NCBI RefSeq assembly: GCF_002706795.1
Contig: NZ_CP017705.1
Span: forward strand, 558,001-622,000
DNA length: 64,000 bases
From: Brevibacillus laterosporus DSM 25
GTDB taxonomy: Bacteria; Bacillota; Bacilli; Brevibacillales; Brevibacillaceae
Direction: 5' to 3'
Below, piece after piece: positions 1-64,000 of the stretch. The notes under the pieces are model-generated. The model had not been told where the DNA came from. It searched no databases and saw only the letters and a program-made list of their open reading frames with translations. Every line of letters starts with the position of its first letter. Within the stretch, counting starts at the first letter, position 1. A program made the translations under genes and the position numbers.

Positions 1-654
1 CCGTAGCATCATTACCACATCCGCTTTTGCTATGGCTTCCTCCATCCCCACCACTCTTACACCTTCTGGCAAGGCTGTCTGATCACGCAACAACTGATCT
101 GGTCCTGAAATCATAAGTTTAGCGCCAAGCTTAGGTAGTGCATCCAAGTGCGAACCGAACACTCTGCTATGGCGCAAATCACCAATGATCGCTACCTGTA
201 ACCCTTGAATGCCCCCGTGATGCTGCTTCATTGTCAGTAAATCCAGTAAGCATTGAGTTGGATGTTCCATCGTGCCTTCCCCTGCGTTTACAAGGTGCAT
301 GTTCAAGTTTTGTTCGTTAGCAAGCTCAGTGAATAATCCATTTTGTCCTGTGCGAATAACAGCTGTCTCTACCCCCATCGATTCAAGTGTTCGCAAAGTA
401 TCATAGATTGTCTCACCTTTGGTAGTGGAAGAGCTGCTATCACTAAAATTCAATACGTGAGCACCCAAACGTTTTTCCGCTACTTCAAAGGAAAAGCGGG
501 TTCGCGTACTTGCTTCGAAAAATAGGTTAGCTATGAATCGTCCCTGCAATAGATTGATATTTTCGTTTGGCCTTGCTGCAAAGTATTCCGCTTCTCGCAA
601 GATTGCTTCGATATCACCTTTACTAAGGTTTTTTATTCCCAGCAGATTCTTCAT
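1..654 (-). CDS. pyrB: Aspartate carbamoyltransferase catalytic chain, 3' end outside window
   Basis: Catalyses carbamoyl phosphate plus aspartate to N-carbamoylaspartate, the committed step of pyrimidine synthesis, in the cytoplasm. Translating the minus strand from the ATG at 654 gives an open frame to the window edge that starts MKNLLGIKNLSKGDIEAIL. It holds the carbamoyl-phosphate loop FEASTRTR (about residues 47-53) and an HPTQ motif near residue 132, both diagnostic of the family. The start has a strong ribosome site, GGAGTGGAGG, a few bases upstream. It lies 39 bases after pyrP with no terminator or PyrR site between, so it should be co-transcribed with pyrR and pyrP. The C-terminal part and the rest of the pyr operon lie beyond position 1. 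Confidence 0.95.
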   Translation of the reverse strand, partial: MKNLLGIKNLSKGDIEAILREAEYFAARPNENINLLQGRFIANLFFEASTRTRFSFEVAEKRLGAHVLNFSDSSSSTTKGETIYDTLRTLESMGVETAVIRTGQNGLFTELANEQNLNMHLVNAGEGTMEHPTQCLLDLLTMKQHHGGIQGLQVAIIGDLRHSRVFGSHLDALPKLGAKLMISGPDQLLRDQTALPEGVRVVGMEEAIAKADVVMMLR

Positions 655-693
655 TATCCTCCACTCCTTCGCCTGTCTGGTCTGTCATAATGC

Positions 694-2058
694 TTATGCT
701 GCCGACTCTACTTGATCCTTGTGCGCCTCACCCATCGCAGATTCTTTTCCAGGTAAGATCGCATGTAGGAAAATTCCTATGAAAGTAGCAAATGCTACAT
801 TATCAATCGTTAAGTTCGTCAGGAAGCTTTGCCAGAAGGTAACTCCCTCAAAGCTAATTTTGTATCCACCGATTCCTGTTACTAGAATGGAGGCGGCAAT
901 AATCATGTTACGTTTATTTGAAAAATCTACTTTATTTTCAACATACATCCGGAACCCTTGGGATGCGATAATCCCGAACAGTACGATCGAGACTCCACCA
1001 AGTACCGGCGTTGGAATGGTTAAGAGAAACGCGCTAATTTTTCCACAGAAGGAGAATAAGATCGCGAACACTGCCGCTAGGCCAATGACTGCTCGACTAT
1101 AGACTCGGGTGATTGCTAGAACACCCATGTTCTCGCCATAAGTCGTACTAGGTGGTCCACCGATAAAGGCGGCAACCGCGGTAGCTACACCATCACCTAG
1201 TAAGCTTCGGTGCAAGCCAGGTTCCTTCATTAAATCACGATTCATAATTTTACTTGTTACTAATAAATGACCCAGATGTTCTGTTAAGGAGACAAATGCA
1301 ATCGGTGCAATAATTAGGGCCGACAACCATGCTCCTTTATCCATCATGGCAGTTGTTAGCAAGCCTACATGCAAGTGTTGCGTAAACATTTCCGGTAAGC
1401 TGATGAAAAGTGGGGCATTTGTAATGGAAGCCCAGTCAATCAATTCAGCATGTCGTAGGGCTGTATAGCCGTATCCACCAATGATTCCAAGCAAGATGGG
1501 AATCAGTGATAAGAATCCACGTAGCATAACCGCAGCGATAATTGTTACCAGCAGTGAAACTAAAGAGATTTCAATAGAAGTGAGCGAGATTACTGACTTT
1601 CCCTCTACTGTTACTTTTGTAGCCATATCGACAGCTACTCCGGCCAAGCTCAAACCAATAACCACGATGATGGATGCAATCACAACTGGAGGGAGTAATC
1701 GATCTAGCCAGCCTACCCCAAATTTTCGTACCATTGCTGCTACTAGCATATATACCAGACCCGATAAAAAGCAGCCCAATAAGGCAACTCCTTGCCCGTA
1801 TGTTGCAGTCACCGTAATGATTGGTCCGATGAAAGCGAAGGAAGATCCAAGATAGTTAGGAATTTTTCCTTTTGTAATCATCATGAAAATTAGAGTACCT
1901 AAACCACTCGCGATCAATGCAGCTGATATATCTAAACCGGTTAAGATTGGGACTAGTACTGTGGAGCCAAACATTGCGAATAGGTGTTGAATACTAAGTG
2001 GTAATAAACGAGTCAAAGCTGGTGTTTCATGTACGTCTACAAAGTCTTGTTTGCTCAT
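694..2058 (-). CDS. pyrP: Uracil permease (nucleobase:cation symporter-2 family)
   Basis: Imports uracil across the cytoplasmic membrane by ion symport, feeding pyrimidine salvage. The 454-residue protein is almost wholly hydrophobic with about 12-14 membrane spans. It has the NCS2 signatures near PLSIQHLFAMFGSTVLVPIL at the N-terminus and a GGPPSTTYGENMG segment in the middle. The open frame reaches 2145, but that extension runs through the PyrR attenuator; the start MSKQDFVDV at 2058 has a GGGGAG ribosome site five bases upstream and gives the usual family length. Gene order pyrR-pyrP-pyrB and the PyrR-binding leader just upstream support uracil as substrate. Confidence 0.95.
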   Translation of the reverse strand: MSKQDFVDVHETPALTRLLPLSIQHLFAMFGSTVLVPILTGLDISAALIASGLGTLIFMMITKGKIPNYLGSSFAFIGPIITVTATYGQGVALLGCFLSGLVYMLVAAMVRKFGVGWLDRLLPPVVIASIIVVIGLSLAGVAVDMATKVTVEGKSVISLTSIEISLVSLLVTIIAAVMLRGFLSLIPILLGIIGGYGYTALRHAELIDWASITNAPLFISLPEMFTQHLHVGLLTTAMMDKGAWLSALIIAPIAFVSLTEHLGHLLVTSKIMNRDLMKEPGLHRSLLGDGVATAVAAFIGGPPSTTYGENMGVLAITRVYSRAVIGLAAVFAILFSFCGKISAFLLTIPTPVLGGVSIVLFGIIASQGFRMYVENKVDFSNKRNMIIAASILVTGIGGYKISFEGVTFWQSFLTNLTIDNVAFATFIGIFLHAILPGKESAMGEAHKDQVESAA

Positions 2059-2079
2059 TATCTCCCCTGCTTTCTGGTA

Positions 2080-2215
2080 TTTTTTGCACAAAAAAACCTC
2101 TTCGTGTGTACACAAAGAGGCAGGTCCAAGCACAGAGGTACGCATACCTCCAGCGTTAGATCGTGTCCCCTTGCTAACCTCACGGGATTAGCCTTAAAGA
2201 GGCGATATATAGTTG
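2080..2215 (-). promoter_or_regulatory. PyrR-binding transcription attenuator between pyrR and pyrP
   Basis: On the minus strand the spacer contains AATCCCGTGAGGTT (about 2175-2190), matching the PyrR-binding loop consensus ARUCCNGNGAGGYU. It is followed by an intrinsic terminator (2092-2120) with stem CCTCTT/AAGAGG, inner stem TGTG/CACA and a T run. In the family, UMP-loaded PyrR stabilises the anti-antiterminator so the terminator forms and pyrP-pyrB expression falls. Confidence 0.9.
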
Positions 2216-2220
2216 TCGAT

Positions 2221-2811
<591 letters not shown>

Positions 2812-2849
2812 CTACTATCTGCTAGCTTGTGTTCTTCTTGGTGGTTTGA

Positions 2850-2990
2850 CACACAAAAAAAGCTTCTTGTCTCACTGACAAGAAGCTTCGTGCGTACATA
2901 AAGAAGGGCATAATTATCCCAACCATATCTACGTTATTCACCGTCGCCCTTGCCAGCCTCACGGGACTGGATTTAAAGGTTACCTTTTGT
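2850..2990 (-). promoter_or_regulatory. PyrR-binding attenuator in the pyrR leader
   Basis: Minus-strand leader of pyrR. It holds the PyrR loop CAGTCCCGTGAGGCTGG (2954-2970) and, further along, a strong intrinsic terminator at 2854-2887 with an 11-bp stem AGCTTCTTGTC/GACAAGAAGCT and a T run. The arrangement is the classical autoregulated first attenuator of Bacillus-type pyr operons. Confidence 0.92.
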
Positions 2991-2998
2991 TACGAATG

Positions 2999-3027
2999 AT
3001 TATGTCATACCTTTTTATATCTGTCAA
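2999..3027 (-). promoter_or_regulatory. SigA-type promoter of the pyr operon
   Basis: Minus strand reads TTGACA, 17 bases, CATAAT. It lies just upstream of the PyrR leader and just after the stop of the pseudouridine synthase gene, so the pyr operon has its own start. Confidence 0.8.
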
Positions 3028-3032
3028 CACAT

Positions 3033-3965
3033 TTAACTTTTTTGCTCACGTAAGAACTGAATCTCTGCTTGCAATTCCTTTGGCGTTGGTGCCTCGAATT
3101 CCATGTATTCACCTGTACTTGGATGAATGAATCCTAGTGTTTTCGCATGCAAGGCTTGACCATTGATATCCAGTGTTTTTCGAGGTCCATATTTTGGATC
3201 ACCAGCTAACGGATAGCCAATATATTTCATATGAACACGTATCTGATGAGTGCGTCCTGTCTCTAGCTTTAATTCCACAACGGTAAAATCCTTCAACCGC
3301 TCCAGCACGACAAAGTGCGTCACAGCAGGCTTACTATTACCAAAAACAACTGCCATCTGTTGACGATTTTTGGGATCGCGTCCGATTGGCGCATCAATAG
3401 TTCCCATCTCATGTGGGATTTCCCCGTGAACAAGCGCCACATATTTACGATTAACGGTATGTTCCTTTAATTGAGCAGCCAAACTCGCATGAGCCTTATC
3501 GTTCTTGGCAATCATTAATAACCCAGATGTGTCTTTATCAATACGATGAACGATACCTGGGCGCATCACACCATTAATGCCAGATAAATCCTTACAATGG
3601 TACATGAGGCCATTTACTAACGTTCCTGTATAATGACCCAACGCGGGATGCACGACTAAACCACGTGGTTTATTTACAACCACGACATCAGAATCTTCAT
3701 AGACAATATCTAAATCCATCTCTTGCGCTTCGATCTTCAACTCTTTTGGAGGTGGCACACGCAAACTGATCTCATCATCCACTGCTACCTTATAATTATT
3801 TTTAATCGGAGCATCATTGACCGTAACTCTTCCATCTTTTACCCATGCTTGTACTTGAGAACGAGACCATTCTCCTTCTTGCATGGTCAAAAATTTATCA
3901 ATGCGTTCCCCTGCTTCTTCTTTTTCCACTGTCCAATCATAACGTTCAAAAGTTTGCTCTGTCAT
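3033..3965 (-). CDS. ylyB: RluA-family 23S rRNA pseudouridine synthase (YlyB/RluD-like)
   Basis: Isomerises uridines to pseudouridine, most likely in 23S rRNA. An S4 RNA-binding domain occupies about residues 18-75 and the catalytic domain follows. The RluA signature HRIDKDTSG (140-148) carries the catalytic aspartate at residue 143. The 310-residue length is typical. The ATG at 3965 has TAGGAG upstream. It sits 42 bases after lspA, the same lspA-ylyB-pyrR order as in Bacillus, and probably shares the lspA promoter. The exact rRNA target cannot be told from sequence. Confidence 0.93.
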   Translation of the reverse strand: MTEQTFERYDWTVEKEEAGERIDKFLTMQEGEWSRSQVQAWVKDGRVTVNDAPIKNNYKVAVDDEISLRVPPPKELKIEAQEMDLDIVYEDSDVVVVNKPRGLVVHPALGHYTGTLVNGLMYHCKDLSGINGVMRPGIVHRIDKDTSGLLMIAKNDKAHASLAAQLKEHTVNRKYVALVHGEIPHEMGTIDAPIGRDPKNRQQMAVVFGNSKPAVTHFVVLERLKDFTVVELKLETGRTHQIRVHMKYIGYPLAGDPKYGPRKTLDINGQALHAKTLGFIHPSTGEYMEFEAPTPKELQAEIQFLREQKS

Positions 3966-4007
3966 CTATAAGCTCCTAAATGTATTCATTCTAATTGTAG
4001 TATGCTC

Positions 4008-4475
4008 TTACTTGCTGGAAGAATGTGATGGCTTGCGAGATTCCATAAAAATATCAATCAGCATCACGGCCACACCAAATGTAATTGCCATATCGGCTAC
4101 ATTAAAGATTGGGAAGTTGATAATGACAGCGTGTAAAAAGTCCACTACTTGTCCCGTTGAAACCCGATCAATAAAGTTACCGATGGCTCCACCCAATACG
4201 AGTGATAAGGCAATGGACATACGCGGATTGCTTTTTCCTTGTTTGTAAAGAGTATAGATAATCCCAATTACAACTAGCGTAGTGATAATAATAAAGAACA
4301 CGCGACGGTTCTGGAGCATGCCAAACGCAGCACCCATATTACGGTGTGAAGTTAGGTGGAACACATTTTCAATCAACGGAATTGATTCTCCATATTCCAT
4401 GTACTTCACCACGAGATGCTTGGTCCATTGATCCAAGGCAATAACCGCGAGCGCAATTATGTAGTATATATACAT
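4008..4475 (-). CDS. lspA: Lipoprotein signal peptidase II
   Basis: Membrane aspartic protease that cuts the signal peptide from diacylglyceryl-modified prolipoproteins. The 155-residue protein has four membrane spans and both catalytic aspartates: Asp103 in GNFIDR and Asp128 in FNVAD. The start has AAGGAGG upstream. A promoter-like element lies at 4516-4545. A likely client in this window is the OppA-type lipoprotein at 19209. Confidence 0.96.
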   Translation of the reverse strand: MYIYYIIALAVIALDQWTKHLVVKYMEYGESIPLIENVFHLTSHRNMGAAFGMLQNRRVFFIIITTLVVIGIIYTLYKQGKSNPRMSIALSLVLGGAIGNFIDRVSTGQVVDFLHAVIINFPIFNVADMAITFGVAVMLIDIFMESRKPSHSSSK

Positions 4476-4515
4476 AACAGCCTCCTTACATAAATGGCGT
4501 AGAGTAACACCGCAA

Positions 4516-4545
4516 ATTGTACCACAGGCAAAATCAGTTGGGCAA
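4516..4545 (-). promoter_or_regulatory. Promoter for lspA-ylyB
   Basis: Minus strand shows TTGCCC, 18 bases, TACAAT with a TG one base before the -10 box (extended -10). Position and orientation fit lspA, 40 bases downstream. Confidence 0.55.
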
Positions 4546-4573
4546 TTTTTTTCAATAACTTCCTGCTTGTTTA

Positions 4574-5251
4574 TTAGATAGAGCTCTTTTTATGTCTTTC
4601 TTTATGTTTCATGGAAGTCAAACCTTTCAGCTTCCGATAAAAGCGATACCCTTTGCGTACCAGATCAAGCGTCCACAATGGAATTTTGATACGCCGATCT
4701 TTAAGATAAGGGTAATAAATACGATAATAGGCACTTCTAATATCCTTCCATTTGCGATCTTCCCCCGGATGGATATAGTCGCTCACATCTATGATATAGG
4801 CATGTCCTTGATACATCAGAACATTTTTACCATGCACATCTTGAGGGTATAATCCCTTCGCTCTCGCTTCATCTAGTGCCTCGTCTACTTCTTTTATTAC
4901 ATTTTCAGGAATAGGGATTCCATAGCGTACACAATCAAACAACGAGATTCCTCTCATACGCTTGATTACTAGATAATTTTCCCCCTTCTCATAACAAATC
5001 GGATAATACTTTGATTCACCTAGCCGACGATATACCTCACTCTCTTCTTCAATTCCTGGCTTTCCTGGTGCATATAGTTTAACAACAACGTCAGGATAGT
5101 CAGGATGACAGAATACACCTGCGTAATTACCAGTTCCAACAATCTCCCAGGGATGAGGAGCATAAAGGACTTGAACAGGGTCATAGGGAGAAGGTGAGTC
5201 CAATACTACTTCTTCTAAAAAACGTTCTAAAAGAACCTGCTCCAATTTCAT
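4574..5251 (-). CDS. Small protein-kinase-like protein (YrzF/RIO-like fold)
   Basis: A 225-residue protein with the parts of a minimal protein kinase fold: a glycine-rich loop GTGNYAGVF (39-47), a likely ATP lysine in VVVKLY (Lys58), a catalytic-loop motif QDVHGKN (137-143) and a metal-binding DVSD (155-158) in place of DFG. The missing large C-lobe fits small bacterial kinases such as B. subtilis YrzF rather than Hanks-type PknB. It carries no signal peptide; the C-terminus is basic (KHKERHKK). It lies 98 bases upstream of lspA. The substrate is unknown; phosphorylation of a protein or a small molecule is equally possible. Confidence 0.75.
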   Translation of the reverse strand: MKLEQVLLERFLEEVVLDSPSPYDPVQVLYAPHPWEIVGTGNYAGVFCHPDYPDVVVKLYAPGKPGIEEESEVYRRLGESKYYPICYEKGENYLVIKRMRGISLFDCVRYGIPIPENVIKEVDEALDEARAKGLYPQDVHGKNVLMYQGHAYIIDVSDYIHPGEDRKWKDIRSAYYRIYYPYLKDRRIKIPLWTLDLVRKGYRFYRKLKGLTSMKHKERHKKSSI

Positions 5252-5397
5252 CGGTACCCTCTCTTCATCTTCACATCTTAACTGTTATTGTAACAAAGAA
5301 AGATGCGAGAAACATTGTTCCTTTTATCAGAGTAATTTTTTCTAGAAAGAACTTTTCGCCATGCATTTCATTTGACCTGCATACTTTTTACTGACAT

Positions 5398-5433
5398 GAG
5401 AAAAAAACCAACTCACTAGAAGCCGGTTTCTTT
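5398..5433 (-). terminator. Intrinsic terminator after the phosphohexomutase gene
   Basis: Minus-strand imperfect hairpin with AACCGGCTT pairing to AGTTGGTT, then a T run of seven, about 50 bases after the stop at 5480. Confidence 0.7.
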
Positions 5434-5479
5434 CAAATCATTTTTTCTTATCTGTGGTTAAAAGCTTCTGTTTGGTCAA

Positions 5480-6907
5480 TTAATTAGTTTCCTCAAACCA
5501 ATCCCTCACAGCCTCTTTCAGCCGTTCTAACTCTTCTGACCCCGTTGCCTCACAATAAATCCGTAATAATGGCTCCGTGCCAGATGGGCGTATTAATACC
5601 CAGTGTCCACCTTCTAGTAAGAGCTTAAACCCATCCTGTGTATGAATAGCTTCGACCGCATACCCGGCGATCGTGTGTGGAGGCTTCTCTTTAAAACGAA
5701 GTAAAAAAGCTTCCTTTTGTTTAAAGCGAATGTCTAGCCTACTACTATACATACGTCCAAATTGGCCGTGGATATCCGCTTTAATCTCGTCTAAGCTCTT
5801 CCCCTCGACTGCACACATTTCCGCAATTAATAAATTCATTAAGATTCCATCCTTCTCAGGAATATGCCCCAGAATACTCGCTCCTCCGCTCTCCTCACCG
5901 CCAATAAGCACATTGCCTCTGAGCATTTGTGCCCCAATATATTTAAACCCAACAGGTGTCTCGATTAATTCCAATCCATAATGTTCACAAATGCGATCTA
6001 GTTGATGAGTGGTTGCTACCGTCCGAATGACTTTACCCTGACCATTTCGGTTTTTAACCATATGATAAGTCAGTAGCGTAAGCACTTCATTTGGAGATAG
6101 ATACCTCCCCTGTCGATCCACGACTCCAAACCGATCTGCATCTCCATCGTTGGCTACACCCAAATCCGCATTCTCGACCAACACTTGACGAGACAATTCT
6201 GCTAAATGATGTTCATTTGGCTCTGGTAGACCTCCGCCAAATAACGGATCTCTTTCTTCACGGATGCTTTTAACCGTAACTCCAGCCTCCTGTAATAGAG
6301 CACTCATATACCCACTCCCTGCCCCATGCATGGCGTCTACGACTACAGTTAGGTTTGCTCGCTGTAATACATCCATTCGAATAAGCCTGCGAATGTGCGC
6401 CTCATAGTGAGGCTTCAAGTGAATGGGTTGATATAGCTTACCATTTTTAGCCTCCTCGATGGAGCGTGTCTGTACCTGTTCTCCACTCACCTCAATCTGT
6501 TGAATCAATACCTCTAAACGTTGGGTAATATCAGGAGAAGCTGGCCCTGCATATTCGGGAATATATTTGATTCCATTGTATTCTGCGGAATTGTGACTAG
6601 CTGTCAACATCACCGCCCCGCTTACTCCAAAATGCTTTACCCCAAAGGCAACGACAGGGGTTGGTGTCGGCTCACTTACCAAAAAAGAAAGAATGCTGTG
6701 AGCTGTCAACACACGTACAACCTCTTGGGCAAACATTCGTCCCATAAAACGAGTATCATAGCCCACAATTATTCCCCGATCTATCCATCCATTCTCCTCT
6801 GTATAACAGGCAATTGCTTTTGCCACTGTCCGTACATTTTCCATCGTAAACTGATCTGCCATCACAGCTCTCCAGCCATCTGTTCCAAAAATAATCTGTT
6901 TTTCCAT
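5480..6907 (-). CDS. Phosphoglucomutase/phosphomannomutase family protein
   Basis: Alpha-D-phosphohexomutase that moves phosphate between C1 and C6 of a hexose via a phosphoserine. All four family sites are present: active serine TASHN (102-106), metal loop DGDADR (254-259), sugar-binding GGEESGG (336-342) and phosphate-binding RPSGTEP near the C-terminus. Its 475 residues match the bacterial PMM/PGM group. GlmM is less likely, because the TASHN context and length differ from GlmM and no cdaA/cdaR neighbour is present. Substrate (glucose or mannose phosphate) cannot be fixed here. The ATG at 6907 has GGAGGG upstream. Confidence 0.88.
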   Translation of the reverse strand: MEKQIIFGTDGWRAVMADQFTMENVRTVAKAIACYTEENGWIDRGIIVGYDTRFMGRMFAQEVVRVLTAHSILSFLVSEPTPTPVVAFGVKHFGVSGAVMLTASHNSAEYNGIKYIPEYAGPASPDITQRLEVLIQQIEVSGEQVQTRSIEEAKNGKLYQPIHLKPHYEAHIRRLIRMDVLQRANLTVVVDAMHGAGSGYMSALLQEAGVTVKSIREERDPLFGGGLPEPNEHHLAELSRQVLVENADLGVANDGDADRFGVVDRQGRYLSPNEVLTLLTYHMVKNRNGQGKVIRTVATTHQLDRICEHYGLELIETPVGFKYIGAQMLRGNVLIGGEESGGASILGHIPEKDGILMNLLIAEMCAVEGKSLDEIKADIHGQFGRMYSSRLDIRFKQKEAFLLRFKEKPPHTIAGYAVEAIHTQDGFKLLLEGGHWVLIRPSGTEPLLRIYCEATGSEELERLKEAVRDWFEETN

Positions 6908-7010
6908 TTGATTCCCTCCACACTAGACAAGTAATAGTCGGGTCAAATACTCCATTTATACTTTATGAAGGGAAATAGTAGGATAGAAGGTTTTAGCACA
7001 TAAACAAATA

Positions 7011-7037
7011 AAAAAGCGGCACGCTGGCCGCCTTTAA
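7011..7037 (-). terminator. Intrinsic terminator after the DUF4912 gene
   Basis: Minus strand GGCGGC, loop, GCCGC followed by six T, placed about 60 bases after the stop at 7096. Confidence 0.75.
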
Positions 7038-7095
7038 TAAATGTATGTATTCTCTATTTCTTCTCTAGACATCGGGGGTGCCCTCCCCTGATTCT

Positions 7096-7755
7096 TTACC
7101 ATGCAGCGTACCGGTAAGCTGTCAATGTCACGCCTTCAGACCGCATGATCGGACAAAATTGGCCAGAAGCATAAAGCCCAAATTCTGCTACATACTGTTT
7201 GCCGGTTTGCAAATGTTCAACATAGCAAGATTCTGCTTCTTCTTTCATGTACACGTCTTTATACCCCACTTCCCTACTAGATGACATGCTTTCCTCCACT
7301 TCATAAAGACGAATTCCTTGTGTAATATTCGCCCAATCTTCATTTAGGTACCCTGCAATCATATGCAGGCGATATTTAGAAATATACCAATGGATATACA
7401 CAGTATCAGGTGCCGTTGGGATAACAGCTATGATAGGGACTCGTTTTTCATCATCGGCAGCTCTCCCCTGCGCTTGTTCTGCTAAAAAATCTTTCGCCTG
7501 AGTTGTATAGCTCTCCCCTCTGTCCGTTTCCAATGGATAGACAGCAGGATAAAAAGGTGGGCTTACAACCTTTCCCATGAACAAATTAACGAAGGACTCC
7601 TCTGCTACGCCGTTGCTGCTCTCTTTGTTAGCCTGCGACTTCAGTCCAAATTTGTGAAGTTGGTATCTCACTTGGCCAATGGTCATCTCGCACCTTGTAG
7701 CGATCTCTTGTAGTGATAGGGACTGCGCTCGCATTTGTAGGATTCTTGTAATCAT
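7096..7755 (-). CDS. DUF4912 domain protein with N-terminal helix-turn-helix
   Basis: A 219-residue soluble protein. Residues 1-40 look like a helix-turn-helix (SLQEIATRCEMTIGQVRYQLHKFGL), as in MarR/sigma-like recognition helices. Residues about 115-210 carry the DUF4912 pattern: IIAVIPTAPDTVYIHWYISKYR, then a conserved YKDVYM and a final strand with AEFGLY. Function is unknown in the family. The start has AAAGGAG ten bases upstream. It has its own terminator and a 325-base upstream gap, so it seems to be a single-gene unit. A DNA-binding role is inference from the N-terminus only. Confidence 0.75.
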   Translation of the reverse strand: MITRILQMRAQSLSLQEIATRCEMTIGQVRYQLHKFGLKSQANKESSNGVAEESFVNLFMGKVVSPPFYPAVYPLETDRGESYTTQAKDFLAEQAQGRAADDEKRVPIIAVIPTAPDTVYIHWYISKYRLHMIAGYLNEDWANITQGIRLYEVEESMSSSREVGYKDVYMKEEAESCYVEHLQTGKQYVAEFGLYASGQFCPIMRSEGVTLTAYRYAAW

Positions 7756-8080
7756 GAAGGTTGTGCTCCTTTCTGCTTAACTCATTGCTCTTAAGTATAA
7801 AAGAGCTTATCTTAAAATCATGTCGAACGCTGAACGCATAACTTTTCTTCTTTTGTCGATACCATCTAAAACGTTCGGCATAGAGAATGGTCGTTCGACA
7901 AACTTTTTATCTTCACTAAATTTTTTAAAAAAGGGCAAGGCGAGGTATCCAAGTGGGTAAAAGACTCCTTAGAACCCACATATATACAAAAAACCACTCA
8001 CAAGCTTCAGAATTTCTCCCTCATGCTTGGTAAGTGGTTTTCCTGTATTTATCTATCATGCTATGAAAAATTTCTATATA
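7756..8080. other. Intergenic gap with an inverted repeat upstream of the DUF4912 gene
   Basis: No gene is supported in this 325-base stretch. It contains a perfect 9-bp inverted repeat, TGTCGAACG near 7822 and CGTTCGACA near 7893, about 65 bases apart, with another related ACGTTCG between them. The lysP terminator occupies the right end. Confidence 0.5.
7986..8042 (-). terminator. Intrinsic terminator after lysP
   Basis: Minus-strand hairpin AAACCACT/AGTGGTTT with an inner AAGC/GCTT pairing and a T run, 40 bases after the lysP stop. Confidence 0.75.
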
Positions 8081-9589
8081 CTAGTCTCTTACATGCGCAC
8101 TGCTAAAATCACATTCTTTTAATTTTACAATCTTTGTTTTCTTGGTCCATTTGTATCCCAACCATAAGGCAAGGAAGATTGGAATACCGATATAGGATAC
8201 CAGCATGGCGTTCCAATCAATTTGATCTCCAATAAATGCCTCGTAATTCTGTCCCAAAATAACAACCATACATAGTATAAAAGCAAACAGCGGACCGAAT
8301 GGGAACCATCTTGCTTTAAACGGCAATTCACTTAAACTATGCCCTTGCGCCACAAACGCCCGACGAAAGCGATAATGGCTAATGGCAATACCCAACCAGG
8401 CAATAAAACCAGACATACCAGAAGCGTTAAGTAACCATGTATATACAACTCCATCACCGAAAAGAGAAGCGAAGAAAGCAACCATACCAACTGATGCTGT
8501 CATCAATAGGCAGTAGATCGGAATACCGCGACGGTTTAGTTTCATAAAAAATTTAGGTGCTTTCCCATCCTTCGCCATCGCCCACAGCATACGTGTAGAA
8601 GCATACATACCGGAATTACCCGCAGACAGTACAGCGGATAAAATAACAGCGTTCATCACAGAAGCGGCAAAAGCCAAACCTGCTTTTTCAAATACCATCG
8701 TAAACGGACTAATTGCAATCGTATCTATATCGCCACCCACCAAATTCGGACTGGTGTACGGAACTAACAAACCAATAACCAAGATCGCCAAAATATAGAA
8801 CAACAGAATACGCCAGAATACTTGCTTGATAGCTTTCGGGATGTTTTTACGTGGATCATCGCTCTCTCCTGCTGCTACCCCGATTAATTCCGTGCCCTGG
8901 AAACTAAAGCCGGCAATCATAAACACCCCAAGGGCTGCCATAAAGCCTCCGTGGAATGGTGCATCACCAACGGTAAAGTTCTTAAAGCCAACAGCCTCTC
9001 CACCCATAATACCAAAAATCATTAAGATACCAACTATTAGAAAAATAATAACCGTTGCTACTTTAATCATAGAGAACCAGAACTCAGACTCCCCGTAACC
9101 TTTTACAGATAGATAGTTTAAACCAAACATCAAGGCTAAAAATAAACCGCTCCACAACATTGACGAACTATCCGGGAACCAAAATTTCATTAAAAGCGTC
9201 GCCGCAGATAATTCGGCTGCAATCGTAATGGCCCAGTTATACCAATAGTTCCAACCTAACGCAAAGCCAAGAGCAGGATCTACAAACTTGGTTGCGTAGG
9301 TACTAAAAGAGCCTGACTCTGGCATAAAAGCCGCCATCTCACCCAAACTAGTCATTAAGAAATACACCATAATACCAATAGCCAAATATGCTAAAATCGC
9401 GCCACCAGGACCTGCTTGGGAAATGGCTCCACCACTTGCAAGGAATAGCCCTGTACCGATAGAACCGCCAAGAGCGATCATAGTAAGGTGACGAGCCTTT
9501 AGACCACGCTTCAGTTCTTGTGGTTGTCCCCCGTCTCTAGTAGCCGATGTGTTTGTTGACCTTTCGTTCCTTGATGTTGCTTGTGGCAT
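8081..9589 (-). CDS. lysP: Lysine-specific permease (amino acid permease, APC family)
   Basis: Imports lysine by proton symport across the cytoplasmic membrane. The 502-residue protein has about 12 spans and follows E. coli LysP closely, for example ELKARHLTMIALGGSIGTGL, then SFQGTELIGVAAGESDDP, then SAGNSGMYASTRMLW. The frame stays open to 9658, but MPQATSRNE at 9589 has AAAGGAG upstream and the longer form would run through a leader hairpin. A lysine riboswitch directly upstream independently supports lysine as the substrate. A terminator follows, so the gene is monocistronic. Confidence 0.95.
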   Translation of the reverse strand: MPQATSRNERSTNTSATRDGGQPQELKRGLKARHLTMIALGGSIGTGLFLASGGAISQAGPGGAILAYLAIGIMVYFLMTSLGEMAAFMPESGSFSTYATKFVDPALGFALGWNYWYNWAITIAAELSAATLLMKFWFPDSSSMLWSGLFLALMFGLNYLSVKGYGESEFWFSMIKVATVIIFLIVGILMIFGIMGGEAVGFKNFTVGDAPFHGGFMAALGVFMIAGFSFQGTELIGVAAGESDDPRKNIPKAIKQVFWRILLFYILAILVIGLLVPYTSPNLVGGDIDTIAISPFTMVFEKAGLAFAASVMNAVILSAVLSAGNSGMYASTRMLWAMAKDGKAPKFFMKLNRRGIPIYCLLMTASVGMVAFFASLFGDGVVYTWLLNASGMSGFIAWLGIAISHYRFRRAFVAQGHSLSELPFKARWFPFGPLFAFILCMVVILGQNYEAFIGDQIDWNAMLVSYIGIPIFLALWLGYKWTKKTKIVKLKECDFSSAHVRD

Positions 9590-9596
9590 AAAAAAA

Positions 9597-9637
9597 CACT
9601 CCTTTGTCTGTTCATAGATACATGCAAGGAAGGAGTG
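9597..9637 (-). promoter_or_regulatory. Hairpin burying the lysP ribosome site, with a U run running into the start codon
   Basis: Minus strand: CACTCCTT (9637-9630) pairs perfectly with AAGGAGTG (9604-9597), which contains the Shine-Dalgarno sequence. It is followed by six to seven T and then the ATG. It comes after the riboswitch terminator and could block translation or act as a second terminator. Confidence 0.6.
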
Positions 9638-9644
9638 GGAATAT

Positions 9645-9680
9645 AAAAAATCCGCCAATCAAAACCTGACGACGGATTTA
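9645..9680 (-). terminator. Terminator of the lysine riboswitch expression platform
   Basis: Minus strand AAATCCG (9679-9673) pairs with CGGATTT (9654-9648) and is followed by a T run. It lies at the 3' end of the aptamer. Confidence 0.85.
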
Positions 9681-9897
9681 TACATGACCCGCATCATACC
9701 TTCCATGAAGATAGCACAACACGCTTATTCGGCAAATAAACGTGACAGTTCTGCCCCTTTCGGAAACAGCCCCAGCCTGTACATTACAGAGTCTTTGTAC
9801 AAACTTCGGCGGTCTTTCCTTTCTGATGGAGTCTACAACTTCTCTGTGTCTCGTCCAGCATACTCTTAAATACCGCAACCTCTACCTCACCAGATAT
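9681..9897 (-). ncRNA. Lysine riboswitch (L-box) aptamer upstream of lysP
   Basis: The minus-strand RNA carries the L-box landmarks in order: GAGGTAGAGGTTGCG at the 5' end, then AAAGGAAAGACCGCCGAAG, then GGCTGGGGCTGTTTCCGAAAG. These are the conserved core segments of the lysine aptamer. The terminator at 9645-9680 follows. When lysine is bound, lysP transcription should stop. Confidence 0.92.
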
Positions 9898-9934
9898 GAT
9901 GAGGATTTGCTATTTTATTAAAAAAGATAATGTA

Positions 9935-9963
9935 ATTATAGATGATAAAGCAGTAGTTTTCAA
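9935..9963 (-). promoter_or_regulatory. SigA promoter of the lysP leader
   Basis: Minus strand TTGAAA, 17 bases, TATAAT, placed just upstream of the L-box. Confidence 0.8.
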
Positions 9964-9987
9964 CTAGTTTTTATAGCCTTCTATTGA

Positions 9988-11166
9988 CTATGATCTACCA
10001 TGACTTTGTTCTTTCAGCCGTAAAGGCTGCTTTTGCATATAAGTTGCGCATCTCCACAGCCATTCCATTGGTCCAAAAGCGTACTGAGATAACCACCACT
10101 TACTAAACATCACCTGTAATAGATAGATCGTAATACAATATATAAATCCAATCCACAGTGGAATACCTGCCGTATTGGGAATAAACAGGGAAAACAATAT
10201 GACTGTTATCAATGTCTGCAATAAATAATTGGTTAATGCCATTCGTCCCACATATGTAAAACCTTGCATTTTTTCTCGAAAACGTTTGTTTTCCAGCAAC
10301 AGAACGATAGAAACGAGATAAAAGACAAACAGCGTTTTTCCTGTCAATTGAATGTACTTTTGAATTTCTTCAGACACATAGACATCATGGCTGAAATAAT
10401 AACGGAACATCGGAATAAATAACAGAATCGTTACTACTAGACTCACGATCTGAGTGATGCGCAATCCACGTTTCCATTCATGGACACGTTGAAAAAAGTT
10501 GATCTTTCCTGCACACAATCCCAGCAAAAAAAGTCCTAGTAATTCAGGAATATAGATGATTACATTGAGTATCTGGATTCCACTCAACATTTCATAGCGT
10601 TGACTTACTTTTTGTGTATAGTCTTCTAGTCCATTAAACCAAGGAGCTTCCAATAAAACGGTTTGACCTAAATCAACATCACCGGAAAAAGCAAACCAGA
10701 TAAATAACATAAACAGAGCCATTAAAAAAATACTCCAAACAAACAATGCTGATGCCTTTTGACGATAAAAAAATAACAGTAAAAGTCCCACTAATGCATA
10801 CATATGTAAAATATCACCATACCACAACAGAAGAAAATGTAAGCATCCCAGAAGGAACAGCACAGTTAGACGCCTGGAAAACAGGGTTCTCATCGCGTAT
10901 CCCTTCGCTTCTGCTCTACTCATAAATAGATAAAACCCCAATCCAAACAAAAAGGCAAACAAAGAGTAGAATTTTGTCTGGATAAATAAGTCATAGCCAA
11001 ACCGAAACACTGCATCCATGCCTTGGGTATATCCCCTTGTGTCTAGAGGTTGAATTCCTAGCATAGCTGGGAAGTTCACCAGAAATATACCCAAGATAGC
11101 AATGCCTCTAACTGTATCGATCGATGTTATTCGATCGTTAACGGAAATCGGTCTTGCTTGATTCAT
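9988..11166 (-). CDS. DUF418 family membrane protein (YeiB-like)
   Basis: A 392-residue membrane protein with about ten hydrophobic spans. It opens with the family signature SIDTVRGIAILGIFLVNFP and ends with the DUF418 region (FTYVGRMALTNYLLQTLI, then LQVMFSKWWLSQYAFGPMEWLWR). Relatives share features with acyltransferase-3 proteins, but the biochemical function is unknown. It starts 53 bases after topB with GGGGGTG upstream and is probably co-transcribed with it, though no functional link to topB is evident. Confidence 0.88.
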   Translation of the reverse strand: MNQARPISVNDRITSIDTVRGIAILGIFLVNFPAMLGIQPLDTRGYTQGMDAVFRFGYDLFIQTKFYSLFAFLFGLGFYLFMSRAEAKGYAMRTLFSRRLTVLFLLGCLHFLLLWYGDILHMYALVGLLLLFFYRQKASALFVWSIFLMALFMLFIWFAFSGDVDLGQTVLLEAPWFNGLEDYTQKVSQRYEMLSGIQILNVIIYIPELLGLFLLGLCAGKINFFQRVHEWKRGLRITQIVSLVVTILLFIPMFRYYFSHDVYVSEEIQKYIQLTGKTLFVFYLVSIVLLLENKRFREKMQGFTYVGRMALTNYLLQTLITVILFSLFIPNTAGIPLWIGFIYCITIYLLQVMFSKWWLSQYAFGPMEWLWRCATYMQKQPLRLKEQSHGRS

Positions 11167-11219
11167 ACATCACACCCCCTTCCTTTCTTGTTTGTTACTT
11201 TGCCTTGTTTTATTCTTTT

Positions 11220-13481
11220 CTACTCAGTAGAATATAGCGCTTCTGTAATCCTTTTCCCTTTCGGTGCTCTTGAGCCTGCCTTTTTATACTCCTTTGCATC
11301 CGAAGAAGCTGTTTTTGCTTCAAATTCAAACTGAAATTGTGCTTTCTCCAAATCCCATTTCAAATAGGCATCAAATGTCTTGTCACCTTTTTTAAAGCCT
11401 TTCATTAATCCGGTTTTTCCTTCTTCCATCAGTTTTTTTACATTGGTGGCAGACAATGATTTACCAAGTAATTTTTTCGGCAGAGTAATTTTACAACCAG
11501 TTTTGTTATACTGATCGCACCCATAGAAATTTCCTTTATCTACAATAGAGCCTTTACAGCCAGCACATATCGCTACCTTTTTACCTACAGTAAACTTGGA
11601 TGCTTGCTTAGGCATTGCCTCAATATCCATGCCAGTAAAATCCCATGTAGTAGATTGCTCTGTAGCATCCTGAACAATCTTATGAGCAAGTTTTTTGACT
11701 TGCTCCATAAACTCCTGCGCAGAAGCCTGTCCCTGTCCAATTTCTGCTAACCGTTGTTCCCAGCGAGCCGTCATCTCTGGAGAGGCGAGAATCTTATCTC
11801 CAATGGCATCAATTAAAAGGCTTCCCTTCTCTAAGGCAAATACTTGGTTTTTCTTCACCTCGATATACTTTCGATCTTTTAACATTGTAATAATACCAGC
11901 TCGTGTAGCTTCGGTACCTAGTCCCTCCGTTTTAGACAAGACTTTTTCCCACTCACTATTCTCTAAATGCTTACCTGCGGTCTTCATTAGCGTAATTAAC
12001 TGGCCCTCTGTATAGCGTTTAGGCGGTTGTGTTTTTCCCGCTTTAACTTTTACACGACTTACCTTCCCTATTTCATCCTTTTCAACAGGTGGTAGGAGTT
12101 TTTCTTCGTCTTTATCCTTATCGTCCTCTTCTTGACCTTGAAATAAAACCGTTCGCCAGCCTGCTTGTACTTGGCATTTCCCTTTACTTATAAATGTTGC
12201 TCGCCCATCCACTAAAGTGGTAATGGTGGTATAGTCAAAAATCGCCGGCTCATAATGGGCAGCAATCAGACGACGTGCCACTAAATCATAGATATGGCGT
12301 TCGTCAGCAGAGAGCTTGGACAACTGGGGCACTTGCTCCGTAGGAATAATGGCGTAGTGGTCCGTCACTTTCTTCTCATTCACATAGCGTTTGTTATTCG
12401 CTACTGATTGGATTGGTGTAGGAAAGAATGATTGAAACTCCTTCTTTTTAGAGAGCTTGGACAAAATTTCTGGAAAACTCTTGGCTTCTCCCGGTGTAAC
12501 AAAGCTGGAGTCGGAACGCGGATAGGACAAAAATCCCTTCAAATATAATTGCTGGGCTACATCCAACGTCTTTTTAGGCGAAAACTTAAAAATCTTATTA
12601 GCGGTTGCCTGTAAGGAGGAAAGATTAAATAGGAAAGGTGGTAAAAATTCCTTGCGTTCTTTCTTGACCTCCTGTACACTAACAGGCTTTTTCTCACAGA
12701 ATTGAGCTATGCGAATAGCCATTTGCTCATCAAATAGGCGTGACTCTCCGTTCTTTTGCCAAATACCTTCATATTTCTTTCCTTCTATGTTAAAGGAAGC
12801 CATCACTTCCCAAAATGGCTCGGATTTGAAATTGGCAATTTCTTTCTCTCTTTTGACAACGAGCGCTAGAGTAGGTGTTTGTACACGTCCTGCAGAAAAC
12901 ACATCCGAAACACCCTTTTGCTTAAAGAGGATCGTATAAATCCGAGAAGCATTCATACCAATTAGCCAGTCTGCACAGGAGCGACTGTACGCTTCATAAT
13001 ATAGATTACGCGTGTGTGTTTCATCTAATAATTGCTCAAAGCCTTCCACAATTGCACGGTCCGTTAAGGAAGAAATCCATAGTCTTTTCATTGGTTTTTT
13101 TACACCAGCAAGCTCTATAGCCGTACGGATAATGAGTTCACCCTCACGCCCTGCGTCCCCCGCATGGATAATTTCTGTGACATCTGTCCGTTTTAGCAAT
13201 TGTTTAATAATCGTAAATTGCTTGGCCTTTGATCTCATTACCTGATAGCGAAATCGTTCCGGTATCATAGGAAGTGTCTGTATGCTCCATTTTTTCCACG
13301 TAGGATTGTATTCTTCGGGTGGAACTAATTCGCAAATATGACCTACAGCCCAAGTCACCAATGCTCCTTTTGGAAATAAGCGATGGGGAGCGATTTCAAT
13401 ATATCCTTGTTGTTTTTTATGTGTAAATGGGCCCGAGAGCTTTGATGCCTGATCAGGTTTTTCAGCGATAATGACTTTCAT
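11220..13481 (-). CDS. topB: DNA topoisomerase III (type IA)
   Basis: Relaxes and decatenates DNA by single-strand passage. The 753-residue protein has an N-terminal TOPRIM domain (VIIAEKPDQA; acidic HAGDAGREGE at about 106-115), the catalytic tyrosine in GFLSYPRSDS (Tyr320) and a C-terminal zinc-ribbon-like segment CAGCKGSIVDKGNFYGC followed by a second cysteine. Length is near that of B. subtilis TopB (727). The ATG at 13481 has AAGGGAG upstream. It diverges from the flavoprotein gene at 13693. Confidence 0.96.
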   Translation of the reverse strand: MKVIIAEKPDQASKLSGPFTHKKQQGYIEIAPHRLFPKGALVTWAVGHICELVPPEEYNPTWKKWSIQTLPMIPERFRYQVMRSKAKQFTIIKQLLKRTDVTEIIHAGDAGREGELIIRTAIELAGVKKPMKRLWISSLTDRAIVEGFEQLLDETHTRNLYYEAYSRSCADWLIGMNASRIYTILFKQKGVSDVFSAGRVQTPTLALVVKREKEIANFKSEPFWEVMASFNIEGKKYEGIWQKNGESRLFDEQMAIRIAQFCEKKPVSVQEVKKERKEFLPPFLFNLSSLQATANKIFKFSPKKTLDVAQQLYLKGFLSYPRSDSSFVTPGEAKSFPEILSKLSKKKEFQSFFPTPIQSVANNKRYVNEKKVTDHYAIIPTEQVPQLSKLSADERHIYDLVARRLIAAHYEPAIFDYTTITTLVDGRATFISKGKCQVQAGWRTVLFQGQEEDDKDKDEEKLLPPVEKDEIGKVSRVKVKAGKTQPPKRYTEGQLITLMKTAGKHLENSEWEKVLSKTEGLGTEATRAGIITMLKDRKYIEVKKNQVFALEKGSLLIDAIGDKILASPEMTARWEQRLAEIGQGQASAQEFMEQVKKLAHKIVQDATEQSTTWDFTGMDIEAMPKQASKFTVGKKVAICAGCKGSIVDKGNFYGCDQYNKTGCKITLPKKLLGKSLSATNVKKLMEEGKTGLMKGFKKGDKTFDAYLKWDLEKAQFQFEFEAKTASSDAKEYKKAGSRAPKGKRITEALYSTE

Positions 13482-13642
13482 GTAAATGACTCCCTTTTAT
13501 CAATAGCTTTATTCTTCTGATCTAGTAAAAAAACTGTTTTCTAGTTTACCGTGTTTTGCCCGCTTATACAATCTTGTGTAGGAGGAATCCTTTGTGGTTT
13601 AAGGTCATACTTGCTTAATGTATCCCCCAGCTCAGTGATATT

Positions 13643-13651
13643 TGTTATAAT
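13643..13651 (+). promoter_or_regulatory. Extended -10 promoter for the flavoprotein-Nudix pair
   Basis: TGTTATAAT: a consensus TATAAT with TG one base upstream, 42 bases before the ATG at 13693. No good -35 box is seen, as is common for extended -10 promoters. Confidence 0.6.
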
Positions 13652-13692
13652 GAAAAGAAGCAACCATCTTAGCAAGAAGCGGGGGAAATGAA

Positions 13693-14607
13693 ATGAAACG
13701 TGTTCAAGTGCTGATCGCAGGCGCTGGGATGGCAGGTATTTCCACTGCGATTTGGTGCAAACGGCTTGGGCTTTCTTGCCTCGTAATAGAAAAAAGCGAT
13801 ACGCTTGGTGGCCAAATTCACTATATTCATAATCGCATCTGGGACCTTCCCCCCAAACTATATGCAAATGGAGAGGAATTGCTGACCGACTTGCGTGAAA
13901 GTGTGCAGGTGTTACAAATACCAATTCACTACCAAGAAAGCCTGCGTAGCATTGATTATCAAACAAAAATTATACATACAGATCAAACCTCGTATCAAGC
14001 GGATTATATAGTCGTTGCCACAGGAGTGAGTCCTGTTCATTTGCCGCAGCTTGCAGATGTCCCTACCCATGTGTTAGGACCAGAGTTTTCTACATCCTCG
14101 GAGGCTCATTTATTAGATCAAAAGGATATTCTGGTTATTGGCGGTGGCGATCGTGCATTAGAAAGTGTTTGTAATCTGTCAGCTTACGCGCGTCATATTT
14201 GGCTTGCCGTCCGTAATCATCAGTTTCGTGGCAGACAGGAATGGGTGCAAAAAGCCACTTCATTACCTAACGTGACCATTTGGATGGAAACGGAAGTAAA
14301 AGCAACGCAATCGGAAGGCTATAGATGCTCTGTTCACTTACAAACGAATCAGAAAGAGACACGTCGCTTGCAAGTGGACTGGATTTTACCTCGTATTGGT
14401 ATCGCTGCTAACAGTATGCCAGTGGTCGAATTAGTGGATAAAATGGGCGGATTTTTAACAGTTGATGAGCATTTGCGTACTTCTCATGAATGGGTATACG
14501 CCATTGGAGACATTACAAATGGAAGTGATTATGCTAGTCTTTCACTTGCCATCGGTCAGGCTATGAAAACCGCAAAACACATTGCTTTACATGCCAAGGA
14601 GGCCTAA
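13693..14607 (+). CDS. Thioredoxin-reductase-like FAD/NAD(P)-dependent oxidoreductase lacking the redox CxxC
   Basis: A 304-residue flavoprotein with an N-terminal FAD Rossmann motif ([13 protein letters not shown], about 6-18), an early GGQI loop, a second nucleotide fold ([13 protein letters not shown], about 150) and a C-terminal FAD motif (YAIGDIT, about 275). Size and layout match thioredoxin reductase or the ferredoxin-NADP reductase group. However, there is no CxxC pair between the two nucleotide folds, so it is not a thioredoxin reductase of the usual kind. It has GGGGGAA upstream and is one base from the Nudix gene, so the two are translated together. The electron partner is unknown. 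Confidence 0.8.
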
Positions 14608-14608
14608 T

Positions 14609-15091
14609 ATGGACAATTTTTACGATACGACAGGCGTACCCATGACGTTAAGCTTTGATCCAGCGGAATTTCGGGAGGAACAGGCTAAGCACGTCCTCGT
14701 TTTTCCTTTTTATCAAGGCAAGCTTTTATTCACCATCCATACTAAACGAGGGTATGAGCTTCCTGGAGGGAAAGTAGAACCTGGTGAATCAAGCATTGCT
14801 GCGGCCATTAGAGAGACATATGAAGAGACAGGCTATCACTTATCCTCCATCATTAAAATCGGTCAGTATACGGTCGGAGATTCGATTGTCAAAGATATTT
14901 ATGTAGCGGAAGCGGAACGACAGGTCGCTACTATTATAGAAGGATCGGTTGGTGGGGCATTTCTCGCTAATGAACTTCCAACTGCCGAGGAGTTGCGCTC
15001 AGATGGACGGTATAGTGCTTTTTTAAAAGATGAGGTCTATCCACTGACCATCGCTCGATTACGCGACTTAGGCTACATCGCAAAAATCTGA
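14609..15091 (+). CDS. Nudix hydrolase (YtkD/MutT-like)
   Basis: A 160-residue Nudix protein. The full box is present: [24 protein letters not shown] has the form Gx5Ex7REx2EExG, around residues 53-75. The N-terminus ([10 protein letters not shown], then [16 protein letters not shown]) and the [14 protein letters not shown] context are like B. subtilis YtkD, a nucleoside triphosphatase that hydrolyses 8-oxo-dGTP. The ATG at 14609 is set by AAGGAGG, which lies inside the end of the previous gene. An upstream in-frame start at 14582 would overlap that gene and lacks a ribosome site. Confidence 0.85.
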
Positions 15092-15172
15092 GCTGAACGT
15101 CTTTTAAGGACAGGCTTAGTCACCTTGTCCCTTTTGTGTTAAAATGTAGTTACTTGCATATGGTAATATAGA

Positions 15173-15200
15173 AAAAGCCGTGAGTGTTGCCGCACTCACA
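15173..15200 (-). terminator. Distal terminator of the toxin locus
   Basis: Minus strand GTGAGTG and CACTCAC hairpin followed by GGCTTTTTC. It ends the conserved 3' region that usually trails holin-like toxin genes. Confidence 0.65.
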
Positions 15201-15206
15201 GCCCTC

Positions 15207-15300
15207 TACAATAGTTGGTTCCCTTCGGTGGATCAGCTCATCAGCAATAGACAAGAAATGACCTCCTGTGCTTTGTGCACAGCATGAGGTCATTTCTTTT
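15207..15300 (+). ncRNA. Probable antisense antitoxin RNA to the holin-like toxin
   Basis: The plus strand has a -10-like TACAAT (15207-15212) followed by a stretch ending in a terminator with a T-rich tail after 15298. A transcript from here would overlap the 3' end of the toxin message. This is the layout of Fst/TxpA-type loci. The promoter's -35 box is poor, so the exact 5' end is inference. Confidence 0.4.
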
Positions 15301-15303
15301 TCA
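15253..15303. terminator. Bidirectional terminator overlapping the toxin stop codon
   Basis: A 13-bp perfect stem, AAGAAATGACCTC (15253-15265) and GAGGTCATTTCTT (15286-15298), with an inner GTGC/GCAC pairing. The plus side has a T-rich tail, the minus side a shorter one. The toxin stop codon (15290-15292) lies within the stem. Confidence 0.75.
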
Positions 15304-15373
15304 GGTAGGTTAACAAAGCTAACAAGAACATCCCAAACATGAACATCAGGGACAGCGCTTGATAAACCTCCAT
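15290..15373 (-). CDS. Putative holin-like toxin, 27 residues (type I toxin-antitoxin)
   Basis: A short minus-strand gene encoding MEVYQALSLMFMFGMFLLAL and a further LTYLKKK: one membrane span preceded by a short acidic/polar head and ending in lysines. That composition is typical of the small holin-like toxins of Bacillales and Lactobacillales (Fst/TxpA/BsrG group), which damage or depolarise the membrane. The start has a very strong ribosome site, GGGGGTGAG, five bases upstream. The gene ends inside a bidirectional terminator, and the downstream conserved region fits an antisense RNA. Toxicity itself is inferred from the family. Confidence 0.8.
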   Translation of the reverse strand: MEVYQALSLMFMFGMFLLALLTYLKKK

Positions 15374-15452
15374 GTTCTCACCCCCTTCTGGCGTATCTTA
15401 TCTAGGGGTGAGCCGACCACTTTTGAGTTAATAGGCTATTGTAGTAAGGAAA

Positions 15453-15461
15453 ATTATAACA
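15453..15461 (-). promoter_or_regulatory. Extended -10 promoter of the toxin gene
   Basis: Minus strand TGTTATAAT, a perfect extended -10 box about 80 bases upstream of the toxin ATG; no clear -35 box. Confidence 0.5.
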
Positions 15462-15509
15462 TATCCCCATCACAACAGGATTACATTTCTTCGTATTTTT
15501 TGAGGAAAT

Positions 15510-15950
15510 TTATTTTTGCGTAATTTTTGTCAGGATTGGCATGAATTTTAATAAAATCAAATCAATGTGATAAAACACCAGACTAGGGGCAACACCAAAA
15601 GCTAATAAGGACAAGAATGGTAGTTCAAGCTTTTTAAAAAATATAAGCTCCATCAGAAGTGAAACAAACAAACCACCAATTGCATAAACCACAAGGCTTG
15701 ACAGGTAAGAAGATTGTTTCTCCACTCGAGCAAGTCCCACCACCCAATCGAACACAAATGAGCTGAACAGTCCGAATGTGATAAATAACAAAAGTACGAT
15801 TGAATAAATAGATTCAAATCTTAACACCATAGTACGAGATGGGTCAGCTGATTGACCTTGAATTAGCTCATTTATAAAAGTAAATAAGAATGTATAGATA
15901 AATGCCGATAGACAGGCAACTATTACTCTCCTGACCAATAACACATACAT
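15510..15950 (-). CDS. Hypothetical membrane protein with four predicted spans
   Basis: I do not recognise this gene. The 146-residue product has four hydrophobic stretches (about 7-29, 48-70, 85-105 and 115-140) with short loops, and no enzymatic motif. The frame begins at a GTG (15953); the adjacent ATG at 15950 is a few bases after GAGG and is the likelier start. A 14-residue leader peptide ends just upstream so that its stop overlaps this gene's ribosome-binding region. A promoter is visible at 16119-16147. Function is unknown. Confidence 0.65.
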   Translation of the reverse strand: MYVLLVRRVIVACLSAFIYTFLFTFINELIQGQSADPSRTMVLRFESIYSIVLLLFITFGLFSSFVFDWVVGLARVEKQSSYLSSLVVYAIGGLFVSLLMELIFFKKLELPFLSLLAFGVAPSLVFYHIDLILLKFMPILTKITQK

Positions 15951-15955
15951 CACCT

Positions 15956-16000
15956 CTACAGACCTGAAATGTGAATATTTAAAGTGTTTTTTCCTTTCAT
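15956..16000 (-). CDS. Possible 14-residue leader peptide
   Basis: Minus-strand ORF MKGKNTLNIHISGL with a ribosome site AAAGGTGG eight bases upstream. Its TAG stop immediately precedes the AGGTG of the membrane-protein gene. Short ORFs of this kind couple or attenuate translation of the next gene, but no stalling motif is evident here. Confidence 0.35.
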   Translation of the reverse strand: MKGKNTLNIHISGL

Positions 16001-16118
16001 CTTAACATCCACCTTTCTAAAAAACAGTAAATTTTACAAATATTTTCTATACCCTTCCACTTTGCGTGTTCTAACTTTAGAAAAAGAAATCTAATTGGTA
16101 GTCTACTTGTATTATTGA

Positions 16119-16147
16119 ATTATAATGAAATACCTACGATTTCCCAA
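16119..16147 (-). promoter_or_regulatory. Promoter for the leader peptide and membrane protein
   Basis: Minus strand TTGGGA, 17 bases, TATAAT. The transcript would include the 14-residue ORF and the gene ending at 15510. Confidence 0.55.
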
Positions 16148-16170
16148 TTCAGGAATAGCCTATAGATACA

Positions 16171-16223
16171 AAAAAGCAGGAGCTGCCCCCCAGCCGTTTA
16201 CGACTGTTGAGCTAACTCCTGTT
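16171..16223 (-). terminator. Terminator overlapping the end of the M20 gene
   Basis: Minus strand CAGGAG pairs with CTCCTG, followed by a run of six T. The left arm lies inside the last codons of the gene. Confidence 0.6.
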
Positions 16224-17448
16224 TTCGTTGAGAGAACTCCTGTTTAATCTCTGTTAACACAGCCTCATTCGTCAGTAAAGTAAAACCTGTCAAAGCCAAT
16301 ACCTTAGCGCCAACGATCAGTGCTGCGTCACCCTCCGAGGATTTGGCAGCTTCACGAAACGCATCTGTATGGCAAACCAGCTCTTCTGACCCAATCTTAA
16401 TGTATGGATGAATAGTTGGAACTACATAACTGATGTTTCCTGCATCGGTAGAACCTAGTCCAGCCTGATGTCGAGTATCGACCGTATAACCAAACCGTTC
16501 CATTTGCGCTTGAAACACTCCATCGAATGTTCGATTTAGCACCATATCATCTACTTCATTTTGAAAAGCGATAATATTGACTGTCGCGCCTGTCATAGAT
16601 GCCGCTCCTTGAGCGATGTGCTTGATGCGTTCCGTCACTTCCAAGCATCTATGACGCGTAGCCGCACGAATATAAAACCTAGCCTTAGCATATTCAGGTA
16701 CAATATTAGGTGCGTCACCACCATGGGTAATGATTCCATGAATGCGAACATCCGCAGTCACATGCTGACGTAGGGCATTGATCCCATTGAACAATTGAAT
16801 GACTGCATCTAGTGCGTTAATTCCTTCTTCTGGTGCAGCCGCTGCGTGAGCCGCCTTCCCGATAAATTCAAAATCAAGAGGGATGACAGCAAGGGTTGTC
16901 CCCGTAATACGATTGTGGCTAAATGGGTGCACCATCATACATGCGTCAATCCCTGTCAGCAAGTGATGTTTAACAAAGCTACCTTTTGCACTACCGTTTG
17001 GACCGCCCTCCTCTGCCGGCGTTCCTAGCACTACAACCTCTCCCCCAGTCTCTTGAAGGGTTTCACCCAACGCAATGGCTGCAAGCACACTTGTTGTACC
17101 GATAATATTATGTCCACACGCATGACCTAGACCTGGTAGAGCATCATATTCAGCTAAATAACCAATAGTAGGTCCTGTTTTCTGCCCTAACTTTTTACGT
17201 GCAAGAAAAGCTGTAGCATGACCAGCCACCCCTTTTTCTATCTGAAAGCCCGCCTCTTCCAATAAAGTAGTTAACAACCCTTGCGCATACACTTCCTCAT
17301 TGCCAATCTCTGGATGCTCATGAATGGCATGACTAACAGAAATAAATTGCTGCTTGTTTTGTTCTACGTAGGTAATGATTCTATTTTCCAACTCTGACTG
17401 AGTTACATTCGTCCCCACTTGGATGCCCTTTGTCTGATCTACTGTCAT
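16198..17448 (-). CDS. M20 family amidohydrolase/carboxypeptidase (AbgB/YtnL-like)
   Basis: Zinc-dependent amidase that removes an acyl or p-aminobenzoyl group or cuts a small peptide. The 416-residue protein has the M20D metal sites: AEYDALPGLGHACGHN (the HACGHN block near 114), TPAEEGG near 146, and a late H in VCHTDAF. The dimerisation domain contains GKAAHAAAAPEEGINAL. The start at 17448 has AGGTGG upstream. It follows the amidohydrolase by 24 bases, so the two are co-transcribed, and together they lie next to a peptide transporter. The natural substrate is not determinable from sequence. Confidence 0.85.
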   Translation of the reverse strand: MTVDQTKGIQVGTNVTQSELENRIITYVEQNKQQFISVSHAIHEHPEIGNEEVYAQGLLTTLLEEAGFQIEKGVAGHATAFLARKKLGQKTGPTIGYLAEYDALPGLGHACGHNIIGTTSVLAAIALGETLQETGGEVVVLGTPAEEGGPNGSAKGSFVKHHLLTGIDACMMVHPFSHNRITGTTLAVIPLDFEFIGKAAHAAAAPEEGINALDAVIQLFNGINALRQHVTADVRIHGIITHGGDAPNIVPEYAKARFYIRAATRHRCLEVTERIKHIAQGAASMTGATVNIIAFQNEVDDMVLNRTFDGVFQAQMERFGYTVDTRHQAGLGSTDAGNISYVVPTIHPYIKIGSEELVCHTDAFREAAKSSEGDAALIVGAKVLALTGFTLLTNEAVLTEIKQEFSQRKQELAQQS

Positions 17449-17472
17449 AATAATCCACCTGCTTCATTTTGC

Positions 17473-18666
17473 TTATTTTTCTACACGTTCATACACCACT
17501 TCGCCATTGATAAATGTCTTTTCTACTTTGTTTTGTATTTGAAACGGATGTCCACTCCAAATAACCACATCAGCATCCTTCCCAACCTCCAAAGAGCCAA
17601 CACGGTCTTCTACACCCAGATGTTGGGCAGCATGTAGTGTGATGGCTTGCCATGCTAACGCTTCATCCAAACCATCGCTTACGGCGTGAGCTACACTCGT
17701 CACTAAGTACTCAATTCCTACCACAGGATGATCTGTGGTAATGCTAAAAGGTACACCTGCTTCTGCTAAGGCAAGGTGTGTATGGAAGCCTTTATCTGCT
17801 AGCTCAATTTTGGACCGCGAGGAAAGAGTAGGTCCCACGGAAACGCGAACCCCTTTTTCTAGTAAGAAATCCGTGATTTTATGCCCTTCTGTGCAATGCT
17901 CTATTGTGATTTCAATATCAAATTCCTCCGCTAAACGAAGTGCTGTTACAATATCATCAGCACGATGAGCATGAGCACGTAGGGGAATCTCTCGCTTCAA
18001 CACCTTTACTAGATTTTCTAGGCCTAAATCTCGTTTCACGGCTTCTCCTTTTTCTTTAGATTCCAAATATTCTTTCGCTTTAATAAATTCTTGTCGGAAC
18101 AATGCAGCAGTCCCCATGCGCGTAACAGGTGCCTTGTCTTTAGCGCCAAAGACACGCTTGGGATTTTCACCGAAAGCTGCTTTCATTCCAGACGGCTCTC
18201 GCACAATCATTTGATCTACAATCGTACCAACCGTCTTGAGGACAACCATCTCGCCACCAATTACATTAGCGCTACCTGGCATGGATTGAACAGTTGTTAC
18301 ACCTGCTTTTCGAGCCTCAAGAAAACCTCTCTCAAAAGGATTAATTCCATCTAATGCTCTCACATAAGGTGTCACTGGGGAGCTCGTCTCATTATAGTCA
18401 TGCCCTTCCCTTCCGATACCTTCCTCATGGACACCAAGATGGGTATGTACATCAATGATTCCTGGTGTAACATACTTACCTTCTGCGTTGATGGTAACTA
18501 CCTCTTTATATTGATTTTTTATCTGATTGATTTGCTCTGCAACCTCTTCTGTTGTACCTACCGCCTTAATTTTGCCTTCTGCCAATAAAATGGTACCTGA
18601 ATCAATTTGCTGTCCATCACCCAAGATGATTGTTGCGTTCGTAATGATAGTTACTGTTGCTGACAT
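17473..18666 (-). CDS. Metal-dependent amidohydrolase (imidazolonepropionase-like)
   Basis: A 397-residue member of the amidohydrolase superfamily with a TIM-barrel metal centre. Metal ligands are seen in order: VHTHLGVHEE (HxH, about 74-76), RAHAHRADD, IEHCTEGH and the late aspartate in TTDHP. The N- and C-terminal beta domain is complete (NATIILGDGQQIDSG and VEKTFINGEVVYE). It belongs with imidazolonepropionase-like and D-aminoacyl hydrolases of unknown substrate. It sits 52 bases after the DUF3899 gene and 24 before the M20 gene. Confidence 0.85.
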   Translation of the reverse strand: MSATVTIITNATIILGDGQQIDSGTILLAEGKIKAVGTTEEVAEQINQIKNQYKEVVTINAEGKYVTPGIIDVHTHLGVHEEGIGREGHDYNETSSPVTPYVRALDGINPFERGFLEARKAGVTTVQSMPGSANVIGGEMVVLKTVGTIVDQMIVREPSGMKAAFGENPKRVFGAKDKAPVTRMGTAALFRQEFIKAKEYLESKEKGEAVKRDLGLENLVKVLKREIPLRAHAHRADDIVTALRLAEEFDIEITIEHCTEGHKITDFLLEKGVRVSVGPTLSSRSKIELADKGFHTHLALAEAGVPFSITTDHPVVGIEYLVTSVAHAVSDGLDEALAWQAITLHAAQHLGVEDRVGSLEVGKDADVVIWSGHPFQIQNKVEKTFINGEVVYERVEK

Positions 18667-18718
18667 ATGTATACTCCCCTTTTCATTAAAATTTTTGCTC
18701 CATTTTTACTATATGGTG

Positions 18719-19018
18719 TCATGACAACTGGATGCCAGCCCAAATCAGAGACAGAATGATCAGAAGCATTCCTACCGCTAACAGGAGCACCATCAGTTGT
18801 CTTGCTCGTTTTCTTTTCCATTCTTGCAGGTTTGTATCCTCTGCAAGCTGTGCATCAATTTGCTGAAGTGCCTTGGATTTTTTAAATAAGGTGCTACCTA
18901 ATAGGTAAAATCCCTTCATAAACGTAGCAAAAAAATTGGTTAACCATACATAAATAATCGCTCCTCCCAGCACCAGGAGTAAGCCTGTTAGAAACATCGT
19001 ATCCATAATTGTATCCAT
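18719..19018 (-). CDS. DUF3899-like small membrane protein
   Basis: A 99-residue protein with a hydrophobic span at about 8-35, a charged middle (KSKALQQIDAQLAEDTNLQEWKRKRA) and a second span at about 72-97. The two-span layout and length fit DUF3899 proteins of Bacillales, but the match is from memory and the function is unknown. AAAGGAG lies upstream of the ATG at 19018. It appears to start the small operon with the amidohydrolase and M20 genes, because a terminator separates it from oppA. Confidence 0.55.
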   Translation of the reverse strand: MDTIMDTMFLTGLLLVLGGAIIYVWLTNFFATFMKGFYLLGSTLFKKSKALQQIDAQLAEDTNLQEWKRKRARQLMVLLLAVGMLLIILSLIWAGIQLS

Positions 19019-19121
19019 AGCAATTCTCCTTTACTGGTGAACCCTCTTACTTTCCTGATGCTCTTATGAACCAAGCTGGTGTTATATAGCGTAGTGACTT
19101 TGCAGCATGTGATTTTATTGA

Positions 19122-19158
19122 AAAAAGGGTCCGCTCCTCTTGAGGCAGGAGCAGACCT
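19122..19158 (-). terminator. Terminator of the opp operon
   Basis: Minus strand GGTCTGCTCCT and AGGAGCGGACC form an 11-bp stem with one mismatch, followed by six T. It lies 50 bases after the OppA stop. Confidence 0.85.
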
Positions 19159-19208
19159 AAGATGTCAGGTATACGTATAGAAACAAATTACTACAAACTA
19201 GCCCCTTG

Positions 19209-20834
19209 TTACTCTGCTACTTTTTTAGCCCAACGCAAGTCTGGAGTCTTATACACGCTGTATGTTACATCCTTCAATGCTTTGGTATTCAAATAGTTTT
19301 GTGAATAGAAGAAGAGTGGAAGCACAGGCAAGTCTTGCATGAAAATATCTTCAGCCTCATGTAAGTATTGATTACGCTTTGCTTCATCTTGCTCCACTTT
19401 TGCTTTTTCCATTAACGCGTCAAATTTCGGATTTACCCATTTGGCTTGATTATTCGGACTCTCGCCTAAATAGTAATCGAGCATTGCAACAGGATCAAGG
19501 AAAGAACCAATCCAGCCCATACGAGCCATTTGGAAGTTACTTTGTTTGTAGGTATCAATGTACGTTTTCCACTCTTGGTTTTCCAGCTTCACATCGACGC
19601 CAAGATTAGTTGTAAACATTTGTTGTAGGGCTTCCGCTACCTTTTTATGGTTTTGCGCATTGTTGTACTTCAATGTGACCGTAGGCAGTTTACTCCATCC
19701 CTCTTCCTTCATCCCTTCAGCTAATAGCGTCTTCGCTTCGGTTGGATCAAACGTGAAATAGGTTGGCTTTTCTCCACGGAAGTCAGTACCGGCTGTTTTA
19801 ACACCCTGTGGCACATAAGCATATGCTGGTGTCTCACCTGCTTTCGTCACATTTTTCGTCAATTGATCACGATCAACAGCCAAGGCAAATGCGCGACGGA
19901 TTTTAGCATTGGTAAACGGCTCCTGTGTCACATTAAAAGTATACAAATAAGTTCCGAATTTAGGTAAACTTACATATTCTTCATTATTCTTTTCTTGGTC
20001 GATAGCATCGATCGGCAACGTATCAATGATATCTAGCTCACCTGTTTTGTACATTTGGTAGTAAGTAGTTGCATCTGGCACCATTTTAAAATTCAGTGTA
20101 TCCATACTGATATTAGCTTTGTTCCAATAGGATTCACTCTTTGTTAATGTTAGTTGACTGTCATGTTGCCAGCTAGCTAATTTATAAGCTCCATTGGATA
20201 CTAGTGTACTTGCTTCTGCTACCCAATTTTTATTTCCTTCTATAACCTTTTGATTTACGGGGAAGTAGACATTGTTCATCATTACTTTTGGGAAATAGGA
20301 AGTAGGTGCGTTCAGCTCCACTACCAGTGTTTTATCGTCAGTTGCTTTTACTTTGACATCTTCTACTTTCCCTTCCCCTTTATTATAAGCCTCTGCACCT
20401 TTTATGTAGTACAAATAAAATGCATTAGTAGCTCCCGTCTCTTTATTTAAGACACGTTTCCAGGAATATTCATAGTCCTTGGCTGTAACAGCATCACCAT
20501 TTGACCACTTGGCGTCGTCACGAATGGTGAATGTATAGGTTTTTCCGTCTGGAGATATCTCTACTTTTTTAGCAGCCCCTTCTACCACATTTCCTTCTTT
20601 ATCAAAGGCATATAGGCCCTCATAAAGATGATCGATAATCCAAAAAGATTTCGTATCCGTAGCAATAGCAGGATCAAGTGAGTATGGCTCACCTGCCAAA
20701 TTGGCTGTCAATTCTTGTTTAACACCTGCTCCTGATTCAGGCGTACCTGCAGTACCTGTTTGATTTCCACAAGCAGTCAAAGTGGGTACTAGGAATAATA
20801 GCATAGCTAACGCTGGCGATAATAGCTTTTTCAA
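19209..20834 (-). CDS. oppA: Oligopeptide-type ABC transporter substrate-binding lipoprotein (OppA family)
   Basis: Extracellular solute receptor for the transporter encoded upstream. The 541-residue protein has a lipoprotein signal peptide, MKKLLSPALAMLLFLVPTLTAC with cysteine at residue 22, which LspA would process. The SBP_bac_5 domain follows, with the usual SLDPAIATDTKSFWIIDHLYEGLY and DAKWSNGDAVTAKDYEYSWKR blocks. The start codon is TTG (20834), eight bases after GGAGG; no nearer ATG fits. It is the last gene of a BCDFA operon that sits behind a SAM riboswitch, so methionine- or sulfur-containing ligands are likely. Confidence 0.92.
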   Translation of the reverse strand: MKKLLSPALAMLLFLVPTLTACGNQTGTAGTPESGAGVKQELTANLAGEPYSLDPAIATDTKSFWIIDHLYEGLYAFDKEGNVVEGAAKKVEISPDGKTYTFTIRDDAKWSNGDAVTAKDYEYSWKRVLNKETGATNAFYLYYIKGAEAYNKGEGKVEDVKVKATDDKTLVVELNAPTSYFPKVMMNNVYFPVNQKVIEGNKNWVAEASTLVSNGAYKLASWQHDSQLTLTKSESYWNKANISMDTLNFKMVPDATTYYQMYKTGELDIIDTLPIDAIDQEKNNEEYVSLPKFGTYLYTFNVTQEPFTNAKIRRAFALAVDRDQLTKNVTKAGETPAYAYVPQGVKTAGTDFRGEKPTYFTFDPTEAKTLLAEGMKEEGWSKLPTVTLKYNNAQNHKKVAEALQQMFTTNLGVDVKLENQEWKTYIDTYKQSNFQMARMGWIGSFLDPVAMLDYYLGESPNNQAKWVNPKFDALMEKAKVEQDEAKRNQYLHEAEDIFMQDLPVLPLFFYSQNYLNTKALKDVTYSVYKTPDLRWAKKVAE

Positions 20835-20867
20835 TGATGGTTCCTCCTCGTCTATCTCTCTCTTTTC

Positions 20868-21860
20868 TTAATGGTGCAAGTAGCAAGCCGTCCAGTGATC
20901 CGGCTTCACCTCCCTCCACTCTGGTTTGGCTTCTCTACAGATCGGCATTGCATCTGGACATCTAGTTGAAAACGGACATCCGATCGGTGGCTGCAACGGG
21001 CTTGGTAGCTCGCCTGTTAACACGATACGTTCTTTCTTTGCTTTTTCTGTTGTAGATGACACTGGAATCGCTGACAACAATGCTTGTGTGTATGGATGAA
21101 GTGGCTCGTGAAATAATGTCTCACTATCTGCAACCTCCATCATTTGACCTAAATACATAACACCGATCCGATCGCTGATATGCTTCACCATCGCCAAATC
21201 ATGTGCGATGAATAGATAGGTAAGTCCTTGTTCCTGTTGTAAATCTTCTAATAAATTGACAATCTGTGCCTGAATGGAAACATCTAAGGCGGAGATTGGT
21301 TCGTCTGCCACAATAAAAGTAGGCTCTACTGCTAATGCTCGGGCTATCCCGATTCGCTGTCTTTGGCCCCCACTAAATTCGTGAGGATATCGTTTTGCAT
21401 GTTCTGGTCGCAAGCCCACCTTTTCTAACAGCTCATAGATACGCTCGGTACGTTTTGCTCCTTTCGCAATGCCATAGGCGTCCATTCCCTCTCCGATTAT
21501 GTCACCCACTCGCATACGTGGATTTAAGGAGGAGTATGGGTCCTGAAAAATCATTTGCATATTCCGATTGAATTCACGCTTTTCCTGTCGACTATAGGTT
21601 GTAATGTCTTTACCCGCAAAGTGAATTTGTCCATCTGTAGGCTGATACAATCCGACCGCTGTGCGTCCCAGCGTTGATTTCCCACTCCCACTTTCCCCCA
21701 CCAGACCAAAGGTTTCACCCGCTTTAATGGACAACGTAATGTCATCAACCGATTTCACCGTTTGATCAGAGCCTAAAGAAAAGTATTTTTTTACGTTACG
21801 TAGTTCTAATAGAGTTTCGGATTGTTCTCTATCTTCTGTAATCTCTAGGTTTCGTACCAT
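20868..21860 (-). CDS. oppF: Oligopeptide ABC transporter ATPase, OppF type
   Basis: One of the two nucleotide-binding subunits energising the transporter. Walker A GESGSGKST is at about residues 55-63, the signature FSGGQRQRIGIARAL near 170, and Walker B VADEPISALD near 190. The C-terminal oligopeptide/dipeptide extension (LPSPLQPPIGCPFSTRCPDAMPIC) has the cysteine pattern that binds an iron-sulfur cluster in some homologues. It overlaps closely with oppD, two bases apart, with GGGAGG at the end of oppD. Confidence 0.93.
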   Translation of the reverse strand: MVRNLEITEDREQSETLLELRNVKKYFSLGSDQTVKSVDDITLSIKAGETFGLVGESGSGKSTLGRTAVGLYQPTDGQIHFAGKDITTYSRQEKREFNRNMQMIFQDPYSSLNPRMRVGDIIGEGMDAYGIAKGAKRTERIYELLEKVGLRPEHAKRYPHEFSGGQRQRIGIARALAVEPTFIVADEPISALDVSIQAQIVNLLEDLQQEQGLTYLFIAHDLAMVKHISDRIGVMYLGQMMEVADSETLFHEPLHPYTQALLSAIPVSSTTEKAKKERIVLTGELPSPLQPPIGCPFSTRCPDAMPICREAKPEWREVKPDHWTACYLHH

Positions 21861-21862
21861 TC

Positions 21863-22876
21863 TTAAGCCCTCCCTGCTGCTCTGAATTCTTGTTGTCGTG
21901 GAGACCTTGGGTCATGTAACCAGCAGTTCGCCTGATGCGTAGATGAAAATGAAGTCGTCTGTGGTAGATGATCCACGCAAATTTCCATCGCATATGGACA
22001 TCGAGGAGCGAATGGACATCCTTTTGGCGGAGCAAATAAATCTGGCGGAGCTCCATCAATCGGAACTAATCTATGCTTCCCAGCTCGATCCAGCTTTGGT
22101 ACCGAGTCTAGCAGCCCTTTTGTATACGGATGGCTAGGCGATTCAAATAACTCCTCGGCTGTCCCCGTTTCTACGATTTTACCTGCATACATTACTACAA
22201 CTCGCTGTGCCATTTCTGCAACGACCCCTAAATCATGAGTAATCATAATGATCGAAGTATTGGTTTTTTGTTGTAATTCAAGCAGTAAATCAAGAATTTG
22301 CGCTTGTATAGTCACGTCTAATGCAGTCGTTGGCTCATCAGCGATCAATAGCTGTGGGCTACAGGCAATCGCAATCGCAATTACGACCCGCTGACGCATT
22401 CCTCCCGAAAATTCATGCGGGTACTGATGATACCGCTTCTCTGCTTCTGGGATACCCACTTGGCGCAACAGATCGATCGTCTTTTGGTGTGCCGCTTGTA
22501 GGGATAGACCTTGGTGCTTTACGAGGCCCTCTGCGATTTGCTTGCCGATTTTCATTGTAGGATTTAGTGACGTCATCGGATCTTGAAACACCATACCTAT
22601 TTTGGAACCTCTGATCTCCTGCAATGCCTTTTTGGACAAACCTGTCATTTCCTGTCCAGCAAAGCGAATAGAGCCTTCCGTTCTAATACCATTTCCTTCC
22701 TTTACCATCCCCATGATTGCCTGTGCTGTAACTGATTTGCCACAGCCACTCTCACCAACGATGGCTACCACCTCTCCTTTATCCACATAAAACGAAATCC
22801 CACGAACAGCCTTAACCTCACCGCCATATGTCTTAAAACCAACTTGCAGCTCATTTATCTCTAGCAAATGTTTCAT
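21863..22876 (-). CDS. oppD: Oligopeptide ABC transporter ATPase, OppD type
   Basis: Second nucleotide-binding subunit. Walker [10 protein letters not shown] is near residue 40, the signature [15 protein letters not shown] near 155, and Walker [12 protein letters not shown] near 175. The C-terminal extension [25 protein letters not shown] carries the CPFxxRC motif of Opp ATPases. It begins 15 bases after oppC and is part of the same operon. Confidence 0.94.
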
Positions 22877-22891
22877 GATTATCCCTCCCCT

Positions 22892-23845
22892 CTATTTTTT
22901 ATTTTTAGGATCAAGTGCATCTTGTAAGCCATCTCCGAAAGCATTAAAGGCAAACATGGTTAGTGAAATAAATAATCCCGGGAAAAACAGTCTCCACCAC
23001 TGACCATTTAAAATAACCCCAATACCATCGTTAGCCATTGTTCCCCAGCTAGCACTAGGTGCTTGTACTCCTAAACCTAGAAAACTTAAAAACGATTCAG
23101 CAAAGATAGCCTGTGGTATCGTAAAGGTCAGGTTCACTATGATAATTCCTAAAGCATTGGGCAACAGATGCTTCCAAATAATTTTGACGTGAGAGGTTCC
23201 TAGTTTTTCTGCTGCTAGGACAAATTCTTGCTGTTTTAGCTGCAATACTTGACCACGTACTAAGCGAGCCATACCAACCCACCCTGTCACGGAAAGCGCA
23301 ATAATGATAGTAGACAGCCCTGGTTCTAAGACCACCATCAATAAAATGACAACCAACAAATAAGGAATGCCATACAAAACCTCGACAATACGCATTAGGA
23401 AGCTGTCAATTCGATCCCCTACCTTGCCGCGTCCTGCCATATAACCGGAGACTCCCCCCACTGCTACACCAATCAATAAATCGATGGTTGCTGCTATACA
23501 ACCGATAAAGAGAGAAATCTGTCCACCTGCCCAGGTACGTGCCCACATATCACGTCCCAAATCATCTGTTCCGAACCAATGAGTGTTGGAAGGCTTGAGA
23601 TTTCCAAGCGTCAAATCTTGCTTTTCTGGACTAAAAGCTACAAGATGAGGACCGATCAACGAAAGCATAACCACAAGAATCAATAAGCTAAAACCAAGCA
23701 TCGCTAGCTTGTTTTGTATGATTTTTCGCAGTATTTCTTTCCCATAGCTTAAGCTGGGTCGATCAATTCGATTCTCTTCAAAAACTCGCTTATCAACAGG
23801 TCGAAAAAGATGATCTTGTTCAGAATGGAATGAAGATTGCGCCAT
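22892..23845 (-). CDS. oppC: Oligopeptide ABC transporter permease, OppC type
   Basis: Membrane subunit forming half the transport channel. The 317-residue protein has an N-terminal cytoplasmic segment, then a first span (about 50-70), the periplasmic-side HWFGTDDLGRDMWAR motif of OppC, and five further spans. The coupling loop contains EFVLAAEKLGTSHVKIIWKHLLPN. It starts three bases after oppB, with GGGGGA upstream. Confidence 0.94.
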   Translation of the reverse strand: MAQSSFHSEQDHLFRPVDKRVFEENRIDRPSLSYGKEILRKIIQNKLAMLGFSLLILVVMLSLIGPHLVAFSPEKQDLTLGNLKPSNTHWFGTDDLGRDMWARTWAGGQISLFIGCIAATIDLLIGVAVGGVSGYMAGRGKVGDRIDSFLMRIVEVLYGIPYLLVVILLMVVLEPGLSTIIIALSVTGWVGMARLVRGQVLQLKQQEFVLAAEKLGTSHVKIIWKHLLPNALGIIIVNLTFTIPQAIFAESFLSFLGLGVQAPSASWGTMANDGIGVILNGQWWRLFFPGLFISLTMFAFNAFGDGLQDALDPKNKK

Positions 23846-23848
23846 CTA

Positions 23849-24775
23849 TTAGTCCCCCTTGCTCGTTAGCTTAATTCTTGGGTCCACCAGTCGATAAGAC
23901 ACATCGATCAAAAACAACGACAAGATCAGGACCATGCTATAAAAAACAGTTGTTCCCATTACAACTGGATAATCACGATTAAAGATGCCATCTACGAAAT
24001 ACTTGCCAATACCTGGGATAGCAAAAATTTTCTCAACCACAAACGTACCTGTAATCAGCGCTGCAAACAACGGCCCGATAAATGTCAAAACAGGTATCAA
24101 TGCATTACGAATTCCGTGCTTAACCACTATCGCAAACGTAGGTAAGCCTTTTGCCTCTGCCGTCTTCATGTAATTCTGACTAAAGACTTCAAGCATACTA
24201 GCACGGACAAATCGGGCGATGATAGCCATTGGACCGACCGCCAACGTAACAGACGGCAGGATTGAGTGTTTCCACGATCCCCAGGAGGCAGCCGGCAAGA
24301 GCTTCCACTCAACCGCAACCAATTTGATTAGCAGTGGAGCCAAAATGAAGCTTGGGACAGAAATCCCAATGATAGCGATAAACATCGAAACGTAATCTAG
24401 CCATTTGTTATGATAAAGAGCTGCGATTATTCCTAAGGAAATACCAAACGATAAGGCTAAGAATAACGATTGTAATCCTAGCGTAGCCGAAACAGGAAAT
24501 CCTGAAGCAATCAATGCGTTTACATCACGTGATTTTGATTGTATAGATGGTCCTAAATCAAACTGCGCCAAATCCTTTAGATATAACAAATATTGTTGGG
24601 CAATTGGTTTATCCAGATTATATTTTTCTCGCATATTTTGGACTACATCTGCTGGTAGCATTTGCGAATCAGTAGCAAACGGATCACCCGGTATCAGTTG
24701 CATAATGATAAAGGTTAGTGTCACGATAATCCATAATGTAATCAGCATGGTACATATTCTTTTTAACAGATACAT
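23849..24775 (-). CDS. oppB: Oligopeptide ABC transporter permease, OppB type
   Basis: First gene of the transporter operon and the second channel subunit. The 308-residue protein has six spans. The N-terminal MYLLKRICTMLITLWIIVTLTF, the loop ending QYLLYLKDLAQFDLGPS, and the coupling helix NYMKTAEAKGLPTFAIVVKHGIRNALIP are typical of OppB/DppB. The SAM riboswitch ends about 195 bases upstream. Confidence 0.94.
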   Translation of the reverse strand: MYLLKRICTMLITLWIIVTLTFIIMQLIPGDPFATDSQMLPADVVQNMREKYNLDKPIAQQYLLYLKDLAQFDLGPSIQSKSRDVNALIASGFPVSATLGLQSLFLALSFGISLGIIAALYHNKWLDYVSMFIAIIGISVPSFILAPLLIKLVAVEWKLLPAASWGSWKHSILPSVTLAVGPMAIIARFVRASMLEVFSQNYMKTAEAKGLPTFAIVVKHGIRNALIPVLTFIGPLFAALITGTFVVEKIFAIPGIGKYFVDGIFNRDYPVVMGTTVFYSMVLILSLFLIDVSYRLVDPRIKLTSKGD

Positions 24776-24913
24776 GCCTAGTTTCCCCCGCTTCTCTCTA
24801 ATACCTTATTTTTTATATCGGAATACTTGGTTATATGCTTGTAAGGATACATTTTTCCATCTGCTATCGCCCTTTGCTATTTGTATTTCCGTATTTTATG
24901 TGAAAAACGTATG

Positions 24914-24946
24914 CAAAAAAGCCCTTCTCTCTAAGAAGAAGGGCTT
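24914..24946 (-). terminator. SAM riboswitch terminator
   Basis: Minus strand AGCCCTTCT and AGAAGGGCT pair perfectly and are followed by six T. It lies between the aptamer and oppB, so it is the expression platform. Confidence 0.9.
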
Positions 24947-24970
24947 CATGTATATGTATGTGCCATTCTT

Positions 24971-25068
24971 CTTATCTCTCAGAAATACTTCTGCTGGATT
25001 TAGCACCTTTTGAATGAATCAAGGTTGCCGGGTTTCATAGGGCCAGTCCCTCCACCGCTCTTGATAAG
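24971..25068 (-). ncRNA. SAM-I riboswitch (S-box) controlling the opp operon
   Basis: The minus-strand RNA has the S-box landmarks in order: CTTATCAAGAGCGGTGGAG, then GGGACTGGCCCTATGAAACC, then CGGCAACC, then AAAAGGTGCTAAATCC, then GAGAGATAAG closing P1 with the first segment. These are the conserved core residues of the family. Bound S-adenosylmethionine should favour the terminator at 24914-24946, so the transporter is made when methionine or SAM is scarce. Confidence 0.95.
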
Positions 25069-25103
25069 AAGTTGTATAAAGTTATCGGATCAATTTATAA
25101 ATT

Positions 25104-25131
25104 ATCATATCATCGTTACTAGGAATGTCAA
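25104..25131 (-). promoter_or_regulatory. SigA promoter of the S-box opp operon
   Basis: Minus strand TTGACA, 16 bases, TATGAT, about 40 bases before the S-box. Confidence 0.7.
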
Positions 25132-25205
25132 TAGAGTCACGCCAGTTTTTACATTTGTTTATTTTTGTTAGCGGTAATTTTTTTATACAGCAATATCTTA
25201 TAAAC

Positions 25206-25232
25206 AAAAAAACCCCCAAATCTGGAGGCTAA
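25206..25232 (-). terminator. Terminator of the yteA-enolase-MFS operon
   Basis: Minus strand CCTCC, loop AGATTT, GGGGG, then seven T, immediately after the MFS stop. Confidence 0.65.
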
Positions 25233-25236
25233 TCAC

Positions 25237-26727
25237 CTATTTCGATTTCTCTTTTTCTTTTTTGGTAAGCAGCTTCTCAAATAGATCTGTCGGGTCCAAT
25301 CCCAGTTCTTTTTTTAACTGCCCCTGTTTTTGTTCTTCTTTTGTTTCCTCCCGCATTTCTAACAACACCGTAATCTCATCCAAAGCCTTTTGATCCACTA
25401 AGCTCTTGTCCTTTGAGGAAGTTTCGCTCTCGCTGTTAGAACCTGCTGATTCTATCGAAGCGCCCGAATTCCCAACTGCTGAAGATTCTTTTTTTGCAGT
25501 TCCTTCCTCCGTAGCATCTTGTGAATTGGTGTCTTTTTGTGGCGTGATAGTAAAAAATGCAATTATAGCGAATAGTAACGTGACGGAAGCAATCGAATAA
25601 AACATGACACCCGTCGAAAATCCCAATAACCATGTAAAAATCGGCGGCCCCAGCGCTACTCCAATAAAGCGGACACCATTATACAAAGACGTAATCATCC
25701 CACGCTCTGTCTTTGTAACCGCCCCAATGATCATGGAATTGAGGCAGGGTAGAATCATTCCTGTTCCCACGCTACCAAATACAAGAATCCCAATTAAGAA
25801 ATAAACGTTAGAAACAAAGCTTGCCCCAACATAGGAGATGGTAAGTAAGAGCATCCCTGCAATAATAAAGAAGCGCATCACAGTTAATCTCTTTTTAATA
25901 ATAGCCCCTGTGATAAATGCCATGATACTCATAGCCAGCAAGGGAATAGCTAAAAAAGCACCTTTTAACACACCATCAATTTGATAGGTCTCTTCCAGTA
26001 AATCGGATAGATAAAAAAGCACACCAAATAACGTAGACAAGCATATGCTACCAATAAAAAAGGCTGGGATTAACCATTTTCCATTTTGTTTAAATACCTT
26101 GCCAATCGAACCAAGATACTCTTTAACTGACAAAGGCTGCTTATTTTGTTTCTTTTCTTTTACTAATAACAAAAAAATGGTTAGTACCACAGCACAAATG
26201 ACCGGAAATGCCAAAAAGACTGCGTACCATGTCCATAAAGCGAATAAAGAGCCTAAAATTGGACTTAGCACTTTACCCAATCCGTTAGAGGTTTCCAATA
26301 ATCCAAGCGCTTTACTTTCGGATGCACCATCAAATAAGTCTCCTACTAACGCCATGGCAATAGGTGATGTTCCCGCCGCACCTATCCCCTGTAATACCCT
26401 GCCTAAAATAATCAACCAATAGGGATTGGTTAACCATAATGACGCTAACCCAGCAAGCAATCCGCCTGCTCCATATAACGTTAAAGCAATCGTTATAACC
26501 ACTTTGCGATTGAATCGGTCAGATAGATAACCCGCCAGTGGAATAATGATCCCGGCAGCAATAGAAAAAGCTGTAATTAAAAAGCTGGTTTGAAAAGAAG
26601 TTAGGTGTAATTGTGTTTTCATTGTTGGTAATATGGGAATTAACATCGAATTGCCAAGTACCATAACCAGCGGAACACCTGTTAATCCTATGAGGTTTTT
26701 CGTGTTATTTTGCGCTTGAGCCATCAT
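25237..26727 (-). CDS. MFS transporter with a long hydrophilic C-terminal tail
   Basis: Twelve-span drug/metabolite type MFS exporter. Motif A is clear in GYLSDRFNRKVVI (about 65-77), and motif C-like residues occur near SPILGSLFALW. The permease part ends at about residue 410. The remaining 85 residues are Ser/Glu/Lys-rich and end in a charged, coiled-coil-like segment (EITVLLEMREETKEEQ and following). The start is either the ATG at 26727 or the next codon, 26724, both after GAGG. It lies 45 bases after the enolase-family gene and likely shares its operon. Substrate unknown. Confidence 0.85.
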   Translation of the reverse strand: MMAQAQNNTKNLIGLTGVPLVMVLGNSMLIPILPTMKTQLHLTSFQTSFLITAFSIAAGIIIPLAGYLSDRFNRKVVITIALTLYGAGGLLAGLASLWLTNPYWLIILGRVLQGIGAAGTSPIAMALVGDLFDGASESKALGLLETSNGLGKVLSPILGSLFALWTWYAVFLAFPVICAVVLTIFLLLVKEKKQNKQPLSVKEYLGSIGKVFKQNGKWLIPAFFIGSICLSTLFGVLFYLSDLLEETYQIDGVLKGAFLAIPLLAMSIMAFITGAIIKKRLTVMRFFIIAGMLLLTISYVGASFVSNVYFLIGILVFGSVGTGMILPCLNSMIIGAVTKTERGMITSLYNGVRFIGVALGPPIFTWLLGFSTGVMFYSIASVTLLFAIIAFFTITPQKDTNSQDATEEGTAKKESSAVGNSGASIESAGSNSESETSSKDKSLVDQKALDEITVLLEMREETKEEQKQGQLKKELGLDPTDLFEKLLTKKEKEKSK

Positions 26728-26772
26728 ACGTCCTCTTTTCTTAAACGATCAACGTAATCATGAAATGATAAC

Positions 26773-27894
26773 TTAGGCCTGATATATACTACCATCCCAG
26801 CTATAGTGAGCTAGGATATCCGTATCGATCTCTATACCAAGTCCCACTCCTTTTGGCAACGTAACCACTCCTTGATGTGGTGAGAGAGGAATTAATTGGG
26901 TAAAAGGGTTCTCCATAATATCCCACTCAACAGGTTCTATTTCATCTCCTGTCATCTTGCTCCATGCAGGCAGGCAGGCCTGCGCAAATAATGCATGCAA
27001 CCGTGTTAAGGCACCATCAAATACATGTGGAGAAACACGATAGCCAAAACTACGTACGGTTACTAGCGTATGACGATACCCGTCGATCCCATCCTCATGC
27101 ATCGGGTCAGGTTGGGCTATATCAATCGCTCCGATCTGGCATAGGCTGTGAAAAGCCTTTACATTTAAGATATTTTCCCCACCTGCTAATGGAATGGGTA
27201 GCTTAGACCGCAATAAAACATAATCATGTAGGCGATCCATGGGCATGGGCTCCTCTAGCCACAACAAATTCCCCCATTTTAAAAAAAGTTGCTGCCATGC
27301 TCCTACACTAGCCACATCATAGCTCTGATTTGCATCCAGGGCAAAAGACATTTGGGAGTCGAGCTTAGCCATTAAGAGTTGTACGTGAGCTTGATCCTCT
27401 TTGATTGTTCTCCCACCAATTTTAATTTTTGCCATCTGAAAACCATCCAGTACGGCCTGTTCCACTTGTTTATAAGATTGCTGTTCCCAGTAAGGTGTAT
27501 CCCGATACGATTGTAGCGAAGCATAGACGGGTATTGTGTCACGCCACATCCCTCCATATAGATCGCTTATGGATAGTCCCCCACTCTTACTCACAATCTC
27601 CATCAAGGCCATACTAACGCCGGTAGCAGCTCGTTGATGCCACTTTTTCACAACTGTGACCAGTTTATTTCGATCCGTTGCCTGCTTGCCAATTAAGTAA
27701 GGAATGATTCGTTTGCGAAAGCCTACTTCCAGCGTAGGTAGCCAATCAATACATTCTCCCCAGCCTTCCAAACCAGAGCTTGTCACAATTTTAATCATGT
27801 AACAGGAACGATACTTTTTGTAGCCATTTGCATCGCCATAAGGCTCACGTAACCTGTGGAGGCAGGGGTATGTTTCAATCCGCTCTATAATCAA
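26773..27894 (-). CDS. Enolase-superfamily enzyme, mandelate racemase/muconate-lactonizing type
   Basis: Expected to abstract an alpha-proton next to a carboxylate, as racemases, epimerases and dehydratases of this superfamily do. In the 373-residue protein I see the KxK motif (AKIKIGG, about 156-162), metal ligands in ALDANQ, LEEP and GGEN, a QPDPMHEDGI aspartate and a late histidine in SPHVFDG, consistent with the mandelate racemase subgroup. The start is TTG at 27894, seven bases after GGAGG. It lies 15 bases after yteA and 45 before the MFS gene. The substrate is not predictable. Confidence 0.83.
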   Translation of the reverse strand: MIIERIETYPCLHRLREPYGDANGYKKYRSCYMIKIVTSSGLEGWGECIDWLPTLEVGFRKRIIPYLIGKQATDRNKLVTVVKKWHQRAATGVSMALMEIVSKSGGLSISDLYGGMWRDTIPVYASLQSYRDTPYWEQQSYKQVEQAVLDGFQMAKIKIGGRTIKEDQAHVQLLMAKLDSQMSFALDANQSYDVASVGAWQQLFLKWGNLLWLEEPMPMDRLHDYVLLRSKLPIPLAGGENILNVKAFHSLCQIGAIDIAQPDPMHEDGIDGYRHTLVTVRSFGYRVSPHVFDGALTRLHALFAQACLPAWSKMTGDEIEPVEWDIMENPFTQLIPLSPHQGVVTLPKGVGLGIEIDTDILAHYSWDGSIYQA

Positions 27895-27909
27895 CTAAAT
27901 ACCTCCATC

Positions 27910-28680
27910 TTACAAGTTGCTAAGATCATCATCCGCTTCCTGCTTGGCCAAGTCGTCTAAATACTGGTCATACGATACGACTAAACCTTTTCCCTCGTTT
28001 TGATCCATGTAACGATCATACGTACGGCTCCGCATAAAATGAACACTGTCTGGTCCATGGTAGCCATACATATCGGTGTAGCCTATCTGTTCCACGGCTT
28101 CTACATAACCATCAGCTTCATCTGACTCAATATACATCTGGTTATAATCTGTTTTATCCGTGTCTTGAAAAGAAAAGGGAGTACTGGAGGTTCCCCATGA
28201 CTCAACAATCTGCCATGCATCTTCACCATCAAAGAAATTTGCTTCTTTTTCATCCATCGAAGTTCGTCCAAAGGCCGGTTCCATAAACCGCTCCTCAATT
28301 GGACGCTGATTGTTTACAGCAGGAGCTGGGGCATGTTCTTTGCATGTAAGTGCTTGTGGTAATGCTTCTAATCTTTCGGTTGGAATTTCTTTTCCACAGA
28401 CTGTACAAATTCCATATGTCCCCGCATTTATATGCTCTAGTGCTTGATCTATTTCGCCTAATGTTTCGCGATCCAGTTGGTACAAGGCGATATCTTTTTC
28501 CCGCTCAAATAATTCAGAAGCAACATCGGCAGGATGATTATCATAAGTGGAAAGCTCAGAGGTAGTTTCACCCATAGCGCTTTTCATACCATAGTGATCG
28601 TTTTCCTCTAAACGTTTTGTTATGCTCTCCTTCTCATCAAGGAGTCTCTCCTTTGCATGAGCCAGCATCTGTTTATCCAT
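27910..28680 (-). CDS. yteA: YteA family sporulation protein (TraR/DksA zinc finger)
   Basis: A 256-residue DksA-like protein. An N-terminal coiled-coil region (about 1-75) is followed by a zinc finger: YGICTVCGKEI and TCKEH give CxxC near 93-96 and CxxH near 114-117. The C-terminus is acidic. DksA-type proteins bind RNA polymerase; the yteA subfamily is annotated as sporulation-associated, but its role is poorly known. It is the first gene after the ileS terminator, so it has its own promoter and probably reads through to the enolase-family and MFS genes. Confidence 0.82.
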   Translation of the reverse strand: MDKQMLAHAKERLLDEKESITKRLEENDHYGMKSAMGETTSELSTYDNHPADVASELFEREKDIALYQLDRETLGEIDQALEHINAGTYGICTVCGKEIPTERLEALPQALTCKEHAPAPAVNNQRPIEERFMEPAFGRTSMDEKEANFFDGEDAWQIVESWGTSSTPFSFQDTDKTDYNQMYIESDEADGYVEAVEQIGYTDMYGYHGPDSVHFMRSRTYDRYMDQNEGKGLVVSYDQYLDDLAKQEADDDLSNL

Positions 28681-28737
28681 CTGGGCACCATCCTAACTTA
28701 AAAGTGTAGAGCTCTCTCGTTTTGGTAGTATGCCCCA

Positions 28738-28786
28738 CAAAAAAACGTTCTTACTAGGGAATTTTTTTCCCTAATAAGAACGTTCT
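28738..28786 (-). terminator. Strong terminator after ileS
   Basis: Minus-strand hairpin of about 17 bp (AACGTTCTTATTAGGGA and TCCCTAGTAAGAACGTT, one mismatch) followed by a T run. Confidence 0.9.
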
Positions 28787-28834
28787 TTGTAAAATCAATA
28801 AAATTGGTATTTGTAACGAATCATCCTAGTAAAT

Positions 28835-31621
28835 TTACTCGGTTACATGTGAAAAATGTTCGTCAACAATCGTAGCACAACGCTCGCATGTAGATGGGTG
28901 CGATTCCACTGTTCCTACGTCTTCTTTCACGACACGGCAACGTTCACACTTTCCACCTTCAGCCGCAAGTACAACTACAGAAATACCTTCTAGTTTAGCA
29001 GCCTCCGCAGGTGCTTCTGTACCAGCTTCATGCATTTCAATATCCGCTACGATAAATAGATCTGCTAAATATTCCATATCCATAAGCGTTTGATATACTT
29101 CTTGCGTGTGTGGGTAAAGAACTAATTTAGCATCGACGGAATTACCAAATACTTTGTTGCGGCGTGCTTCTTCCATCGCTTTTAACACTTCATCGCGAAT
29201 TTCTAAGAAAGTCGTCCATTTTGCCTGCTCTTCTGCACTGAATAAATGTTGCTCATTTGCTTCTGGCATATCGGTAAGCTGTACACTTTCCTCCGTTACA
29301 CCTGGAATAAAACGCCATACCTCATCTGCTGTATGCGGGATGATTGGTGACAACAATTTCACTAGATCAAGCAAGATATCATACATAACGGTTTGTGCTG
29401 CACGGCGCTCTTCACCATTTGGTGCTTCTACATATAAACGATCTTTAGAGATGTCCATATAGAAAGAAGAAAGCTCGATCGTGCAGAAGTTATGCACAGT
29501 TTGATATACAGTATGGAATTGATATTCATCGTATGCTTTGCGTGTACGTTTTACCATTTCTGCCGCTTTTGCCAACATAAAGCGATCTAACTCAGGCAAG
29601 CGATCGTACTCTACACGATCTTTCGTTGGATCAAAGCCAGCCAAGTTACCAAGCAAGAAGCGGAATGTATTACGGATTTTACGATATACCTCTGCATTCT
29701 GAGCAAGAATCGCATCAGAAATACGGTGGTCTGATTGATAGTCAACAGAGGAAACCCACAGGCGTAAAATATCAGCACCCAGCTTGTCTGTTACTTCTTT
29801 TGGAACAATCGTATTCCCAAGTGATTTAGACATCTTACGTCCTTCACCATCTAATGTGAAACCATGGCTTAGGATGCTTTTATATGGTGCCTTACCATGA
29901 ACAGCTACCGAAGTGGATAGAGAAGAGTTAAACCAACCACGATATTGGTCAGAACCCTCTAAATACAAATCAGCAGGCCAGCTTAGATTGTCACGTTGAC
30001 GCAATACTGCTTCATGTGAGGAACCTGAATCAAACCAAACGTCCATGATATCTGTTTCTTTACGGAATTCTTTGCAACCGCACTTGCAAGTCAATCCTGC
30101 TGGGATTAGCTCAGAGGCTTCACGAGCAAACCACACACCAGAGCCTTCTTTAGCAAACAAGTTAGCGATATGATCAATAGTTTGTTCATTGATGATCGGT
30201 TCGTTGCACGTTTTACAATAGAAGATTGGGATTGGCACTCCCCAAACACGCTGACGAGAGATGCACCAGTCATTACGATCCGCCACCATGTTAGCAAGAC
30301 GTGTTTCGCCCCAATGTGGAGTCCATTTCACATCTTTAATAGCTTGTAGCATTTGGCTACGGAAGCCTTCCACAGACGCGAACCATTGTTCTGTCGCACG
30401 GAAAATGATTGGTTTTTTCGTACGCCAGTCATGTGGGTAGGAGTGAGTGATGAAGCTTAATTTTAATAAAGCTCCGTTTTCTTTCAGTTTTTCAGATACC
30501 ACTTTGTTGGCATCTTCATAGAACAGACCTTCGAAGCCCGGTGCTTCTTTTGTCAGCTTTCCTTCATGATCAACTGGGCATAGTACTTCGATATTGTATT
30601 TCTTAGCAACGTTAAAGTCGTCTTCCCCGTGTCCTGGGGCAGTATGAACACAACCTGTACCAGCGTCTAATGTAACGTGATCACCCAAAATTACTGGGGA
30701 AATACGCTCATAGAATGGATGCTGTGTTTCAATTCCTTCTAAATCAGAGCCTTTAAAGGTTTGTACAGCTTCCACTTGCTCCCAACCAATTTCTTTGGTT
30801 ACGGATTCTATTAGACCAGAAGCTACTAGATATTTATTTCCATCTGCAACCACTACACTATATTCCAAATCAGGATTTAGCGAGATAGCCTTATTGGCTG
30901 GCAGAGTCCAAGGAGTAGTTGTCCAGATGATAACACCAGTGTCTTGATCTAATTTACCTTTTCCATCACCCACCATGAAACGCACGTAGATAGATGCAGA
31001 ACGTTTGTCGTAGTATTCAATTTCTGCATCAGCTAAGGCTGTTTCAGAAGATGGAGACCAATATACACAACGCAGACCTTTGTAAATATAACCTTTTGTA
31101 GCCATGGCACCAAACACTCGAATTTGGGCCGCTTCATATTCAGGTAGCAGAGTTACATAAGGGTTTTCCCAATCGCCACGAATACCCAAACGTTTAAATT
31201 GATCGCGTTGTTTTTCTACATAGCCCCACGCATATTCTTCACAACGTTTACGAAAATCGTTAACTTCGATGTTACGACGATCTAATTTCTGTGCATTTAC
31301 AATTGCTTGCTCAATTGGTAGACCATGTGTATCCCAACCAGGAACATACGGTGCATAAAAACCAGCCATTGATTTGTAGCGTACGATAATATCCTTTAAT
31401 GTTTTATTTAAAGAATGACCAATATGGATATCTCCGTTCGCGTAAGGAGGGCCATCATGTAGAATAAAGCTTGGGCGATCCTTAGTACGCTCCAAAACTT
31501 GTTTATAGATGTCCATTTCTTCCCATCTTGCTTCTACTTCAGGCTCACGAACTGGCAAATTTCCACGCATCGGAAATTCGGTTTTTGGCAGGTTAAGCGT
31601 CTTTCCATAATCGATACTCAT
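28835..31621 (-). CDS. ileS: Isoleucyl-tRNA synthetase
   Basis: Charges tRNA-Ile with isoleucine. The 928-residue class I synthetase has the HIGH motif (IHIGHSLNK, about 66-74), the KMSKS loop ([11 protein letters not shown], near residue 595), a CP1 editing domain between them and a C-terminal zinc finger with CERCRVV and CERCATI. The ATG at 31621 has AAGGAG upstream. Regulated by a T-box leader with an ATC specifier. The gene follows divIVA, as in Bacillus. Confidence 0.98.
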
Positions 31622-31710
31622 CTGTATTCACTCCTTGATTATAGTTACGATACCAGTTTTATTGCCGGGTGATTACAGGCTAATTAGCATATACAGCTAT
31701 TTTTTTCCAA

Positions 31711-31758
31711 CAAAAAAAGCCTTTCTAATCCCCGTAGGGACGAGAAAAGCTTCCCGTG
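31711..31758 (-). terminator. T-box terminator
   Basis: Minus strand AAGCTTTTCT, CCC, loop, GGG, AGAAAGGCTT then a T run. It is the terminator conformation of the ileS T-box. Confidence 0.88.
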
Positions 31759-31992
31759 GTACCACCCTAATAAACATGATATGGCAAGATGATCCGCCTT
31801 TTTCATGTCCACTCATTTCATTCGTAACGTGAATGTAACGCTCACCTACTCACATCATGCTAGACGCTTTCAGGTTTGAACTCCTGGGTGATTTTCGAGG
31901 GTCAGCTCCGTCCAGGCTTTCACCACCGCCTGGCTCTCTGTTACGGATTTTGGCACCTTTACTATCCCAATCATCGTTGTTTGTTATATGGG
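31711..31992 (-). ncRNA. T-box leader of ileS, isoleucine specifier
   Basis: The T-box sequence AGGGTGGTACCACGGGAAGC is on the minus strand at 31768-31749. Stem I bears an AGAGAG-type bulge and a specifier loop with GAAAATCACCC: the codon ATC (31892-31890) is an isoleucine codon, in agreement with the downstream gene. Uncharged tRNA-Ile should stabilise the antiterminator and raise ileS expression. Confidence 0.95.
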
Positions 31993-32019
31993 TAAAAACT
32001 GAATAAAAACTTGCTATAC

Positions 32020-32049
32020 ATTATAATTCCATCTTTAACAGAACGTCAA
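32020..32049 (-). promoter_or_regulatory. SigA promoter of the ileS T-box leader
   Basis: Minus strand TTGACG, 18 bases, TATAAT, a short distance upstream of the T-box leader and within 20 bases of the divIVA stop. Confidence 0.75.
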
Positions 32050-32065
32050 TGCTTTATTCCGTTCG

Positions 32066-32548
32066 TTATCCTTCATAGGAAGAATCCATTTTTTGCAAAT
32101 CGTCCCAATCGCCATTCTCTATCATTTCTAATTGTGCTTCAAGCAATGTGCGAAAACGCATGCGATAGACAGAAGCGCGTTTTTTCAGCTCTTCAATCTC
32201 AATTGCTACCTTGCGTGATTTAGCCAAGGCTTCATTGATAATTCGATCGGCATTCTTTTCAGCTTCTTTTAAGATCAACTGCGACTCTTTACGCGCATTG
32301 TTTCTCACTTCTTCTGCTGTTTCTTGAGCAACTAGAATTGATTTACTCAAATTCTCTTCTAAGTTCTTATAATGGTCCAAACGCTCCGTTAATAGCGACA
32401 TACGCTCTTCAATTTCCCTTTTTTCCTTGATCATAAGCTCGAAGTCTTTTATGATTTGGTCCAAGAACTCATTGACTTCATCCACATTATAACCGCGGAA
32501 ACCGGAACTAAATTCCTTGTTATGTATATCAAGAGGCGTTAATGGCAT
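32066..32548 (-). CDS. divIVA: Cell division initiation protein DivIVA
   Basis: Curvature-sensing coiled-coil scaffold at septa and poles. The 160-residue protein has the lipid-binding N-terminal motif MPLTPLDIHNKEFSSGFRGY, followed by long heptad-repeat coiled coil with Asn/Glu/Lys-rich spacers. Length is near the B. subtilis protein (164). It is the last gene of the ylm block, before ileS, exactly as in Bacillus. Confidence 0.96.
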   Translation of the reverse strand: MPLTPLDIHNKEFSSGFRGYNVDEVNEFLDQIIKDFELMIKEKREIEERMSLLTERLDHYKNLEENLSKSILVAQETAEEVRNNARKESQLILKEAEKNADRIINEALAKSRKVAIEIEELKKRASVYRMRFRTLLEAQLEMIENGDWDDLQKMDSSYEG

Positions 32549-32653
32549 AGACAGTTCCTCACTTTCCCCGTTTTCTTATGTTGGCAAGTTACCCCATATT
32601 TTCGACAGTTTCTATAAAAATTCCTGCCATGACTCGGGAAAAAATGCGAGTAA

Positions 32654-33427
32654 TCATGAAAAAATAAAAGCTGTCAGACGTAAGCGACCACTTTTAGTCG
32701 GGCCAGTTACCTCTGTAATTTCAAATCGCCCAAAGCCACCAAGCGAAATCATATCACCTTGATTAATATTATGCGAGGGGTCTTCGACGACTTTATGATT
32801 CACTTTGCATTTCCCAGCACGAATTGGAAGCAACGCCTTTGCTCGTGAAAGGTTACACACCTCTCCAATAATGGCATCCAGTCGGGCAGATAGCACGGTG
32901 AAGGTCTTGTTTGATCCCTTTTTCTCAGGTACTTTGAGATCCGCTAAAGGTAGCTCTTGCAAACTAACGGGAATTCGATGGATGTTAGTAACCTGCATTC
33001 GTACAAAATCTGCCACTTCTTCGGCTACGACTGTTTGACACGAATCTTCGCCAAGCAAGATATCACCGAATTTTTCCCGTTTTAAGCCTACATGCAATAA
33101 TGCCCCCATTACATCCCGATGTTCCAATGCAACAAAACGTTGATTACCCTTAATTTCAAACAATCGCAAGCGAAAATCGACATCCTCAGGTACGATATAG
33201 GAAGGGTGTAGTAAAACACGCACCCTCTCTGCACCATCGTATCCACCGGATGCCGATACTTTGACGTCTTGGACTTGTGAAGTTAGACTTTGTAGGATAA
33301 AAAGTTGACGTGGATCAAGGAAATCCGTTAAGCGCATGATTTGCCGCTCATCCACTAACCTTAGCATTTCCAACGCCCGTTCTACGAATGGATATTCTTC
33401 TTTTTTAAAATGATGGTAAATACTCAT
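32654..33427 (-). CDS. ylmH: S4-domain RNA-binding protein YlmH
   Basis: A 257-residue protein with an S4 RNA-binding domain at the C-terminus (about 180-250, with RLDAIIGEVCNLSRAKA and IRAGKCKVNHKVVED). The family binds ribosomal RNA or 50S subunits; in Bacillus it is implicated in rescue of stalled ribosomes. It lies between ylmG and divIVA in conserved order. Confidence 0.9.
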   Translation of the reverse strand: MSIYHHFKKEEYPFVERALEMLRLVDERQIMRLTDFLDPRQLFILQSLTSQVQDVKVSASGGYDGAERVRVLLHPSYIVPEDVDFRLRLFEIKGNQRFVALEHRDVMGALLHVGLKREKFGDILLGEDSCQTVVAEEVADFVRMQVTNIHRIPVSLQELPLADLKVPEKKGSNKTFTVLSARLDAIIGEVCNLSRAKALLPIRAGKCKVNHKVVEDPSHNINQGDMISLGGFGRFEITEVTGPTKSGRLRLTAFIFS

Positions 33428-33443
33428 CTACTTATCGCTCTCT

Positions 33444-33707
33444 TTACAAGAACCTACTCAATAGAGAAAATAGGCCCTCTCTAGCAAAATACAATGCAAG
33501 CATTGCAACCATCGGAGATAAGTCAATAAAGCCAAGAGGCGGAATGAAACGACGGAAAATAGATAGGTAAGGTTCTACCAATCGTTCCAGCAATTGACCA
33601 ATAGACGTTTCCCTCATTTGTGGTACCCATGACATAAAGACATAGGCAATTACCATGTAAAAGTAGATTTGAAACGCAAAATTAATAATTGCAACCAATG
33701 TATACAT
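33444..33707 (-). CDS. ylmG: YggT family membrane protein (YlmG)
   Basis: An 87-residue protein with two membrane spans separated by a conserved loop (MSWVPQMRETSIGQLLERLVEPYLSIFRRFIPPLGFIDLSPMV). It is thought to help division-machinery positioning near SepF, but its role is not settled. Start ATG at 33707 with GGGGTG upstream. Confidence 0.9.
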   Translation of the reverse strand: MYTLVAIINFAFQIYFYMVIAYVFMSWVPQMRETSIGQLLERLVEPYLSIFRRFIPPLGFIDLSPMVAMLALYFAREGLFSLLSRFL

Positions 33708-33732
33708 CTGTTCACCCCAGTAACTTGATGTC

Positions 33733-34167
33733 TTACTCTTCTACTATTACGCTTGAAATGGTTCCCTGGATATCTACATGATCAGGCGTACAAACAAAAA
33801 TTTGTTCCCCTACCTTCTGGATGTCTCCATTCAAGGCATATACCGTTCCACTGAGGAAATCAATAATGCGTTTTGCCTGATCGTTCTCGACACGTTGTAA
33901 ATTAACTACAACAGGTCTTCTATTTCTCAAACTGTCTGCGATATCCTGTGCATCGCTATAATGACGTGGTTCAAATAGCATGAGCCTAATACCTTCCCGG
34001 TCTCTGGCTGCATGCAGGCTCACCACATTACTTCCTGCCGCTGATGATGATTTCTGCCCATTTTTCTTAGGAGGAGCTTCCTGATCACGCTCTTCTTCCA
34101 CATACTCTTCCACGTACTCTTCATTTTCCAGACCAAAAAAATTCATAAGTTTATTCATGACACCCAA
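33733..34167 (-). CDS. sepF: Cell division protein SepF
   Basis: Membrane anchor that bundles FtsZ filaments. An N-terminal amphipathic region (MNKLMNFFGLENEEY) is followed by an acidic/polar linker and the SepF core (GIRLMLFEPRHYSDAQDIADSL, then NLQRVENDQAKRIIDFLSG, then FVCTP). The frame begins at a TTG (34167) with GGAGGAAGGAA upstream; an ATG at 34158 also fits and matches the B. subtilis N-terminus better. Ninth-residue choice does not change the domain. Confidence 0.94.
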   Translation of the reverse strand: MGVMNKLMNFFGLENEEYVEEYVEEERDQEAPPKKNGQKSSSAAGSNVVSLHAARDREGIRLMLFEPRHYSDAQDIADSLRNRRPVVVNLQRVENDQAKRIIDFLSGTVYALNGDIQKVGEQIFVCTPDHVDIQGTISSVIVEE

Positions 34168-34206
34168 ATTCCTTCCTCCTCTCCGGACAAAGCCGCTCTT
34201 ATTCTG

Positions 34207-34911
34207 CTATTCCGGTTGCACGAGTACGGAGCCCAGCCGCACAAACGTGGCTCCTTCTTCAATCGCGATCTCAAAATCTCCAGACATGCCCATTGATAAT
34301 TCCCGGACAGTTATACGAGGTAGGTTACATTCTTTGAGTCGTTGTTGCCATTCGCGCAAGCCCCGAAACACATACCGAATCTCTTCGGGGTCTTCTGTTT
34401 GCGGTGCCATAGTCATTAATCCATCAACGCTTATGTGTTCCATATTACTAATTTCTTTGACAAAAGCCAAGACATCATCTGGATGTAAACCAAATTTTGT
34501 TTCCTCTTGGGAAATATTTATCTGTAAAAAGCAAGAAACGACAATTCCTAGCTTACTAGCACGTTTTTCGATTTCTTGGGCCAATGATAATCTGTCTAGG
34601 GAATGTATGTAAGTAAATCGTCCCACTACATCTTTTACCTTGTTTGTTTGTAAATGACCGATATAGTGCCAGACCGCCTTGTCTTTATACGCTTCGTATT
34701 TTGGAAGAGCATCTTGAATTCGATTTTCCCCAATGTGGGTAAGCCCAGCTGCGATGATTTCTCCTATTGCAGGTGTATCTACATATTTCGTCACAGCTAC
34801 GACTTTTACCTCTTCACGCTGACGATTTGATCGCTTACAAGCTGCCGATATTTTCTGTTCAATGTCGACCATACGCTGTTCAACTGTAGCTTTTGCTACC
34901 ATTCTAGTCAT
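34207..34911 (-). CDS. ylmE: YggS family pyridoxal-phosphate-binding protein (YlmE)
   Basis: A 234-residue PLP-binding homeostasis protein with the alanine-racemase N-fold; the PLP lysine is in VVAVTKYVD. Other conserved blocks are GENRIQDALPKYEAY, WHYIGHLQTNKVK and LSMGMSGDFEIAIEEGATFVRLGS. The start at 34911 overlaps the PgeF stop as ATGA, with AAGGAG upstream, so the two are translationally coupled. The longer frame from 34929 would overlap further without a ribosome site. Confidence 0.93.
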   Translation of the reverse strand: MTRMVAKATVEQRMVDIEQKISAACKRSNRQREEVKVVAVTKYVDTPAIGEIIAAGLTHIGENRIQDALPKYEAYKDKAVWHYIGHLQTNKVKDVVGRFTYIHSLDRLSLAQEIEKRASKLGIVVSCFLQINISQEETKFGLHPDDVLAFVKEISNMEHISVDGLMTMAPQTEDPEEIRYVFRGLREWQQRLKECNLPRITVRELSMGMSGDFEIAIEEGATFVRLGSVLVQPE

Positions 34912-35738
34912 GTTGTTTGCTCCTTCCACCCAATAAATGAAGCCATTCTACCTGTGTTACCTTGATCTTTTCGATGCGAAAAGAACAAATCGTTGCGACA
35001 ACTTGTGCAATAATGTGTCGTACTAATATGGTCGGCAAGAATCCCTGCCTCCTCAACTATCAACTGATTTAATTGGCGTAAATCTAACATACCATGACTG
35101 GTTTTGTTACTAGGCTTTACAGCTTGCTCCCATTGAGAAGTTGCTGTACGAACCTGTTGCATCACGCGCTCGTCCACTTCATAGCAACAGACCCCGATAC
35201 TAGGTCCAATTGCTACATAGATATCTTCTGGATTCGATTGATAGTCCCGACGAAAGGCTTCCACCATTTCCCGTCCGATTAAGGAAACCGTCCCCTTCCA
35301 CCCTGCATGAGCCAGTCCTATTGCTTTGCGGAATGGATCAAGAAAAAAGAGGGGAACACAATCAGCATAAAAGGAAGTTAAAAAGACACCTTGCTCAGTG
35401 GTATACAATCCATCTGTATTTGCAATGACACTCTCTAAACTATCTCTGCCGGCTCCAATCTGGCCGGCAGAGATTTTGGTTACTTTATTGCCATGTATCT
35501 GATCAGCACAGGTCCAAGTATCAAACAAAAATCCTTGCTGATCAGCAAGTTCTTGGCGATTTTTAATTACATGGTTAGGGTTATCTCCCACATGTAATCC
35601 CAAATTACACATTTGCGGGCGATCTGTACTCTCCATCCCCCACCTTGTCGTAAATCCTGCTGTTAGTCCAGGATAAGCAGACTCCCATTTCTTCAGATGT
35701 AGAGTGCGGGTCGTATTGTTTAACTGAAATGGCTCCAT
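34908..35738 (-). CDS. pgeF: Multicopper-oxidase-fold purine nucleoside phosphorylase/peptidoglycan editing factor (YlmD/PgeF)
   Basis: Laccase-domain family protein (DUF152). Zinc-site and catalytic residues appear as TSFYADCVPLFFLDP, GLAHAGWKGTV and AIGPSIGVCCYEV, followed by CTSCRNDLFFSHRKDQGNTGRMASFI. Homologues act on purine nucleosides and, in E. coli, correct serine misincorporation in peptidoglycan. The 276-residue length is typical. ATG with GAGGAG upstream. Confidence 0.92.
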   Translation of the reverse strand: MEPFQLNNTTRTLHLKKWESAYPGLTAGFTTRWGMESTDRPQMCNLGLHVGDNPNHVIKNRQELADQQGFLFDTWTCADQIHGNKVTKISAGQIGAGRDSLESVIANTDGLYTTEQGVFLTSFYADCVPLFFLDPFRKAIGLAHAGWKGTVSLIGREMVEAFRRDYQSNPEDIYVAIGPSIGVCCYEVDERVMQQVRTATSQWEQAVKPSNKTSHGMLDLRQLNQLIVEEAGILADHISTTHYCTSCRNDLFFSHRKDQGNTGRMASFIGWKEQTT

Positions 35739-35854
35739 GTATCTGCTCTCCTCTCGTATCCAATACCCTTTCTAATATCTTACTGGTTTTGTAGCGGTCA
35801 GGGCAAGTAAATCACCCGGATTTTTGCGATATCTGTTGTCCTTTTTGTCAATTT

Positions 35855-36133
35855 TTAAGAAAGCTCCTCATCTGCACGCTTGGACTCCAGTCTAATTGGT
35901 TCCTCTAAACGTACCAATACAACATCCTTTCCAATCTTAACAATATTTCGCCAAGGAATAACATGCTCATTTGAACCTGCAAATAACCCAAAAAAACGGC
36001 CTTCACCTGGGACGACAATCGCTTCGACACGCCCTGCTTTTAAGTCGATTTGCAAATCAGAAATTTGTCCTAAACGCTTTCCATCTATAATGTTGACGAC
36101 CTCTTTGATTTGAAATTCCGAAATTTTCACCAT
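35855..36133 (-). CDS. ylmC: YlmC/YmxH family PRC-barrel protein
   Basis: A 92-residue single PRC-barrel domain (KISEFQIKEVVNIIDGKRLGQISDL, ending VLVRLEEP). The YlmC/YmxH subfamily is annotated as sporulation-associated; the biochemical role is unknown. It is the first gene of the ylm block, preceded by the sigG terminator. Confidence 0.88.
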   Translation of the reverse strand: MVKISEFQIKEVVNIIDGKRLGQISDLQIDLKAGRVEAIVVPGEGRFFGLFAGSNEHVIPWRNIVKIGKDVVLVRLEEPIRLESKRADEELS

Positions 36134-36224
36134 GAGAGTTCACCACTCTTTCTTTTCAACTACTCGCCTACAAGCCTTCGTTACTATGTATATGTGTCTT
36201 TCATTTTAAAAAGTAGTTCCATTA

Positions 36225-36268
36225 AAAATAGCCTTGTTCAAGCAACATATCATCGCTTGAACAAGGCA
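36225..36268 (-). terminator. Terminator after sigG
   Basis: A perfect 13-bp stem, GCCTTGTTCAAGC (36231-36243) and GCTTGAACAAGGC (36255-36267), with T-rich sequence on its minus-strand 3' side. Confidence 0.8.
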
Positions 36269-36344
36269 TGGGTATAAAGCCTGCTATAATTTTTGCCAAT
36301 GGGAAATGGCCTTTGGTGCATTCAGTCATTTTGTGCTGTATTAG

Positions 36345-37124
36345 CTACGATTGAACATGCTTTTGCATATGGGAAATCGCCGCTTTTTCCAACCTAGAGA
36401 CCTGTGCTTGCGATATCCCGATTTCCTCTGCTACTTCCATCTGGGTCTTCCCTTCATAGAAGCGCATGGACAGAATCATTTTTTCCCGATCCCCTAGACG
36501 TTGCATACCTTCTCGAAGAGCAATCTCCTCGACCCAGAAGATATCTTTGTTTTTTTCATCGCTAATCTGATCCATTACAAAGATAGGATCTCCACCGTCC
36601 TGATAGATCGGCTCAAATAAAGAAACGGGGTCCTGAATCGCATCGAGAGCAAACACAACATCTTCTTTCGAAACATTTAAAGCACTAGAAATTTCCATGA
36701 TGGTGGGCTCACGTGAGTGCTTATTCGTTAGACTGTCGCGCACTTGCAACGCTTTATAAGCAATATCTCGCAAGGAACGTGAGACGCGAATCGGATTGTT
36801 ATCGCGCAGGTATCGTCTGATTTCTCCAATGATCATGGGAACCGCATATGTCGAAAACTTAACGTTCTGCCCAAGATCAAAATTGTCAATCGCTTTCATC
36901 AAACCGATACAACCCACCTGAAACAGATCGTCTACATATTCTCCACGATTATTAAACCGTTGAATAACACTTAACACCAGACGTAGGTTCCCATTCACCA
37001 ACTTTTCTCTGGCAGAGTGCTCACCGCTCTGTAATCGTTCAAAGAGCTCCCGCATTTCTTTGTTGTTTAATACCGGAAGCTTTGAAGTGTCTACTCCACA
37101 AATCTCAACCTTGTTGCGTGACAC
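36345..37124 (-). CDS. sigG: Late forespore sigma factor SigG
   Basis: Directs RNA polymerase to forespore genes after engulfment. The 259-residue protein is close to B. subtilis SigG, with the N-terminal MSRNKVEICGVDTSKLPVL, region 2 (YVDDLFQVGCIGLMKAIDNFD) and region 4 ending MEVAEEIGISQAQVSRLEKAAI. The start codon is GTG with GAGGAGG upstream. It lies 193 bases after sigE; a candidate SigF/SigG promoter is present at 37289-37316. Confidence 0.97.
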   Translation of the reverse strand: MSRNKVEICGVDTSKLPVLNNKEMRELFERLQSGEHSAREKLVNGNLRLVLSVIQRFNNRGEYVDDLFQVGCIGLMKAIDNFDLGQNVKFSTYAVPMIIGEIRRYLRDNNPIRVSRSLRDIAYKALQVRDSLTNKHSREPTIMEISSALNVSKEDVVFALDAIQDPVSLFEPIYQDGGDPIFVMDQISDEKNKDIFWVEEIALREGMQRLGDREKMILSMRFYEGKTQMEVAEEIGISQAQVSRLEKAAISHMQKHVQS

Positions 37125-37288
37125 ACCATTCCCTCCTCAGAGAAAAAAAGTCCCTATCCGTATGTACTCTGCCTTATTGCCCTCTCCCCGCAGCATTCGA
37201 GGGAGGAGAGGCAAATGATCCCATTTCATAAAACAGGGTGGCAGGGAAAATGGTTTCGTAATAACCACTTTCTGGTATGGATAGGAAC

Positions 37289-37316
37289 AGTATTTCCAGA
37301 GGTTCATAAATTATGC
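37289..37316 (-). promoter_or_regulatory. Candidate SigF/SigG promoter for sigG
   Basis: Minus strand GCATA (37316-37312), 14 bases, GGAAATACT (37297-37289). The -10 box fits the forespore consensus GGNNANNMT. It lies right after the sigE stop and 165 bases before sigG. Confidence 0.45.
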
Positions 37317-37317
37317 G

Positions 37318-38040
37318 TCACACCATTTTGTTAAATTCTTTTCGTAGTCGTTTAATTATTCGCTTTTCTAAACGCGAGATGTAGGATTGTGAGATACCTA
37401 ATAGATCAGCTACATCCTTTTGCGTCTTCTCCTCTTCTCCAGCTAAGCCAAAGCGTAATTCCATAATCACGCGCTCTCGGTCAGAGAGCTTGTCGAGCGC
37501 CTTATGCAATAACTTTCGATCAACCTGGTCCTCAATATTTTTGTAAATCGTGTCATTTTCAGTACCCAATACATCAGAAAGTAGTAGCTCATTTCCGTCC
37601 CAATCAATATTTAATGGTTCATCAAATGATACCTCTGAACGTATCTTATTATTACGACGCAAATACATCAGAATTTCGTTCTCGATACAACGGGAAGCAT
37701 AGGTAGCCAGCTTGATGTTTTTTTCAGGATCAAAAGTATTCACTGCTTTAATTAAACCAATCGTTCCAATACTAACTAAATCCTCAATGTTAATACCTGT
37801 ATTTTCGAATTTTCGGGCAATATAGACAACAAGACGTAGATTGCGTTCAATCAACATACTTCGAACGGCCCCATCACCGGATGGAAGGCGAGTGAGCAAG
37901 ATTTCTTCTTCTTCGCGTGTTAGGGGCGGGGGAAGCGCTTCACTGCCACCTATGTAATAGATTTCTTCTGCTTTCACTCCAATTTTTAGCAAGATGCGAT
38001 ACCACATTAGTTGGACATATAGACGAATTTTTACGTACAT
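37318..38040 (-). CDS. sigE: Mother-cell sigma factor SigE (pro-protein)
   Basis: Early mother-cell sigma factor, made as an inactive membrane-associated precursor. The first 28 or so residues are an amphipathic pro-sequence ([20 protein letters not shown]); cleavage is expected within AEEIYYIGG around residues 28-29. Regions 2 and 4 follow. The gene starts two bases after spoIIGA, whose product is the processing protease, with GGAGGG upstream. Confidence 0.97.
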
Positions 38041-38041
38041 G

Positions 38042-39058
38042 CTAGCCCTCCTGTTCTAATGATGATGTATGAACTACTTGTATCTTGTTAGCTGGTTGAA
38101 CTGGTTCGGTTTCATTGATGACTTCATTTATTTCTTCTCGTTGGATTAATGCAGGATGCACAATCGATTCATATCTGCCGTCTGCTGATAACGCAATCGG
38201 GTTTAATCCAATTAATACACGTTCTGTAACGAGGCGTAGCCCATTGTGTATCACCGTCACTTGCTCTGGACGAATGGCTACCATGAAATCCATTCCTCTA
38301 GAAACACTCCGAAACGGTACGAGACGTAATTGTCCTTGCCACTCCAGCGGAAGTTCATCCATCGTTTTCTCCAGTCGCTGAAGCTTTTCTCCCTCCTCTC
38401 TAGCTACTTCTAAAATAGGTAATGGCAAAACCTGTTCAAATAATCTACACTCCATAACCATGACTGGGATACGCGTTATTGGTTCATGTAATTGGTTGCC
38501 CGTATCTACCAATCCGCGGCACAAGATCATTTGATTGGAGATTTTCACCTCTACCTCCACTAAAAATGCTTCTATTTTTCTTGGTTCCTGGATTGACTGA
38601 TAGCTTTTCCTGCTTAACAGAAATACTAGTACAATCCCTAGACACACGATGAGTAACGTTGGCTTTGTTCCTACTCCAAAACTATCGTTATGAGTGACCA
38701 CTATGCCTTGAATGATTTCATTTTGACTTGTAGTCAATAGAGTAAGGGCATATACCCCCCCACCAAAAACAAATGAAATAAAATAAAAAATAGCCAGATG
38801 ATGTAAAAAATGTGTAAGTCGCTTAAATCCAAATGCAATCCATAAAATAAATAAAGAGAAAAGTAGCTTTGTAAACCACGCATATATTCCTGAAAAAAAT
38901 GGAAAAAAGTAAAAGGCTACATAACAGCTACCTACTGCTGATGCAAGTAATAATCTCCACCAAACAATTCGTTCTTTTCGAAAAAAAGCGGTAAACCATA
39001 ATAATAAGGCATCAATTACAAAGTTCAGGAGTAGAATGATATCCAGATAGACGACCAT
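38042..39058 (-). CDS. spoIIGA: Pro-SigE processing protease SpoIIGA
   Basis: Membrane aspartic protease activated by SpoIIR that cleaves pro-SigE. The N-terminal half has five hydrophobic spans (to about residue 150) and the C-terminal half carries the aspartic site [10 protein letters not shown] (Asp185). The 338-residue length is near the B. subtilis protein (309), with a somewhat longer C-terminus. ATG at 39058 with GGAGGTG upstream. Co-transcribed with sigE. Confidence 0.95.
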
Positions 39059-39088
39059 ATACTGTCTTCACCTCCGTCTGGCAAAAAC

Positions 39089-39121
39089 AGTATATCTCAA
39101 TGTATATGTAAAGTCTGTCAA
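39089..39121 (-). promoter_or_regulatory. spoIIG promoter with an unusually long spacer
   Basis: Minus strand TTGACA (39121-39116) and TATACT (39094-39089) with a 21-base spacer. In B. subtilis the spoIIG promoter is known for a 22-base spacer and needs Spo0A. Near-matches to the 0A box TGTCGAA occur at 39116-39122 (TGTCAAA) and 39149-39155 (TGTTGAA), one mismatch each. Confidence 0.65.
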
Positions 39122-39159
39122 AACTTGACCGCGTTTTTTCCCTTTTTTTGTTGAAAAAA

Positions 39160-39445
39160 CAAGGTGATGTTATCCTGTTTTCCTTGACAATAGCCTCGTT
39201 TAGCAATAATAGAATACTAGACCTTTGCCTGTTCATCTTGAGGTACCAAACTTCAGGCCAGTTACCTCTCCTTCTGAATGATGTAGAGTCATTACATTAT
39301 GAAGAGAATGTGAGAAAATATAAAAAACAGTCTTCCTCATGTATTCCTGAAAAAGACCGCCTTGCTTATAAAAGGAAAACTCAACCGAATCTAGTAAACC
39401 GTTTTTAGTAGATTTGTAAAGGTCTAGAAAAGGTGGCAAATCAAA
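39160..39445. other. Intergenic stretch between the spoIIG promoter and ftsZ
   Basis: No gene is supported here. Short frames on either strand lack a credible ribosome site or recognisable product. The right edge is the ftsZ terminator. The bpr-type protease found at this site in B. subtilis is absent. Confidence 0.6.
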
Positions 39446-39449
39446 TAAC

Positions 39450-39487
39450 AAAAAACCTTGCTCTCTTTACAGAAAACAAGGTTTTTC
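39450..39487 (-). terminator. Terminator after ftsZ
   Basis: Minus strand AAACCTTG and CAAGGTTT hairpin followed by a T run, about 60 bases after the ftsZ stop. Confidence 0.8.
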
Positions 39488-39545
39488 TATGTTTGTTAGA
39501 TGTGAATGAAGATGATTCTTCCTCCACTCTATTTTATCCGATTTA

Positions 39546-40694
39546 TTATTTCTTACGACGACGATTGCGCAAGAATGCCGGGATGTCTAGATTATCCAGA
39601 TTGCTTAGATTAATAGACTTGTCTTCTTCCATTTCACGTGAACGTGACGGAGCGGATGTTTGTTGCGGTGCTGTGCTACGAGTAGCTTGTTGTTGTAGTT
39701 CAGCCTGTGGGCGACGTGTTGCCGTCGGAACATGGCGTTGGTTATCAGCAAAACCAGTTGCAATAACTGTTACAAGAATTTCATTTTTTAGATCTTCGTT
39801 AATAACCGCACCGAAAATCATATTTACTTCTGGATCAGCTGCAGAGGAAACGATATCAGCTGCTTCATTTACCTCATACAAGCTCAAGCTAGTACCACCT
39901 GTAATGTTCATTAATACACCACGAGCTCCATCAATAGAAGTTTCTAGTAATGGACTGGAGATTGCTTTACGAGCGGCTTCTGCTGCACGATTTTCTCCAC
40001 TAGCTACACCAATACCCATAAGAGCAGATCCGCGTTCAGTCATAATTGTTTTGACATCAGCAAAGTCAAGGTTAATCAAACCAGGGGTTGCGATCAAATC
40101 AGAGATACCCTGTACACCTTGACTTAGTACATTATCAGCTGTTCGGAAAGCTTCTAGCATAGGTGTATTTTTATCAACGATTTCAAGTAGACGATCATTT
40201 GGAATAACAATGAGTGTATCTACTTTTTCTTTTAAAGCGGCAATACCTGCTTCGGCTTGCAAAGAACGTTTACGGCCTTCAAAAGAGAACGGTCTTGTTA
40301 CTACACCAACTGTTAGGGCGCCTAACTCTTTAGCAATTTCAGCAATCACAGGAGCTGCACCAGTACCAGTACCTCCACCCATTCCTGCCGTAACAAATAC
40401 CATATCAGACCCGCGCAGTGCATTCTCAACCAATTCGCGGCTTTCTTCTGCTGCTTTCTTACCTACATCAGGGTTCGCACCGGCACCAAGACCACGTGTC
40501 AACTTTTCCCCGATTTGTAGCTTGATATCAGCGTTAGACAGGTGTAGCGCCTGGGCATCAGTATTCACCGTAATGAATTCAACACCTTTTACACCACCTG
40601 CAATCATTCGGTTTACAGCATTGCTGCCACCGCCGCCACAACCAATAACCTTGATTTGCGCTAATTGTTCCATATCCAAGTCAAATTCGAGCAT
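39546..40694 (-). CDS. ftsZ: Cell division GTPase FtsZ
   Basis: Tubulin-like GTPase forming the Z ring. Motifs: [11 protein letters not shown] (18-28), the GTP signature GGGTGTG (106-112), and the C-terminal conserved peptide [15 protein letters not shown] for FtsA/SepF binding. 382 residues, as usual. It is the last gene of the dcw cluster, followed by a terminator. ATG at 40694 with GAGGAGG upstream. Confidence 0.98.
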
Positions 40695-40811
40695 CTTGAA
40701 AGTTCCTCCTCATTCATTCATACACGCTTTTCTCAATTTTGTTAAAAACCCGTTGTTGTAGGACGACGGGGCGAATTTTATTGAACTTCTTTATCTGTTC
40801 GGCTGGTTTGT

Positions 40812-42071
40812 TTAAATGAATTCGCTAAACCAATTCTTCATCTTTTCAATGAAATTCCCTTGAGAATCCCGTTTCGGTGCTGATGGTGCCGGACGGCTTG
40901 CCGCTTTTGCAGGGGCAGGCTTCTTGGCCTTATAATTCGTCAGCATCGAGGCATATTGAATGAGGCCCACACCGATGGTATATCCCGGGTCACGCACACC
41001 AATATAATCCGGTATAGCAATGCGGACAGGTGCTGCAAGCTCTTCATTAGCGAGCTCCAACATACCTGGCATGCAAACCGTGCCACCGGTTAAAACATAT
41101 CCACCAGCGATTTCATTCTGGAACCCAAGACGATACACTTCGTCTTCAATCAAATTGAAAATCTCTGCGGCACGTGGTTCGATAATATTGGCAAGATCGA
41201 CTTGAGTGAATTGTTTCTCCACTTCGCTGCCGATACGTGTTACCTTGAATTTTTCTTCATCGGATGCTTCATCAATCAGAGCACACCCATGTTTTCGTTT
41301 CATTTTTTCTGCTACTTCTGTATGTGTGCGTAAACCGAGAGCAATATCATTGGTGATATGGTCTCCACCGATTGCGAGCGTGGAAGTAGCTACTAATTGA
41401 CCCTGTTCAAAGATTGCGATGGTGGTCGAGCCCGCTCCAATATCGACTAGAACGACCCCTAGATTCTTATCGTCCTTAGTCAAAGCGACGGAGCTTGCAG
41501 CCAATGGTTGCAAAAAGATACCAGCAACCTGCAAATCAGCTCGTTGTGCACATCGTACAACATTGTGGATCACTGTTTTGGATCCTGTGACAATGGTACC
41601 CTCCATCTCAAGACGAACGCCGATCATTCCCCGAGGATCTTTTATCTTTCCTAAACCGTCAACAACAAATTCCGTCGGTACGACATCGATAATTTCACGA
41701 TCTGGCGGAAGTGCGACAACCTTTGCAGCTTGAACAACACGATCAATGTCCTCTTCACGAATCTCGCGGTCTTCACTGGAAACGGCTACCACGCCCTGCG
41801 TTTCGAATAGCTCTATATGGGTGCCAGATATTCCGACATAAACGTCTTCAATTGTTACCCCTACCATACGTTCAGCATGATCGACTGCTTCTCGGATTGC
41901 ATGCACGGTTTGGTCGATATCTACAATAGTTCCTCTGCTAATGCCTTCTGAATGGGATTGGCCTACACCAATAATATTGATATTACCGTTATTTACTTCC
42001 CCAATCATAACGCGTACTTTAGAGGTACCAATATCGATGCTGACAATAAGATCATTTTGACTGTTTACCAA
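40812..42071 (-). CDS. ftsA: Cell division protein FtsA
   Basis: Actin-like membrane tether for FtsZ. The 419-residue protein has the nucleotide-binding SIDIGTSKVRV at the N-terminus, VVLVDIGAGSTTIAIFE in the middle and GYVLTGGTVCMPGM later. The C-terminus ends with a proline/alanine-rich linker and an amphipathic helix (NFIEKMKNWFSEFI). The start is TTG at 42071, after GGGAGGTG; a non-ATG start at this key gene may limit its dose relative to FtsZ. Confidence 0.96.
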   Translation of the reverse strand: MVNSQNDLIVSIDIGTSKVRVMIGEVNNGNINIIGVGQSHSEGISRGTIVDIDQTVHAIREAVDHAERMVGVTIEDVYVGISGTHIELFETQGVVAVSSEDREIREEDIDRVVQAAKVVALPPDREIIDVVPTEFVVDGLGKIKDPRGMIGVRLEMEGTIVTGSKTVIHNVVRCAQRADLQVAGIFLQPLAASSVALTKDDKNLGVVLVDIGAGSTTIAIFEQGQLVATSTLAIGGDHITNDIALGLRTHTEVAEKMKRKHGCALIDEASDEEKFKVTRIGSEVEKQFTQVDLANIIEPRAAEIFNLIEDEVYRLGFQNEIAGGYVLTGGTVCMPGMLELANEELAAPVRIAIPDYIGVRDPGYTIGVGLIQYASMLTNYKAKKPAPAKAASRPAPSAPKRDSQGNFIEKMKNWFSEFI

Positions 42072-42240
42072 ACCAGTGACACCTCCCCTAGTTCAACTTG
42101 TACTTTAAATAAGTGATGACATCTGCATATTTTATTCCACACAGGATACCCATTCCCTTTTTTTTCTTACAATCTTTTTTAAAAATCACAATGGTAATTG
42201 TAACCAAGTTATAATTTGGTTGAACCCGATGCTCATTTAT

Positions 42241-42591
42241 TTACACATCGCGCTTATTTAACCATTTTGCCAGCAGAATGCGACGAATAATAGCCAGATT
42301 ATTAAATAAGCGTACCCCAAATGCAACAATCGCTGCCATGTATAGATCAATGCCGAGAAAAGCTCCTAAAAAAGCTAGTCCAGCGGCAAACAGCGTATTG
42401 AAAAAGAACCCAGATAAAAAGACCCGAACATTAAACACTCGTTCCAAATAGGACCGAATGCCACCAAAAATTGTATCCAAACCAGCTAACAATGCAATTG
42501 ATACATAGCTACTATATTCTTGAGGTACATTGATGTTTAGATAAAATCCCGCTATTACTCCTGCAATCAATCCTACAATCGGCAACCACAT
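42241..42591 (-). CDS. sbp: Small basic family protein (Sbp, DUF1290)
   Basis: A 116-residue membrane protein with about three spans (MWLPIVGLIAGVIAGFYLNI at the start) and basic ends. Sbp sits next to ftsA in many Bacillota; its function is unknown. GGAG lies upstream. It starts two bases after the second DUF881 gene. Confidence 0.88.
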   Translation of the reverse strand: MWLPIVGLIAGVIAGFYLNINVPQEYSSYVSIALLAGLDTIFGGIRSYLERVFNVRVFLSGFFFNTLFAAGLAFLGAFLGIDLYMAAIVAFGVRLFNNLAIIRRILLAKWLNKRDV

Positions 42592-42593
42592 TA

Positions 42594-43334
42594 TTATGAA
42601 TCTCCTTTTGACTTCACCGGTTTCATGAATCGCATCTGCTTGTTCCCTGTGAACGGCGGGATAATAAGATGATCCTGTGCTTCCATTTTTACAATTTTAT
42701 TCATCGATTGAAACGTGCTTTCAACACCTTCTAGCTTCATACTGCTCAGTAAGGTATCTGGATCTCCAAGCGCCTTAATTTCATACGGCAAGCGAATCGT
42801 TTTTGTGTCCACTTGGATTTCTTCGCCTACATTTCGGATTGAACTATTAGAAATAAGCCGATTATTATTAATAGCAATCACAGTAGCTCCATTTGCTAAA
42901 AGCTCATTGGTTAACCAACGCAAGTCAACATCCAGCATCAGGCTCGATGCTGATTCGTGAGGAGCATCCTCTTCCCACTGATTGCCAGTTGGCACCTCCA
43001 TGTTCTCAATACGGATGATAATACCCTTTCCTTCTACAACATCAAGACCTGCTAATTTTTTGGTTCGGTTTAATTCTTCTTTCATAACACCGATTGTCTC
43101 TACAGAACTTAGAGATGCTTCATATTGAGCTAAAAGTTCTCCCTGTTTAGATATATCGGCTAAAAGGTTCTTACTTTTTTCTTGTTCTTTCAGTAGAGCT
43201 TTACGAAGTTCAATCACACTTCTCGCATCCGCTTGTTTAGGATGCTTTGTGCTCTGAATTTGGGTTGCTAGCATAATTCCTATGATAGCACTAATAATGG
43301 TTAATATAAACGTAATTTTACGGTTTTCCAGCAT
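42594..43334 (-). CDS. ylxX: DUF881 family protein (YlxX-like)
   Basis: A 246-residue protein with an N-terminal membrane anchor (about 8-27), a coiled-coil stretch (to about 110) and a DUF881 domain (SLMLDVDLRWLTNELLANGATVIAINNNRLISNSSIRN). The second of two adjacent paralogous DUF881 genes in the cluster. The family is associated with division and wall genes, but the role is not known. Confidence 0.85.
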   Translation of the reverse strand: MLENRKITFILTIISAIIGIMLATQIQSTKHPKQADARSVIELRKALLKEQEKSKNLLADISKQGELLAQYEASLSSVETIGVMKEELNRTKKLAGLDVVEGKGIIIRIENMEVPTGNQWEEDAPHESASSLMLDVDLRWLTNELLANGATVIAINNNRLISNSSIRNVGEEIQVDTKTIRLPYEIKALGDPDTLLSSMKLEGVESTFQSMNKIVKMEAQDHLIIPPFTGNKQMRFMKPVKSKGDS

Positions 43335-43345
43335 GGTATCACCTG

Positions 43346-44071
43346 TTAGGAGGAAGAGCTTGTTCCCATTTTCACTTCACCTACAAAAGCAGGTAGTTCT
43401 ATGGAATCTTTCTTCGCCGTTTCAATTTTTATAAATCCGTCAAATGAATCAATCACCCCGCCTGGTAAATGAAGCGCTCCTTCTAAAGTAACAGGATCTC
43501 CCACTGCTTTAATTACAAAAGGCGCTGCTGATTTTACCCCGTTTACAATAACAGTAGGTCCAACGCAACGGATCGAGGAGCTGGTAACCAAGCGTTGGTC
43601 ATTCACGCTAATTCCCTCTGCCCCAGCAACAAATAGCTCATTTACCACTCTCCAAATGTCTTGTTCGTGGACAATATTTTGTACAACATTAGTGCTAATT
43701 GGACTAGGGTTATCTCGAAGGGTAACCATTAAACCAGTTCCTGTCGCCGGTACCGTTCCAGCCAGTAGACGCGAGCGGTCTAAAGCTGTTAAGAGCGATG
43801 CCGCTTCAGATTGATGATTGGCCATAGCTGTCTCTACTTGAGATATTTTACGCTGAGTTTCCGTATATTGCTGCTCAAGTGCCCGATTCTTTTCCCGTTC
43901 GGCAATAATACGTTCATTCAGCTTGGTTTCCTGCTGAAATTCTTTTTCTGTTTGCACCACTTTTTTGTGTAGCTGGGTCAGCTCGATGGAGTTAGCCATC
44001 AGAAATCCGGTACTAAACATGACCAGCGTAAGATAAACATGAAATTTCCTAACTCGCATGCCTTTTGTCAC
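43346..44071 (-). CDS. ylxW: DUF881 family protein (YlxW-like)
   Basis: A 241-residue paralogue of the next gene, with an N-terminal anchor (about 9-28), a longer coiled coil (about 35-105) and a DUF881 domain with VVNELFVAGAEGISVNDQRLVTSSSIRCVGPT. The start is GTG at 44071 or ATG at 44059; both have an AAGG-type site. The two DUF881 proteins share the SxxxxI core but differ in sequence. Confidence 0.85.
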   Translation of the reverse strand: MTKGMRVRKFHVYLTLVMFSTGFLMANSIELTQLHKKVVQTEKEFQQETKLNERIIAEREKNRALEQQYTETQRKISQVETAMANHQSEAASLLTALDRSRLLAGTVPATGTGLMVTLRDNPSPISTNVVQNIVHEQDIWRVVNELFVAGAEGISVNDQRLVTSSSIRCVGPTVIVNGVKSAAPFVIKAVGDPVTLEGALHLPGGVIDSFDGFIKIETAKKDSIELPAFVGEVKMGTSSSS

Positions 44072-44130
44072 CTTTCATTTTCCTTCTAGACACTTAGCTG
44101 GCTCTATTAGTTGCTTGAACTCCTCGAATT

Positions 44131-45264
44131 TTATTCAAAAGAAGTAGTTGTTTCTTCTGTTGGATGGTTATTTTGATTACTATTAGCCTGGTTATTGTTC
44201 TGGTTCTGGTTCTGGTTCTGGCTCTGATTATTGTTCTGGTTCTGATTATTGTTTGTGCTCGAGGTATTCCGACTACCTTCATTCTGGTTATCATTTCCAT
44301 TATTCTGAATGTCATTTTGTTGATTGTCGGTATTTTGTCCATTCTTTTGGTTACTATTATTATTTTGACCGTTGTTGTCCGGTGATTGTGAAGATTGATC
44401 CTGCGTACGATTCTCAGTGCTTCCATTAGCAGACGTATCTGTACCTGTGCCTGACTCATTCGTTAAGCTACCATCAGGATTTGTTAGTTGTTGTAACTGT
44501 TGTTGGTTAGTCACATGATGACCGTATTCCTCAAACCATGTCACATCTAATAAGTTAACAATTCCTTTTTGCTCCTTAGGAATCTCCTGCACAATGGACG
44601 GGTACCAGGGTAGTTTTTTCTTTAATTGCGAGAGAGTACTACGAATCTCATTCCCATCCCGCATATTTAGCACCACTTGCTGATTGTCATATTTGGTAGG
44701 TACTAGCGATAGATCAGAGATTTGGTGCAAAACGCCTCCTTGTAGTGAAACAAGAGCTTCAGCCAACTGCTTTAACATTTTTGGATCTTTACTTGCCCAA
44801 GCTTGAATAATGGGTCTGTCCATCATAAGGACTTGGGTTGGAGGAGCTAAGATCGTCCCATCCTCCAATAAATAGCTAGGCTGCTTTTGTCCATTTACAT
44901 ACAAGGCCGTTCGGCGGTATTCTTGAATATTTAAGCGAATGATACCAGGGAAATCACGAGAGATAGAGATATCTTTGATACCCTTTAATGTGGAAATACC
45001 TGCTTCAACATCGCTATCCCATACATTTAAAAACTGCATGCCGTTGGTAAGAGTGGACGCCTGAATAATCTGCTCCTTGGTGTATAAAATGTTACCATAG
45101 ACTTGAATATCAGTTACCTTACTGTAAGGAGAGCGGAAGAATACCACGCCTAAGACTAGTAAGAAAAAGATAGCCAGAATAATAATTAAACGGCGGTTTC
45201 CTTTTTTCTTGCGCGGCGTAGCATTTTTAACGAGCGGTATTCTGTCGTCTCTATACCTATTCAT
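44131..45264 (-). CDS. divIB: Cell division protein DivIB/FtsQ with a long Asn/Gln-rich C-terminal tail
   Basis: Septal membrane protein that links the divisome with FtsL and DivIC. Residues 1-25 are a basic cytoplasmic tail, 27-46 a span, then the POTRA domain (KVTDIQVYGNILYTKEQIIQAS) and the beta domain to about residue 250. Residues 253-377 are a 125-residue extension rich in Asn, Gln, Ser and Thr, made of short NQ-type repeats, with no counterpart in the 263-residue B. subtilis protein. ATG at 45264 after GGGGGGAG. Confidence 0.93.
   Translation of the reverse strand: MNRYRDDRIPLVKNATPRKKKGNRRLIIILAIFFLLVLGVVFFRSPYSKVTDIQVYGNILYTKEQIIQASTLTNGMQFLNVWDSDVEAGISTLKGIKDISISRDFPGIIRLNIQEYRRTALYVNGQKQPSYLLEDGTILAPPTQVLMMDRPIIQAWASKDPKMLKQLAEALVSLQGGVLHQISDLSLVPTKYDNQQVVLNMRDGNEIRSTLSQLKKKLPWYPSIVQEIPKEQKGIVNLLDVTWFEEYGHHVTNQQQLQQLTNPDGSLTNESGTGTDTSANGSTENRTQDQSSQSPDNNGQNNNSNQKNGQNTDNQQNDIQNNGNDNQNEGSRNTSSTNNNQNQNNNQSQNQNQNQNNNQANSNQNNHPTEETTTSFE
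44196..44226 (-). repeat. Hexanucleotide repeat coding Asn-Gln residues in the DivIB tail
   Basis: Four near-perfect tandem copies of a ttctgg-type unit on the plus strand, reading AAC-CAG on the coding strand. A further related copy follows. Such tracts can change length by slippage. Confidence 0.7.
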
Positions 45265-45311
45265 ATATTCTCCCCCCTACGGTTCGCTATTCCCTATCCT
45301 TTTACAGCGTG

Positions 45312-45340
45312 AAAAGCGGCATAACATCCATGCCGCTCCC
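45312..45340 (-). terminator. Hairpin between murA and divIB
   Basis: Perfect 8-bp stem AGCGGCAT/ATGCCGCT with only TTTTC after it. It may be a weak or partial terminator that lowers divIB and downstream transcription. Confidence 0.45.
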
Positions 45341-45353
45341 CCACTTTTGTATG

Positions 45354-46610
45354 CTATATGGTTATACGAGAGATAGAGGCACCCAACTGTTGCAGTTGTC
45401 TCTCGATACGTTCGTACCCTCGATCTATATGCTGCGTTTGTTCAACATAAGTAGTGCCTTGGGCAGCTAAACCAGCCAATACGAGTGCAGCTCCTGCACG
45501 CAAGTCTGTAGCTTCCACTGTAGCCCCATAAAACCTATCCACACCACGGATAAAAGCTGTTCCTAGGTCAACAAAGATGGAAGCACCCATTCTCTCTAAT
45601 TCAGTAACATGCCTGAATCTGCCTTCGAACACTGTCTCCTTCATCAAGCTGGTTCCATTTGCTAGAGATAGAAACACCATCATCTGTGCTTGCAAATCGG
45701 TTGGAAAACCAGGATAGGGAGACGTCATAATGCGATTAATCGCCCGTGGACGAGAAGTGTTTTTTATTTCCATTATATCATGGTATGTCTTGATTTCAAC
45801 ACCACTACCACGTACCAGTTCAACCAAAGCTGTTAAATGTTCTGGAATCGTATTACTAAGCTCTATATGACCTTTTGATAATCCTACAGCTAACAGATGC
45901 GTGCCCGTCACGATCCGGTCCGGGATAACACGATAACTGATGGCTCTCAGCCTTGGAACACCGTCAATCTCTATGGTATCCGTTCCTGCTCCGCGGACTT
46001 TTGCTCCCATTGAATTTAGGAAATTTTGCAGATCAATGATTTCGGGCTCGCGTGCGGCATTATAAATCCGGGTCGTACCTTTTGCCAGAACAGCAGCCAT
46101 CATAATATTCTCCGTTGCACCTACACTTGGAAACGTTAAGAATATTTTAGTACCTTCGAGCGCTGGTGAACGGAAAGTAATGTAGCCCTCAGCATCAATG
46201 TATTGGGCACCTAAAGCAGCTAGGCCTGAAAGATGAAGATCAATTCTTCTCTCCCCGATGGCACAGCCTCCTGGACGTGAAATTGTTACTTCCCCTAAAC
46301 GAGCTAATAGTGGGCCCATAAGGAAAATGGAAGAACGCATTTGTCCCATTAGATCTTCAGGTACTTGAGTCTGATTGATACCTACTGTATCAATCATGAC
46401 AGTATGATCTTCGTGACTTACTTTCGCTCCAATTTCGCTCAAAATTTTGAGCATTACTTCTATGTCCTTCAAATGTGGTACATCGTAGATATGAAACTGC
46501 CCTTCAGCGAGTACAGTCGCAGCTAGAATCGGCAGAGCAGCATTTTTGGCTCCATGAATCCGTAGCGTTCCGGACAGAGGTTTTCCACCTTCGATAGCAA
46601 AAGCTTCCAA
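45354..46610 (-). CDS. murA: UDP-N-acetylglucosamine 1-carboxyvinyltransferase
   Basis: First committed step of peptidoglycan synthesis: adds enolpyruvate from PEP to UDP-GlcNAc. Key residues: KNAALP (22-27) and the PEP-binding catalytic Cys116 in RPGGCAIG. 418 residues. The start is TTG at 46610 with GGAGG seven bases upstream. Its place between murB and divIB is not the B. subtilis cluster order. Confidence 0.96.
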   Translation of the reverse strand: MEAFAIEGGKPLSGTLRIHGAKNAALPILAATVLAEGQFHIYDVPHLKDIEVMLKILSEIGAKVSHEDHTVMIDTVGINQTQVPEDLMGQMRSSIFLMGPLLARLGEVTISRPGGCAIGERRIDLHLSGLAALGAQYIDAEGYITFRSPALEGTKIFLTFPSVGATENIMMAAVLAKGTTRIYNAAREPEIIDLQNFLNSMGAKVRGAGTDTIEIDGVPRLRAISYRVIPDRIVTGTHLLAVGLSKGHIELSNTIPEHLTALVELVRGSGVEIKTYHDIMEIKNTSRPRAINRIMTSPYPGFPTDLQAQMMVFLSLANGTSLMKETVFEGRFRHVTELERMGASIFVDLGTAFIRGVDRFYGATVEATDLRAGAALVLAGLAAQGTTYVEQTQHIDRGYERIERQLQQLGASISRITI

Positions 46611-46625
46611 ACTTTCACCTCCGTG

Positions 46626-47531
46626 TTACCCCTCGCCGATCACCAAAACCTCCGTATGCAAATCTACGTTATAATTTTTCAGTACCGTAGCACGAGCATG
46701 CTCAATTAAGGTGAGGACGTCGGTCGCCGTGGCTCCTCCTCGATTTACGATGAAATTAGCATGCATCTCTGATATTTGAGCCCCCCCAATGGTAAAGCCT
46801 TTTAGCCCTGACGCTTCAATCAGACGCCCTGCATGATCTCCAGGCGGATTACGGAACACGCTACCCGCACAAGGTGAGTTGAAAGGTTGCGTACTGAGCC
46901 GGCGCTCTTTAAACTTTGCCAGCGACGTTGCAATCTCTCTGCGGTCACCGGTCTGCAATTGAAGAGTAGCTTCAATAACTATACCCTTGCGTTGTTGCAA
47001 TAGGGAAGTGCGATAGCTAAACTGCATCTCTTCCTTGCTAACTATCTTCGTCTCTCCATCGTTGAAAAGGATTTCGGCACTTGTTAGAATACGTGAAAGA
47101 TCAGATCCATGCGCCCCGGCATTCATGTAGACAGCTCCTCCAACAGATCCAGGAATCCCGCCTGCAAATTCTAATCCAGTCAAGCCCTGCTTTCCTGCCT
47201 CTACTGCTAAGCGTACCATAGAGTACCCTGCACCAACACACACCGTTTCTCCCTGAAACTCGCAGTGACTTAAACCCTGAGCCACCTTAAACACGGCTCC
47301 ACGTATCCCTCCATCCCTCACTAGAAGGTTGGAACCGCGCCCAATAACAGTCCAGGGAATTTCATGTTGATGGATAATTTGAACCGCCCGAATGAGCGCT
47401 TCTTTATCTGTAGGCTGGATCATCAGGTCTGCCGGTCCCCCTATTCGCCATGTGGTATGCTTGGCGAGAGGTTCTTCAACCCAAACCTTTCCAACATTTG
47501 CTTGTTCTAATGCTTCTGCTACATGCCTCAT
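46626..47531 (-). CDS. murB: UDP-N-acetylenolpyruvoylglucosamine reductase
   Basis: FAD-dependent reductase that completes UDP-MurNAc. The FAD domain contains TTWRIGGPADLMI and GRGSNLLVRDGG; the substrate region has GIPGSVGGAVYMNAGAHG, and CAGSVFRNP holds a conserved serine region. The ATG at 47531 has AGGAGG five bases upstream. The longer frame to 47549 lacks one. Type IIb MurB size (301 residues). Confidence 0.95.
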   Translation of the reverse strand: MRHVAEALEQANVGKVWVEEPLAKHTTWRIGGPADLMIQPTDKEALIRAVQIIHQHEIPWTVIGRGSNLLVRDGGIRGAVFKVAQGLSHCEFQGETVCVGAGYSMVRLAVEAGKQGLTGLEFAGGIPGSVGGAVYMNAGAHGSDLSRILTSAEILFNDGETKIVSKEEMQFSYRTSLLQQRKGIVIEATLQLQTGDRREIATSLAKFKERRLSTQPFNSPCAGSVFRNPPGDHAGRLIEASGLKGFTIGGAQISEMHANFIVNRGGATATDVLTLIEHARATVLKNYNVDLHTEVLVIGEG

Positions 47532-47630
47532 AAGAACCTCCTGACACAAATGCTAGGTCGGAACTTTTTCAATCACGCGTTTGCTCTCATACTATGCGCA
47601 TTTCCGATCTAGCGTGACAAACGCCTATTA

Positions 47631-48731
47631 TTAGCGATTTACTACTTTTACTATCTGTTGATAAAGACTACTTGCAGCTTCTGGCATTCCTAATGAGAGT
47701 GACGCCTTTTGCATATTGCTCCACTTTTGTTCGTCTGTCAACATGCTATGAAGCGTGGACATCAGTTTTGTTGATGTTAACTCTTTTTCGACTATGACGG
47801 CTGCCGCACCGGCTCTTTCTAATCCTCGTGCATTTTTCTCCTGGTGATTATTCGTTACATACGGAGATGGAATGAGAATCGACGGTATGCCAAGTGCCGT
47901 GATTTCTGCTAAAAAAGAGGCTCCTGCTCGATTGATGATCACATGCGTTGCTGCAAGTAGGTCTGGCATATGATCGACGTATGGAACCAACGTAAAGTTG
48001 CTTGGTCGATTTGTCATTTGCTCAACACGTTCATTAATCGATTCATAATGAACAGCACCCGTTACATAGACAAAGTGGCAGTCAGAATACGTATGAAACT
48101 GAGCTAGTGATGCGAGCGTCACCTCGTTGATCGCTTTAGCCCCACGACTCCCCCCAACAACTAGCACTATCTTTTTATCGCGTGGTAGTCCTAGCATGCT
48201 TCTTCCTTTACTAGGATCGCTATGTATGACTTCCGTAGCTCGCGGATTACCAATAAAGCTTGTTTTTGCCTGTGGAAAAAATGGCAAGGACTCCTCAAAA
48301 GAGACTGCTATCTGCTTCACATAACGAGATAAAAATTTATTTGTAATACCAGGTACAATATTTTGTTCATGAATAATCGTCGGAATACCAAGCTTTGCTG
48401 CTGCGTACACAACTGGTCCACAAACATATCCGCCTGTACCAATAACAACGTCTGGTTTAAATTCTTTTAGCATCCGTTTTGAATCAGAGACAGCACGTAT
48501 AAACTTCATGATTGTGCGCACATTATCAAAAGAGAGTTTTCGCTTAAAGCCTGCTATCTCTACTGCTTGAAAGGGAATGTTAAATTTGGGGACAATAGTA
48601 GATTCCAACCCTTTATGGGTACCGATATACAAAAAGGCAGCTTGCGGTTCATGACGCAAAATTTCTTTTGCAACCGCAAGCGCCGGATAGATGTGTCCTC
48701 CAGTTCCTCCCCCTGTTAACACGACTCTCAT
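47631..48731 (-). CDS. murG: Lipid II synthase MurG
   Basis: Peripheral glycosyltransferase (GT28) that adds GlcNAc to lipid I. Glycine-rich motifs TGGGTGGHIYPALAVA (about 6-21) and IGTGGYVCGPVV, with NRAGASFLAEITALGIPSILIP in the C-domain for the UDP-GlcNAc site. I chose the ATG at 48731, with GGGTGA before it; an ATG four codons earlier is possible. 366 residues. Confidence 0.96.
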   Translation of the reverse strand: MRVVLTGGGTGGHIYPALAVAKEILRHEPQAAFLYIGTHKGLESTIVPKFNIPFQAVEIAGFKRKLSFDNVRTIMKFIRAVSDSKRMLKEFKPDVVIGTGGYVCGPVVYAAAKLGIPTIIHEQNIVPGITNKFLSRYVKQIAVSFEESLPFFPQAKTSFIGNPRATEVIHSDPSKGRSMLGLPRDKKIVLVVGGSRGAKAINEVTLASLAQFHTYSDCHFVYVTGAVHYESINERVEQMTNRPSNFTLVPYVDHMPDLLAATHVIINRAGASFLAEITALGIPSILIPSPYVTNNHQEKNARGLERAGAAAVIVEKELTSTKLMSTLHSMLTDEQKWSNMQKASLSLGMPEAASSLYQQIVKVVNR

Positions 48732-48761
48732 AATATCACCCATCTCTATTTATGTTATCTG

Positions 48762-49853
48762 TCATCTGGAAAAGCGGGAGATGTTTAGCAAGATGCCTAC
48801 CTGTGTAAGCATTAGCGTTAACGAGGAACCACCGTAACTTAAAAATGGCAGGGTAATCCCCGTTACAGGAAACATCCCCGTTACAACGCCTACATTAATC
48901 GTTACTTGGATACCGATCATGCCGATAATAGCAAGAGCTAACAAATTCCCAAACAGGTCAGGAGCAGTAATCGCTACTCGCATACCTCGCCATAACAGCA
49001 GCAAGAATAATAACAGCACCAGCGTCCCGCCAACAAAGCCTAATTCCTCAGAAATAATGGAGAAAATAAAGTCATTATAAGGCTCAGGTAAGTAGGAAAA
49101 CTTTTGCCTGCTCTCTCCCAATCCAAGTCCTAACAGACCGCCTGGCCCAATTGCATATAGTGACTGAATGATTTGATACCCCGAGCCTAATGGATCTGAC
49201 CATGGATCAAGAAATGAGGTAATCCGGGCCATTCGATATGGTGCTGAAAGAATCAATCCAACAAAACCAGCGACACCAATCATCCCCAACCCGATGAAAT
49301 GACTTATTCTTGCTCCAGAGGCAAAAATCATTAGAACCGCCATACCCATCAACACGCTTCCAGTCCCTAAATCAGGTTGTAACATAATTAACCCGAAACA
49401 TGCAACTGGGATTATCAATGCAGGAAACAATCCCTTTTTAAAGTAAACGATATTCTTTTGATTATCCGATAGCCATCTGGCTAAAAAAGCAGCAACCCCA
49501 AATTTGGCAAATTCCCCAGGCTGGATACCGAAGGAGCCAAATCCAAGCCAACTTTTTGAACCATTAACTTCTCGCCCGATAATCAGAACCACAACGAGCA
49601 ACGCCATGCTTATGATAAATCCGACTTTGGCCCATTTCTTCCATACCCAATAGTCAATATTCATCATCACATACATGGAAACAATACCCAATATCGCGAA
49701 GATGATCTGCCGCTTGGTAAAAAAGTACGGGTCCTGGAATTTATGTTGGGCAAATACGGCACTGGCGCTGTAAACCATCACAATCCCTATTCCTAACAGG
49801 AGCAGAGTGACAAAAACGATAACAAAATCAGGGGCAGAACGTACTTTACTCAT
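48762..49853 (-). CDS. spoVE: SEDS-family peptidoglycan polymerase SpoVE/FtsW
   Basis: Ten-span membrane glycosyltransferase of the SEDS family, acting with a class B PBP such as SpoVD. Motifs include GIVMVYSASAV near the N-terminus, PGEFAKFG, KLGWFGLLP-type sequences replaced by GGSSLTLMLTQVGILLN near the end, and SEELGFVGG in the middle. By cluster position it is the SpoVE orthologue, with FtsW elsewhere or served by this protein. 363 residues from the ATG at 49853, which has AAAGGATGG upstream. Confidence 0.93.
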   Translation of the reverse strand: MSKVRSAPDFVIVFVTLLLLGIGIVMVYSASAVFAQHKFQDPYFFTKRQIIFAILGIVSMYVMMNIDYWVWKKWAKVGFIISMALLVVVLIIGREVNGSKSWLGFGSFGIQPGEFAKFGVAAFLARWLSDNQKNIVYFKKGLFPALIIPVACFGLIMLQPDLGTGSVLMGMAVLMIFASGARISHFIGLGMIGVAGFVGLILSAPYRMARITSFLDPWSDPLGSGYQIIQSLYAIGPGGLLGLGLGESRQKFSYLPEPYNDFIFSIISEELGFVGGTLVLLLFLLLLWRGMRVAITAPDLFGNLLALAIIGMIGIQVTINVGVVTGMFPVTGITLPFLSYGGSSLTLMLTQVGILLNISRFSR

Positions 49854-49920
49854 AGCAAGCCATCCTTTCGTACCTCGTCCCTTTGATTTCATTTTTGTCT
49901 TAGCTCACAAAGGGACATGT

Positions 49921-51294
49921 TTATATAGGCTTGTTTCTAAGTTTATGCACGCTATCCTTAAACATGCTCCCTCTTACTTCATAGGAAGGAAACATATCCC
50001 AACTAGCACAAGCCGGGCTTAACAAGACCACGTCGTTCGCTTCCGCGATAGCCGCTGCTTGTTTAACAGCACTATCTACAGTATCGACGGCAAAACGAAG
50101 TTCAATCCCTGCTTCTTCGGCTCTTTTCTGTAAAACGGGCGAGGTTTGCCCATAAGTCACAATTGCTTTTACTTTGGTTTTCAATGGTGTAACTAATTCA
50201 GCAAAATCTACTCCCCGGTCTAGTCCACCTGCAATAAGGACAACCGGCTCCTCAAATGCTTCAATACCACGAATAGCAGCTTCGGAGTTAGTAGCTTTGG
50301 AATTGTTATAATATTTAACATCATCAATCGTATCAACATATTCTAAACGATGTTCAACACCACTAAAGCTACGTAATACATGCTTCATTGCATCATAGTC
50401 TGCACCAGCTAATTTACTCATTACGATAGCCGCCAGTGCATTTTCCTGATTGAATTCTCCAGGCAATGAGATTTCTGTAGCTTTCATAATCTCATCTAGC
50501 TTGCCATCCTCATTTTTAAAGTAGACAATACCATCATTGATAAATGCCCCACAAGGGACCTCTTGTTTAATGCTCACATAAAAGGCTTTTGCTCGAATGT
50601 TTTGGCAAACCCGCATCACGGGTTCATGATCATATGGCAGAACTGCATAATCGTCTTCCGTCTGATTGGCAAAAATTTTACATTTTGCCTTGGTATACTC
50701 TTCAAACGAATGATGATAATCCAGATGCGCTGGATACAGATTTAAGATCGTAGCAATATGAGGACGGAACGTATCGGTCCCCATCAATTGAAAACTACTT
50801 AATTCAGCCACTAAATACTGATCTTGCTTCATCTCTTCCGCCAAACTACATAACACCGTGCCAATGTTTCCACCGACGATAGCATCCACTGAAGCTGCAT
50901 GCAAAATAAGTCCTACTAAGGTAGTCGTCGTGGTTTTCCCATTAGAGCCAGTAATACCGATTAATGGTGCTTTGGACAAACGATAGGCTAGCTCTACCTC
51001 TGTAATAACTGGAATCGACATTGCTAAAGCCTGCTGAACAGGCTTTGATTCATAAGGAATCCCAGGATTTTTGACCACTAATGCTACATCCTTGGAGATG
51101 AGATCATTCGGGTGTCCACCAGTAATAACTTGTACCCCTAGCTCTTCCAGCTCTTCATAGCCAGTAGCTTCCTCACGTGATTTTTGATCGTTTACGATGA
51201 CAATAGCACCAAAACGGTGTAACAGTTTTGCAACCGCCACACCGCTTTTTGCCAGACCTAATACAACAACGAGCTTTCCTTTATACATATCCAT
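49921..51294 (-). CDS. murD: UDP-N-acetylmuramoylalanine-D-glutamate ligase
   Basis: Adds D-glutamate to UDP-MurNAc-L-Ala. P-loop GITGSNGKTTTT near residue 113, and the mur ligase middle and C-domains with YYNNSKATNSEAAIRGIEAFE, ending CASWDMFPSYEVRGSMFKDSV. 457 residues. It starts one base after the mraY stop. Confidence 0.96.
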   Translation of the reverse strand: MDMYKGKLVVVLGLAKSGVAVAKLLHRFGAIVIVNDQKSREEATGYEELEELGVQVITGGHPNDLISKDVALVVKNPGIPYESKPVQQALAMSIPVITEVELAYRLSKAPLIGITGSNGKTTTTTLVGLILHAASVDAIVGGNIGTVLCSLAEEMKQDQYLVAELSSFQLMGTDTFRPHIATILNLYPAHLDYHHSFEEYTKAKCKIFANQTEDDYAVLPYDHEPVMRVCQNIRAKAFYVSIKQEVPCGAFINDGIVYFKNEDGKLDEIMKATEISLPGEFNQENALAAIVMSKLAGADYDAMKHVLRSFSGVEHRLEYVDTIDDVKYYNNSKATNSEAAIRGIEAFEEPVVLIAGGLDRGVDFAELVTPLKTKVKAIVTYGQTSPVLQKRAEEAGIELRFAVDTVDSAVKQAAAIAEANDVVLLSPACASWDMFPSYEVRGSMFKDSVHKLRNKPI

Positions 51295-51295
51295 G

Positions 51296-52261
51296 TTAAC
51301 GTATCACCTCTAAATAAACACCTAATCCGGCAAATAGAATGCCCACAAGCCAAAATGTTACCACCACACGCCATTCAGACCAACCAGTTAGCTCAAAATG
51401 ATGGTGTAAGGGACTCATACGAAAAACTCGTTTTCCGCGAGTTTTAAAAGACACAACTTGAATAATAACCGATAGCGTTTCAATGACAAAAACAATTCCG
51501 ATAATCGCCAGTAGCAATTCTGTTTTGGTCATGATCGCAATCCCTGCTAACGCTCCCCCTAAGGCAAGTGAGCCAGTATCACCCATAAATACCCGTGCTG
51601 GATGAGCATTAAACACGAGGAAGCCCAGAACAGAGCCAACCACAGCTGCACTGAAGATAGCCGTATCCATATTTGACGCATTCCAAGCAATGATCGCGTA
51701 GGCTCCAAAAGCAATGGCACTTGTGCCTGCCAGCAATCCATCTAAGCCGTCTGTAAGGTTAACAGCATTTGTACTTCCCACGAGTAGAAAAACGAGGAAA
51801 GGGAAATAGAAGAATCCCAGATCAATCCCTAAAGATGTTCCTGGAATGGTCAGCGTTGTTGGATGATTCATCTGCAATAGTAAATAATAAGCACCAATCG
51901 CTAATAGGATTTGGCCTAAGAACTTTTGCTTCGCAGTTAAGCCTAAATTATGTTTTCTTTTAATTTTAATGAAGTCATCAAGAAAACCGATAAGTCCGTA
52001 TCCAAACGTAACAACAATTAAAAACAACAACTCCGTGTTCCACTTCGAAAATTTTAACACGGTTAATAGGAGAGCCATGGCAATGATGGTTCCCCCCATA
52101 GTAGGTGTTCCCGCTTTTTTCTGGTGAGATTTGGGGCCTTCTTCACGAATGCTTTGACCAAACTTTAATCGGCGAAGCATAGGAATAAACAGCGGACCAA
52201 TTAAAACAGCAATGAGAAAGGCTGCAATGATTGTTATAAATAAGACATTATCAAATGGCAT
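51296..52261 (-). CDS. mraY: Phospho-N-acetylmuramoyl-pentapeptide transferase
   Basis: Ten-span enzyme that forms lipid I from UDP-MurNAc-pentapeptide and undecaprenyl phosphate. Conserved loops: GTPTMGG (about 49-55), [43 protein letters not shown] and [15 protein letters not shown]. 321 residues, the usual length. Confidence 0.97.
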
Positions 52262-52308
52262 GCCCCTACCTCCTTTCTTGCCTAGTAGCTAATGAGTAGT
52301 CATAGTTG

Positions 52309-53787
52309 TTACTTTCTTTTCTGTTCATGGATAGCTTCCTTTGCTACTTCCCGATCATCAAACGGAAAGATCTCACCTTTACTTTCTTGATAGGTTTCGT
52401 GCCCTTTCCCTGCTATTAGAACACAGTCCCCAGGTTTTGCTTGCGAAATAGCATGCAAAATGGCTTCGCGTCGATTCACAATTGTAGTGAAGCGTTTTTG
52501 ATCGACGTCCTGTAATCCACCTACCATATCAGCCAAGATGGCTTCTGGCTCCTCAAAACGAGGATTATCTGAAGTTAAGACGCTATAATCAGCGTATTTC
52601 GTTGCGATCTGAGCCATAATTGGACGTTTCGTACGATCGCGATTTCCACCACAGCCTGCCACACAGATCAGTTGCCCTGTTACAAATTCTTTTGCTGTAA
52701 TCAGTGCATTTTCTAAGCTGTCCGGCGTATGGGAATAGTCTACAATTACAGCATAATCCTGTCCAAGCGACACTGGTTCAAAACGTCCGTCTACCCCTGG
52801 AATTTCTTCTAAGCTTTTGATAATAGCCGCCAGTGGAACTCCTTCAACAAGGGTAGCCGCAATAGCTGCTAATGCATTATATACATTAAACTTGCCCATT
52901 AATTTCATATTTACTGTTGCCACTCCGGTAAAACTCTGCACGGAAAAGCTAGTTCCAGCAGATGTAACACGAATAGAAACAGCCCTCACATCCGCTGGTT
53001 GATCTATTCCATATGTAAGCACACGAGCTGGTGTTACATGAGCAAAATACTTCGACACCTCATCATCTGCATTCAGGATCGCTGTTTTCAACGATTGTTG
53101 ATCATAGCTATTTCCTAATTGGGCAAACAACAGAGATTTTGCCTGACGATAGTTTTCAAATGTCTTATGATAATCTAAATGATCTTGCGTCATGTTCGTA
53201 AAAATCGCTGTATGATAGTCACAGCCATGTACACGTCCCATATCAAGAGCGTGTGAGGAAACTTCCATAATGCCATAATCCGTATGAATATCCAACATTC
53301 GGCGGAAACTAGATTGTAGATCAATAATATCTGGTGTCGTATTTTTCACCTTCTCAATCTGATCCCCAATACGCATGTGAATCGTTCCAATCAAGCCCGT
53401 CTTTTTCTGTTGGTCTGTTAGGATTTTATCAATCAAATGTGTCGTCGTCGTCTTTCCATTGGTTCCTGTAACCCCAATCAGCTTTAGCTTCTGTGATGGA
53501 GAGCCGAAAAACCGATCAGCTAAGAATGCCATTGCCCGCCTTGAATCTGGTACGATGACAACTGTTTTGTCCACCTCGATTTCATGCTCAGCAATAATGG
53601 CGATTGCTCCCTTTTCCACCGCTTGGGCCGCAAATTCATGACCGTCTACAGTAAAACCAGACAGACAGATGAATAAGTCCCCGGGCTTAACATTACGCGA
53701 GTCAGCCGTTATTCCAGTGATAACTACTTGGTCATCACCTTTTATATGACTGACTAGCAAAGGAGCAAGTAACTCCCTTAACAACAT
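52309..53787 (-). CDS. murE: UDP-N-acetylmuramyl-tripeptide synthetase
   Basis: Adds the third stem residue, most likely meso-diaminopimelate in this group (DNPRFEEP, the DNPR motif of DAP-adding enzymes, is present). P-loop GVTGTNGKTTTTHL is near residue 108. 492 residues from the ATG at 53787, which has GGGGTG upstream. A promoter-like element precedes it. Confidence 0.96.
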   Translation of the reverse strand: MLLRELLAPLLVSHIKGDDQVVITGITADSRNVKPGDLFICLSGFTVDGHEFAAQAVEKGAIAIIAEHEIEVDKTVVIVPDSRRAMAFLADRFFGSPSQKLKLIGVTGTNGKTTTTHLIDKILTDQQKKTGLIGTIHMRIGDQIEKVKNTTPDIIDLQSSFRRMLDIHTDYGIMEVSSHALDMGRVHGCDYHTAIFTNMTQDHLDYHKTFENYRQAKSLLFAQLGNSYDQQSLKTAILNADDEVSKYFAHVTPARVLTYGIDQPADVRAVSIRVTSAGTSFSVQSFTGVATVNMKLMGKFNVYNALAAIAATLVEGVPLAAIIKSLEEIPGVDGRFEPVSLGQDYAVIVDYSHTPDSLENALITAKEFVTGQLICVAGCGGNRDRTKRPIMAQIATKYADYSVLTSDNPRFEEPEAILADMVGGLQDVDQKRFTTIVNRREAILHAISQAKPGDCVLIAGKGHETYQESKGEIFPFDDREVAKEAIHEQKRK

Positions 53788-53811
53788 ACAATGGCACCCC
53801 AATCTCCAACT

Positions 53812-53839
53812 AGTATAGACAAAAGATGTTTCTTTTCAA
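53812..53839 (-). promoter_or_regulatory. Candidate promoter upstream of murE
   Basis: Minus strand TTGAAA, 16 bases, TATACT, immediately upstream of murE. Confidence 0.55.
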
Positions 53840-53857
53840 AAGTAGAAATGCGATAAG

Positions 53858-53885
53858 AAGGGGAGATAAAAAGCTATCTCCCTCT
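53858..53885 (-). terminator. Possible terminator between spoVD and murE
   Basis: A perfect 8-bp stem, GGGAGATA (53861-53868) and TATCTCCC (53875-53882). The minus-strand tail CTTCTTATC is only weakly T-rich. Confidence 0.45.
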
Positions 53886-53904
53886 ACGAACATCTATTGT
53901 ATAG

Positions 53905-55827
53905 CTAATTGGCCGTTTTGTCACCAAGGTAGACGCGAATTTTTGAGCCTTCTTCCACCTTTATCCCCGGTTTTGGAGACTGTTTTATCACATGAGTTCC
54001 CTTACCGGAAACCTCTAAAGGCATCGTATAGTATGAATTTGCAATTTCTTTTATGGCCATTCCTATTAAATTAGGTACCTCAACATACTTTTTATCACCG
54101 TATGCAATCTCACGCTCAATATCGCTAGGGCGTTTCTCTATATTAAGGTAAGGCAGACTGGATTCTAACACATTTTTGACAACAGGAGCTGCGATCGTAC
54201 CTCCAAATGCCTGTGCTTTTGGATTATCAACAGCTACATACACGAGAATCTGTGGGTCATCTGCCGGAGCAAATCCAATAAATGATACGATGTATTCATT
54301 AGCTGCATAACGTCCATTGACGGATTTTTGGGCAGTACCCGTTTTTCCCCCAACCCGATAGCCTTCAATATATGCATTATGCCCTGTTCCACGGGAAACA
54401 ACGCTTTCCAATGCACTGCGCACCTGCTTAGATGTTTCCTCGGAAATAACCTGACGCACCTGAGTGGGCACTGTGCGAGCGATAATGTCGTGTGTAACAC
54501 TATCCCTCCACTCTTTGGCAATGTAAGGCTTCATTAGCTTACCACCATTGATTGTGGCCGAGACTGCTGCCATCTGTTGAATCGGTGTTACCGATACCCC
54601 CTGCCCAAATGAAGTCGTGCCTAATTCGACGGGTCCAACACGATTTAATTTAAACAGAATGCCATTCGATTCCCCGATTAAATCAACGCCAGTTTTTTGA
54701 CCGAACCCAAAATTTTTGATATATTCAAACAGCCTTTCTTTTCCAAGACGTTGTCCCATTGCCACAAACCCAGGGTTACAGGAGTTCTCTACTACTTCTA
54801 ACATCGTTTCGGAACCATGTCCTTGCCGCTTCCAGCAACGTAAGAATGTTCCAGCTACATTTATATGACCCGGATCAAAAAAGCTTTCTTTTAAATCAAC
54901 AACTTTTTCATTTAGGGAAGCTGCTAATGTAACAATTTTAAATGTAGAACCCGGTTCGTACGTTTTCCAAATCGGCAAATTACGATTATAAATATCTGGT
55001 GCAAACTCTAGGTAGCGATCTGGATTATAGGTAGGTCTACTCCCCATTCCTAAAATCTCGCCCGTTTTCGGATTCATCGCTATTGACAGAATATCATCTG
55101 GCTGATACGCAACCATCGCCTGATCAAGCTCACGCTCCATAAAGGTCTGAATCTGTTTATCAATGGTTAGGTACATATCCATGCCGTTTACTGGAGACAC
55201 GTACTTCTCCGCGTGTCCAGGCATAGCTCGCCCACCCGCATCAGCAGGAAAAGATACATGGCCTGGTGTTCCCGTCAATATTTTATCATACATCTTTTCC
55301 AATCCAGTTAGACCTTGATTATCAATACCAGTAAAACCGAGTACCTGTGCTAAGAACGAACCATTTGGATAGAAACGCTTGGAGTCGTCTGCTACTTTTA
55401 CTCCTGGCAGGGCAAGAGCTTGTATTTCCTTAGCCTTTTCCTGTGAAATCTTGCGTCCTCCAGGAACCCGTACAATCATTTGAGAACGTTTGCTAATTTC
55501 AGTTAGTATCTTTTGCTCTGACTGCCCTAAAATAATTGCGAGCCTCTTAGCTGTCTCTTCAGGATTTTTTATTTGTGCCGGTATGGCCATCACGGAGGGA
55601 ACCGTTGTATTTTTCACCAAATCCTCACCATGTCGGTCTTTGATATTACCGCGTTTTGCTTCGAATTTTACATTGCGGCTCCATAGGTCATTGGCTTCAT
55701 CCTGCAACCATTGTCCTTGAACTAACTGGATATAGCCCAGCCGAGAAACCATAGCCATAAACAAGAATATTCCCACCACGAGTGCGATGAATATGCGCCG
55801 ACGCACGGTAACATTGGAAACCCGCAT
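53905..55827 (-). CDS. spoVD: Sporulation-specific penicillin-binding protein SpoVD
   Basis: Class B transpeptidase for spore cortex, partner of SpoVE. A single N-terminal span (about 12-32) is followed by the dimerisation domain and the transpeptidase domain with the SxxK serine in PGSTFKIV, SCN in VENSCNPGF and KTGTA. The single C-terminal PASTA domain (VEVPNLIGMAIKEIANSYYTM onward) marks it as SpoVD rather than PbpB. 640 residues from the ATG at 55827, after GGGAGGAG. Confidence 0.95.
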   Translation of the reverse strand: MRVSNVTVRRRIFIALVVGIFLFMAMVSRLGYIQLVQGQWLQDEANDLWSRNVKFEAKRGNIKDRHGEDLVKNTTVPSVMAIPAQIKNPEETAKRLAIILGQSEQKILTEISKRSQMIVRVPGGRKISQEKAKEIQALALPGVKVADDSKRFYPNGSFLAQVLGFTGIDNQGLTGLEKMYDKILTGTPGHVSFPADAGGRAMPGHAEKYVSPVNGMDMYLTIDKQIQTFMERELDQAMVAYQPDDILSIAMNPKTGEILGMGSRPTYNPDRYLEFAPDIYNRNLPIWKTYEPGSTFKIVTLAASLNEKVVDLKESFFDPGHINVAGTFLRCWKRQGHGSETMLEVVENSCNPGFVAMGQRLGKERLFEYIKNFGFGQKTGVDLIGESNGILFKLNRVGPVELGTTSFGQGVSVTPIQQMAAVSATINGGKLMKPYIAKEWRDSVTHDIIARTVPTQVRQVISEETSKQVRSALESVVSRGTGHNAYIEGYRVGGKTGTAQKSVNGRYAANEYIVSFIGFAPADDPQILVYVAVDNPKAQAFGGTIAAPVVKNVLESSLPYLNIEKRPSDIEREIAYGDKKYVEVPNLIGMAIKEIANSYYTMPLEVSGKGTHVIKQSPKPGIKVEEGSKIRVYLGDKTAN

Positions 55828-55898
55828 ACAGCAAACACTCCTCCCTGCCAATAAGGTTTGTCTTTTCCTACCCTATTCGCCAAAGAGGAGTGTTAGAA

Positions 55899-58145
55899 CT
55901 ACTTGTCTACAGACACATATGTAGGAGACAGCTTCACTTGGATCGTCTCTTTACCAGTCAGTATTGTACCTGCTTCTACATTTTGTTCCACGACGTATCC
56001 GCTACCTGTGGCACTTACTGCAATATTTAGCAAATTGCCATACTCCAGTACTTCCCGCAATGATTTCCCTTTAAAATTCGGCATTTTCATTGAGGCTTTG
56101 CCATCTGAGGCAAGTAGTATGGTCGTGGTGCTGCCTACTTTTTCATAAGGAGCAGGAATTTGATTAATCACATTGGTTCCCTCACCAACCACATCTACTT
56201 CCTTAAAGCCAGCCTGCTTTGCCCGTTCCTTTGCTTCCTTTAAAGGGATACCTGTAAGCTGTGGTACAGTGGACTCCTGTAATTGCTTTTCTTCTACCAC
56301 AGTAGCTTGAGCAGCCAAGGCACTTCGATCAGGCTTCTCCTGCAAATATTGCAAGCTTTTTTCCATAATCGCTTGGAACATTGGTGCAACTACATCCCTA
56401 CTAGCAGTTGAATAGGATGCTCCGCCACCCGGATCATCGACTACAACATAAACCACCAATCTCGGATTTTCTACAGGAGCAAATCCAATAAAGGAATAAA
56501 TATATTTATTATCAATGATTTTTCCTCGCTCATTATACTTCTGCGCCGTACCAGTTTTCCCAGCTACACTAAAATTCTGCAATTTAAAGTTACGGCCAGT
56601 CGCTCCTGAATTCACATCACCATCAACGACGGTTTGCAAAATCTTACGGGTTTCACGTGCCGTTGCTTCTGAGATCGGACGCCCAACCTCTTTAGGCTGA
56701 TACCGCTCTATCACCTGACCTGTCCGTGGATCGATACGCTCTTTTACAATGAGTGGTTGCATCAATTTACCACCGTTTGCAATAGCAGCCACAGCCATGA
56801 CCTGCTGAATAGGTGTTACCGTTACCCCTTGTCCAATCGGAGTAACAGCCAAGTCACGCGGTGAAAATTTATTTATCTTTTCAACGTTCGTTAAGTTCCC
56901 TTGTTCTTCACCGGGCAGTTGAATCTTCGTCTGGTTTCCAAAGCCAAAAGCTTTAAAATAATGCTCAAGCTTAACTTGTCCGAGCTTTTCGTTACCTAGC
57001 ATAGCAAATAATACGTTACTAGAACGCTGTACACCAGTTATATAATCAATAGTGCCCCATCCAACACCATTATGATCTTTGATAGGCGCGCCAGTCTTCC
57101 ATGCTTTATAATGTCCTGATTTAAAGGTCCAATTAGAATTAAACACACCTTCTTGAATAGAAGCCGCTAGTGTAACAATTTTAAATGTTGAACCTGGCTC
57201 AAACGTATAGCTCACGCCAAAATTCATATAATTGACGATAGTACGGTAATTGTTAGGGTCATGCTGCGGACGATTAGCCATCGCGAGGATTTCGCCCGTA
57301 GTGGGATCAGATACAATTACTGACATCGCCTTTGGATGAAATGCTACATCTGTTTTATCTAATGCCTCTTCTACGTATGTTTGTATCTGATCGTCAAGGG
57401 TAAGCTTTATATTTTGACCATCTTTTGCAGCTTTAAACTCTGTTTTCCCATCTGGTAACTGATAGCCTAGCGCATCCTTTACCATCTTTAGAGTGCCTTC
57501 TTCACCCTTCAATTCCTTCTTAAATTGCCGTTCAATCCCCATCACAGGTGTTCCTTCAGCATTGAGAAAACCTAATACATGAGCAGCGAATTTTCCTTTT
57601 GGGTAGAAGCGGTTGGTTGTTTCTGAGATTTTGATCCCAGGTAATTGATTTTGTTTGGATTTAACCCCTTTTTCATCGAGTGGGTATTGCATAGCTAAGA
57701 TTTTATCCTTTTGTTCCAAGGTTATTTTTGCGGCTTCAGGACCTAAATTAACCCAGATTGCATTCGGATTCTTAGTGAGACGTTCAAGAATTTTGGACTG
57801 CGGCTCATTGATCACTGTAGATAGTTTCATCGCTGTCATCACGGGGTCTTTCACATAATCATCCGTGTCATTTTTTCCATTTGCCAATATCTTTGGACGT
57901 ACCTGTGCTTCCACTAGATAGGCCCGTCCCTCAAAAGCAAGTACCTCTCCATTTCGATCCAGAATGCTCCCTCGTTTAGGCAATAAGGTCGTATTTCGAT
58001 TCCACTGAGCCTCACCTTCTCCCCTAATCCAGCTAGCATCTACCACCTGTACCCACCACAAGCGTAATACCAAAAGTATAAAACCGAGCAAAATTCCCAT
58101 TCCCACAAGTAAAATACGCATGTTCATTCGCTTTTTTGTTGTCAC
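55899..58145 (-). CDS. pbpB: Septal penicillin-binding protein 2B (class B)
   Basis: Transpeptidase of the division septum. Transmembrane anchor in about the first 30 residues, then the transpeptidase with PGSTFKIV (SxxK), a KTGTA motif, and two PASTA domains at the C-terminus, as in PBP2B. The start chosen is GTG at 58145 with GGGAG upstream. The frame runs on to 58208, where an ATG overlaps the ftsL stop but lacks a ribosome site; an ATG at 58127 is another option. 748 residues from the GTG. Confidence 0.94.
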   Translation of the reverse strand: MTTKKRMNMRILLVGMGILLGFILLVLRLWWVQVVDASWIRGEGEAQWNRNTTLLPKRGSILDRNGEVLAFEGRAYLVEAQVRPKILANGKNDTDDYVKDPVMTAMKLSTVINEPQSKILERLTKNPNAIWVNLGPEAAKITLEQKDKILAMQYPLDEKGVKSKQNQLPGIKISETTNRFYPKGKFAAHVLGFLNAEGTPVMGIERQFKKELKGEEGTLKMVKDALGYQLPDGKTEFKAAKDGQNIKLTLDDQIQTYVEEALDKTDVAFHPKAMSVIVSDPTTGEILAMANRPQHDPNNYRTIVNYMNFGVSYTFEPGSTFKIVTLAASIQEGVFNSNWTFKSGHYKAWKTGAPIKDHNGVGWGTIDYITGVQRSSNVLFAMLGNEKLGQVKLEHYFKAFGFGNQTKIQLPGEEQGNLTNVEKINKFSPRDLAVTPIGQGVTVTPIQQVMAVAAIANGGKLMQPLIVKERIDPRTGQVIERYQPKEVGRPISEATARETRKILQTVVDGDVNSGATGRNFKLQNFSVAGKTGTAQKYNERGKIIDNKYIYSFIGFAPVENPRLVVYVVVDDPGGGASYSTASRDVVAPMFQAIMEKSLQYLQEKPDRSALAAQATVVEEKQLQESTVPQLTGIPLKEAKERAKQAGFKEVDVVGEGTNVINQIPAPYEKVGSTTTILLASDGKASMKMPNFKGKSLREVLEYGNLLNIAVSATGSGYVVEQNVEAGTILTGKETIQVKLSPTYVSVDK

Positions 58146-58207
58146 GGACTCTCCCTCTTCCTCTCTGACAAAAAAAGAAAATGCTACTCCTTCTTGCGCG
58201 AGTAACA

Positions 58208-58636
58208 TTATTGGACTTTTTCGGTTTGTTTGGTTTTTCCGTCTTTTGTCTTATTCTTACTGTCTTCTATAGAAATGCCACCCATATTGCGAACAGATTT
58301 CATATCAAGGACCATTCCCATTTTTTCCGCTTCAATTCCAATACGCTTGGGACTGCTCATTTCATCCACTTTTAACTGCATCGCTTCATTCTCGCCCTTG
58401 ATTTTAGCAATATCTCTTGTCAATACCTGAATCTGATAGTTATTTTGCGAAATTTGATTATAACGGAAGCCTATAATGCTTGTGGCAATGACCAAAGCAA
58501 AGATGAGCAACAAGTACATCAACTTTTCACTTGTGGGTACCCCGGGTCTGATCTTAACAGTACGTTTCATCTTTTTTGGAGATGGAGAACGTCTGTTTAC
58601 TTCATATGCCAAATTCCCACGGGAATAATAACTCAA
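58208..58636 (-). CDS. ftsL: Cell division protein FtsL
   Basis: Small bitopic septal protein that works with DivIB and DivIC. The 142-residue product has a basic cytoplasmic part (1-38), one span (about 39-60) and a leucine-zipper-like coiled coil (about 62-95). The start is TTG at 58636, five bases after a GGGGGGG ribosome site. It lies between rsmH and pbpB, the conserved place. Confidence 0.92.
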   Translation of the reverse strand: MSYYSRGNLAYEVNRRSPSPKKMKRTVKIRPGVPTSEKLMYLLLIFALVIATSIIGFRYNQISQNNYQIQVLTRDIAKIKGENEAMQLKVDEMSSPKRIGIEAEKMGMVLDMKSVRNMGGISIEDSKNKTKDGKTKQTEKVQ

Positions 58637-58697
58637 CTTAGTCCCCCCCTGCTAAGTATAACTGGCTTCCTTCTTCGGTGTAGATTTATCCTAGGTG

Positions 58698-59630
58698 TTA
58701 TTTCTTCTCAGCAATACGTAATTTAGCCGATCTGGCACGTGGGTTATCTGTAAGTTCCTCTTCAGACGGTAGCATTGGCTTTCTTGTGATAATCTTAACA
58801 ATCGGTTCATTTCCGCATACACATTGCGGGAACCCAGGTGGGCATGTACAGCCTTGCGCTTTTTCTAAATAAGCATGCTTACAAATACGGTCTTCTAACG
58901 AATGGAAAGTAATGACACTCACCCTGCCACCCGGACGCAAAATATCAATGGCGTCTGAAACCGCCGTCTTGAACACATTTAATTCATCGTTCACAGCAAT
59001 ACGAATGGCTTGAAAGGTTCTCTTCGCCGGGTGAGGTCCTGTACGACGAGCCGGAGCTGGAATGGCTTCCTTAATAATCTCTACAAGCTGTCCTGTTGTT
59101 TCAATCGGCGCCTTCTCACGATGAAGGATGATTTGCCGGGCAATCTTCCGGGCAAACTTCTCTTCGCCATACTCAAAGATAATCTTGGATATTTCAGCTT
59201 CCTCCCACTCATTTACAATGTCATAAGCAGACAGGTCGGCTTGTTGATCCATGCGCATATCCAGCGGGGCATCACCATTGTAGCTAAATCCACGCTCTTC
59301 TACGTCCAACTGAGGTGAGGAGACACCTAGATCAAACAACACTCCATCAACACCATCAAGACCTAAATCCTGTACGACATCCTTTAGATAGCGGAAGTTA
59401 CTCTTAACCAAAGTCACTTTATCTTTATACGCCTGTAGTTTTTCCTTAGCATTTGCAAGTGCTACATCATCTTGATCAATAGCAATTAATCTCCCCTGAT
59501 CACCTAGTTTTGAGGCAATTAAAGCACTATGACCTGCCCCACCTAAGGTGCAATCCACATATATTCCATCAGGACGAATATGTAATCCTTCTACGGCTTC
59601 CTGTAATAAAACGGTAACATGGTGAAACAA
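58698..59630 (-). CDS. rsmH: 16S rRNA (cytosine(1402)-N4)-methyltransferase
   Basis: SAM-dependent N4-methylation of C1402 in 16S rRNA. SAM motif [15 protein letters not shown], then [14 protein letters not shown]; the substrate-recognition insert contains [22 protein letters not shown]. The true start is the TTG at 59630 (encoding (M)[15 protein letters not shown]), with GGGAG upstream. This gives 310 residues, matching the family. The frame opens earlier at 59774, but that part overlaps mraZ. Confidence 0.95.
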
Positions 59631-59649
59631 AATGACGTCACTCCCGAGT

Positions 59650-60081
59650 CTACAAATTAAAATCAACGAGCTTTTCAGCAATCTCGCCAAAAGAATGCTC
59701 TTGTTCCAAAGAATACGCATCCCATTCTGTCTTACTCCAAATTTCCATGCGACTCTGCACGCCAATAATAACACATTCTTTCACTAAATGGCCGTGTTCT
59801 CGCAAATGAGGTGGTATGTTTACCCTTCCCTGCTTGTCCCACTCACATTCAGTAGCACCAGAAAAGAAAAAGCGGGTAAATGCCCGAGCATCAGCTTTGG
59901 TAAATGGCAGAGATTTTAGTTTTTCTGTTAACGCCTTCCACTCTTCCATCGGGTAGACGAATAAACAACGATCAAGGCCGCGGGTTACAACGAAGGATGA
60001 GCCAAGCATGTCACGGAATTTAACTGGGATTGTCAGACGGTTCTTATCATCGATGTTATGTTGATACTCACCCATGAACAT
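59650..60081 (-). CDS. mraZ: Transcriptional regulator MraZ
   Basis: First gene of the dcw cluster and its DNA-binding repressor. The 143-residue protein has two AbrB-like swapped domains ([22 protein letters not shown], and [21 protein letters not shown]). The frame extends to 60213, but the ATG at 60081 gives the family N-terminus. Repeats matching the MraZ box lie at 60111-60135. The upstream region is broken by an IS element. Confidence 0.95.
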
Positions 60082-60110
60082 TCCATCATCCCCACTTTCC
60101 TTCCGAGAGA

Positions 60111-60135
60111 CACCACTCTCCCCCACTTTTCCCCA
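60111..60135 (-). promoter_or_regulatory. MraZ-binding repeats (MraZ box)
   Basis: Minus strand TGGGG, 5 bases, TGGGG, 5 bases, TGGTG. This is the TGGGN direct-repeat pattern with a 10-bp period that MraZ binds; the third repeat is degenerate. It lies between the -10 box and the mraZ start. Confidence 0.7.
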
Positions 60136-60151
60136 CTTCTTGCCTCTTCTT

Positions 60152-60157
60152 ATTATA
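60152..60157 (-). promoter_or_regulatory. Orphaned -10 box of the mraZ promoter
   Basis: Minus strand TATAAT. The matching -35 element (CTGACA at 61464-61469) is now on the far side of the IS element. Removing the IS and one copy of its 3-base duplication restores an 18-base spacer. At present the bases at the -35 position are GTCCAA, which match only 2 of 6. Confidence 0.6.
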
Positions 60158-60213
60158 GAAAAAAAACCTGCCGTTTTGGACTGACCCAGGTTAATGAGAC
60201 ATTGAAAAAACAC

Positions 60214-61071
60214 CTATGCTACCTGTTTTCCATACTCGTATGGGGACAGGTAGTTTAATTTTTCCTGAATTCGTTCCTGATTGTAAAAACAGATGTAATT
60301 TTCTACTTTTTGTAATACCATTAGATTTGTTAGGAACTCTCTCTTCGGAGAGGCGAATTCTTCCGACTTTAGCGAGGAGTGGAAGGATTCAATGACAGCA
60401 TTATCATGGCAATTTCCCTTACGGGACATGCTCGTGGTAATGCTGTTTTCTTTTGCTTTATTTTGAAAAGCGTATGAGGTATAAACTGAACCTTGGTCAC
60501 TATGGAGAAGGACACCTCGCGCGTCTCTAGTTTTCGTGGCTTGTTCAAGCGTCTCTAGAACGAGAGAAACATCTTGTCTGTCACTTATTCGGTAAGCAAT
60601 GATCTCGTTGTTATATAGATCCATTATCGAAGATAAGTACAACATGCTTTGACCGTAAGGTAAATACGTAATATCCGTTACCCACTTTTCATTTGGCTTT
60701 AAAGCTATAAATTCCCGGTTCAGCTTGTTTGAAACAATCATTTTACTCTCGCCACTACTAAACGTCTTGCGCTTTACTTTTACACGACATTGTAAATTTT
60801 TCCTTTGCATAACCCTCTGCACTGTTTTACGATTCACTTTTTTATTATAAATACGACCTAGTAAAGCAGTTATCTTGCGATGACCAAAACGATAGTGATA
60901 CTTCAAGCAGAGTTGTTCAATTAGGTATTCAAGTTCTGTACTTGTGTTTTGAAACTTCGCTTTCCAGCGATAATACGTTGCTCGTGGTACAGCAAACAAT
61001 TTTAGTATCTCCGTAATAGTAAACCGATCTTTAAAGCTCTCTACAACGTCAATTAGGCTCGATTTTTTCAC
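60214..61071 (-). CDS. IS3-family transposase OrfB (integrase core)
   Basis: DDE integrase domain: aspartates in TDITYLPYG and HSDQGSVY, and glutamate in NAVIESFHSSLK (the D-D-35-E pattern). An HTH_21-like region (FAVPRATYYRW, then FGHRKITALLGR) precedes it. 285 residues from a GTG that overlaps the last codon and stop of orfA in the -1 frame; AAAGGAG precedes it. It could be made by frameshift with orfA or by coupled initiation. Both ORFs look intact. Confidence 0.93.
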   Translation of the reverse strand: MKKSSLIDVVESFKDRFTITEILKLFAVPRATYYRWKAKFQNTSTELEYLIEQLCLKYHYRFGHRKITALLGRIYNKKVNRKTVQRVMQRKNLQCRVKVKRKTFSSGESKMIVSNKLNREFIALKPNEKWVTDITYLPYGQSMLYLSSIMDLYNNEIIAYRISDRQDVSLVLETLEQATKTRDARGVLLHSDQGSVYTSYAFQNKAKENSITTSMSRKGNCHDNAVIESFHSSLKSEEFASPKREFLTNLMVLQKVENYICFYNQERIQEKLNYLSPYEYGKQVA

Positions 61072-61376
61072 CTCCTTTGAAATTCCTGATACTTTTTTAG
61101 GACTTCTATCTGCAACTCTAATTGACGAATTCTCAGGTCTTTGGTAGCTATCTCGTCTAGCTGATCTTGTCCGTATTTTCCATACATATATTGTTTGCCT
61201 ACCTGTTGAGCAAACCGATACGTTTCTCCATTACGAAACCACTTCATCCATGTCTTTATCTGAGATTTATCCTTGATACCAAGTTCATCCATAATCTGTT
61301 TATTCGTATAACCCTCTTGCTTCATCTTTACGACTTGCCACTTCACCTCTTCTGGATAAGAAACTCTTGTACCCAT
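61068..61376 (-). CDS. IS3-family transposase OrfA (helix-turn-helix)
   Basis: A 102-residue DNA-binding subunit with an N-terminal HTH (YPEEVKWQVVKMKQEGYTNKQIMDELGIKDKSQIKTWMKWF) and a C-terminal leucine zipper (RIRQLELQIEVLKKY). Start at the ATG at 61376 after GGGAGGTG; the frame is open to 61397. Confidence 0.9.
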   Translation of the reverse strand: MGTRVSYPEEVKWQVVKMKQEGYTNKQIMDELGIKDKSQIKTWMKWFRNGETYRFAQQVGKQYMYGKYGQDQLDEIATKDLRIRQLELQIEVLKKYQEFQRR

Positions 61377-61518
61377 GAAAGAAGCACCTCCCATCAAATC
61401 ATATTGTTTAATACGATTCAGGAGGTGCTTTTTCCTTGTCTCAATTTACTGGGTCACTTCATTTGTCAGCAGGTTTTTTTCTTCATTTTTTGATGCCATT
61501 TCCCAGCGAGATTCTTAC

Positions 61519-62778
61519 CTATTCGACCCAGCTTTCTAGGTAATCTTTTTGCTCTGGCGTCAATTTGTCGATATTTTTTCCAAGCGCTTCCAATTTATAA
61601 CGAGCCACTGTTTCATCTAGCTCATATGGTACGTTTAATACCTTCTTACCAATTGCCTCGTAGTTCTTGCTAACATATTCAAGACCTACAGCTTGTAAAG
61701 CAAAGGTCATATCCATAATTTCAGCAGGATGTCCATCACCTGCAGCTAGGTTCACGAGGCGACCTTCTGCTAACAGATAGATTTTACGACCATCCTGCAA
61801 GACAAATTCTTCAATATCTTTACGAACAACACGTTTACTTGTCGATATATCATGTAGTTCTACCTTATTTACTTCGACATCGAAGTGGCCGGCATTAGAT
61901 AAAATAGCCCCATCCTTCATGCTTTCAAAGTGAGCTTTACGAATAATATCGCGATTACCAGTCACTGTAACGAAGTAATCACCTAGCTTAGCTGCCTCAT
62001 CCATAGACATAACTTCAAATCCATCCATGTATGCTTCTACGGCTTTAATTGCGTCAATTTCTGTCACGATTACCTTCGCACCCAAACCTTTTGCGCGCAT
62101 TGCTACGCCCTTACCGCACCAACCATAGCCTGCTACAACTACAGTTTTCCCAGCCACAACTAGGTTTGTTGTACGATTGATACCATCAAATACAGATTGA
62201 CCTGTACCATAACGATTGTCAAATAGATACTTGCAATACGCATCGTTAACTGCTACCATCGGGAATTCAAGCTTCCCTTCTTTTTCAAGAGCACGTAAGC
62301 GTAGAATACCTGTTGTGGTTTCTTCCGCTCCACCTTTTACATTTTCTAACAAATCACGACGTTCCCCATGTAATAGAGTCACAAGGTCCCCACCGTCGTC
62401 AATTAGAAAATCCGGACGAGTTTCCAGCGTTTTAATGAGAAGTTCTTTATACTCTTCTTCGGACGGATTATATTTAGCAAAAACGCGAATACCATCTTCC
62501 ACCAAAGCAGCGCATACATCATCTTGTGTTGACAAAGGATTAGATCCGGTAATAGTAACTTCAGCACCACCTGCTTGTATCACTTTTGCCAGATAAGCTG
62601 TTTTTGCTTCTAAATGAAGTGAGATTGCTACCTTTTTACCCGCGAATGGTTTCTCTTGTTCAAAGCGTTCCCGAATTCGGTTTAACACCGGCATGTGTTC
62701 TTTTACCCAATCAATCTTTAAATGGCCGTTAGGCGCTAGGGCCATGTCTTTTACGATGCTCTCTTGAACTATAGTCAT
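61519..62778 (-). CDS. ahcY: Adenosylhomocysteinase
   Basis: Cytoplasmic NAD-dependent hydrolase that splits S-adenosylhomocysteine into adenosine and homocysteine, recycling the product of SAM-dependent methylation. The 419-residue protein has the NAD fold GYGWCGKGVA (about 216-225), the family motif DDGGDLV, AEETTTG, and the HPAEIMDMTFALQ segment near the C-terminus. The C-terminus is the shorter type. ATG at 62778 after AAGGAGG. Its terminator has been split by an IS. Confidence 0.95.
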   Translation of the reverse strand: MTIVQESIVKDMALAPNGHLKIDWVKEHMPVLNRIRERFEQEKPFAGKKVAISLHLEAKTAYLAKVIQAGGAEVTITGSNPLSTQDDVCAALVEDGIRVFAKYNPSEEEYKELLIKTLETRPDFLIDDGGDLVTLLHGERRDLLENVKGGAEETTTGILRLRALEKEGKLEFPMVAVNDAYCKYLFDNRYGTGQSVFDGINRTTNLVVAGKTVVVAGYGWCGKGVAMRAKGLGAKVIVTEIDAIKAVEAYMDGFEVMSMDEAAKLGDYFVTVTGNRDIIRKAHFESMKDGAILSNAGHFDVEVNKVELHDISTSKRVVRKDIEEFVLQDGRKIYLLAEGRLVNLAAGDGHPAEIMDMTFALQAVGLEYVSKNYEAIGKKVLNVPYELDETVARYKLEALGKNIDKLTPEQKDYLESWVE

Positions 62779-62825
62779 TTGCTAAAAACCCTCCTTTTTG
62801 TAAATGTGAACCCGTCTTCTTTTAT

Positions 62826-62834
62826 ATCATACCA
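62826..62834 (-). promoter_or_regulatory. Extended -10 promoter for ahcY
   Basis: Minus strand TGGTATGAT, a TATGAT box with TG one base upstream, about 50 bases before the ATG. No SAH riboswitch motif was seen in the leader. Confidence 0.5.
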
Positions 62835-62915
62835 CATAGGTAGGAATTACATCACCTTTTTATATTGAATTTTTGTGCAGTTCACCATACTCTATCATCT
62901 AGGTGGAGTAATCTG

Positions 62916-63998
62916 TTATTCTTTTAACAAATACAACGCATATTGAATAGGACGAATTACCGCTTTCTGATAGACCTTTTTACGTTTTAATTTTCGAAAA
63001 ATGTCACGTCCAGGCTTCGGATTAATTTCGATTAAATAAGGCCGTCCTGATACATCAATTCCTACATCAAGCCCCAGCTCAATCATGCGTCCATAGTTAG
63101 ATTCCACCGCTTCAGCTGTTTGATGTGCGAGCGCGTAACAGTTGTGTAAGATCTTGGTTGCCTTAGGTTCACCAAAACGCTCTACAAGCAATTTTTGTGC
63201 ATCTTTTGCTAGCCCACCCCCATGTAGATTTGAGGTAGAGCTTTTTACCCCTCCTATGCGCATACCAAGACCCGTCACATCCCACTCTCCCCATTCCGTC
63301 TTTTGAATAAGAATGCGAGTATCAACGGTTCGCCCCGATATCAAATCAAGCTGTAGCCCTTGTTGAACAAGGAAAATCTCTTCACCCATTCTCTGAGTTT
63401 TTACCCATTCCTTTACATAACGATGAAGTTCGGTGCGAGTATTTATCTTGTGACTCACCTTATTTAAATGCAACCCTCTCCCTAATAGATCATAACCCGA
63501 AGAGGTCTGTTTGATGCGCAAGATACTTCGGCCCGCTGTTCCCTGAGCTGGCTTTACATAAATCAGTGGATATTTTTGTAGCATGTTGCTGAGTACATCC
63601 TTATCATAGGCAAACGTCTCTGGTAGCCATGGTTGCATAGAGGACTGTTGATTTAACACCTGATGTACGTTCCATTTCGAACTGAACCGACTATTAGCAT
63701 AGGTAAACAACGGACGTTTACGGAAAGCAAGATAGGCCTGATGCTGTGGCTTCGGATAGTACCGATAGCGGTCTATCACGATATCAGGCCAATCAAACAT
63801 TTTACTTTTCCATGACTTATCAGGGCCAGGAACAAATCCTCTTATCTGACGCTTTGATTCAAAAACATCCTTTGGTGAAAACAGGAACACAGTCGCCCCA
63901 AGCTTTTCTCCCTCTGTAAGCAAATGACGAAAGAATAGAGGTTCACCAAAGCGTTTGCCGTTTCTATACGTTAAAATACCGATTCGTCTCTTCTGCAC
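62916..63998 (-). CDS. YheC/YheD family spore-coat-associated protein (ATP-grasp)
   Basis: A protein of at least 360 residues with the YheC/D signature (RIGILTYRNGKRFGEPLFFR, then FVPGPDKSWKSKMFDWPDIVIDRYRYYP) and an ATP-grasp fold: PLIYVKPAQGTAGRSI, then IELGLDVGIDVSGRPYLIEINPKPGRD as the metal site. Relatives are endospore coat-associated and of unknown reaction. The first codon is a GTG at 63998, two bases from the window end, so the true start may lie outside. Confidence 0.85.
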   Translation of the reverse strand: MQKRRIGILTYRNGKRFGEPLFFRHLLTEGEKLGATVFLFSPKDVFESKRQIRGFVPGPDKSWKSKMFDWPDIVIDRYRYYPKPQHQAYLAFRKRPLFTYANSRFSSKWNVHQVLNQQSSMQPWLPETFAYDKDVLSNMLQKYPLIYVKPAQGTAGRSILRIKQTSSGYDLLGRGLHLNKVSHKINTRTELHRYVKEWVKTQRMGEEIFLVQQGLQLDLISGRTVDTRILIQKTEWGEWDVTGLGMRIGGVKSSTSNLHGGGLAKDAQKLLVERFGEPKATKILHNCYALAHQTAEAVESNYGRMIELGLDVGIDVSGRPYLIEINPKPGRDIFRKLKRKKVYQKAVIRPIQYALYLLKE

Positions 63999-64000
63999 TG

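Follow-up and report, generated by a model that had tools for sequence, protein, structure and literature searches.

DivIB of Brevibacillus laterosporus DSM 25 carries an acidic arm of 126 residues, predicted to be disordered, after its conserved core. This arm is the gamma region already known from DivIB, in an overlong form. In the Brevibacillaceae the length of the DivIB tail is inversely related to that of the PBP2B tail, a pattern that is clear but rests on few events. Since an unstructured gamma tail of DivIB is already known, what is new is the length of the arm, the end that recurs in several long arms, and the inverse relation with PBP2B. The window analyzed here is the whole stretch of 64,000 nucleotides (contig NZ_CP017705.1, positions 558,001 to 622,000). 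Its features that concern us are as follows.

44131..45264, minus strand: divIB, ATG start, 377 aa; cytoplasmic N-terminus, transmembrane helix, POTRA, beta domain and long C-terminal arm
44134..44511, minus strand: arm-coding DNA, DivIB residues 252-377, low-complexity N/Q/S/T/G
44188..44253, minus strand: degenerate hexanucleotide (18-nt) tandem array inside the arm (Tandem Repeats Finder)
44134..44142, minus strand: terminal Ser-Phe-Glu before the stop; [S/N]-F-E is also the end of further long tails in Brevibacillaceae
55899..58208, minus strand: PBP2B homologue with PBP_dimer, transpeptidase and two PASTA stretches; 7 aa follow the last PASTA strand

The divIB gene and its neighbourhood

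All DivIB/FtsQ features looked for are found in the protein: an FtsQ-type POTRA, a beta domain after it, a single transmembrane helix and a position in the dcw cluster. The POTRA_1 domain covers residues 48-116 (43.3 bits, cut-off 23), and residues 115-229 match 1yr1/2alj, 'cell-division initiation protein' (phmmer; E = 7.8e-10 for 1yr1). The AlphaFold2 model, based on 12 sequences, has a transmembrane helix near the N-terminus (residues ~24-44) and strands across the core. As aligned in 11 family members, the conserved core ends at WFxxY(G), residues 243-248. Neighbours in the window include two DUF881 genes and a small membrane ORF, and we take the gene order to be murG-murB-murA-divIB-DUF881-DUF881-small membrane ORF-ftsA, with mur and fts names assigned from the sequences. 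A search by gene order returned only the Brevibacillaceae family again. A two-gene insertion sequence, presumably of IS3 type, lies on the minus strand where the dcw cluster begins (60214-61397), immediately upstream of the mraZ frame. It consists of an HTH orfA (61068-61397) and an integrase-core orfB (60214-61071), with the domains rve, HTH_21 and rve_2.

Composition, disorder and repeat of the arm

Asn and Gln make up 0.49 of the 126 residues after the core, and N, Q, S, T and G together 0.79. The net charge is -10. The only aromatic residue is the Phe of the terminal S-F-E. DivIB is inserted in the membrane with its N-terminus inside, so the arm is extracytoplasmic. In the AlphaFold2 model almost all of residues 223-230 and 232-377 have pLDDT below 50. 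Because the low values begin inside the core and the alignment has 12 rows, the model supports disorder of the tail and is poor evidence for where the core ends. An unstructured stretch after the beta domain, as gamma tails are, is thus seen over residues 232-377 in the 12-row model, and with 126 aa and a net charge of -10 the arm also has the long, acidic, disordered and extracellular character of the PBP1-type region. These results bear out the initial annotation, which had described a disordered N/Q-rich tail of about 125 residues on the outer face of the membrane.

Tandem hexanucleotide units had also been claimed for the coding DNA. Tandem Repeats Finder recovers them as an array of period 6 (44188-44244; 9.5 copies, 76% matches) and, in a longer reading, of period 18 (44188-44253; 3.7 copies, 85%, score 97). 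The next best tandem array elsewhere in the window scores 66. A genome-wide search for DNA encoding exactly N-[QK]-N-[QK]-N-[QK]-N gave a single hit, in the divIB arm. Inside the arm another frame of the minus strand is open for 121 aa (44094-44459). A comparable ORF is absent from G003 and G004, and an overlapping gene is rejected; the frame is likely a by-product of stop-poor N/Q codons.

The literature places the arm among known tails. The gamma region of DivIB is described there as unstructured (PMC3152878). In pneumococcus it has about 35 aa (PMC3152878, PMC3798694) and is protected by PBP2x (PMC3798694). Removal of residues 373-439 (gamma) from S. aureus DivIB abolishes its directional movement and its localisation, and a structure prediction brings the beta/gamma regions of this protein into contact with the PASTA domains of PBP1 (PMC10994846). 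S. aureus DivIB also binds peptidoglycan (PMC11988411). The window's arm is like the gamma tail of Gram-positive DivIB/FtsQ in belonging to the same protein, in following the beta domain and in being unstructured; unlike the known tails, it has 126 aa, is rich in N/Q, is built on a repeat and ends in [S/N]FE, an end unseen in the 83 other Bacilli sampled. A second likeness is with the C-terminal region of B. subtilis PBP1 (PonA), which is also long, acidic, disordered and extracytoplasmic and also sits on a wall-synthesis protein. It is proposed to sense pores of the wall (PMC13270295). A wall-penetrating arm, one of the possibilities raised in the initial annotation, would have its proposed precedent in this region of PBP1. 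Unlike PBP1, DivIB is a non-enzymatic subunit of the divisome, and in PMC13270295 pore sensing is proposed for PBP1 only. Papers searched on the Brevibacillus divisome concern other matters as far as their titles and abstract beginnings tell, with nothing on Brevibacillus DivIB; functional data on the window's protein were not found in the papers searched. Among titles and abstract beginnings that treat DivIB, intrinsic disorder and the cell wall, none concerns a DivIB tail. Neither the DivIB/PBP2B reciprocity nor the FE end was met in the literature searched, which lies mostly outside subscription papers and consists partly of titles and abstracts.

Tail length in Brevibacillaceae and other Bacilli

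DivIB is present in all 39 Brevibacillaceae genomes. Three close species (G000, G003 and G004; the tail of G004 is the same as that of L037, B. laterosporus MSSRFCCT15) have tails of 126, 134 and 138 aa when measured after the core; the remaining two genomes of the genus have 76 and 111 aa. By the family profile, which gives about 3 aa more than the after-core measure for the window's protein, the tail has at least 45 aa in eight of the 39 genomes and 12-30 aa in the remaining 31. In DivIBs from 83 other Bacilli the median is 14 aa and the longest tail 62 aa, and two reach 45. The window's group therefore has the longest DivIB tails among these 122, and the claim that the tail is unusual is supported as to its length among the sampled Bacilli. 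The statement that Bacillus DivIB stops near residue 250 holds roughly, given this median of 14 aa. Note that four of the 83 came from the search itself (299 genomes, with matches in 269 outside the family), and that 79 were hand-picked among the best matches listed, roughly one to a few per genus. Distant Bacilli are therefore under-sampled; the gamma region of S. aureus, for example, has 67 aa.

An assembly artefact is rejected, since the genomes of the two close relatives also carry the tail (134 and 138 aa) and the window's own genome is a single contig. Variation in length through the repeat, which the initial annotation had suggested between strains, is seen among the three close species: their alignments leave the core free of gaps and show gaps of 4-18 codons for the tail, most of them within the repeat or next to it. 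dN/dS is 0.14-0.19 in the tail and 0.07-0.11 in the core (G000, G003 and G004; few sites, and the alignment of the repeat is unsure). The sequence of the tail is weakly conserved, and the long tails are acidic, with net charges of -6 to -18.

The [S/N]-F-E end

The F-E end is found in six of the 39 Brevibacillaceae: G000, G003 and G004 (TTSFE), G002 (PSFE), and G032 and G038 (both INFE). The tail of G032 matches locus L042 (B. fluminis) and that of G038 matches L044 (B. fulvus). These genomes fall in g1, g4 and g7, which are three lineages of the family; beside the window's own genus, the end recurs in two others. Of the eight genomes whose DivIB tail reaches 45 aa or more, two lack the end (G001 and G033), as does the long tail of B. 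migulae (L039), and it is absent from the 31 short-tailed Brevibacillaceae. None of the 83 other Bacilli DivIBs sampled has it. The Phe at position -2 is the sole aromatic residue of four FE tails; the remaining two of the six have one more each.

The codons differ among the five genomes read (TTTGAA TAA, TTCGAG TAA and TTTGAG TGA) and the start of the next gene lies downstream, so a cause at the DNA level is rejected. In shuffled tails, at least four of seven shared any C-terminal dipeptide in 6e-5 of 200,000 draws, the seven long tails having been chosen after the motif had been seen. On the DivIB+DUF881 tree the FE lineages are not monophyletic (AU p = 5e-81; the group was named after being seen), and on the tree with PBP2B added the end needs at least four changes. 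It may be one ancestral end with losses, or it may have been gained repeatedly.

Inverse relation with the PBP2B tail

In 29 of the 39 family genomes PBP2B extends 44-190 aa beyond its last PASTA strand, and DivIB tails in these genomes have 12-22 aa. In seven genomes (G000-G004, G032 and G033) DivIB tails have 56-141 aa and PBP2B tails 4-7 aa. G038, sister to the large g2 clade, is intermediate (DivIB 64, PBP2B 31), and G031 (30 and 4) and G037 (28 and 4) have neither arm. Both arms are long in none of the 39. The longest PBP2B tails of the family (171-190 aa) are those of L180, L181 and L185 (G015, G026 and G008), with G, P, Y and Q in the ends that were read. The relation is not explained by PBP2B having lost or gained PASTA, a cause that is rejected: the alignment extends into the PASTA region for all 39 proteins (for G033 as two pieces), and it is the part downstream that differs.

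The two lengths give a Spearman rho of -0.75 (p = 5e-8) over the 39 related genomes and of -0.81 over 18 chosen representatives. Tree-corrected contrasts of the log lengths give r = -0.40 (p = 0.011) on the first tree (DivIB+DUF881) and r = -0.42 (p = 0.007, 38 contrasts) on the concatenated tree with PBP2B added; with 19 rows left out, mostly close relatives, r is -0.49 (p = 0.028, 19 contrasts). Both trees carry long-branch warnings, and in the second the branch of G033 is oddly long. A binary test of independent pairs finds 2-3 pairs, too few to reach significance. In other Bacilli the two tails are uncorrelated (rho 0.05, p = 0.72; 64 genomes), and the PBP2B tail has a median of 25 aa and a maximum of 65. 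This comparison started from PBP2B searches in 66 of those 83 Bacilli; G043 and G066 were dropped, leaving the 64 with an aligned C-terminal end.

Tails of other proteins served as controls. The PBP1 tail, read in 30 of the 39 family genomes, has a median of 113.5 aa and lies within 103-143 aa in 29 of them; the value of 40 in G005 is probably an alignment-end error and was left in. It is uncorrelated with the tail of DivIB (rho 0.01) or PBP2B (rho -0.04) over these 30 genomes. The class A PBP of the window's own genome (L164:403-2949; C1 about 1311702-1314248) has 849 aa and a 111-aa N/G-rich acidic tail with a net charge of -16. FtsL tails have 22-51 aa in 38 of the 39 genomes (G033 not seen) and show no relation to DivIB (rho -0.20, p = 0.22; 38 genomes), and FtsL is rejected as a third carrier of the arm. 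Its relation to the PBP2B tail is weak (rho 0.31, p = 0.056).

Possible role of the arm

We tentatively favour, at somewhat short of even confidence, the reading that the flexible acidic arm of DivIB is part of a septal synthase complex with one extracellular arm, carried by DivIB or by PBP2B. The arm would be an elongated gamma region in the septal peptidoglycan synthase complex DivIB/FtsL/DivIC plus PBP2B/FtsW. We infer that this complex uses a single disordered arm, which evolution would have placed on DivIB or PBP2B depending on the genus. The arm's likely task is to explore the nascent septal wall or to keep room open within it, much as has been proposed for the B. subtilis PBP1 tail, and the FE end may be a short docking peptide. 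The N/Q richness may be a by-product of slippage at the AAC-CAG-type repeat, tolerated because disorder and acidity would be what matters. A fuller version covers most Brevibacillaceae: one portable disordered arm of the septal synthase moved between DivIB and PBP2B, the PBP1 arm stayed constant, the DivIB arm often ended in [S/N]FE for docking, and the arm serves the complex as a whole rather than the subunit that bears it. This version is possible, though we hold it with more doubt.

Three other explanations have to be weighed against the shared arm. The arm may be mainly a tether, with the carboxylate of its terminal [S/N]FE binding a partner in the wall space (PASTA of PBP2B or another protein). 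FtsZ has a variable disordered C-terminal linker followed by a conserved end peptide, and the tether is likened to it: linker sequence free, length loosely kept, end fixed. In FtsZ as in the DivIB arm a variable disordered linker leads to a fixed end; unlike the FtsZ linker, the arm lies on the opposite side of the membrane, and any partner of its FE is putative. Such docking is consistent with the occurrence of FE in three lineages that have dissimilar linkers and encode it by synonymous codons, with its Phe as the only aromatic in most FE tails, and with the contact predicted for S. aureus DivIB beta/gamma and PBP1 PASTA domains (PMC10994846). However, G001, G033 and B. migulae have long tails without this end, the 31 short tails lack it too, the partner is putative, and the PASTA region reached by the PBP2B alignment is the same in both groups; we consider docking as the main function rather unlikely. 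The arm could also be unselected, a slippage-prone repeat having lengthened an exposed C-terminus where extracellular disorder is tolerated, with an accidental relation to PBP2B. Such neutral expansion agrees with length changes mostly in or beside the repeat, with a tail evolving faster than the core, with the median of 14 aa in other sampled Bacilli and with the small number of independent switches. It fits poorly with a tail of 76-138 aa kept in all five genomes of the genus, a tail dN/dS well below 1 (though from few sites), the recurring FE end, and an inverse relation that involves PBP2B and is not seen for PBP1 or FtsL, and we consider it unlikely, a little more so than docking.

A prion-like N/Q domain that self-assembles at the septum, as the initial annotation had suggested, would explain the 49% N+Q with its NQ-repeat runs. 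N/Q richness is not kept, however, in the orthologous long tails: it is confined to the laterosporus group, and the FE-ended tails of G002, G032 and G038 have 17-34% N+Q. A prion-like character as the trait that matters is therefore not supported. Together with the acidity of the long tails (net -6 to -18), this makes self-assembly very improbable.

For the shared arm, a family that carries it on either DivIB or PBP2B is a natural experiment on the role of the gamma tail. If loss of the arm affects the same step of septum building in both kinds, disordered arms would be general to septal synthases, as has already been argued for PBP1 in wall repair.

Other tails of the divisome

The best-match open frames of DivIC, read from stop to stop, have 102-126 aa in 30 genomes and 174-212 aa in nine g2 genomes (G012, G019, G008, G014, G024, G018, G005, G013 and G022). 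The longer frames could be an artefact of upstream reading or a further tail. The longest FtsL tails are of low complexity, with 49 and 51 aa in L172/L207 (G030) and L178 (G007). The PBP2B arms of G030 and G007 are rather short for their clade, at 66 and 49 aa.
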